Shown here: piece by piece, positions 1 through 25,938 of the stretch | Position numbering within the stretch: position 1 is the first letter of the stretch | Layout: the number at the start of each line of letters is the position of its first letter | From: a virus | Length of the DNA stretch: 25,938 nt | IMG/VR virus record: IMGVR_UViG_3300043436_002184 | Span: 1 to 25,938 of that record | Strand: one strand, 5' to 3' | Translations under genes and position numbers: made by a program | Notes under the pieces: model-generated | What the model was told of the DNA's origin: nothing | What the model saw: the letters and a program-made list of their open reading frames with translations, nothing else | Databases searched by the model: none

Positions 1-2
1 TT

Positions 3-149
3 GTTGACCGTGCCATTGCCGAAAACAAGGACTTTATTAACCTAACCAAAGCGCAGAAGTATGCGATATTGGAGCAATACGCAACCGAGAAGTTGAAGAA
101 TATTGAGGTTAAGGATAAACTAATCGAAACCATACTTGGCAGCGAATAA
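3..149 (+). CDS. C-terminal end of a probable portal protein (partial)
   Basis: An open frame enters from the left edge and ends at TAA 147-149, giving 48 residues that begin VDRAIAENKD and end KLIETILGSE. The segment is charged and helical (EQYATEKLKNIEVKDK), as portal C-termini often are. The identity comes mainly from position: the next gene is a Mu gpF-like head protein, which in tailed phages normally follows the portal. The last 14 bases overlap the start of that gene, suggesting translational coupling. There is too little sequence for a motif-based call. Confidence 0.6.
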   Translation, partial: VDRAIAENKDFINLTKAQKYAILEQYATEKLKNIEVKDKLIETILGSE

Positions 150-1047
150 AGACATACAAAACGTTTTAAACGCAGTTGATGAGGGATTGATTACCTTTAA
201 CGAGGCAATCCCCGCCATACAAGAGCAGATTTACCGCAGGTTGCTGCGCTTCCAAAAGGAGTTAATCGTGCAAGGTGACACGATCACGAATAGCGTTAAG
301 AATATTCAGTTGTTATCGAGTTTGAAAAGTGATTTAGAAGACATCATTTTAAACGATACGGACTACCTCGAAAGCGTGACCAAACTTGGTAAATTGTACG
401 AGAAAGTTGACACGCTCAACTACTCATATTTTAAGGCACTTGAAAAGAAATTCAAACCGCCCAAAGTGATGGATGCCATCCGCAAACAATCGGTTTCGAT
501 ACTTGTTGATAGCTTGACCGAAAGCGGATTGAATACCGAATTGATTACACCCATACGCGAAATGATTACTGCCTACACAACAACAGGTGGTAGTTACTCA
601 AAGATGACCAAGGAGTTAAACAACTACATCAACGGCACACCCGAGATTGATGGCGCGCTTGTGAAGTATACAAAGCAGATTGCAACCGACTCAATCAATC
701 AATATACCGCAACGGTCAATAGCGTGCTTGCATCGGACTTGGGTTGGGAGTGGTTTCGATACGTTGGCAGCAACATAAAAACAACGCGAACATTTTGCAA
801 GGCACTCACAAAAAAACAATACTACCACATCAGCGAACTGCCACAAATTATCAAGGGTAACTTTGAAGAATTTAAAGCAATGAAAGGTCGCATCTATGAC
901 CGCACAGGGTTGCCCGATGGAATGATTGAAGATACCAACACAAGCAACTTTCAAGTGTACAGAGGTGGCTACAACTGCGGACATCAAGCGTACCCTATAC
1001 CGACTGCGTTAGTACCGAAAACAATTATCAATCAACTAAATAAATAA
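136..1047 (+). CDS. Minor head protein, Mu gpF-like (phage head morphogenesis domain)
   Basis: This 303-residue protein has a long helical N-terminal half and a C-terminal domain typical of the phage Mu gpF/SPP1 gp7 head-morphogenesis family. Residues about 207-221 read FRYVGSNIKTTRTFC, and residues 277-284 read GGYNCGHQ, the family's terminal Cys-x-His block. Such proteins sit beside the portal in the procapsid and act in head assembly or early DNA entry. The only possible start before the upstream in-frame stop (119-121) is TTG at 136, overlapping the portal end by 14 bases. A start by re-initiation, or a frameshift from the portal frame, are both possible. Scaffold and capsid genes follow. 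Confidence 0.85.
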   Translation: MAANKDIQNVLNAVDEGLITFNEAIPAIQEQIYRRLLRFQKELIVQGDTITNSVKNIQLLSSLKSDLEDIILNDTDYLESVTKLGKLYEKVDTLNYSYFKALEKKFKPPKVMDAIRKQSVSILVDSLTESGLNTELITPIREMITAYTTTGGSYSKMTKELNNYINGTPEIDGALVKYTKQIATDSINQYTATVNSVLASDLGWEWFRYVGSNIKTTRTFCKALTKKQYYHISELPQIIKGNFEEFKAMKGRIYDRTGLPDGMIEDTNTSNFQVYRGGYNCGHQAYPIPTALVPKTIINQLNK

Positions 1048-1051
1048 ACAA

Positions 1052-1405
1052 ATGGAAACAAATCCGACACAAATCAAAAAGTACAAATTGCTACTTATTA
1101 CCGATGCACGAGGTAACGAAAAACACGTGCCACTAAACAAAACAAACAAAGATTTTTACACCGCGTACAAGTCAACCTTATCAAAGGACAAGCGCGAGAA
1201 GTACAAAATTGAAGAAGTTGAAATGACTGCCGAAGAAGCCGCAGCCATTGGAGTGGCAGAAGCGCACGCGGAACTTTACCCTGCACAACGCAAAGGTCAA
1301 GTATCGCAGCAGTCGAATGACATCGTTGCAATGTTGCTAAAACAAAATCAAGAACTTGCCGAAAGATTGGCGGTGATTGAAGCTAAAAAAGGAGGAGCCA
1401 AGTAA
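1052..1405 (+). CDS. Small head-module protein with C-terminal coiled coil, function unknown
   Basis: This 117-residue protein is not assigned to a named family. The N-terminal half is basic and beta-prone (KYKLLLITDARGNEKHVPL). Residues about 65-80 are an Ala/Glu-rich helix. The C-terminus (IVAMLLKQNQELAERLAVIE) has heptad-like hydrophobic spacing and probably forms a coiled coil. It lies between the gpF-like protein and the scaffold, so a role in head assembly or as a virion accessory is likely from context. Its stop overlaps the next tiny gene as TAATG. Confidence 0.75.
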   Translation: METNPTQIKKYKLLLITDARGNEKHVPLNKTNKDFYTAYKSTLSKDKREKYKIEEVEMTAEEAAAIGVAEAHAELYPAQRKGQVSQQSNDIVAMLLKQNQELAERLAVIEAKKGGAK

Positions 1406-1464
1406 TGCCAAAGGGAACAAAACCAACTAAACCACGTGGCGGTTGCTGCGGTGGTAGTCGTTAA
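1405..1464 (+). CDS. 19-residue Gly/Cys-rich micro-protein
   Basis: The reading frame encodes MPKGTKPTKPRGGCCGGSR and stop. Support for translation: the ATG overlaps the upstream stop (TAATG). A Shine-Dalgarno-like AAAGGAGG lies at 1388-1395, nine bases before the ATG, which is unusual in this genome. It also fills the gap before the scaffold gene. The peptide is basic, with a flexible Lys/Thr/Pro part and a GGCCGGS end that could be a metal or disulfide site. No function can be read from it, and it may be a chance frame. Confidence 0.5.
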   Translation: MPKGTKPTKPRGGCCGGSR

Positions 1465-1496
1465 TCAATAATTTTTAATTTTAAAACAAAAACAAT

Positions 1497-2345
1497 ATGG
1501 CATTATTAGCTGAAATTTTAGAACAACTTTTGCCGAAAATAGGCATACAACAAGGCACGGAAGAATTCAATGCAATCGTGCAAAACAAGGGAGTAGCATT
1601 TGAAGTACCCGATAAGGTAAAGGAAGCACTACCAACATTGCTTACAATTGATGAAGCAAAGCACAATCCAACATTAAAAGCGCATTATTACGGTAACGCC
1701 CTTGACCCATTTAACAAAAAGGTTGAAACGTGGTTGAAAGACAACGGTGTTAGTGAGGATGATGCAAGGGCAATAAGCGAAAACAAAAACACATTTGAAA
1801 AGATTGAAAGGGCAATCGCAGCCATAGCAGCTACGAAGCCACAAACAAAGTCAAATGATGCTGAATTGAAGCAGAAGATAAACGAGTTAAACTTGATGCT
1901 ATCACAACAACAACGTGAGCGTGATGAGGCCGTTAATAGTGTGCGCAATGAGTATGAACAACGCTTTACAGAGCAAGAAATAGATGCCATTATCGGCTCA
2001 AAACCATTGCCCGGTCAGTTCGACACCGATGTTGAGCGTAAGATTGCACGCGAGTTTCTAAACAAAAAGTTAGCCGAGAGGAACGCTGCAATAAAAAGAA
2101 TTGATGGAAAATTAAAATTAGTTGCAAAAGATGATGAAAAAATGTTTATCTTTGACAACGGAAAGGAACTCGACCTTGACACTCTCACAAACATGGCTTT
2201 GGCCGACAATAAGTTTATCAAAGTAAATGGCAATGGTAGCGCACCGCCACCGAAGCCGACACAAGGTGGTGAACCACCAAAACTTAACAACGCTGCGAAC
2301 AACGCAATGGCCGATTTAGAAAAGGCACTTGAAGGATTTAAGTAG
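1497..2345 (+). CDS. Capsid scaffold-like protein
   Basis: This 282-residue protein lies directly before the major capsid gene. It has a globular N-terminus (MALLAEILEQLLPKIGIQQG), a long charged coiled-coil section (residues about 100-165, with KQKINELNLMLSQQQRERDE), a compact segment, then a low-complexity Pro/Gly linker (APPPKPTQGGEPPKL) and a C-terminal amphipathic helix (MADLEKALEGFK). A long coiled coil with a short C-terminal helix fits scaffold proteins, whose C-terminal helix binds the capsid protein in the procapsid. The call rests on architecture and position, not on a recognised domain. No protease signature is seen. Confidence 0.75.
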   Translation: MALLAEILEQLLPKIGIQQGTEEFNAIVQNKGVAFEVPDKVKEALPTLLTIDEAKHNPTLKAHYYGNALDPFNKKVETWLKDNGVSEDDARAISENKNTFEKIERAIAAIAATKPQTKSNDAELKQKINELNLMLSQQQRERDEAVNSVRNEYEQRFTEQEIDAIIGSKPLPGQFDTDVERKIAREFLNKKLAERNAAIKRIDGKLKLVAKDDEKMFIFDNGKELDLDTLTNMALADNKFIKVNGNGSAPPPKPTQGGEPPKLNNAANNAMADLEKALEGFK

Positions 2346-2366
2346 TAGCACAACAACAATAATAAA

Positions 2367-3479
2367 ATGGCTTTAGGATATTGCCCCGCGATGCTTATGC
2401 ACATGAAATATGTGATAGGCCAAAACGCACCCGAACACAAAATCACTCCAAGTGGTTTATTACGCGCAACACTTGAAAAAGGCGCACAAGCGACACCTGT
2501 TCAAGATGCGCTTTCTTTAAGTAATCAAGCAGGTCACATCAAGGACTTACGCTTAAAGTATTACAATCGTACAATCCCTGCTCAAATGTCAACAAGCGAC
2601 AACTGCGATGTTGACTTGGTACAGGCATACGATGAAATGACCATCGACACAACTTCTATTGTGAAGTTTGGTTTACATTTCGATGATGCAACAATCGCAC
2701 GTTACTGCGATGAGGCATCTGCTTCCGTTCAAATCGGTTCAGCACCAACACCATTTATGCAAGAACACCTTGCAGGTCTTATGGCTGCAATGAATGGATT
2801 TGTAGGCAAGATTGACCAAACATTGTTAGGTCAAGTTGTATGGGGTACTAACGCAGTATCAGGCAACAACTCTGCCGTAACCGTTAACTTTAACGATGAC
2901 AACACTATCAACTTGTTTAGCGAGGGTTGGACAAAAGTATTGTCCGACTACCAAGTGAACGAGGGTTATGGCAAACCTATCGTAATTGGTAGTGGTTTAG
3001 TAAATAGCGCAATGATACAGGCGAGCAATGCCGCAATGACTCAATATGCGCAGTTGAACAACAACGCTGCCGTTGGGAATATCGATTGGTATCACGACCT
3101 TTACGCAACATCTGCTTGGGGTTCAAACCAATTCGGAGTGTTTATGCCGGGTACATTCGGACTTGTTGAACTTGACAGATACAGAGGTTTCCGTGCGAAG
3201 AAGTTAGGTACTTCAACGTTTTGGAATATGGCCGTACCTGTTGATTTACCGGGTGCAGATGGTATGTTGGGAATGTTAAACATCGACTTTCAATTAAAGG
3301 AAATCGATTGCCCACAAGAAACAACCGTTGGATATAGCGAAACCACACTTGGCGCAGGTTACTCATTGATTATGAGCAAGCGTTTTGCATTGTGGCAAGT
3401 ACCATCGGATGCTTACCTTGCTGCTGACCGCTTAACAGGCAACAATGGCGCACTTCGTTACACCGCGACAAACGCTTAA
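2367..3479 (+). CDS. Major capsid protein
   Basis: This 370-residue protein follows the scaffold gene, and its size suits an HK97-fold capsid subunit. The region DLRLKYYNRTIPAQM with the SIVKFGLHFDD strand resembles the N-arm and E-loop region. The central segment (HLAGLMAAMNGFVGKIDQTL) looks like the spine helix, and the C-terminal half has short beta strands with aromatic residues (YRGFRAKKLGTSTFWNMAVP). The start is the ATG after CAACAACAATAATAAA, an A-rich leader without Shine-Dalgarno. Fold assignment is by context and composition. A structural search would be needed to place it in a named capsid family. Confidence 0.85.
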   Translation: MALGYCPAMLMHMKYVIGQNAPEHKITPSGLLRATLEKGAQATPVQDALSLSNQAGHIKDLRLKYYNRTIPAQMSTSDNCDVDLVQAYDEMTIDTTSIVKFGLHFDDATIARYCDEASASVQIGSAPTPFMQEHLAGLMAAMNGFVGKIDQTLLGQVVWGTNAVSGNNSAVTVNFNDDNTINLFSEGWTKVLSDYQVNEGYGKPIVIGSGLVNSAMIQASNAAMTQYAQLNNNAAVGNIDWYHDLYATSAWGSNQFGVFMPGTFGLVELDRYRGFRAKKLGTSTFWNMAVPVDLPGADGMLGMLNIDFQLKEIDCPQETTVGYSETTLGAGYSLIMSKRFALWQVPSDAYLAADRLTGNNGALRYTATNA

Positions 3480-3482
3480 CAA

Positions 3483-4493
3483 ATGGCTTGTCTACAAGGA
3501 TTAATAAAACTTGCAGGATGCCAAATTACAGAGGTATCGGGGGCTGTTTACTCGTTAAACAGCCTACCCGGTATTTCATTGAAATCATTTGAGCAAGTAG
3601 CCAATAGTGAACAAGTCAACTACCTCGGTGTTTGGGATGCCATCAACGAGCGTGCAGAGGCACGAATAAAGAACCAAATCATCAGCGCAATGTCCACACG
3701 TTACGACATTAAACGTGTGCGCAGAACCGTATCAGTAACAGGTCAACCCGAAGTGGCTGCCGTTAGTGACAACGTGTTTAAGGGGATGGTGTTTGTGCAA
3801 GCGTGGACACTCAACGAGAATTGGGTGATTAGTCCATTTCAAACGCTTCAAGTTGACCGCATTTCTTTTTATAAATCGGCAACAAACACGGTTACAACAC
3901 TTGACATTAAGTTTGTCAACTACATCACAAAAGAAGTATTATTCACAAAGACCTTAACGATGGCGGATTTATCGACAGGTTGGAATGAAATCAGCATATT
4001 AAAAGAATTTAACGCACCATTGTTGGCCATCGGCTTCGAAGACAAAGATGTCAACGGTGTGACCTATCAAACGGCAGATGTTAACGCAAATTTTCAATCG
4101 TGTTTTTACGAGTGCTATGGTGTTGATGGTTGCGGTTACATTTACGGCTTTGCAGAGAGCAACGGCAATTACGTGCAAAATCAAACCATCAATTCACTCC
4201 GTGCTACCGTAACACTCGGATGCAGTTACAACGCTGCCGTGTGCAACAATAGGTTGTTATTTGCGGAAGCATTTTGGTATTTACTCGGCATCGAATTTTT
4301 GGAAGAGCGACTTTACTCGGAACGTGTAAACTTTTACACATCGATTAAACGCGAGGAAGCAAAAGAGTTGATATCTTTGTACCAAGTTAGATACGAAGAA
4401 GCATTAAAGAACGCATTAGGTGGCTTAAAATTTGAGTGCGATGCGTGTTTGGAGTGCAATAGTTTAGTACAAGTATTCAGTCAAATACCATAA
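3483..4493 (+). CDS. Head-tail connector/virion structural protein, Cys-rich
   Basis: This 336-residue protein directly follows the capsid gene (3-base gap) and abuts the next gene. The centre is beta-rich (VTTLDIKFVNYITKEVLFTK), like a carbohydrate-binding or jelly-roll domain. The C-terminal part is helical (NFYTSIKREEAKELISLYQV). It is notable for Cys pairs: CFYECYGVDGCGY and CDACLECNS. Position after the capsid suggests an adaptor/connector or a head-decoration protein. The beta-rich centre fits decoration better, and the helical end fits adaptor. Neither is proven. Confidence 0.7.
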   Translation: MACLQGLIKLAGCQITEVSGAVYSLNSLPGISLKSFEQVANSEQVNYLGVWDAINERAEARIKNQIISAMSTRYDIKRVRRTVSVTGQPEVAAVSDNVFKGMVFVQAWTLNENWVISPFQTLQVDRISFYKSATNTVTTLDIKFVNYITKEVLFTKTLTMADLSTGWNEISILKEFNAPLLAIGFEDKDVNGVTYQTADVNANFQSCFYECYGVDGCGYIYGFAESNGNYVQNQTINSLRATVTLGCSYNAAVCNNRLLFAEAFWYLLGIEFLEERLYSERVNFYTSIKREEAKELISLYQVRYEEALKNALGGLKFECDACLECNSLVQVFSQIP

Positions 4494-4949
4494 ATGCAGA
4501 TAACGGACAACATACCATTTGTAATAGGCACAATGCTTGCAAAGTTTCGGGAGTTAGACAATCCCGAAACAATATCACGCGCTGCTGCTTTGGCCGTGTT
4601 GCCCGAATTACACGAGCGCATACACGTTAAGGGATTGAATAGCAAGGGTAGCAAGATTGGAACGTACTCAAATAGCTATATGAAAGTGCGTGAACGCTAC
4701 AATAGGACTGCCGATAAGCATGTTGTTGCATCGTTGACAAGACAACTTGAAGGCGCATATACTCTAAAAGCAACTGAAAACGGATATTCGATTGATAATT
4801 TAGGCAACACAATAGAAGGAGATAGCAAAACTAAAACAGATTATTTAACAGAAAAATATGGTGACATTTGGCAGTTGACCGAACACGAAATCGAAATCAC
4901 TCGCATAGCTGCCGAAGCTACCTCACAAGCAATATTGAATGCAAAATAA
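4494..4949 (+). CDS. Neck / tail-completion protein (virion morphogenesis type)
   Basis: This 151-residue protein has the layout of the gpG/HK97-gp10-like neck and tail-completion family. It starts with a helix (AALAVLPELHERIHVKG), then KIGTYSNSYMKVRERYNR. Next comes a segment on binding or shape (KHVVASLTRQLEGAYTLKAT) with the beta pair NGYSIDN. It ends with YLTEKYGDIWQLTEHEIE before a last helix. In related Bacteroidota phages this gene follows the connector and comes before the tail terminator, the same order as here. It begins immediately after the upstream stop and overlaps the next gene by 11 bases. Confidence 0.7.
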   Translation: MQITDNIPFVIGTMLAKFRELDNPETISRAAALAVLPELHERIHVKGLNSKGSKIGTYSNSYMKVRERYNRTADKHVVASLTRQLEGAYTLKATENGYSIDNLGNTIEGDSKTKTDYLTEKYGDIWQLTEHEIEITRIAAEATSQAILNAK

Positions 4950-5490
4950 GACCATCATAGCAGAGATTGACAAAGCATTGTTAGCAGCCATCAAGGTTGA
5001 GAACAAACGTGCATTTGGTATGGCTGACTTTTATTTCGATGGCGAAAAAAGATACCCAGGCATTATTAATGGCGAGGATATTATCAATCCTTTTTTGCAA
5101 GACCAATATAAATTAAGTTGGTATCACAGAACATCAACCTCATCATTCAACTTGATGGAGTTTGATTACGGAAACAAAATGGACAAGGTAGAGGAAACAA
5201 CACCTGTTCAATTAATAATATTTACACGCGCTGCAATCAGTTTTGAAACAATAAAAGATTGGTTTGTGTCCGCGCTTCCAAGTGTGATGAGTAAAGCAAC
5301 GTGTGAGAGCTTGCAAATATTCGGTTGCACTATCGAGGTCGCAAGTACGGAGATGAATAGCAACGTTGTTTTCAAAGAAGAATGCACCGAACCAACCGTG
5401 AGAGTTGGAGGTCAATATGGACTAATAGCAGTCCGATACACAATCAAATCAACATACCGCAGAGGTTGTCAAGATTTCTGCGTATGCTAA
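4939..5490 (+). CDS. Tail terminator/completion-like protein
   Basis: This 183-residue protein has an N-terminal helix (IIAEIDKALLAAIKVENK) and alternating beta strands and helices (QLIIFTRAAISFETIKDWFV). It ends with a strand-rich C-terminus containing YGLIAVRYTIKSTYRRGCQD. Length, position after the neck protein and position before the tail-tube-like genes fit a tail terminator. No diagnostic motif was recognised. The start codon lies inside the previous gene (11-base overlap), so the two are probably translationally coupled. Confidence 0.6.
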   Translation: MQNKTIIAEIDKALLAAIKVENKRAFGMADFYFDGEKRYPGIINGEDIINPFLQDQYKLSWYHRTSTSSFNLMEFDYGNKMDKVEETTPVQLIIFTRAAISFETIKDWFVSALPSVMSKATCESLQIFGCTIEVASTEMNSNVVFKEECTEPTVRVGGQYGLIAVRYTIKSTYRRGCQDFCVC

Positions 5491-5504
5491 AACCATAAAT
5501 AAAA

Positions 5505-6047
5505 ATGGCATATTATCCATCGGGTTGCGACTCAAACATCGCAGACCACGTATGCGGAACTTGCGGGGTTGAATTATCTCGCGTACGTTCAGTTGCATTC
5601 GTTAACAAACAATACTACCCAACGCTCATCACCGACATCGAAAACTCATCGTTGTGGGCGGCAGGTATCGCATCGGGTGACATTTATGTTTATCCCGAAG
5701 TACAGGGTGAATTTGATGGCGGAACACCAAATATGGGGCAAGGTTACGGTGATACAGAGGAGCAGTTGAATAGCTACACCTTTATGTTATCATACAAAGA
5801 CCCGAACTATGTTGGCAACCAACCACATTTCAACTCTATTAAAGGTTCACGCAATTTCCACGTTGCATTTAGAAGTGAAACCGTTATCGCAATAAGTGAT
5901 GAACCGTGTACAATTGTACCAAAGAACCCTATCGCAAACGACTTGAAGTTGGAGCGTACTTGGGATATCGAGGTAAAATGGACATCGGAGAATTTCCCTG
6001 CGGAAGCGACAACACCAGACAACGTGTTTACTTGTTACGTACCATAA
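5505..6047 (+). CDS. Tail-tube-like structural protein, copy 1
   Basis: This 180-residue protein begins MAYYPSGC and is clearly paralogous to the gene at 6098. Shared elements, in order, are MAYYPS, a Cys cluster (CGTC), RVRSVAFVNKQYY, the block EVQGEFDGGTPNMGQGYG, PHFNSIKGSRNFHVAF and PDNVFTCYV. The all-beta content, place after the tail-completion genes, and duplication suggest the major tail tube or main tail structural subunit. A short leader ATAAATAAAA precedes the ATG. No tape-measure gene follows, so if the tail is short this could instead be another tail or knob component. Confidence 0.65.
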   Translation: MAYYPSGCDSNIADHVCGTCGVELSRVRSVAFVNKQYYPTLITDIENSSLWAAGIASGDIYVYPEVQGEFDGGTPNMGQGYGDTEEQLNSYTFMLSYKDPNYVGNQPHFNSIKGSRNFHVAFRSETVIAISDEPCTIVPKNPIANDLKLERTWDIEVKWTSENFPAEATTPDNVFTCYVP

Positions 6048-6083
6048 ATTGATTTAGCGACCCCGTAAGGTCGCATCAATTTT
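6047..6083 (+). terminator. Intergenic hairpin between the tail paralogs
   Basis: AATTGAT-TTA-GCGACC (6047-6062) pairs with GGTCGC-ATCAATT (6069-6081), leaving three bases bulged and a loop CCGTAA, followed by TTTT to 6083. The run of T is short, so this is more likely a weak or partial terminator, or an mRNA-stabilising 3' hairpin for the first paralog, than a full terminator. It fills the 50-base gap between two otherwise tightly packed genes. Lowering expression of copy 2 relative to copy 1 is a reasonable inference. Confidence 0.6.
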
Positions 6084-6097
6084 AAAACCTCAACGCA

Positions 6098-6691
6098 ATG
6101 GCTTACTATCCGAGTAACTGCAATGAAATACCAACGCATCAATCTTGCACCTGCGAGGCCGAAATGGGTCGAGTGCGAGGTGTTGCATTGATACACAAAT
6201 CGTTTTATAATCAAGTAATAATTGACCCCGAAAACCCTGTCGTGTGGCAGGCAGGTGTGAACCTTGGAATGATAGTATTATTGCCCGAAACTAATGGCGA
6301 GTACAATGCAGACCCTATCAACGGCAGAGGTTACGGATATAGCGAAGAAACATTTGTGGCATTTAACCACATCGTAACGTATCAAGACCCCGACTTTTAT
6401 GGCAATGTAGACCACTACAATGCGATAAATGGCAGTAGAAATTATTACCTTGCATTCATTACAGAAACGATGCTACACTTGGCGCAAAGACCTTGCAATT
6501 TAACGGTAAATTTACCAATAAAAAATAGCGTGAAAGATGATGTGTTGTATACCATTACGGCACGTTGGACTCACGACCAATTACCACAACAATATTTGAA
6601 ACCCGACAACGTGTTCGTTTGCAATGTTAGCACGAACGTGTATGGTGCTTCATTTGATAATAGCTTTGATGACTCATTTGACATTCCGTAA
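6098..6691 (+). CDS. Tail-tube-like structural protein, copy 2 with C-terminal extension
   Basis: This 197-residue paralog of the 5505 gene shares MAYYPS, an N-terminal Cys cluster (CTCEAEMGRVRGVAL), GRGYGYSEE, HYNAINGSRNYYLAF and KPDNVFVC. It differs by an added C-terminal tail, a repetitive Asp/Ser/Phe segment (FDNSFDDSFDIP) absent from copy 1. A duplicated tube gene with an extension fits either a minor tail protein or a tube-tip/adaptor subunit. The hairpin upstream may reduce its transcription. The next gene starts two bases after its stop. Confidence 0.65.
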   Translation: MAYYPSNCNEIPTHQSCTCEAEMGRVRGVALIHKSFYNQVIIDPENPVVWQAGVNLGMIVLLPETNGEYNADPINGRGYGYSEETFVAFNHIVTYQDPDFYGNVDHYNAINGSRNYYLAFITETMLHLAQRPCNLTVNLPIKNSVKDDVLYTITARWTHDQLPQQYLKPDNVFVCNVSTNVYGASFDNSFDDSFDIP

Positions 6692-6693
6692 AG

Positions 6694-8856
6694 ATGGCAC
6701 AGAAGAATAGAGCGCAAATGCTCACGGATATTACAACAAATATCTTTAATAACGTAATAAATTTCATTACCGGGCAAAACGCACAAGACCGACTTGTAAA
6801 CCTGCTCGACTCATCACCGAACATAATTTCGGACAAAGACCAACCCAATGGTTACGTTGGACTTGATGCGGTTGGAAGTATGTTTTCATCATATTACAAC
6901 GAGAATATATCACGTGCTGATTTGGTTACTTTGTTGACCACTAACACCGCAATTGGGTACAAATTATATCAAGTAAACGATGCCGTTGGTGCTACTAAAA
7001 TATTGTTAGTAATTGCCGATAGTAACATCACACTTTACCCATTTGCCATTGACTTGACAACGGCAGAGATTGGTACATACAACATCAACACAGATACGTT
7101 CACGGTGTTGGTAGGTAGTGGGAATGCTTCGATAATAAGCACAACCGTAACAGGTTTGCAAGGGTTACAAACAACCTCATCATTAAGCACTACAACATTG
7201 TACAACGTAACCGATGCGGTCGGCAACACACTTATTTTGCAAGTGTATGCCATAGCTAACAATACTAATGTTGTGTATGCAATCGATGTGGCTTCGGGTA
7301 CAATAGGCACTTACAACATCACAACCGATACATTTACCGCTACAACTTCCACCCCCGACCTCCAACAAGTAACGGATGTTGGATTTGCAACGACAAATAA
7401 ATTATCATCGGATGATGGGGCAGGGAATGCAACAACATTAAACAATGGTGTAATAGACATAGCAACAGGCAATACAGGAGTTGTAAGCATAAATTCATCA
7501 CAAGCTACCGCAGATTATACCGCACAACTACCCGACAAGACAACAGGCACAGAAACCTTTGCAATGTTGAGTGATTTGACAGGTTTAGGCGGCATCACAA
7601 AATCAACCGCAGCAGGTACGGACACGTACACAACAACAATAGTAGGTGTTACAGGGTATGTTGATGGCGATACTTATTTGATACGATTTACCAACGGAAA
7701 CACAACAGGCGCAACGCTGGACATTAACACACTTGGCGCAAAAACACTTTACCGCAATAACGATGGCGCAATAATAGGCGGTGACATTTGGGCGGGTGCT
7801 GAAATGCTTTGCGTGTTTAACTCGTTTCTTGATGGCTTTCAATGTATTGGTACAAGTCCGAATAGCTTGTTTGCGTACATTACAAATGATGATAGCGTGA
7901 CCATAACAAAGGGGCAAGTGGTGTATGCGTTTGGCGGTACAGGTGATAGAATGACCGTGAAGTTGGCAAATAACCAAAGTGATTTAACATCAGCACGAAC
8001 CGTTGGTGTAGTATTCTCGGCAAGTATCGCAGCCAATCAAAAGGGCATCATTATTATGCAAGGTTTGATTGATGGGTTGAGCATTTTGGGTTCGCCTTTT
8101 GTTGATGGGGATAGCGTTTATTTAGGTGCTACAAACGGGTCAATCACAAGAACAAAGCCATACGCACCTAATCATTTGGTGTATGTTGGTACGGTAACGA
8201 CTGCAAGCGCAGGTTCAGCGGGTCGAATGTATGTTAATATTCAAAACGGCTACGAGTTGGAAGAGTTGCACGATGTATCAGCGCAAACACCTGCGAACAA
8301 AGATGGATTGTTTTACAATTCAACAACTTCATTGTGGGAGTCAAGACAAGTAGCAGCAACGGACATCGATGCAAATGTAAGCAATACAGAATTTGGCTAT
8401 TTGAATGGTGTGACCTCATCAATCCAAACGCAAATAAATAATGCGCAAACATTGTCAATCGAATGTATATCGGGAACAATTGCAGGGCCTCTTGACTTGA
8501 CTACATACTTTTGGTGCATTGGCGGTACTTTCCTATCGGCTGCAACGGCATCAACAGGTCAAGGCAGCAAGTTTGCGTATGCGTTTGAAATTACAGGAAT
8601 AACAATAAGAATGACCACCACAACGGCAGGTTCGGCAGAGGATAGCACGTTGTATTTGCGTAACATTACCACATCAACATCAACATTGATGGGTACGTTT
8701 AAAACAAACGGAAACCTTGCATACACAAATATAACAGGTTTAGCTATCAGTTGCAACACAACAGATGAATATTGCCTTGAAATGCGCTCACCCAATTGGG
8801 GAACTAACCCAGCTAATTTGCGTTTAACCGCATCATTATTTTTGAGAAGAACATAA
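6694..8856 (+). CDS. Tail fibre/receptor-binding-type protein with repeats
   Basis: This 720-residue low-complexity protein is rich in Thr, Asn, Gly and Ser. An N-terminal helical part (about 1-90) includes ITTNIFNNVINFITGQNAQD, probably the virion attachment domain. Two imperfect tandem repeats follow, at residues about 91-137 and 169-215, each running from LYxVxDAVG to IGTYNI(N/T)TDTFT. The middle contains the phage-fibre type segment QLPDKTTGTETFAMLSDL and a beta-rich GDSVYLGATNGSITRT block. Near the end comes the recurrent NTEFGYLNGVTSSIQTQIN linker, seen in many fibres, and then a beta-rich C-terminal domain (about 590-720). It probably binds the host surface. Confidence 0.8.
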   Translation: MAQKNRAQMLTDITTNIFNNVINFITGQNAQDRLVNLLDSSPNIISDKDQPNGYVGLDAVGSMFSSYYNENISRADLVTLLTTNTAIGYKLYQVNDAVGATKILLVIADSNITLYPFAIDLTTAEIGTYNINTDTFTVLVGSGNASIISTTVTGLQGLQTTSSLSTTTLYNVTDAVGNTLILQVYAIANNTNVVYAIDVASGTIGTYNITTDTFTATTSTPDLQQVTDVGFATTNKLSSDDGAGNATTLNNGVIDIATGNTGVVSINSSQATADYTAQLPDKTTGTETFAMLSDLTGLGGITKSTAAGTDTYTTTIVGVTGYVDGDTYLIRFTNGNTTGATLDINTLGAKTLYRNNDGAIIGGDIWAGAEMLCVFNSFLDGFQCIGTSPNSLFAYITNDDSVTITKGQVVYAFGGTGDRMTVKLANNQSDLTSARTVGVVFSASIAANQKGIIIMQGLIDGLSILGSPFVDGDSVYLGATNGSITRTKPYAPNHLVYVGTVTTASAGSAGRMYVNIQNGYELEELHDVSAQTPANKDGLFYNSTTSLWESRQVAATDIDANVSNTEFGYLNGVTSSIQTQINNAQTLSIECISGTIAGPLDLTTYFWCIGGTFLSAATASTGQGSKFAYAFEITGITIRMTTTTAGSAEDSTLYLRNITTSTSTLMGTFKTNGNLAYTNITGLAISCNTTDEYCLEMRSPNWGTNPANLRLTASLFLRRT

Positions 8857-8858
8857 CT

Positions 8859-9185
8859 ATGACAATAACATATAAAAGACAAGGTGATGGCCGTAATTCG
8901 TGGCTTATCGTGGATAACGAGGACAAGTATATGATGTACACAAGTCCTGCAAATCACTTCCATAATGAAATGATGAAACAAGTGTTGGAGAATAACAACT
9001 ACTTGACAATTGGAGAGGTAGCATTGTGGGTAAATGACCCTGTTTACGGAGCAGAAGCAAACAACATCATAGCGTGGTGGACATCGACCTGCAAGATGGT
9101 TGAAGCGTATGTGATAGCCAACCCCGAAGAAACAGATTGCGTACAATTTTTAGCAACTATTCCAAAATACACGAACACGAAATGA
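8859..9185 (+). CDS. Small protein after the fibre gene, function unknown
   Basis: This 108-residue protein has many Trp/Tyr/Met residues (DNEDKYMMYTS, NNIIAWWTSTCKMVEAYVIA). It starts two bases after the fibre gene stop, and its stop overlaps the next start codon (ATGA at 9182). The position suggests a fibre-assembly or tail-accessory protein, but no family was recognised. Confidence 0.7.
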   Translation: MTITYKRQGDGRNSWLIVDNEDKYMMYTSPANHFHNEMMKQVLENNNYLTIGEVALWVNDPVYGAEANNIIAWWTSTCKMVEAYVIANPEETDCVQFLATIPKYTNTK

Positions 9186-9460
9186 ACCAAGACATAGCGC
9201 AAGCGCATAGCACAGTTACCGACTTGTTTGGCGGTACTATTATGGGTGCTATATTACAAGTAATTATAGGCACAACTACTTTATTTGTCGAACTTTATAC
9301 AAGCGGTGTTGATATGGATGAATTTACAAAGTGGGCAATTAAAATCGGTTCGTTAATCGTTGTCATTCTCGGTATTGTTAACGGTTGGCTTGCGTACAAG
9401 AAGAACAAAATCGAGTTACAAAGATTGCAGAATGAGCAACGAACTAATAACAATAGTTAA
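9182..9460 (+). CDS. Two-helix membrane protein, holin candidate
   Basis: I chose ATG 9182 because it overlaps the previous stop as ATGA and gives a clean N-terminus (MNQDIAQAHS). An upstream start at 9137 would add a tail that repeats the sense frame of the previous gene. The 92 residues contain two hydrophobic segments (about 18-36, MGAILQVIIGTTTLFVEL, and about 50-65, IGSLIVVILGIVNGWLAY), then a charged C-terminus (KKNKIELQRLQNEQRTNNNS). This is the usual shape of a small holin. The several small membrane genes nearby support a lysis module. Confidence 0.65.
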   Translation: MNQDIAQAHSTVTDLFGGTIMGAILQVIIGTTTLFVELYTSGVDMDEFTKWAIKIGSLIVVILGIVNGWLAYKKNKIELQRLQNEQRTNNNS

Positions 9461-9581
9461 GCCATTCATTGCGGTTATCATTGTAGCCGTTGCCTTTGTA
9501 ATCGTTATGCGAGCGGAGTATCGCAGGGCAGTTAAAACGGTGCTTGGGGCGGTATTGGTTTGGTTAGGTTTGCGAGAATAA
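9432..9581 (+). CDS. Short single-pass membrane protein
   Basis: ATG 9432 gives 49 residues that overlap the end of the previous gene by 29 bases. A hydrophobic stretch (IVKPFIAVIIVAVAFVIVM, residues about 7-25) is followed by a basic segment (RAEYRRAVK) and a second weakly hydrophobic end (TVLGAVLVWLGLRE). It may act as an anti-holin or another lysis regulator. The overlap with the previous gene and small size make this a modest call. A longer start at 9360 in the same frame is less likely. Confidence 0.5.
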   Translation: MSNELITIVKPFIAVIIVAVAFVIVMRAEYRRAVKTVLGAVLVWLGLRE

Positions 9582-9599
9582 AAAAAAATACTATCTTTG
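9569..9599 (+). promoter_or_regulatory. Bacteroidota-type promoter upstream of the 9623 gene
   Basis: TTTG at 9569-9572 and TATCTTTG at 9592-9599 are separated by 19 bases, matching the Bacteroidota -33/-7 consensus (TTTG, TAnnTTTG). It overlaps the 3' end of the previous gene. Transcription would begin a few bases after 9599, about 20 bases before the next start codon. Confidence 0.75.
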
Positions 9600-9622
9600 C
9601 GGCAAACTAAAACAAAAAACCT

Positions 9623-9841
9623 ATGAGCCGAAATCAAAGAAAATTATTCCAATCGACCGTGTTTGCGGTCATTTCAGTAGTCATGAACACAGCCGTGTTG
9701 CATGACATTAAGAACATTTCGTTAGAGATTATTACAATGGAAAGCCGATTGCTTCAAGCATTCTGCTGTTTGTCATTAAGTGCCGTGCTTGCTACGTTGC
9801 CGATTACATTATTCACTTGGTATAAAAGTATTAAGGGATGA
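9623..9841 (+). CDS. Small two-helix membrane protein
   Basis: This 72-residue protein (MSRNQRKLFQSTVFAVISVV...) has a basic N-terminus, a hydrophobic stretch at about 10-24 and a second at about 45-64 (AFCCLSLSAVLATLPITLF), ending WYKSIKG. It has its own promoter (9569-9599) and the start context AAAAAACCTATG. The stop overlaps the next gene as ATGA. Possible roles are holin, anti-holin or superinfection exclusion. The sequence alone does not decide. Confidence 0.6.
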   Translation: MSRNQRKLFQSTVFAVISVVMNTAVLHDIKNISLEIITMESRLLQAFCCLSLSAVLATLPITLFTWYKSIKG

Positions 9842-10269
9842 TAACAGCCACACTAACACGCATACCACAGCCAAGTCAAATGCTCGGTAAATTAATTGTG
9901 AGGGAAAACAACGCAGTTATATTCGAGTGCGATACCATTGAACTTCCATACTTGAACAACAGGCCACAAGTGAGTTGCATACCCAAAGGTGCTTATCAAG
10001 TGGTGTACAGAGAAAGCGCAAAGTACCCAAGGCACTATCATGTATTAGACGTACCCAATCGCAGTTTCATATTGATACATCAAGCCAACTATGTGGGCAG
10101 TAAGAACCCAAGAACGCATAAACCCGATTTGCTTGGATGCATTGGTGTAGGCAGGGGATATGCTGATTTAAACGGTGATGGGATAGTTGAACTAACAAGG
10201 TCAAATGCAACACTAAAACAGATGCTTGCAGTTATCGGTAAGAAACCATTTACATTGACAATATTATGA
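9838..10269 (+). CDS. DUF5675 family protein, lysis-module candidate
   Basis: This 143-residue protein matches the DUF5675 family layout. It has an N-terminal strand pair (ATLTRIPQPSQMLGKLIV), the CIPKGAYQVVYRES segment, YHVLDVPNRSFILIHQANY, and a late LLGCIGVGRGYADLNGDG block. The family is common in Bacteroidota phages and prophages near lysis genes and may be a small enzyme. The function is not established, and the H/Q/C residues (IHQAN, GCIGVG) are candidate active-site positions by inspection only. It is coupled to neighbours by ATGA overlaps on both sides. Confidence 0.75.
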   Translation: MITATLTRIPQPSQMLGKLIVRENNAVIFECDTIELPYLNNRPQVSCIPKGAYQVVYRESAKYPRHYHVLDVPNRSFILIHQANYVGSKNPRTHKPDLLGCIGVGRGYADLNGDGIVELTRSNATLKQMLAVIGKKPFTLTIL

Positions 10270-10442
10270 TTAAAGGCAAACGATACAACTATTCGGGTAA
10301 GGTCATTACTTACCTACGCATGATAACTATACCCATTGCAGGACACATGATGCCACACATGGAGTTTATGGCTGAAAGCGGTGCGAAGTTTACCATGACC
10401 ATAAAAGAGTTTGAACGGTTGAATTTAAAAGAAGTGATATGA
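10266..10442 (+). CDS. 58-residue small protein
   Basis: The ATG overlaps the DUF5675 stop (ATGA), and its stop overlaps the start of the DUF3310 gene (ATGA). This double coupling supports a real gene. The residues (MIKGKRYNYSGKVITYLRMI ... FTMTIKEFERLNLKEVI) show a basic N-terminus, a Met-rich middle (HMMPHMEFM) and a short C-terminal helix. No family was recognised. Confidence 0.65.
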   Translation: MIKGKRYNYSGKVITYLRMITIPIAGHMMPHMEFMAESGAKFTMTIKEFERLNLKEVI

Positions 10443-10657
10443 GCGAAGCAGTTAATCATCCAAAGCATTACGGTGGCAAGGACAACCCGCTTGAAGTCAT
10501 TAACATTATCAATCATTACAAGTTAAACTTTGAATTGGGCAACTTGATAAAGTATGTGTTACGTGCCGATAACAAGGGTAACAGAAAACAAGATTTGCAA
10601 AAAGCATTGTGGTACTTGGAATATGAAATTAATAAAGACAGTAGTGCTTGTGGCTAA
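10439..10657 (+). CDS. DUF3310 family protein (T7 gp1.7-related)
   Basis: This 72-residue protein carries the DUF3310 signature: N-terminal VNHPKHYGG (residues about 5-13), LEVINIINHYKLNFELGN and LIKYVLRADNKGNRKQDLQK, ending in a helix with LWYLEYE. The family contains T7 gp1.7, a nucleotide kinase of phage DNA metabolism, so a role in nucleotide metabolism is plausible but not proven for this short version. It belongs to a chain of ATGA-coupled genes. The stem-loop element at 10655-10749 overlaps its last codon. Confidence 0.85.
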   Translation: MSEAVNHPKHYGGKDNPLEVINIINHYKLNFELGNLIKYVLRADNKGNRKQDLQKALWYLEYEINKDSSACG

Positions 10658-10749
10658 CGGTGGCGGCTTTAAGAAGTGGCTGCCTAAAAATTACTTCATT
10701 TGACAAACAATGCTTATGGCAGACATTTTTTAAAGGTGCTGTTGTAAGC
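10655..10749 (+). repeat. Stem-loop element C (cassette-like repeat family)
   Basis: TAAC at 10655-10658 precedes arm GCGGCTTTAAGAA (10663-10675), which pairs with TTTTTAAAGGTGC (10727-10739). The pairing has two G.U wobbles and one G:G mismatch at the fourth position. TGTTGTAAGC follows. The end motifs and the position of the G:G mismatch match the two other copies (12957-13086 and 13304-13357). The loop of about 50 bases has no clear gene. Confidence 0.55.
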
Positions 10750-10765
10750 TGTAAAAATTACTATT

Positions 10766-10918
10766 ATGGCAACGGTTTACAAAGTAGAATTGGTATCACA
10801 TTGGGCAAATTTCACAGAAGCTCAATTGAAAATGTTACTTGAAAAAGCAATTAAACAAGTTAAAGAATTTACAAATAATGGAAATGAAATTACAATTGAG
10901 GTTAAGGAGCGCAAGTAA
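10766..10918 (+). CDS. 50-residue small protein between repeat elements
   Basis: ATG 10766 opens a 50-residue frame, MATVYKVELVSHWANFTEAQ ... EITIEVKERK, with a beta strand, an amphipathic helix (LKMLLEKAIKQVKEF) and a final strand. It lies between stem-loop element C and the direct repeat at 10931. A longer frame at 10648-10842 in another register was rejected because it runs through the stem-loop. Function unknown. Confidence 0.65.
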   Translation: MATVYKVELVSHWANFTEAQLKMLLEKAIKQVKEFTNNGNEITIEVKERK

Positions 10919-10930
10919 TTTTTATTGCGC

Positions 10931-10951
10931 ATAACTACCCACTACCCGCTA
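10931..10951 (+). repeat. Direct repeat D, copy 1
   Basis: A 21-base sequence starting ATAACTACCC and containing CTACCCGCTA recurs at 13680-13700 with one difference (position 10941 A versus G at 13690). Each copy lies just after a small gene that follows a stem-loop element, and before a gene with an A-rich leader. Confidence 0.7.
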
Positions 10952-10969
10952 CAACAACAAAAAATAAAC

Positions 10970-11230
10970 ATGAAAATACTTGATAGCTTTAAGAATATAA
11001 AGGGCAACTATTCAGCACGTAAGTTGAGCGCATTCGTAGCTGTTGCAACTTCGATATACATTACAGCAAGGTTGATACCAGAAGCCGCTCAAATCGATGC
11101 GCTTTATGCTTGGTTAATATTCGCTGCCGTATGTATGGGAATAGTAACGGTTGAGCAGATTATTAACTTACGGAGCAACACTCCAACCGAGCCGAGAGTA
11201 GACCGTAGAGAAGAGGGGGCAGGATGCTAA
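10970..11230 (+). CDS. Holin-like two-helix membrane protein
   Basis: I chose ATG 10970 (MKILDSFKNIKGNYSARKLS) because the earlier start at 10925 runs through direct repeat D. The 86 residues have a short basic N-terminus, a hydrophobic segment at about 20-34 (AFVAVATSIYITARL), a linker (EAAQIDALY) and a second segment at about 43-60 (WLIFAAVCMGIVTVEQII). They end in a charged tail (EPRVDRREEGAGC). The shape and the spanin-like gene nearby fit a holin. It overlaps the next gene by 7 bases. Confidence 0.65.
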   Translation: MKILDSFKNIKGNYSARKLSAFVAVATSIYITARLIPEAAQIDALYAWLIFAAVCMGIVTVEQIINLRSNTPTEPRVDRREEGAGC

Positions 11231-11646
11231 TACTCAACCCAAGAATAATGACCTTTAAGTTTACCGTGCCTAATATGCAACCGAGCGAGGGCGTTCAAAA
11301 GATTGCAGGATTTTCACGTGGGCATCATCATGTTGATAGCGTGCGCATAGGCATCAATAGAAGCGAAGATACAAGCACTTGCAGATTGTTTCTTTACACC
11401 TATTTAAACGGCAAACAGATAAGCAAGTACATTGGTGAGGTGCAAGTAGGTGAGTTGTGCCACGTAACATTGAAAATGAGCCGTTACGAATACTATTGCA
11501 TTGTCAATGATATGACACAAGGGTTTAGCTTCCCGAGCCGTAGAACATTGCCAATTGGCTACACTTTGAAACCGTATGCAGAGGAAGATTATACCGGCAA
11601 ACGCATCCCATTCAAGGTCAAAGTTGAAAACATTATAGTAGTATGA
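11224..11646 (+). CDS. Hypothetical beta-rich protein
   Basis: This protein is 140 residues from ATG 11224, with an alternative ATG at 11248. It is rich in beta strands and aromatic residues (RLFLYTYLNGKQISKYIGEV, CHVTLKMSRYEYYCIVND), with the C-terminus ending VKVENIIVV. The shape suggests a jelly-roll or ligand-binding domain, but I did not recognise a family. Its stop overlaps the next gene start (ATGA at 11643), placing it in the lysis operon. Confidence 0.65.
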   Translation: MLILNPRIMTFKFTVPNMQPSEGVQKIAGFSRGHHHVDSVRIGINRSEDTSTCRLFLYTYLNGKQISKYIGEVQVGELCHVTLKMSRYEYYCIVNDMTQGFSFPSRRTLPIGYTLKPYAEEDYTGKRIPFKVKVENIIVV

Positions 11647-12083
11647 GAGTATATTTACAACTTGCGGCCTTGTTGCTTGTGTTGGTGGCTATGACTTACC
11701 GAACATGCCATAGAACCAACATTGAGCCGTTTAATGTCGGCCACAACATCGATAGCTTGCTCACCCAAACCGAAGTGCTGCGGGAACGTGCAAGAATAGC
11801 CGAAGCTAAAAGCCGTGTGCGAGATACCGTTTATGTTACAAGGGTTAAGTACATTCGCACCATTGCACCTGCCGAGTGTGATACATTCATTCAGTTGGTG
11901 GTGCAAGAATGCGATACATTGATACAGATTAAAGAAGTTGAGATTGCGGTTAAAGATAGCGTAATTGTTGCCGATAGCACGCTCATTGTAGCGCAACATA
12001 AAGAGATTAAAAAACAGCGCAGGCACAAGCGCATTGCGGTATTGGGGGCGGTTATGATATTTATTTTGTCAATATTGAATTAA
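11643..12083 (+). CDS. Spanin-like membrane-anchored coiled-coil protein
   Basis: This 146-residue protein has an N-terminal hydrophobic segment (about 4-17, YLQLAALLLVLVAM), a long charged helical region (LLTQTEVLRERARIAEAKSR) and a Cys-containing middle (PAECDTFIQLVVQECDTL). It continues through a basic stretch (KKQRRHKRI) to a C-terminal hydrophobic segment (about 130-145). A membrane anchor with a long periplasmic coil fits an inner-membrane spanin (i-spanin) of the lysis system. The second C-terminal hydrophobic segment is unusual for that family. Promoter 12065-12095 overlaps the last bases of the gene. Confidence 0.55.
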   Translation: MRVYLQLAALLLVLVAMTYRTCHRTNIEPFNVGHNIDSLLTQTEVLRERARIAEAKSRVRDTVYVTRVKYIRTIAPAECDTFIQLVVQECDTLIQIKEVEIAVKDSVIVADSTLIVAQHKEIKKQRRHKRIAVLGAVMIFILSILN

Positions 12084-12095
12084 TTACTATATTTG
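12065..12095 (+). promoter_or_regulatory. Bacteroidota-type promoter followed by a terminator
   Basis: TTTG at 12065-12068 and TATATTTG at 12088-12095 are separated by 19 bases, an exact match to the consensus. A start point near 12099 would give a transcript of about 55 bases ending at the terminator at 12125-12156, with no gene in between. Confidence 0.75.
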
Positions 12096-12156
12096 ACCAC
12101 GTTTTCATAGGCGTAATTTGTTTTAAAGGGCAGTTCAGAAATGGGCTGCTTTTTTT
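12096..12156 (+). ncRNA. Candidate short RNA between promoter and terminator
   Basis: The stretch lies between a consensus promoter and an intrinsic terminator and holds no gene longer than a few codons. It could be a small phage RNA or an attenuated leader for the genes downstream. This is inference from the two signals, not from a known RNA family. Confidence 0.4.
12125..12156 (+). terminator. Intrinsic terminator
   Basis: AAAGGGCAG (12125-12133) pairs with CTGCTTTTT (12146-12154) in nine positions, two of them G.U. The loop is TTCAGAAATGGG, and a T run extends to 12156. It probably ends the late/lysis transcript and any RNA begun at 12065. Confidence 0.75.
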
Positions 12157-12157
12157 G

Positions 12158-12177
12158 TTTTAACAAATTTTAACAAA
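12158..12177 (+). promoter_or_regulatory. Operator-like direct repeat, copy 1
   Basis: TTTTAACAAATTTTAACAAA consists of two TTTTAACAAA decamers. A nearly identical 20-mer lies at 16546-16565. Both are just upstream of a promoter-like -7 box, so a shared regulator or UP-like element is likely. Confidence 0.55.
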
Positions 12178-12183
12178 ATAAAG

Positions 12184-12214
12184 TTTGCAGGTATGAAAAA
12201 TAGGTTGATATTTG
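12184..12214 (+). promoter_or_regulatory. Promoter for the 12240 small-gene cluster
   Basis: TTTG at 12184-12187 and GATATTTG at 12207-12214 (one mismatch to TAnnTTTG) are 19 bases apart. The next gene starts at 12240 after an A-rich leader. Confidence 0.65.
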
Positions 12215-12239
12215 TGCCAACAAATTAAAACAAAAAACT

Positions 12240-12425
12240 ATGACAGCAGCAGAATTAAAAATCGGAGACACCTTTAAAAGACAAGGATATACTTTTAAAG
12301 TTGTAAAATTGACACAAGATTATTATAAAAACGGCACGCCTTCTGTAATTGTAGAATGTACAACAAATGGCGGCAGCGTTGTTGATAGCTTTTTTAATTT
12401 TAAATTGACAACTAAAATTAAATAA
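12240..12425 (+). CDS. 61-residue hypothetical protein
   Basis: The residues (MTAAELKIGDTFKRQGYTFK ... FFNFKLTTKIK) form short beta strands like a small SH3-type barrel. It is preceded by a promoter (12184-12214) and the leader AAAACAAAAAACTATG. First gene of a run of very short genes. Function unknown. Confidence 0.65.
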   Translation: MTAAELKIGDTFKRQGYTFKVVKLTQDYYKNGTPSVIVECTTNGGSVVDSFFNFKLTTKIK

Positions 12426-12475
12426 CCACACGGGGCGCAGCATCCTACACTGCATTAACTTTAAAACAAATAACT

Positions 12476-12559
12476 ATGGCAACAATCCTCTTACTAATCT
12501 TCACAACAGCAACGCTCACTTGGGCAGCAACATCACAACGTAATAATTCTAAAAACTAA
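12476..12559 (+). CDS. 27-residue hydrophobic peptide
   Basis: The frame starts MATILLLIFTTATLTWAA and ends in a polar tail (TSQRNNSKN). The start context AAATAACTATGG matches neighbouring genes, and the next gene begins four bases after its stop. The hydrophobic N-terminus would act as a membrane segment or signal. Very small, so coding status is uncertain. Confidence 0.45.
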   Translation: MATILLLIFTTATLTWAATSQRNNSKN

Positions 12560-12563
12560 ACCT

Positions 12564-12785
12564 ATGACAACACAAGAAAAATTCGACCTCATTCCAGCAC
12601 ATTACTTGCCGAGATTTATTAATGCCGATAAAACATTGGTATCACTATCAATACCGCAACATGTTGGTATTAACATCGACAAAGCAGTAATAAAAGTTAA
12701 TCAAGGTTCAATTGAAATTAATGTCGGTAGTGCATCATTGTCATTAAGCACAACATTAAACTCTGTAACAATTAACATTGTATGA
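12564..12785 (+). CDS. 73-residue hypothetical protein
   Basis: The N-terminus (MTTQEKFDLIPAHYLPRFIN) is helical. The remainder is regularly alternating beta strands (VIKVNQGSIEINVGSASLSL), which suggests a small beta-helix or sandwich. The start has the AAACTAAACCTATG context. The stop overlaps the next ATG as ATGA (12782). Function unknown. Confidence 0.6.
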   Translation: MTTQEKFDLIPAHYLPRFINADKTLVSLSIPQHVGINIDKAVIKVNQGSIEINVGSASLSLSTTLNSVTINIV

Positions 12786-12955
12786 TACGACCACACTCTG
12801 ACCGAAATCAAGGGCGCAAACTGGAGCCGCCTGCCGTGCGCATACGAATACCGCTAATGTACCGAGCGCAAATAAAACAATTCGTTAAACAACTCAAAGC
12901 AACTGCCGAATACAAAGCGGTTGTTAAGCGGATAAATGATGAGGATGGGGATTGA
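12782..12955 (+). CDS. 57-residue basic protein
   Basis: This frame couples to the previous gene by ATGA and has an Arg/Pro N-terminal part (MIRPHSDRNQGRKLEPPAVR). It is followed by IRIPLMYRAQIKQFVKQLK and an acidic end (INDEDGD). The VRIRIPLMYRAQIKQF pattern resembles a strand-helix of a small ribbon-helix-helix DNA-binding protein, but this is weak. It ends just before stem-loop element A. Confidence 0.55.
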   Translation: MIRPHSDRNQGRKLEPPAVRIRIPLMYRAQIKQFVKQLKATAEYKAVVKRINDEDGD

Positions 12956-12956
12956 T

Positions 12957-13086
12957 TAACGTTTTGCAGATAGGCGATGTGGCGGATTTTGAAAACGAAC
13001 CGTTCGAAAAAACCGAACACTTGATTTGAAAACGAAACTTAATATTAACCGAGAACCCCGCCTTATTGCCTATGTGCTGTTATAGG
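12957..13086 (+). repeat. Stem-loop element A (cassette-like repeat family)
   Basis: TAAC at 12957-12960 precedes arm 12966-12985 (GCAGATAGGCGATGTGGCGG). It pairs with 13058-13077 (CCGCCTTATTGCCTATGTGC), with one G:G mismatch at the fourth base pair, a T:T mismatch and G.U wobbles. TGTTATAGG follows. The loop (about 72 bases) has no gene. Same layout as element B and element C. Confidence 0.7.
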
Positions 13087-13112
13087 TAGGGCTTCTCACA
13101 AATTTTTATAAA

Positions 13113-13295
13113 ATGACAAAAGCAGAATTACTCGAAATTATTAAAGACTATCCCGATGATGTGGATTTGGTTTTTACACAGGAAACGGAAAGACAAGCTG
13201 GCGATGTGTCAGATATGTATTTAGACCACTTGACTGAATGCAAGGCGTTCAATTATATCAATCTTTACTTCAAATGGACTGATGTTGGGGAATAG
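13113..13295 (+). CDS. 60-residue acidic hypothetical protein
   Basis: The protein (MTKAELLEIIKDYPDDVDLV ... NLYFKWTDVGE) is acidic, with an N-terminal helix and later strands. It is bracketed by stem-loop element A (ends 13086) and element B (starts 13304), each a few bases to a few tens of bases away, like a cassette. Function unknown. Confidence 0.65.
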   Translation: MTKAELLEIIKDYPDDVDLVFTQETERQAGDVSDMYLDHLTECKAFNYINLYFKWTDVGE

Positions 13296-13303
13296 CTTTA
13301 CCA

Positions 13304-13357
13304 ATAACGGTTTGCAGATTGGCGGTCGTTTTAATGCCGCCAATGTGCTGTTATAAC
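13304..13357 (+). repeat. Stem-loop element B (cassette-like repeat family)
   Basis: TAAC (at 13305-13308) precedes GCAGATTGGCGG (13314-13325), which pairs with CCGCCAATGTGC (13337-13348). Eleven of the twelve positions pair; the one exception is a G:G mismatch at the fourth position, the same place as in elements A and C. TGTTATAACC follows. Confidence 0.7.
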
Positions 13358-13395
13358 CAGTGCTTTTAATTAATTAACTTAAAAAAAATAACAAT

Positions 13396-13671
13396 ATGGA
13401 ATACCAAAAATACATTGATTTAGGATTTGAAAGAACCGATATGAGTTGTAATGTCGAGTTCAAACAAACAGGCTATCACGGATTTGCTTTAGAGAAAAAA
13501 GTAAATAAAAAACAAATGGTTTGTGTAACGAGTGGTGAACTTGATAAACCCAAACTATACATTAAAAAACGGAATAGTGAAACATATCACATTATACCAA
13601 TTTCAACAGAAGCGGTTATTGATTTGTTCAGCAAGTCCGAAAATATTGATTATATGACTTCTGCTTGTTAG
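13396..13671 (+). CDS. 91-residue hypothetical protein
   Basis: The protein (MEYQKYIDLGFERTDMSCNV ... YHIIPISTEAVIDLF) is mainly beta, with an N-terminal strand-turn-strand and a C-terminal helix. It sits between element B and direct repeat D copy 2, and has an A-rich leader. It uses more A/T-ending codons than the structural genes. Function unknown. Confidence 0.65.
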   Translation: MEYQKYIDLGFERTDMSCNVEFKQTGYHGFALEKKVNKKQMVCVTSGELDKPKLYIKKRNSETYHIIPISTEAVIDLFSKSENIDYMTSAC

Positions 13672-13679
13672 CATTGGTT

Positions 13680-13700
13680 ATAACTACCCGCTACCCGCTA
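13680..13700 (+). repeat. Direct repeat D, copy 2
   Basis: Matches 10931-10951 in 20 of 21 positions, the exception being G at 13690 (A at 10941). Preceded by GGTT, so ...GGTTATAACTACCC, which resembles the right end of element B (TGTTATAACC). Confidence 0.7.
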
Positions 13701-13730
13701 ATTATTAACGCTTATACAACAATAAAACCT

Positions 13731-14936
13731 ATGAACGTATTATCATTATTTGATGGAATGAGTTGCGGACAACAAGCTCTTGATAGACTTGGAATAAAAG
13801 TAGATAATTACTTTGCATCCGAAATCGACAAGTATGCTATTCAGGTAACGATGGCTAACTATCCTAACACTATTCAACTTGGAAGTGTTGTGAATGTAGA
13901 TGGTTATAGTTTACCAAAGATTGATTTATTACTTGGTGGATCGCCTTGTCAAAGTTTTTCGTTTGCCGGTAAACGCAAGGGAATGAGTACTAAATGCGAA
14001 ACTGAAATACTAACGCTTGAACATTACCTTGAATTAAAATCAGAAGGTTACGAGTTTGAAGGGCAAAGCTATTTGTTTTGGGAGTATATGAGGTTGCTGA
14101 ACGAATGCAAACCTACTTACTTTTTACTTGAGAATGTAGAGATGGGCGAAAAGTGGGAAAGGGTTTTAAGCAAAGCTATCGGTGTAAATGGCATCCACAT
14201 TAATTCTGCATTAGTTTCAGCTCAAAATAGGAAACGTATCTATTGGACTAATATTGGTATGCAACCAAGCGGTTTGTTTGGCGATTTGGAAAGTATAATT
14301 GAACAACCAAAGGATAGAGGGATATTGCTTAAAGATATTTTAGAAAGTGAGGTTGATGAAAAGTATTTTTTGAGTGAGAAGACAGTTGCAACAATAACTA
14401 GGCACGGAAATAAAATTATTGATGATAAAGAAAACCCTAAACAAAGTTGCACTATACACGCAAATTATTTTAAGATGGGCGGAAGAGACCAACAATACAT
14501 TATACATAATATGATGCCACGTTCATCAACATCGGGCAAAGGTGGAACAGGACATTTAAGTAGAAACGATGGTAAAACATATTGTTTAGATACAGGGAAT
14601 ACAAATGCGGTGGAGATATTTTTAACATCAAAAGACAAAAGGCTAAAACAAACTATTGATGAAAACGATTTGATAGATGGTGAGGTAAAAGCACTTGATG
14701 TTTATAATCAATCAATACACGATAGATACCCAACACTTAAAGACCCAAGGGATAATGACAGAGCTTTATTTGATGGATCACGCATCCGTAGACTAACCCC
14801 AATCGAATGCGAACGACTACAAACCGTTGCAGAAAACTACACAAACCACGTTAGTGATAGCCAACGCTATAAGATGCTCGGCAACGGTTGGACAATAGAA
14901 GTAATTATTCACATTTTAAAATACATAACCCTATGA
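13731..14936 (+). CDS. C5-cytosine DNA methyltransferase 1
   Basis: ATG 13731 gives 401 residues. The earlier frame start (13665) would run through repeat D. Motifs in order are MNVLSLFDGMSCGQQALDRL (I, SAM binding), DLLLGGSPCQSFSFAG (IV, Cys 73 catalytic), LLENVEMG (VI, residues 134-136 ENV), SAQNRKRIYWTNIG (VIII), a variable target region (about 180-330), RIRRLTPIECERLQ (IX) and YKMLGNGWTIEVIIHILK (X). It methylates cytosine at C5 of a specific DNA site, probably to protect phage DNA against host restriction. No partner endonuclease is evident nearby. The stop overlaps the next start (ATGA 14933). Confidence 0.9.
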   Translation: MNVLSLFDGMSCGQQALDRLGIKVDNYFASEIDKYAIQVTMANYPNTIQLGSVVNVDGYSLPKIDLLLGGSPCQSFSFAGKRKGMSTKCETEILTLEHYLELKSEGYEFEGQSYLFWEYMRLLNECKPTYFLLENVEMGEKWERVLSKAIGVNGIHINSALVSAQNRKRIYWTNIGMQPSGLFGDLESIIEQPKDRGILLKDILESEVDEKYFLSEKTVATITRHGNKIIDDKENPKQSCTIHANYFKMGGRDQQYIIHNMMPRSSTSGKGGTGHLSRNDGKTYCLDTGNTNAVEIFLTSKDKRLKQTIDENDLIDGEVKALDVYNQSIHDRYPTLKDPRDNDRALFDGSRIRRLTPIECERLQTVAENYTNHVSDSQRYKMLGNGWTIEVIIHILKYITL

Positions 14937-15127
14937 ACCTACTAACAGAAATCCGCGCTCAATTCAGCGCAAAGGAATGGATGCAAGCTATCTTCTTCCA
15001 CATTCCAACGGCATCGGCTATTAAACCCAAAGCAGGTGCGAAACTAACACAGCCACGTAGATGCCACAACTTTAATGATTTGCATCAGCACTTAATCAAT
15101 TGGAGAAAGGAGGTTGCCAATGGCTAA
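14933..15127 (+). CDS. 64-residue hypothetical protein
   Basis: This 64-residue frame (MNLLTEIRAQFSAKEWMQAI ... LHQHLINWRKEVANG) couples to methyltransferase 1 by ATGA and overlaps the start of the next gene by 8 bases. It is basic, with a helical N-terminus and a Gly-poor middle (KPKAGAKLTQPRRCHNFND). The near-final codons contain AAAGGAGG, which acts as a ribosome site for the next gene. Function unknown. Confidence 0.6.
   Translation: MNLLTEIRAQFSAKEWMQAIFFHIPTASAIKPKAGAKLTQPRRCHNFNDLHQHLINWRKEVANG
15106..15113 (+). promoter_or_regulatory. Shine-Dalgarno site (unusual here)
   Basis: AAAGGAGG lies six bases before ATG 15120 and decides that start over the TTG at 15114. The same octamer occurs at 1388-1395 before the micro-protein gene. 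Confidence 0.7.
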
Positions 15128-15461
15128 AACTAAAACAAGGAAAGCTATCCGAGTGGTGTCCGATGCGTATCGGGATAGCATTCGACCTGCAACTATTGAA
15201 ATTAAACATTGGGATATGTGGCTACAATACAACAACGGCTTAACAACAACTGAAATAGCAATGGTGCACAACACAACGGTACACGATGTCGTGGATATTA
15301 TCAGCGATGTGGTCGAGCGGTTAAAGCGCAAAGTGTCAAAGTTAGATGATGACTTTATGAGCGTACACCAAGCCGAAGCGTTCCGCAACAGGATAAAGCA
15401 GAATGTTGAATTGGCAATGTTGTCGGGTAGGCGAGTGGTGACTATAATGAGTGAGGTGTGA
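15120..15461 (+). CDS. Helix-turn-helix-like protein
   Basis: ATG 15120 gives 113 residues with a basic N-terminus (MAKTKTRKAIRVVSDAYRDS). A region at about 38-65 (YNNGLTTTEIAMVHNTTVHD) has the spacing of a sigma-70 region 4-like helix-turn-helix. It is followed by a coiled helix (VVERLKRKVSKLDDDFMSVH). It may be a DNA-binding regulator or part of a terminase/sigma-like set. It lies between two methyltransferases and ends in a TGATG overlap with the second. An unrelated ORF on the other strand (15092-15478) was rejected. Confidence 0.6.
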   Translation: MAKTKTRKAIRVVSDAYRDSIRPATIEIKHWDMWLQYNNGLTTTEIAMVHNTTVHDVVDIISDVVERLKRKVSKLDDDFMSVHQAEAFRNRIKQNVELAMLSGRRVVTIMSEV

Positions 15462-16543
15462 TGGAGATAATAAAACATAACTTCCCTTACAAATGGACTT
15501 TGAAGGATGCAGTATTTACAAAAGACAAAGGAAAAGTATTCAGTTGCTTTGCCTGTGGTGGCGGTTCAACTATGGGTTATAAATTAGCTGGATTTGATGT
15601 ATTAGGATGTAATGAAATAGACCCTAAAATGATTGAAGCATACAAAGCAAACCACAACCCAAAATATGCTTATTTAGAGCCTATACAGACCTTTAAATTA
15701 AGAACTGATTTACCTGATGAACTTTACAATTTGGATATTTTGGATGGTTCGCCACCTTGTAGTAGCTTTTCAACTGCCGGAAATAGAGATGAAGATTGGG
15801 GAGAAGAAAAGCAGTTTAGAGAAGGACAAGCAATGCAAGTTTTAGATACACTTTTTTTCGATTTTATAGACCTTGCTAAAAAACTGCAACCAAAAGTAGT
15901 AATAGCTGAAAATGTAAAAGGATTATTGGTAGGAGAAGCAAAACAGTATGTAAGACAAATTTATAGGGAATTTGATTTGGCAGGATATTATGTGCAACAT
16001 TGGCTGTTAAATGCTGCTGATATGGGAGTGCCACAACGTAGGGAACGAGTATTTTTTATAGCAATGAGAAAAGATTTAGCTGAACCATTTTTGTATAATG
16101 CTGATATGTTTACAGTAGTTCCAAAATTGGAATTAGAGTTTAAGGGCGAGAAAATACTATTTAAAGAGTTTTATCAAGAGGGTGTTGATGATAGACCTGC
16201 ATCAAAGGGCAAAATGTTTGAGTATTGGCAGAACAGACAAAAGGGAGACACTCTTTTTTCAGATAGTATTTTTAGAAAAGAAGGTGTAAAAAGGTGTTTT
16301 ACAAATATGTATATTTATGCTGATGGAATATCCCCAACCTATACAAGCAATTCAGATGTTATTTATTTATTTGATGAATATAGAAAGCCGAATAAATTTG
16401 AAAGCTGTTGTATTGGTTCTTATCCTTTAGATTACAATTTTCATAAAGTGCAATATAATTACTTAATTGGAATGAGTGTTCCACCTGTAATGACTGCACA
16501 AATAGCAAAACAAGTATATGAGCAATGGTTATCAAAACTATAA
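15461..16543 (+). CDS. C5-cytosine DNA methyltransferase 2
   Basis: ATG 15461 (overlapping the upstream stop as TGATG) gives 360 residues. Motifs: VFSCFACGGGSTMGYKLAGF (I), LDILDGSPPCSSFSTAG (IV, Cys 100), VVIAENVKGL (VI), DMGVPQRRERVFFIA (VIII), a target region (about 210-300), then YNYLIGMSVPPVMTAQIAKQ (X). It is clearly a distinct subfamily from methyltransferase 1 (GSPPCSS versus GSPCQSF), so the site recognised probably differs. Codons are markedly A/T-ending compared with the flanking early genes, suggesting separate acquisition. Confidence 0.9.
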   Translation: MEIIKHNFPYKWTLKDAVFTKDKGKVFSCFACGGGSTMGYKLAGFDVLGCNEIDPKMIEAYKANHNPKYAYLEPIQTFKLRTDLPDELYNLDILDGSPPCSSFSTAGNRDEDWGEEKQFREGQAMQVLDTLFFDFIDLAKKLQPKVVIAENVKGLLVGEAKQYVRQIYREFDLAGYYVQHWLLNAADMGVPQRRERVFFIAMRKDLAEPFLYNADMFTVVPKLELEFKGEKILFKEFYQEGVDDRPASKGKMFEYWQNRQKGDTLFSDSIFRKEGVKRCFTNMYIYADGISPTYTSNSDVIYLFDEYRKPNKFESCCIGSYPLDYNFHKVQYNYLIGMSVPPVMTAQIAKQVYEQWLSKL

Positions 16544-16545
16544 CC

Positions 16546-16565
16546 TTTTAACAAATCTTAACAAA
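16546..16565 (+). promoter_or_regulatory. Operator-like direct repeat, copy 2
   Basis: TTTTAACAAATCTTAACAAA matches 12158-12177 in 19 of 20 positions. Here it lies 19 bases upstream of the -7-like box CATATTTG (16585-16592). Confidence 0.55.
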
Positions 16566-16584
16566 TACATATCAAATAAAAACC

Positions 16585-16592
16585 CATATTTG
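16585..16592 (+). promoter_or_regulatory. Probable -7 box before the early gene block
   Basis: CATATTTG (one mismatch to TAnnTTTG) lies 23 bases before ATG 16616. No TTTG is seen at the usual spacing upstream; the operator-like repeat occupies that place. This may be an activator-dependent promoter. Confidence 0.5.
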
Positions 16593-16615
16593 CACCCTAA
16601 CAAAAACAAAACCCT

Positions 16616-17068
16616 ATGAACATTACAACAATCACAACAACACTAACAACGTGGCTCAATGAAGACACGGAAGAGAAATTACAGTACGAAAGCGATACTG
16701 ATGCTTATTACTTTTATGATAGCGATGGCGAACTCACAGCATCGTGGGAAACCAAAGAAAACGAGGACATCATTAAGCTATGCGGATGTGGTGTTCAATT
16801 CGTACATCTTGCAAGTAAAGACTACATTAATAACCCTCAATTCGTTTACTTTGTATTAACTAATAAAGAACTTGCTATAACGGCAAGCAGACACACCACA
16901 AGCACAATGAGGTACGAATTGCCAAACAAAGAATTAGGTATATTCATAGATGATGATGACAGAACCTATTTGAGAAAGGACACCAACATTGAAGCATCGT
17001 GGCCAAGCCAATACAATGATTTTATTTTAAATGCGCTAAAACTACACAATGAAACCAATAACCGATAA
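16616..17068 (+). CDS. 150-residue hypothetical early protein
   Basis: The protein is acidic, with an N-terminal Thr/Ile-rich stretch (MNITTITTTLTTWLNEDTEE), a Tyr/Asp segment (YESDTDAYYFYDSDGELTAS) and later strands. It has the start context AAAACCCTATG and is the first gene after the candidate promoter and operator. Small acidic proteins in this position often target host enzymes, but nothing here proves that. It overlaps the next gene by 20 bases. Confidence 0.65.
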   Translation: MNITTITTTLTTWLNEDTEEKLQYESDTDAYYFYDSDGELTASWETKENEDIIKLCGCGVQFVHLASKDYINNPQFVYFVLTNKELAITASRHTTSTMRYELPNKELGIFIDDDDRTYLRKDTNIEASWPSQYNDFILNALKLHNETNNR

Positions 17069-17309
17069 ACAATACCACAAGGCATTATTAATATGCCAAC
17101 AGTACAAAGCACAACAACACGGAACACCACTCAAATCATTCATCGAATACAACAAGCACAGAATGAGCAGAAGATTAATCAATATACTTTACAAGGCAGT
17201 TGAAATTGGACACGAAACCGTTGAGGAACTAACCGAGCGTGAACTTATGCGCATTAATATGTGCGGGGTTAAAACTATTGTTGAATTTAATGAACTTGTA
17301 AAGCCATGA
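17049..17309 (+). CDS. Alpha-CTD-like helix-hairpin-helix protein
   Basis: This 86-residue protein has a basic helical N-terminus and a C-terminal segment (about 39-86) like the RNA polymerase alpha C-terminal domain. It runs MSRRLINILYKAVEIGHETV, EELTERELMRINMCGVK, then TIVEFNELVK. The final hairpin (INMCGVKTIVEF) stands where alpha-CTD has the VRNLGKKSLEE DNA-binding turn. That family binds DNA minor groove and sigma. The inference is that the protein could alter host transcription. An ordinary HhH DNA-binding role is also possible. Confidence 0.6.
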   Translation: MKPITDKQYHKALLICQQYKAQQHGTPLKSFIEYNKHRMSRRLINILYKAVEIGHETVEELTERELMRINMCGVKTIVEFNELVKP

Positions 17310-17575
17310 AAGAAATCATAATCAAATTCAACAGCGACAATGAAATCATCGAGTTAAGTGATGATGCCGAGTCATTACCGTGGGCGTTATTAGATGCGAT
17401 ATGTGAGCATTTCGATTACAATGACATCAATATCACCTACGAAGCGGTTGAGAAGCATTACAGCAATCCAAATGGCGAGGAATGGACAGAGCATGAGTAT
17501 AAACATACATCGGAACAATTCGATGCGTTACCCGAAGCATTAATAAGTGAAATACTAATCAATTTAAACAATTAA
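17306..17575 (+). CDS. 89-residue acidic hypothetical protein
   Basis: The protein (MKEIIIKFNSDNEIIELSDD ... ALISEILINLNN) is strongly acidic, with two predicted strands and helices. It starts by ATGA overlap with the alpha-CTD-like gene and lies four bases before the OB-fold gene. An acidic early protein might mimic DNA, but no specific family was recognised. Confidence 0.65.
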   Translation: MKEIIIKFNSDNEIIELSDDAESLPWALLDAICEHFDYNDINITYEAVEKHYSNPNGEEWTEHEYKHTSEQFDALPEALISEILINLNN

Positions 17576-17579
17576 AACA

Positions 17580-17903
17580 ATGAACACAATCACAGGAACA
17601 ATCCGAGAACTTTACAACACGCAACAAGTTAGCGATAATTTCGCAAAGCGTGAGATGGTCATCACCGTGGCCGACAAGTACCCACAACACATTACGGTGC
17701 AATTCACACAGGACAGATGCCCAATGCTTGACAAGTACATGGTGGGCGATAACGTTACCGTGTGCTACAACCTACGTGGTAAGCAATACCAAGGCAAGGA
17801 TGGAAGCGTTAAGTACTTCAACAGCATTGAGGGGTGGAAGATCGACAGGACAGAGAATGTGCCGGTAGATGCCAAAGGATTGAGTGATGATAATTTATTT
17901 TAA
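17580..17903 (+). CDS. DUF3127 OB-fold protein, ssDNA-binding candidate
   Basis: This 107-residue protein fits the DUF3127 family common in Bacteroidota and their phages. It has a first strand MNTITGTIRELYNTQQVSDN, then KREMVITVADKYPQHITVQF, GDNVTVCYNLRGKQYQGKDG and KYFNSIEGWKID. These form a five-stranded OB barrel. The family is thought to bind single-stranded DNA or act in recombination. The C-terminus ends in a short acidic tail (SDDNLF) that is SSB-tip-like (a DDnLF end), a known docking point for partner proteins. Neighbours are recombination genes, which fits. Confidence 0.8.
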   Translation: MNTITGTIRELYNTQQVSDNFAKREMVITVADKYPQHITVQFTQDRCPMLDKYMVGDNVTVCYNLRGKQYQGKDGSVKYFNSIEGWKIDRTENVPVDAKGLSDDNLF

Positions 17904-17915
17904 TACTTGGAAGCT

Positions 17916-18167
17916 ATGGAACTACAATTTTTCCCATTAGGTACTCATGGTCACAATCTCGATAAAATACTGAATGATAAAACGGCATTTGTAATTCGCA
18001 ATGATGAATATGGCAGATTGTCAATATCTATTGAACCGTATAATATTGATATTGATGCCTGGGCAACTGTCGAAATTGATAAAAATCAAGCAAGATATTT
18101 GATTAATTACTTGACTGCTTATATTGCCGATACTGACATGATTGTTACAGACCCTAATAATGATTAA
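17916..18167 (+). CDS. 83-residue hypothetical protein
   Basis: ATG 17916 is preferred over the TTG at 17907. The protein (MELQFFPLGTHGHNLDKILN ... IADTDMIVTDPNND) is acidic, with strands (FVIRNDEYGRLSISIE) and a helix (QARYLINYLTAYI). Function unknown; position suggests an early role. Confidence 0.6.
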   Translation: MELQFFPLGTHGHNLDKILNDKTAFVIRNDEYGRLSISIEPYNIDIDAWATVEIDKNQARYLINYLTAYIADTDMIVTDPNND

Positions 18168-18194
18168 CTAACCCCCTAAAACAAACAAAAACCT

Positions 18195-18659
18195 ATGAAC
18201 ACAAAAACACATTACAAAGTTTTACGCAACCCCAACTACATCGGTGGCTGGGATTTAATCGATGCCGACAAGACCGTAACCATCACAAAGGTCACAAAAG
18301 AAATGGTACACGATGGCAAGGGCGGTGAGTCCGAGTGCTGCACCATTCATTTTGCCGAGTGCAAGCCGATGGTGGCTAACGCTACTAACTTGAAGCGCAT
18401 TGCAAAACTGCACAATTCGCCATTCATTGAGGAATGGATAGGCAAGCAGATAGTATTAACAACCGAGAAAGTGCGCGCATTTGGCGAAGTACACGATGCG
18501 GTGAGGGTATCAACCAAGCCAGCGACCAAGCCGACAATGAATGCCGACACGTTATCGAAAGCCAAGGCGGCAATCGCTGCGGGTTCGGTTACGCTTGATG
18601 CGATTAAAAAGAAGTACACTTTAACTGCGGAAATGGAGGCCGAGTTGACAAATGGATAA
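18195..18659 (+). CDS. Conserved phage protein before the YqaJ exonuclease
   Basis: This 154-residue protein has an N-terminal domain (MNTKTHYKVLRNPNYIGGWD, then TVTITKVTKEMVHDGKGGES). The segment IHFAECKPMVANATNLKRIA resembles a family that sits just before YqaJ-type nucleases in phages of this kind. The C-terminus (MNADTLSKAKAAIAAGSVTL) is helical. It may be an ssDNA-binding or annealing-type partner of the exonuclease. This is by context. It overlaps the exonuclease start by 8 bases. Confidence 0.65.
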   Translation: MNTKTHYKVLRNPNYIGGWDLIDADKTVTITKVTKEMVHDGKGGESECCTIHFAECKPMVANATNLKRIAKLHNSPFIEEWIGKQIVLTTEKVRAFGEVHDAVRVSTKPATKPTMNADTLSKAKAAIAAGSVTLDAIKKKYTLTAEMEAELTNG

Positions 18660-19392
18660 GCTATTCAAAATACATTGCAGCCAAATCGGCAAGATAAGTG
18701 GCCACGTTGGATTAACAGATAATCAAACGATAAAGTTAAACGAATTAGTTGAGCGAAAAAAATTAGGAATTAAGCCACTAACTGCTAATATGGAACTTGA
18801 GTTAATTGACTTAATCGAAAAGAAAAACAATCCAAAGTTACCCGATACTTGCACAACCTATTTAAAGGAATGGTACGCAAATGACCGCGAGGAGATTAGA
18901 AACAAGTACATCGACAAGGGTAACATGGTTGAACTTGACCTTATCGACTTCATGGCCGAGCAGTTGAACCTCGGAATGGCCGAGAAGAACACCATCACGA
19001 TGCACAATGAGTATGTTGTTGGAACGGCTGATGTTGTTACACGCGACACAATCATTGATGTCAAGGCCGCGTGGAGCATCAAGACCCTACACGATGCCGT
19101 TACGAGTGGTATTGATAAGGACTACGAGTGGCAAGGGCGCGGTTATATGATGCTATGGGATAAGCCGAATTTTGTGGTGTTTCACGGCCTGCTCAACACA
19201 CCCGAAGAAGCTAACTACGGAGTTGAGGTCAGTTACGATGATATACCTGCTGACCAACGTTGGGTAGCGTATAAGGTGCAACGTGATGTTACCATTGAGC
19301 AACAGATAATACAGAGGGTGATTGAGTGCCGGGAGTGGTTGGAGCGGTATGATATAGCGGTGCGAAATTCGATAGGCCGCTTGCATACTTAA
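18652..19392 (+). CDS. YqaJ-type recombination exonuclease (PD-(D/E)XK)
   Basis: This 246-residue protein carries the YqaJ/lambda-exo type core. KGNMVELDLIDF (residues 89-100) supplies Glu 94. YVVGTADVV (121-129) supplies Asp 127. IIDVKAAWS (134-142) supplies Asp 136 and Lys 138. YEWQGRGYMML (158-168) supplies the Q-x3-Y substrate motif. It would chew 5' ends to make single strands for phage recombination and replication, with the upstream protein as a likely partner and the DUF3127 protein as ssDNA binder. Promoter TTG of the next gene lies at its 3' end. Confidence 0.85.
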   Translation: MDKLFKIHCSQIGKISGHVGLTDNQTIKLNELVERKKLGIKPLTANMELELIDLIEKKNNPKLPDTCTTYLKEWYANDREEIRNKYIDKGNMVELDLIDFMAEQLNLGMAEKNTITMHNEYVVGTADVVTRDTIIDVKAAWSIKTLHDAVTSGIDKDYEWQGRGYMMLWDKPNFVVFHGLLNTPEEANYGVEVSYDDIPADQRWVAYKVQRDVTIEQQIIQRVIECREWLERYDIAVRNSIGRLHT

Positions 19393-19410
19393 AATAAATT
19401 AGTATATTTG
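19381..19410 (+). promoter_or_regulatory. Bacteroidota-type promoter for the RNA leader and nuclease
   Basis: TTG at 19381-19383 and TATATTTG at 19403-19410 are separated by 19 bases. The start point would be near 19414, so the transcript begins almost exactly at hairpin 1 of the RNA element. Confidence 0.8.
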
Positions 19411-19416
19411 CAAAAT

Positions 19417-19513
19417 TGTTACGGTTCGACATTAAAGTAACATAACCTTATTGACCCATTTAACCGAGTACAGAAGTCGAACCCTGTACAAAGTTAGATG
19501 GGTTTTATTTTTT
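19417..19513 (+). ncRNA. Structured RNA leader with kissing-loop potential
   Basis: Hairpin 1: TGTTAC (19417-19422) pairs with GTAACA (19437-19442). Its loop carries GGTTCGAC (19423-19430). Outer stem: CCCATTTAAC (19455-19464) pairs with GTTAGATGGG (19493-19502), with one G.U, extendable to A19454-T19503. Nested hairpin 2: GTACAG (19468-19473) pairs with CTGTAC (19484-19489). Its loop carries GTCGAACC (19476-19483), the exact reverse complement of the hairpin 1 loop. A T-rich run (19503-19513) follows and the nuclease ATG is at 19514. It could end transcription, or control translation, of the nuclease. Not recognised as a known Rfam class. Confidence 0.7.
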
Positions 19514-20212
19514 ATGAAAATATTTGTAATATCTACCCCAAACAAAAAAAGCAAAAGGCAGATAGTTTATGCCGAAGATTTTGCTCACGCAATCCAACTT
19601 GCAAAAAAAGCAGAAAATTATGTTTACACAGAAAAAGAATTGTACGATATGAATACAATTGACAATGAGGAAAATTTTAAAAATAAATTACACGCATTTT
19701 TTTACCCAATGTTTGAAGTACAACGTGAAGTAACAAGCGAATGTGGAAAAGCAAGAATTGATATGTTATTGACCGTACATGGTACGTATCATTTTGGTTT
19801 GGAATGTAAAAAAATTAACAAAAAGAAAGGCGAAGAAATTGGCGAGTATATTCAGCAAGCACACGAATATTCAAAATTAAAATGGAGGTACAGAAATGGT
19901 TTGTTTATTCAAGCACCAATATTTATTTGCCCGGCATTGTCTTATGATTATTTATTAATGAATGAAAAAACATTTGTAATTGATAACCAAACTTATCATC
20001 AAGACCGACACGATAAATTTCACAGGCATCACACCGTTAACGGAATGCTTGGTGTGTGGAACGTTGGCGAGGTTAGAAAAAATAAATTTGGGTTTCAGTT
20101 TTCAATGAATAACAAATCATTTTATGACTATCGCAGTTATAGGAATGACATATCAGCACAGGTACACGAAATCAACTACAACACCTACATCGAACGGCTA
20201 TGCAACCAATAA
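19514..20212 (+). CDS. PD-(D/E)XK nuclease-like protein behind the RNA leader
   Basis: ATG 19514 gives 232 residues. An upstream start at 19451 is inside the RNA element and is rejected. The core is GKARIDMLLTVHGTYHFGLE plus CKK, with Asp 83 and Glu 97/Lys 99 forming the D...ExK metal site. An N-terminal domain of about 60 residues (MKIFVISTPNKKSKRQIVYA) precedes it. The C-terminal half is rich in Tyr/His (YHQDRHDKFHRHH). Substrate is unknown: junction-resolving, restriction-like and mobile-element endonuclease functions are all possible. It overlaps the next gene by 13 bases. Confidence 0.7.
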   Translation: MKIFVISTPNKKSKRQIVYAEDFAHAIQLAKKAENYVYTEKELYDMNTIDNEENFKNKLHAFFYPMFEVQREVTSECGKARIDMLLTVHGTYHFGLECKKINKKKGEEIGEYIQQAHEYSKLKWRYRNGLFIQAPIFICPALSYDYLLMNEKTFVIDNQTYHQDRHDKFHRHHTVNGMLGVWNVGEVRKNKFGFQFSMNNKSFYDYRSYRNDISAQVHEINYNTYIERLCNQ

Positions 20213-21075
20213 CATTCAACTATTACGATGCCGACATCAAGAGCAGCTTACCGCTTGGCAATGTTACGCTTGAATATTTTATAAACGCAATTCGCAATCC
20301 TAAAATAGACATCAAGCACATTTTTGAGCGCATACGCATAGCCGAAGAAGTTGGTGATATGGCAACCAAGCAAGCATTGAAATCAAAGCTATATTCATTC
20401 ACTCCATGCGTGTACGTTCAAGGTGCGCGAAAGTATGAGAACATCAAGCATTGGACTGGATTGCTTGTGTTGGACTTCGACCACTTGGAAGTTGATTATG
20501 CAGTTGAGTTCAAGTCATACTTGTTTGATGAGTATAAATTCATAATTGCTGCATGGCTATCGGCATCACGGCATGGTGTGAGGGCATTGGTAAAAATACC
20601 GCAAGCGCATTCGGTTGAGGAGTTCAAGCAATACTTTGCTGCGATTGAGCGACATTTGAACTGCTACAATGGTTTTGATAAAGCACCAAAAAATTGTATT
20701 TTGCCCCTCTTTTTTTCATACGATGCTGAAATTTTACACCGCGATAACGCTCAAACTTGGGATGAGAAGTACATTGAACCGATACCACCACCTGTTAAGC
20801 AGTATATTATCAATGACAAAACATCGGCAGTTGAGTGCATCATTGCCAAGAAAATAAACATCATAGTTGATAGCGGACATCCTCAACTACGTGCCGCAGC
20901 GTATTTACTTGGAGGTTATGTGGGAGGAGGCCACATAGACCATTCGGATGCGGTAAGTATTATTCACAACTTAATTGAAAGCAACGCATATTTGAGCCAA
21001 AAAGCAAGTATTTACAAAAAAACTGCGGTACAAATGATAAACAAAGGAGTTAACCAACCAACTTATATTAAATAA
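20200..21075 (+). CDS. VirE_N/BT4734-like replication protein
   Basis: This 291-residue protein has a region at about 67-135 (TPCVYVQGARKYENIKHWTG, LLVLDFDHLE, AAWLSASRHGVRALVKI) matching the VirE N-terminal/BT4734-like domain. That domain is common in Bacteroidota mobile elements next to primase-helicase genes. LDFDHL resembles the acidic strand of prim-pol type enzymes, so a priming role is possible. The C-terminal part (about 220-291) is helical. It stands directly before the SF3 helicase (1 base gap), so the two probably act together at replication initiation. Confidence 0.75.
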   Translation: MQPITFNYYDADIKSSLPLGNVTLEYFINAIRNPKIDIKHIFERIRIAEEVGDMATKQALKSKLYSFTPCVYVQGARKYENIKHWTGLLVLDFDHLEVDYAVEFKSYLFDEYKFIIAAWLSASRHGVRALVKIPQAHSVEEFKQYFAAIERHLNCYNGFDKAPKNCILPLFFSYDAEILHRDNAQTWDEKYIEPIPPPVKQYIINDKTSAVECIIAKKINIIVDSGHPQLRAAAYLLGGYVGGGHIDHSDAVSIIHNLIESNAYLSQKASIYKKTAVQMINKGVNQPTYIK

Positions 21076-21076
21076 C

Positions 21077-22654
21077 ATGAGCGAAAAATTTAAAAAACCC
21101 GAAGCAAACCCATTGCTTAATCCTGTTGACTACTTCAACTTTCACGGCTCATTCGTGTCAATATTTGATGGGGTAAAAAAAGTAAACATCAAGTCCGAAA
21201 CTGAAATATGTTTGCAACACCCGGACAACCTCGACCCAAATGAACTGAATAAAGTCACGTTTACACTTAACAAAAACAATGTTGTTGAGGTGGTCAAAAA
21301 AAACGATTATCAACTTGCCGTGGGTGCGAAGTTGTCAAAGTTTATGTTGCTATCTGCCGTTAAATTCAAAGGTGATAATTTCGCAGCTATGTCATACGTT
21401 CACTTTACGCTGATGAAATCCGAAATACCTTACATTCGGGTAGGTACTGATTATTTTAAATTGATTGATAAAAAAGACCGATTTGGCTCACACAATCGAT
21501 TGCTCAAACCTTGGAAGAAAGATGAAATCAAACAAGACCACGGAAAGCAATTGTTGAACATGATTTTTAAATTTGATGATTTCACTATTTACCCAGATAA
21601 CATCACTTACAAACCTGTGCTTAACAACTGCTATAATTTATATGCAAAATTTGCACACGATAAAGCTATTGATGATATTGAACAAAATAACATTCCTGTT
21701 ACAATGGGATTGATGAACCATATTTTTGGCGAACATTTAGAACACGGTTTGAAATACATGAAAATTTTGTATCAGTACCCGCGACAAATTGCACCTGTAT
21801 TGGCACTTGTTTCTTCGGAGCGTGAAACAGGTAAGACCACATTTTTAAATTGGATACAGATGTTATTTGGCGAAAATTCAACACTCATTAACCCATCCGA
21901 CTTAACATCGAATTTCAATGATGCGTATGCTACAAAAAACATCATTATGATTGATGAAACTACCATTGACAAAGTGCATGCTATTGAGAAGTTAAAATCA
22001 TTGGCAACGGCAAAAACAATATCGGTTTCGCAAAAGTTTGTGAGTCATTATTCCGTACCTTTTTACGGTAAAATTATTTTATGCACAAATAAAGAAAGTG
22101 ATTTTATGCGTATTGATGAGGAAGAAATTAGATTTTGGGTGCGAAAAATTAAACCTATAACCGGGAAGAAAAACACCAACATCGAAAATGACCTTAAAAA
22201 CGAAATACCAAAATTTATTAAATACTTATTGCAACTGCCAGAAATAGATTTTAGCAAATCGCGCATGGTGTTCACCAAGGAAGAAATAATGACCGAGTCG
22301 TTAGAAATAGTTAAGGAAGAAAGCAAAAGCCAATTACGCAAAGAAATCGAATATCTATTTATTGATTGGTTTGCTAACAATGACAATATCGATATGGTTG
22401 AAGTAACGGCAAAGGACATTAAAGAAAAATGGTTTGGCACTAACAATCAAATTTCAATCAGTTACATCCGCAAAGTTTTAAAGGATGAAATGAAAATGGT
22501 CAATTTGGAAACAAAAAAGTACAAAGGGTTTCCAGATGCCAATTCGACTTCGCAAAAGACAGGACTGCCGTTTGTGTTCACAAATCCATACCGAGTTTAT
22601 AATGAGGATGTTAGGAAAAATAAGGCATCAATCGAGGATGCGGTTGATTTCTAA
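21077..22654 (+). CDS. SF3 replicative helicase (D5/DUF5906-like)
   Basis: This 525-residue protein has its ATPase core from about 240 to 360. Walker A is SSERETGKTT (246-255), Walker B is IIMIDE (289-294), and the sensor strand is KIILCTNKE (332-340). The arginine-finger-like segment is RIDEEEIRFWVRKI (345-358). The N-terminal half is an unassigned domain (no clear primase motif), and the C-terminal 130 residues may form a winged helix (VTAKDIKEKWFGTNNQISIS). It unwinds DNA at phage replication. Upstream VirE_N gene and downstream AT-rich repeats fit an origin-linked helicase. Confidence 0.85.
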   Translation: MSEKFKKPEANPLLNPVDYFNFHGSFVSIFDGVKKVNIKSETEICLQHPDNLDPNELNKVTFTLNKNNVVEVVKKNDYQLAVGAKLSKFMLLSAVKFKGDNFAAMSYVHFTLMKSEIPYIRVGTDYFKLIDKKDRFGSHNRLLKPWKKDEIKQDHGKQLLNMIFKFDDFTIYPDNITYKPVLNNCYNLYAKFAHDKAIDDIEQNNIPVTMGLMNHIFGEHLEHGLKYMKILYQYPRQIAPVLALVSSERETGKTTFLNWIQMLFGENSTLINPSDLTSNFNDAYATKNIIMIDETTIDKVHAIEKLKSLATAKTISVSQKFVSHYSVPFYGKIILCTNKESDFMRIDEEEIRFWVRKIKPITGKKNTNIENDLKNEIPKFIKYLLQLPEIDFSKSRMVFTKEEIMTESLEIVKEESKSQLRKEIEYLFIDWFANNDNIDMVEVTAKDIKEKWFGTNNQISISYIRKVLKDEMKMVNLETKKYKGFPDANSTSQKTGLPFVFTNPYRVYNEDVRKNKASIEDAVDF

Positions 22655-22911
<257 letters not shown>

Positions 22912-22939
22912 TTGACATTCAAAACAATGCTTATATTTG
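22912..22939 (+). promoter_or_regulatory. Promoter for the VRR-NUC-like gene
   Basis: TTG at 22912-22914 and TATATTTG at 22932-22939 are 17 bases apart. The start point would be 3-4 bases after 22939, almost at ATG 22946, giving a nearly leaderless mRNA. Confidence 0.65.
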
Positions 22940-22945
22940 CAACCG

Positions 22946-23410
22946 ATGACAATCAAAGACCTCAACACCTACCTATTTGAAATCAAGCGCAGGGACAACC
23001 CAAACTTCCCCGAGCATGCATTGGTTCCTGTTAAGCATTCGGACAAAACTGCAAACGGATTAGAAAAGGCCATTGTTGCTTTTCTGCAAGCAGAGGGATG
23101 GCAAGCCGAACGTATAAAGAACACAGGCCGATATGTAGATGAAAGCTATACCTATGTGAATGTAATGGGTCAAACACGCAAGGCGGGAACGGGGCGGTAT
23201 ATTAAGGGAACAGGAACGAATGGAAGCGCAGATTTATCGGCCACAATCAAAGGCCGAGCGGTCAAGGTGGAGGTTAAAATAGGCAAGGATAGGCAATCCG
23301 AAGTGCAGAAGAAGTACCAAGCAGACATTGAACGCGCTGGGGGTGTGTATGTGATTGCCAAGGATTTCGAAACGTGGCATGGATGGTATGCTAAATTCAT
23401 CGCAGGTTGA
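22946..23410 (+). CDS. VRR-NUC/Hjc-like PD-(D/E)XK nuclease
   Basis: ATG 22946 gives 154 residues. The TTG at 22937 lies inside the -7 box and is rejected. The core is GLEKAIVAFLQAEGWQAERI (38-57) with Glu 40, GSADLSATIKGRAVKVEVKI (93-112) with Asp 96, Glu 109 and Lys 111, and QSEVQKKYQADIERAGGVYV (117-136). This small single-domain nuclease fits the VRR-NUC or Holliday-junction-resolvase-like group, cutting branched or flapped DNA at the end of replication. The promoter sits 6 bases upstream. Terminase genes follow. Confidence 0.75.
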   Translation: MTIKDLNTYLFEIKRRDNPNFPEHALVPVKHSDKTANGLEKAIVAFLQAEGWQAERIKNTGRYVDESYTYVNVMGQTRKAGTGRYIKGTGTNGSADLSATIKGRAVKVEVKIGKDRQSEVQKKYQADIERAGGVYVIAKDFETWHGWYAKFIAG

Positions 23411-23415
23411 TTTTA

Positions 23416-23447
23416 TTTGCATCAGTCGATGATTTGTATTACCTTTG
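23416..23447 (+). promoter_or_regulatory. Promoter for the terminase genes
   Basis: TTTG at 23416-23419 and TACCTTTG at 23440-23447 are separated by 20 bases. The start point is near 23451, about 25 bases before ATG 23476. Confidence 0.7.
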
Positions 23448-23454
23448 TCGCAAA

Positions 23455-23475
23455 ATGCGTTTAAAAGCGAAATAA
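23455..23475 (+). CDS. Possible 6-codon leader ORF before the terminase small gene
   Basis: ATG 23455 reads MRLKAK and stops at TAA 23473-23475, immediately touching ATG 23476 of the next gene. It lies within the expected 5' leader of the transcript. It may be chance, but the exact abutment could couple translation. Confidence 0.3.
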   Translation: MRLKAK

Positions 23476-23733
23476 ATGGCATACGGAAAGAAATCGGGTG
23501 GGGGTAGTCGCAAAGGCAGACCTAACCAAGCAACAATGAAAGCCAAAGAAATGATTAACACGGCCATCGATGGTCAGTTGTTACATTTTAATGACACGAT
23601 GAACCAAATAAGAGAGGACAACCCAACGGATTGGGCAAAGATAATGGTATCAATGTTCAAATTTGTGATGCCTGTTAAGTCCGATGTAAGTGGGGAAGTA
23701 ACATTGTCAACAATCAAAGTCATTCGTGAGTGA
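23476..23733 (+). CDS. Terminase small subunit-like protein
   Basis: This 85-residue protein has a basic Gly-rich N-terminus (MAYGKKSGGGSRKGRPNQAT), a helical middle (MKAKEMINTAIDGQLLHFND) and a C-terminal tail. Basic N-termini of this GGxRKGRPN type are typical of small terminase or terminase-associated proteins in these phages. It is short for a small terminase. The stop overlaps the large subunit start by 8 bases. Confidence 0.65.
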   Translation: MAYGKKSGGGSRKGRPNQATMKAKEMINTAIDGQLLHFNDTMNQIREDNPTDWAKIMVSMFKFVMPVKSDVSGEVTLSTIKVIRE

Positions 23734-24967
23734 AATCCAAATCAAACTCCGCAAACGACACGCAAATCAGCAGCATATTATTGATACTGCCAAGCGTTTC
23801 AACGTGCTTAAATGCGGTCGTAGGTTCGGAAAGACATCGTTGGCAGAGGAGTTAATCATTGAACCTGCTTTGGATGGCTTCCCGGTAGCGTACTACGCAC
23901 CAACATACAAGGACTTGGAAGAGTTTTGGAACATAATCAAGCACATTGTACACGATGTCATCAAGTCCAAGTCCGAGCAGTTGAAACAAATACGATTGAT
24001 TACTGATGGTGTTATTGATATGTGGTCAATGGATGACCCCGATAGTGGTCGAGGCCGTAAGTATAAGCGTGTTGTGATTGATGAATGTGAGAAAGCAAGT
24101 CACTTACAAACCGCTTGGAATGGAACGATAAGGGCAACGCTAACCGATTTCAAGGGTGATGCGTGGTTTCTTTCAACCCCGCAGTTTGGCAAAACTTATT
24201 TCAAAGAGTTGCACCAAAGAGCAACCGTTGATAAGTTCATACACGAGTGGCAGTCGTGGAAGTTCAGCACCTATGACAACCCATTCATAGACCCCGATGA
24301 GATTGAAAGCGCAAAGCTAACAACCGACCCATTATTCTTCCTGTGCGAGTACATGGCCGAGGATGTGAGCATTGGTTCAATGTTGTGGGCATACGCTTAC
24401 GAGCCGAGTAAGCACTTGGCCGAGTTTGAATTGAACCCAGCGAGAGAAACTATATTGAGTTTCGACTTTAACCGCAATCCAATGACCTGCTCCGTGGTTC
24501 AAACGGATAGGTTCAACTCGATTGATGTGTACGAAACCATAAAGATACCCAACTCCGACATTTACCAAATGTGCGACTATATCAAGACCGTGTACGGCAA
24601 CCGTTTGTACATCGTAACAGGTGATGCTTCGGGCAAGTCGGGCAGCGCAATGGTAGCCGATAACCTTAACTACTACAAGATAATTGCAACACAACTCAAC
24701 TTGAATATGCGACAATTTCAAGTGCCGACTATCAACCCGAAGATAGCCGAGAATAGAGTGCTTGTCAACTCGTTATTGAGCAGAGGCAATGTACGACTGC
24801 ATAAACACAAAACAAAGGCACTTCAATTCGATTTAGAAAACGTTTCGGTGTTGGCTGATGGTACATTGAAAAAACAAGACCGTAACGACCCTGCACAACA
24901 GGCCGATGCACTCGACACGTTTCGGTATGCCTGTAATGTATTTTTGAATAATTTTATTACAACGTAA
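23726..24967 (+). CDS. Terminase large subunit
   Basis: This 413-residue protein starts at GTG 23726, overlapping the previous gene. Motifs: ATPase Walker A CGRRFGKTS (30-38), Walker B RVVIDE (115-120), coupling motif STPQ (150-153). The nuclease part carries LSFDFNR (D247), VTGDASG (D300) and ADALDTFRY (D394/D397). It packages phage DNA by ATP-driven translocation and cuts concatemers. All catalytic positions expected for a functional enzyme are present. Confidence 0.95.
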   Translation: MSEIQIKLRKRHANQQHIIDTAKRFNVLKCGRRFGKTSLAEELIIEPALDGFPVAYYAPTYKDLEEFWNIIKHIVHDVIKSKSEQLKQIRLITDGVIDMWSMDDPDSGRGRKYKRVVIDECEKASHLQTAWNGTIRATLTDFKGDAWFLSTPQFGKTYFKELHQRATVDKFIHEWQSWKFSTYDNPFIDPDEIESAKLTTDPLFFLCEYMAEDVSIGSMLWAYAYEPSKHLAEFELNPARETILSFDFNRNPMTCSVVQTDRFNSIDVYETIKIPNSDIYQMCDYIKTVYGNRLYIVTGDASGKSGSAMVADNLNYYKIIATQLNLNMRQFQVPTINPKIAENRVLVNSLLSRGNVRLHKHKTKALQFDLENVSVLADGTLKKQDRNDPAQQADALDTFRYACNVFLNNFITT

Positions 24968-24978
24968 ACAAAAATTAC

Positions 24979-24986
24979 TACATTTG
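24979..24986 (+). promoter_or_regulatory. -7 box for the glycosyltransferase gene
   Basis: TACATTTG matches TAnnTTTG, five bases before ATG 24992. A clear TTTG at 19 bases upstream is not seen, so this is a weaker call. A start point just before the ATG would make a nearly leaderless mRNA. Confidence 0.5.
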
Positions 24987-24991
24987 CAAAG

Positions 24992-25588
24992 ATGTATTCC
25001 GTAATCATTCCGACACTATGGCGCAGCACACGAACGCTGCGATTGATTAGCGACCTCGTTCAATGCAGTCGTGTTGGCGAAGTCATCATCATTGACAACA
25101 ATAACGGTCAAATAGCCGAGGGCGGTAAAGTTAAAATCATTTCAAATGGGCAAAACAATTACGTTAATCCGAGTTGGAATATGGGAGTATACGCTGCTAC
25201 CTATCCATTTATCGCGCTTTGCAACGATGATATCAATTTCAATGCCAGCAAGATGTTTGAATTAGAACCCGATTACGGGGACATTTTCGGCATCGGGTCG
25301 GCTTGTTACGAAACAGAAATCGAGTTTGATTACCCATCGATTTCACATACGCACTCACGCGGTCACGGATGGGGATGTTTAATGCTGATGCGCAATGAGG
25401 ACTACCCACCAATCCCAAATGAGTTAAGAGTTAGTTACGGTGATGATTGGTTGTTCAAGAAACTACCGAACCGATACAACATCAACGGCATAAGAGTTAA
25501 CACCGAAATGAGTACAACATCACGCGAGGCCGAGTTCATAGCCATCGCAGAACAAGATAGCAAGATATGGCACACGCTGAACAAATAG
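24992..25588 (+). CDS. GT2-like glycosyltransferase
   Basis: This 198-residue protein has a GT-A layout. It has an N-terminal strand (MYSVIIPTLWRSTRTLRLIS), VGEVIIIDNNNGQ (residues about 28-40) and NYVNPSWNMGVYAATYPFIA. Then comes LCNDDINFN, whose NDD (78-80) stands for the DXD metal site. Later, HGWGCLMLMRNEDYPPIPNE and SYGDDWLFKKL are the usual acceptor-side features. The length is short for this class, so it may be a minimal catalytic domain. It transfers a sugar to an unknown acceptor, perhaps a virion protein or a modified DNA base. It overlaps the next gene by 22 bases. Confidence 0.75.
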   Translation: MYSVIIPTLWRSTRTLRLISDLVQCSRVGEVIIIDNNNGQIAEGGKVKIISNGQNNYVNPSWNMGVYAATYPFIALCNDDINFNASKMFELEPDYGDIFGIGSACYETEIEFDYPSISHTHSRGHGWGCLMLMRNEDYPPIPNELRVSYGDDWLFKKLPNRYNINGIRVNTEMSTTSREAEFIAIAEQDSKIWHTLNK

Positions 25589-25938
25589 AATGGTGCAACC
25601 TCGTTAAGGTCGCACATCCCGAATTTTTCCACGGTGTTTCCGTGTTGGATGTCGGATCACTTGATATCAACGGCAACAACCGTTACTTATTTGAGCAATG
25701 CGACTACACAGGCATCGACATAGGGGATGGTGCGAATGTTGATGAGGTGTGCAGCGGCCACGAATATAAGAGCAAGACCAAGTTCGATGTTGTGATAAGT
25801 ACCGAGTGCTTTGAACACGATAGCCACTACGGTGACACATTGCGAAACATTTGCAACAAGCTACTGAAGAAAGGCGGTTTGTTTATATTCACTTGCGCAA
25901 CCGAGGGCAGACCCGAACACGGCACGAAGCGCACATCA
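25567..25938 (+). CDS. SAM-dependent methyltransferase (partial, runs off window)
   Basis: ATG 25567 opens 124 codons to the window edge. The class I Rossmann core is visible: VSVLDVGSLDINGN (motif I, about 24-37), DYTGIDIGDGANVDEV (motif II), KFDVVISTECFEHD (motif IV) and LLKKGGLFIFTCA (motif VI). It overlaps the glycosyltransferase gene by 22 bases, so the two are probably co-translated. Sugar or protein methylation is more likely than DNA methylation because no NPPY-like or PC motif is present. The C-terminus is outside the window. Confidence 0.75.
   Translation, partial: MAHAEQIEWCNLVKVAHPEFFHGVSVLDVGSLDINGNNRYLFEQCDYTGIDIGDGANVDEVCSGHEYKSKTKFDVVISTECFEHDSHYGDTLRNICNKLLKKGGLFIFTCATEGRPEHGTKRTS

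Follow-up and report, generated by a model that had tools for sequence, protein, structure and literature searches.

In phages P4 and P1, the CI and C4 immunity RNAs are short, terminated leaders that lie 5' of replication genes and contain self-complementary segments. ColE1 RNAI/RNAII and other kissing-loop pairs are characterised by a short loop-loop complement with variable words. The put RNA of HK022, a cis-acting antitermination RNA of lambdoid phages, comprises two stem-loops within approximately 70 nt (PMC9378689). In T4-type phages, hairpins ahead of homing-endonuclease genes (I-TevI, segB and mobE) hide the ribosome binding site (PMC2988022).

Here, we analyzed a stretch of viral DNA of 25,938 nucleotides (IMG/VR record IMGVR_UViG_3300043436_002184; hereafter the window), which contains a leader resembling each of these systems in part. 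As in P4 CI/C4 (RF01695), a short self-complementary leader, from which a terminated RNA is expected, precedes replication genes; unlike those, several different leaders of this class occur per phage, some of the carriers are reported to be lytic, and a single ~95-nt RNA contains both halves of the complement, one in each of its two hairpin loops. The Rfam model for C4 antisense RNA (RF01695) matched neither the window nor 123 kb of carrier sequence. In contrast to ColE1 RNAI/RNAII, a single RNA provides both loops, and plasmid replication control is not concerned. With the T4-type hairpins the leader shares structured RNA extending from a promoter to a phage endonuclease gene, whereas its structure stops 5' of the AUG and the class also precedes non-nuclease genes (PMC2988022). 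With put it shares two stem-loops near the start of a presumably early phage transcript, putL lying just downstream of the early promoter and the nascent RNA acting in cis; put, however, has conserved RNA polymerase-contacting bases and, as described, no loop-loop helix (PMC9378689). Compared with that description of put, the leader class appears to have free bases but fixed pairing and includes a terminator-like stem and T tract. A G+C-bearing stem followed by a U tract ahead of a gene is likewise the layout of an intrinsic terminator or attenuator, although the leader shows no visible antiterminator pairing. Overall, attenuators and put-type leaders appear closest to it in the way they work, although the leader does not show all defining features of any of these kinds.

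Architecture of the leader in the window

Inspection of positions 19403-19516 revealed a Bacteroidota promoter followed by hairpin 1, by hairpin 2 with a stem around it, and finally by a T tract and the ATG. The first-pass annotation had described here a structured RNA with exact 8-base loop complements, placed directly behind a consensus promoter and ending in a terminator-like outer stem with a U run, and all of these pieces were recovered where it had put them:

19381..19383, + strand, -33 element TTG, from the sequence, with a 19-nt spacer to the -7 box
19403..19410, + strand, -7 element TATATTTG, fitting TAHHTTTG of F. johnsoniae (PMC6847099)
19417..19442, + strand, hairpin 1 (TGTTAC/GTAACA; arms 19417-19422 and 19437-19442), beginning at about +3 of the predicted transcript
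19423..19430, + strand, kissing word L1 (GGTTCGAC) in loop 1, exact complement of 19476-19483, from covariation
19443..19452, + strand, single-stranded linker, A-rich in the class, a degenerate copy in the window
19453..19464, + strand, 5' arm of the outer terminator-like stem, from folding
19468..19489, + strand, hairpin 2 (GTACAG/CTGTAC; arms 19468-19473 and 19484-19489), nested in the outer stem
19476..19483, + strand, kissing word L2 (GTCGAACC) in loop 2, from sequence and covariation
19493..19504, + strand, 3' arm of the outer stem, from folding
19503..19513, + strand, T tract TTTTATTTTTT immediately behind the outer stem, where the terminated RNA is predicted to end

The -7 element TATATTTG, which together with the TTG fits the Bacteroidota promoter, is the same in all closest relatives of this leader, and a TTG peak at the window-type spacing was found in 19 of 98 elements. 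Since the G of TTTG is numbered -5 in Flavobacterium promoters (PMC6847099), applying the F. johnsoniae numbering to TATATTTG predicts a +1 at about 19415, two bases 5' of hairpin 1. A generic sigma-70 and terminator scanner reported nothing on the window, because it is built on E. coli promoters and limited to 3-8-nt loops.

Loop 1 comprises 14 nt (GGTTCGACATTAAA), the first 8 of which form the kissing word, and loop 2 comprises 10 nt (AAGTCGAACC), in which two unpaired bases precede the exact 8-nt complement of the loop-1 word. This octamer has no second occurrence in the window and hence no trans partner there. The GTTAC/GTAAC stem of hairpin 1 is the defining mark of what we refer to as the window-type family. 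The outer stem (19455-19464 with 19493-19502) contains one G-U pair and can be extended to 12 pairs. The leader has an MFE z-score of -3.6 against shuffles, and its nested MFE fold is unaltered with both loops occupied by kissing; in the predicted fold, the U tract and the AUG (ATG 19514) lie outside the outer stem and the start codon is not sequestered.

Genes downstream of the leader in the window

Three consecutive open reading frames follow the leader:

19514..20212, + strand, 232-aa ORF, predicted PD-(D/E)XK-like nuclease, HSDR_N E=0.014, below the cut-off
20200..21075, + strand, BT4734-like primase ORF, next in the operon, PF08800 E=5e-14
21077..22654, + strand, DUF5906 primase/helicase ORF, PF19263 E=4e-18, phrog_1156

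The 232-aa ORF is a probable PD-(D/E)XK nuclease, judging from a D-x13-E-x-K motif that is typical of this group, and the segment RIDMLL...GLECK is conserved among its relatives. Comparison with the PDB returned no relative, and the AlphaFold model of the putative fold has a pLDDT of 33. Similar leaders had initially been linked to small GIY-YIG endonuclease genes in Bacteroidota; a GIY-YIG identity was rejected for the window nuclease, as there was no Pfam support and no GIY-YIG match beside the weak HSDR_N hit and the D-x13-E-x-K motif.

Several further observations concern the same region. The window encodes the nuclease in a single ORF, whereas L004 and L005 (both 3001-3701) have two, a 49-aa ORF for the N-terminal part and one of 184 aa. 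The interval between the helicase and the next gene (22689-22952) contains a stretch rich in AT dinucleotides (IYIYIY and YIYIYI in translation), which is also present in L004. At 22932-22952, a second TATATTTGCA promoter lies a few bases 5' of the next ORF (VSR/resolvase-like), which suggests a leaderless mRNA. Two C5 cytosine methyltransferase-like ORFs (13665-14936 and 15458-16543), judged by their translations only, are also encoded in the window.

Related leaders and controls against chance

A nuclease search yielded five loci. At one of these (L004), the nuclease is 67% identical and promoter and layout are as in the window, with a different RNA whose kissing pair, ACCGCCAA/TTGGCGGT, again consists of exact complements. 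The leader of L010 is that of L004 with its kissing helix lengthened by one base on either side (ACCCGCCAA/TTGGCGGGT). In L005 and L022, the leader of the window stands ahead of another nuclease type, indicating that leader and gene recombine separately.

Two further kinds of leader were encountered. Matches in L007, L008 and L012 were set aside, having the promoter and a T run with the kissing pair absent; these are large phages in which a TATATTTGCA promoter and a T-rich leader precede a single-strand-binding-protein-like gene, possibly representing another leader type. L218 (410-560) contains a longer, more branched leader-like element with the loop words GATTGA/TCAATC ahead of a 61-aa ORF; the element is also found in L005 near 4600-4740, and the 61-aa ORF is missing from the primase-helicase interval of the window.

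Patterns consisting only of promoter and T run returned more unrelated sequences with the same architecture. The cleanest test was a search of viral contigs by promoter and hairpin-1 stem alone, with nothing specified downstream. For the GTAG/CTAC stem, this gave 26 contigs with 23 distinct sequences, and in 23/23 loop 1 was matched further 3' by an exact 7-nt complement, located within an outer stem with a T tract. The GTTAC/GTAAC stem gave 31 distinct sequences in which the complement reached 7 nt or more, including L287, a false positive in coding sequence; matches to this stem without a complement were also without outer stem and T tract. A promoter-first finder detected 108 unique elements at a score of at least 33 compared to 10 in reversed sequence, and 64 compared to 0 at a score of at least 38, in agreement with a shuffle control. 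The finder is biased to strong promoters and words of at least 7 nt. After filtering, about 100 unique elements with 58 loop words remained at 112 loci, some of which overlap on one contig; the word count is approximate, as L203, L264 and L223-type matches of the finder as well as L287 are probably false positives.

Chance pairing was rejected as an explanation, since mismatched combinations of loop 1 and loop 2 reached 7 nt in only ~2.5% and reversed sequence gave almost nothing. The initial argument that so many perfect pairings would hardly arise by chance is thus borne out by the 23/23 GTAG-type matches, the 64:0 ratio against reversed sequence and the covariation presented below. Rfam scans at the gathering cut-off gave no matches in the window or in 123 kb of carrier sequence, with E-value scans reaching chance level only, and no prior description was found in the open-access literature. 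The class thus resembles a family of RNA switches not described so far, with the window copy as one member.

Most elements place hairpin 1 4-8 nt after TTTG, i.e. at about +1, and the motif AAAnATTA is present in 21/58 of the A-rich linkers, compared to 2.5 expected. An ORF within 100 nt together with a T-rich tract was found for 100/104 unique elements, with the ATG located 8-26 nt past the stem in 88/100. Among 59 leaders with a 14-26-nt gap to the ATG, T accounts for 68-88% at positions +1 to +9 past the outer stem, so that the T tract adjoins the stem end in the class as in the window, and A is found at -3 of the ATG in 92% where room allows. From the position of the T residues and the separate A(-3), we conclude that the T tract belongs to the stem and that the start codon lies in a Bacteroidota context of its own.

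The same positions bear on a possible but rather doubtful alternative, according to which the leader would be a 5'-terminal structure for protection or translation tuning, with a locked hairpin against decay and a U-rich stretch and AUG offered without a Shine-Dalgarno sequence. It would fit the start of hairpin 1 at the predicted +1, the fairly tight distance between stem and AUG, and the occurrence of hairpins near homing-endonuclease start codons in T4-type phages (PMC2988022). However, the T tract keeps its position relative to the stem and not to the AUG, with A(-3) being separate; a U tract would be needless for protection, and the start codon is accessible in the predicted fold.

Covariation and specificity of the loop words

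Across homologous leaders, the loop complement and the stems are retained via compensatory changes. In the GTAG family (24 sequences), 96.8% of the cells are paired, compared to 79.2% in shuffles and 31-49% in slid alignments. Its kissing helix is paired in 168/168 cells, with two-sided changes at 4/7 pairs and up to four pair types, and shows zero one-sided changes and zero G-U pairs in these 24 sequences. The kissing helix of the window-type family (17 sequences in one register) is 98.5% paired, 7/8 pairs having changed on both sides, again with no one-sided change and no G-U pair among the 17 sequences. Slid controls across both alignments reached 29-49%. Compensated loops were found in near-identical leaders (GTGGAAG/CTTCCAC vs GTGGACG/CGTCCAC, and, as a second case, TCGGTCAG/CTGACCGA vs TCGGCTAG/CTAGCCGA) and between the phages lillamy (GTGAGACG/CGTCTCAC) and mumin (GTGGAACG/CGTTCCAC). 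G-U pairs occur in the outer stem of the GTAG family, which is consistent with RNA, and no paired base is conserved across subtypes of the class. Taken from these alignments, the two-hairpin kissing structure is well supported. Loci with several elements showed no cross-match of at least 7 nt and no repeated word (L188 is one element listed twice).

Carriers and gene context

Cultured Flavobacterium phages carrying the leader are hattifnatt9-1, mumin9-1, lillamy9-1, 11b and elemoC. Hattifnatt9-1 has three elements, ahead of a helicase gene, an HNH gene and a small ORF preceding the primase operon, and mumin9-1 has two. Leaders are also present on many IMG/VR contigs, the hosts of most of which are assigned from the promoter and named relatives. 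Some phages hold 3-5 elements, each with a different word, the densest case seen being L227 (9455 bases; five elements, five words). In L251 (MN812207, 9358-9477), the annotated start of the hattifnatt gp034 helicase (9441) falls inside the leader, and ATG 9477 is the likely start.

Downstream genes identified by Pfam encode NUMOD4/HNH and GIY-YIG proteins, N6_N4 methylases, DEAD helicases, Prim-Pol, BT4734/VapE primases and DUF6291/DUF7833; initiator and PD-(D/E)XK nuclease genes also follow leaders. A role as phi29-type packaging pRNA was rejected, the neighbours being replication, recombination and endonuclease genes rather than packaging genes. The proximity to primase and initiator genes would also suit a DNA-level element, i.e. 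a replication origin or hairpins in single-stranded DNA. We consider this extremely improbable: the element is strand-specific and always codirectional with the gene, with a promoter 5' and a T tract 3', none of the 112 loci has elements on both strands, the outer stem contains G-U pairs, and several copies occur per phage.

The idea of a mobile RNA-plus-nuclease module, put forward in the first-pass annotation, survived in part. Cassette mobility is supported in one place: the leader and HNH gene of mumin and hattifnatt are missing from lillamy, where an unrelated gene follows the same upstream gene, consistent with insertion of the mumin HNH nuclease together with its leader. Nuclease specificity was lost, as primases, helicases, methyltransferases and initiators are preceded by the same class, and the expected GIY-YIG genes account for two ORFs (L247, by Pfam match, and L273, by sequence) while most genes are of other types. 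Most parsimoniously, endonuclease genes move together with the promoter-leader in front of them. A stronger version, in which the RNA would serve the nuclease as guide or scaffold, could draw on the lillamy comparison, on the frequent HNH/NUMOD4 genes 3' of GTAG-type leaders and on the GIY-YIG gene in L247; it appears very improbable in view of the other gene types and of identical leaders before different nucleases.

The variability of the words raises the question of a trans-acting product. Close relatives with the same methyltransferase gene have hypervariable words (ACTGGAACT, CTGGTACTA, AAGTAAGGC), and words recombine apart from the gene, as the window leader before another nuclease in L005 and L022 illustrates. 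A terminated RNA might act by base pairing, similar to P4 CI RNA or ColE1 RNAI, in autoregulation, copy-number control or exclusion of phages with the same word. We regard this as unlikely, since both partners reside on one RNA and cis contact suffices. Furthermore, a strict pattern found the architecture in none of 85,000 bacterial and archaeal genomes, a limited search with a single pattern, and a covariance model with strict filters, a weak test, found none in 396 Bacteroidota genomes. Prophage immunity was rejected on the same, limited grounds. Some carriers, the mumin phages, are reported to be lytic only (PMC7077304).

Proposed mode of action

We consider it reasonably probable that the feature in the window belongs to a widespread kind of 5' leader RNA of Bacteroidota phages that acts in cis as an attenuator. 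Host RNA polymerase would start at the TAHHTTTG promoter, which places hairpin 1 almost at the beginning of the transcript. Hairpin 2 would emerge after the A-rich linker, and its loop would kiss loop 1 intramolecularly through 7-9 Watson-Crick pairs, giving a pseudoknot built around the terminator-like stem. By default, the leader would act as an intrinsic terminator, releasing an RNA of ~95 nt, unless a condition or factor sensing the shared fold or the kissing state lets polymerase read into the downstream DNA-metabolism gene, which, going by the functions of these genes, is presumably expressed early. The free choice of kissing word would keep several leaders of one phage from cross-pairing.

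In mumin, a single-strand-binding-protein gene begins two bases after the HNH gene; transcripts must therefore pass the terminator-like stem, unless a promoter lies inside the HNH gene, and termination would be partial or regulated. Some U tracts are interrupted (e.g. GGCATTAATTTTTTT and GGATTTAACTTTTTT), which may weaken termination. The leaders show no alternative pairing that could serve as an antiterminator, loop complementarity ending at the loop boundaries, and a switch must accordingly act via the kissing loops, via a bound factor or via polymerase itself. That readthrough is set by a host component or polymerase itself is plausible because the carriers span siphovirus and podovirus genera. 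The leader may also affect translation or the stability of the mRNA, the AUG being 8-26 nt away in most cases.

More tentatively, the attenuator-like leaders may form a put-like RNA regulon based on shape only, with many words, one fold and no conserved contact sequence, or the orthogonal words may serve as address labels. In such a regulon, host or phage transcription machinery would recognise the fold, turn early operons on and reprogram RNA polymerase.

If the proposed mode of action is true, phages of a bacterial phylum that ranks among the most abundant would control genes at a further level, through RNA, which has been overlooked because sequence-based RNA searches miss elements that conserve only pairing. 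The leaders would also explain how endonuclease genes that move come with regulation of their own. Cultured, harmless aquatic phage-host pairs would then be available for studying transcription control by kissing loops, alongside some 58 natural loop pairs, with no cross-pairing among those that share a phage.
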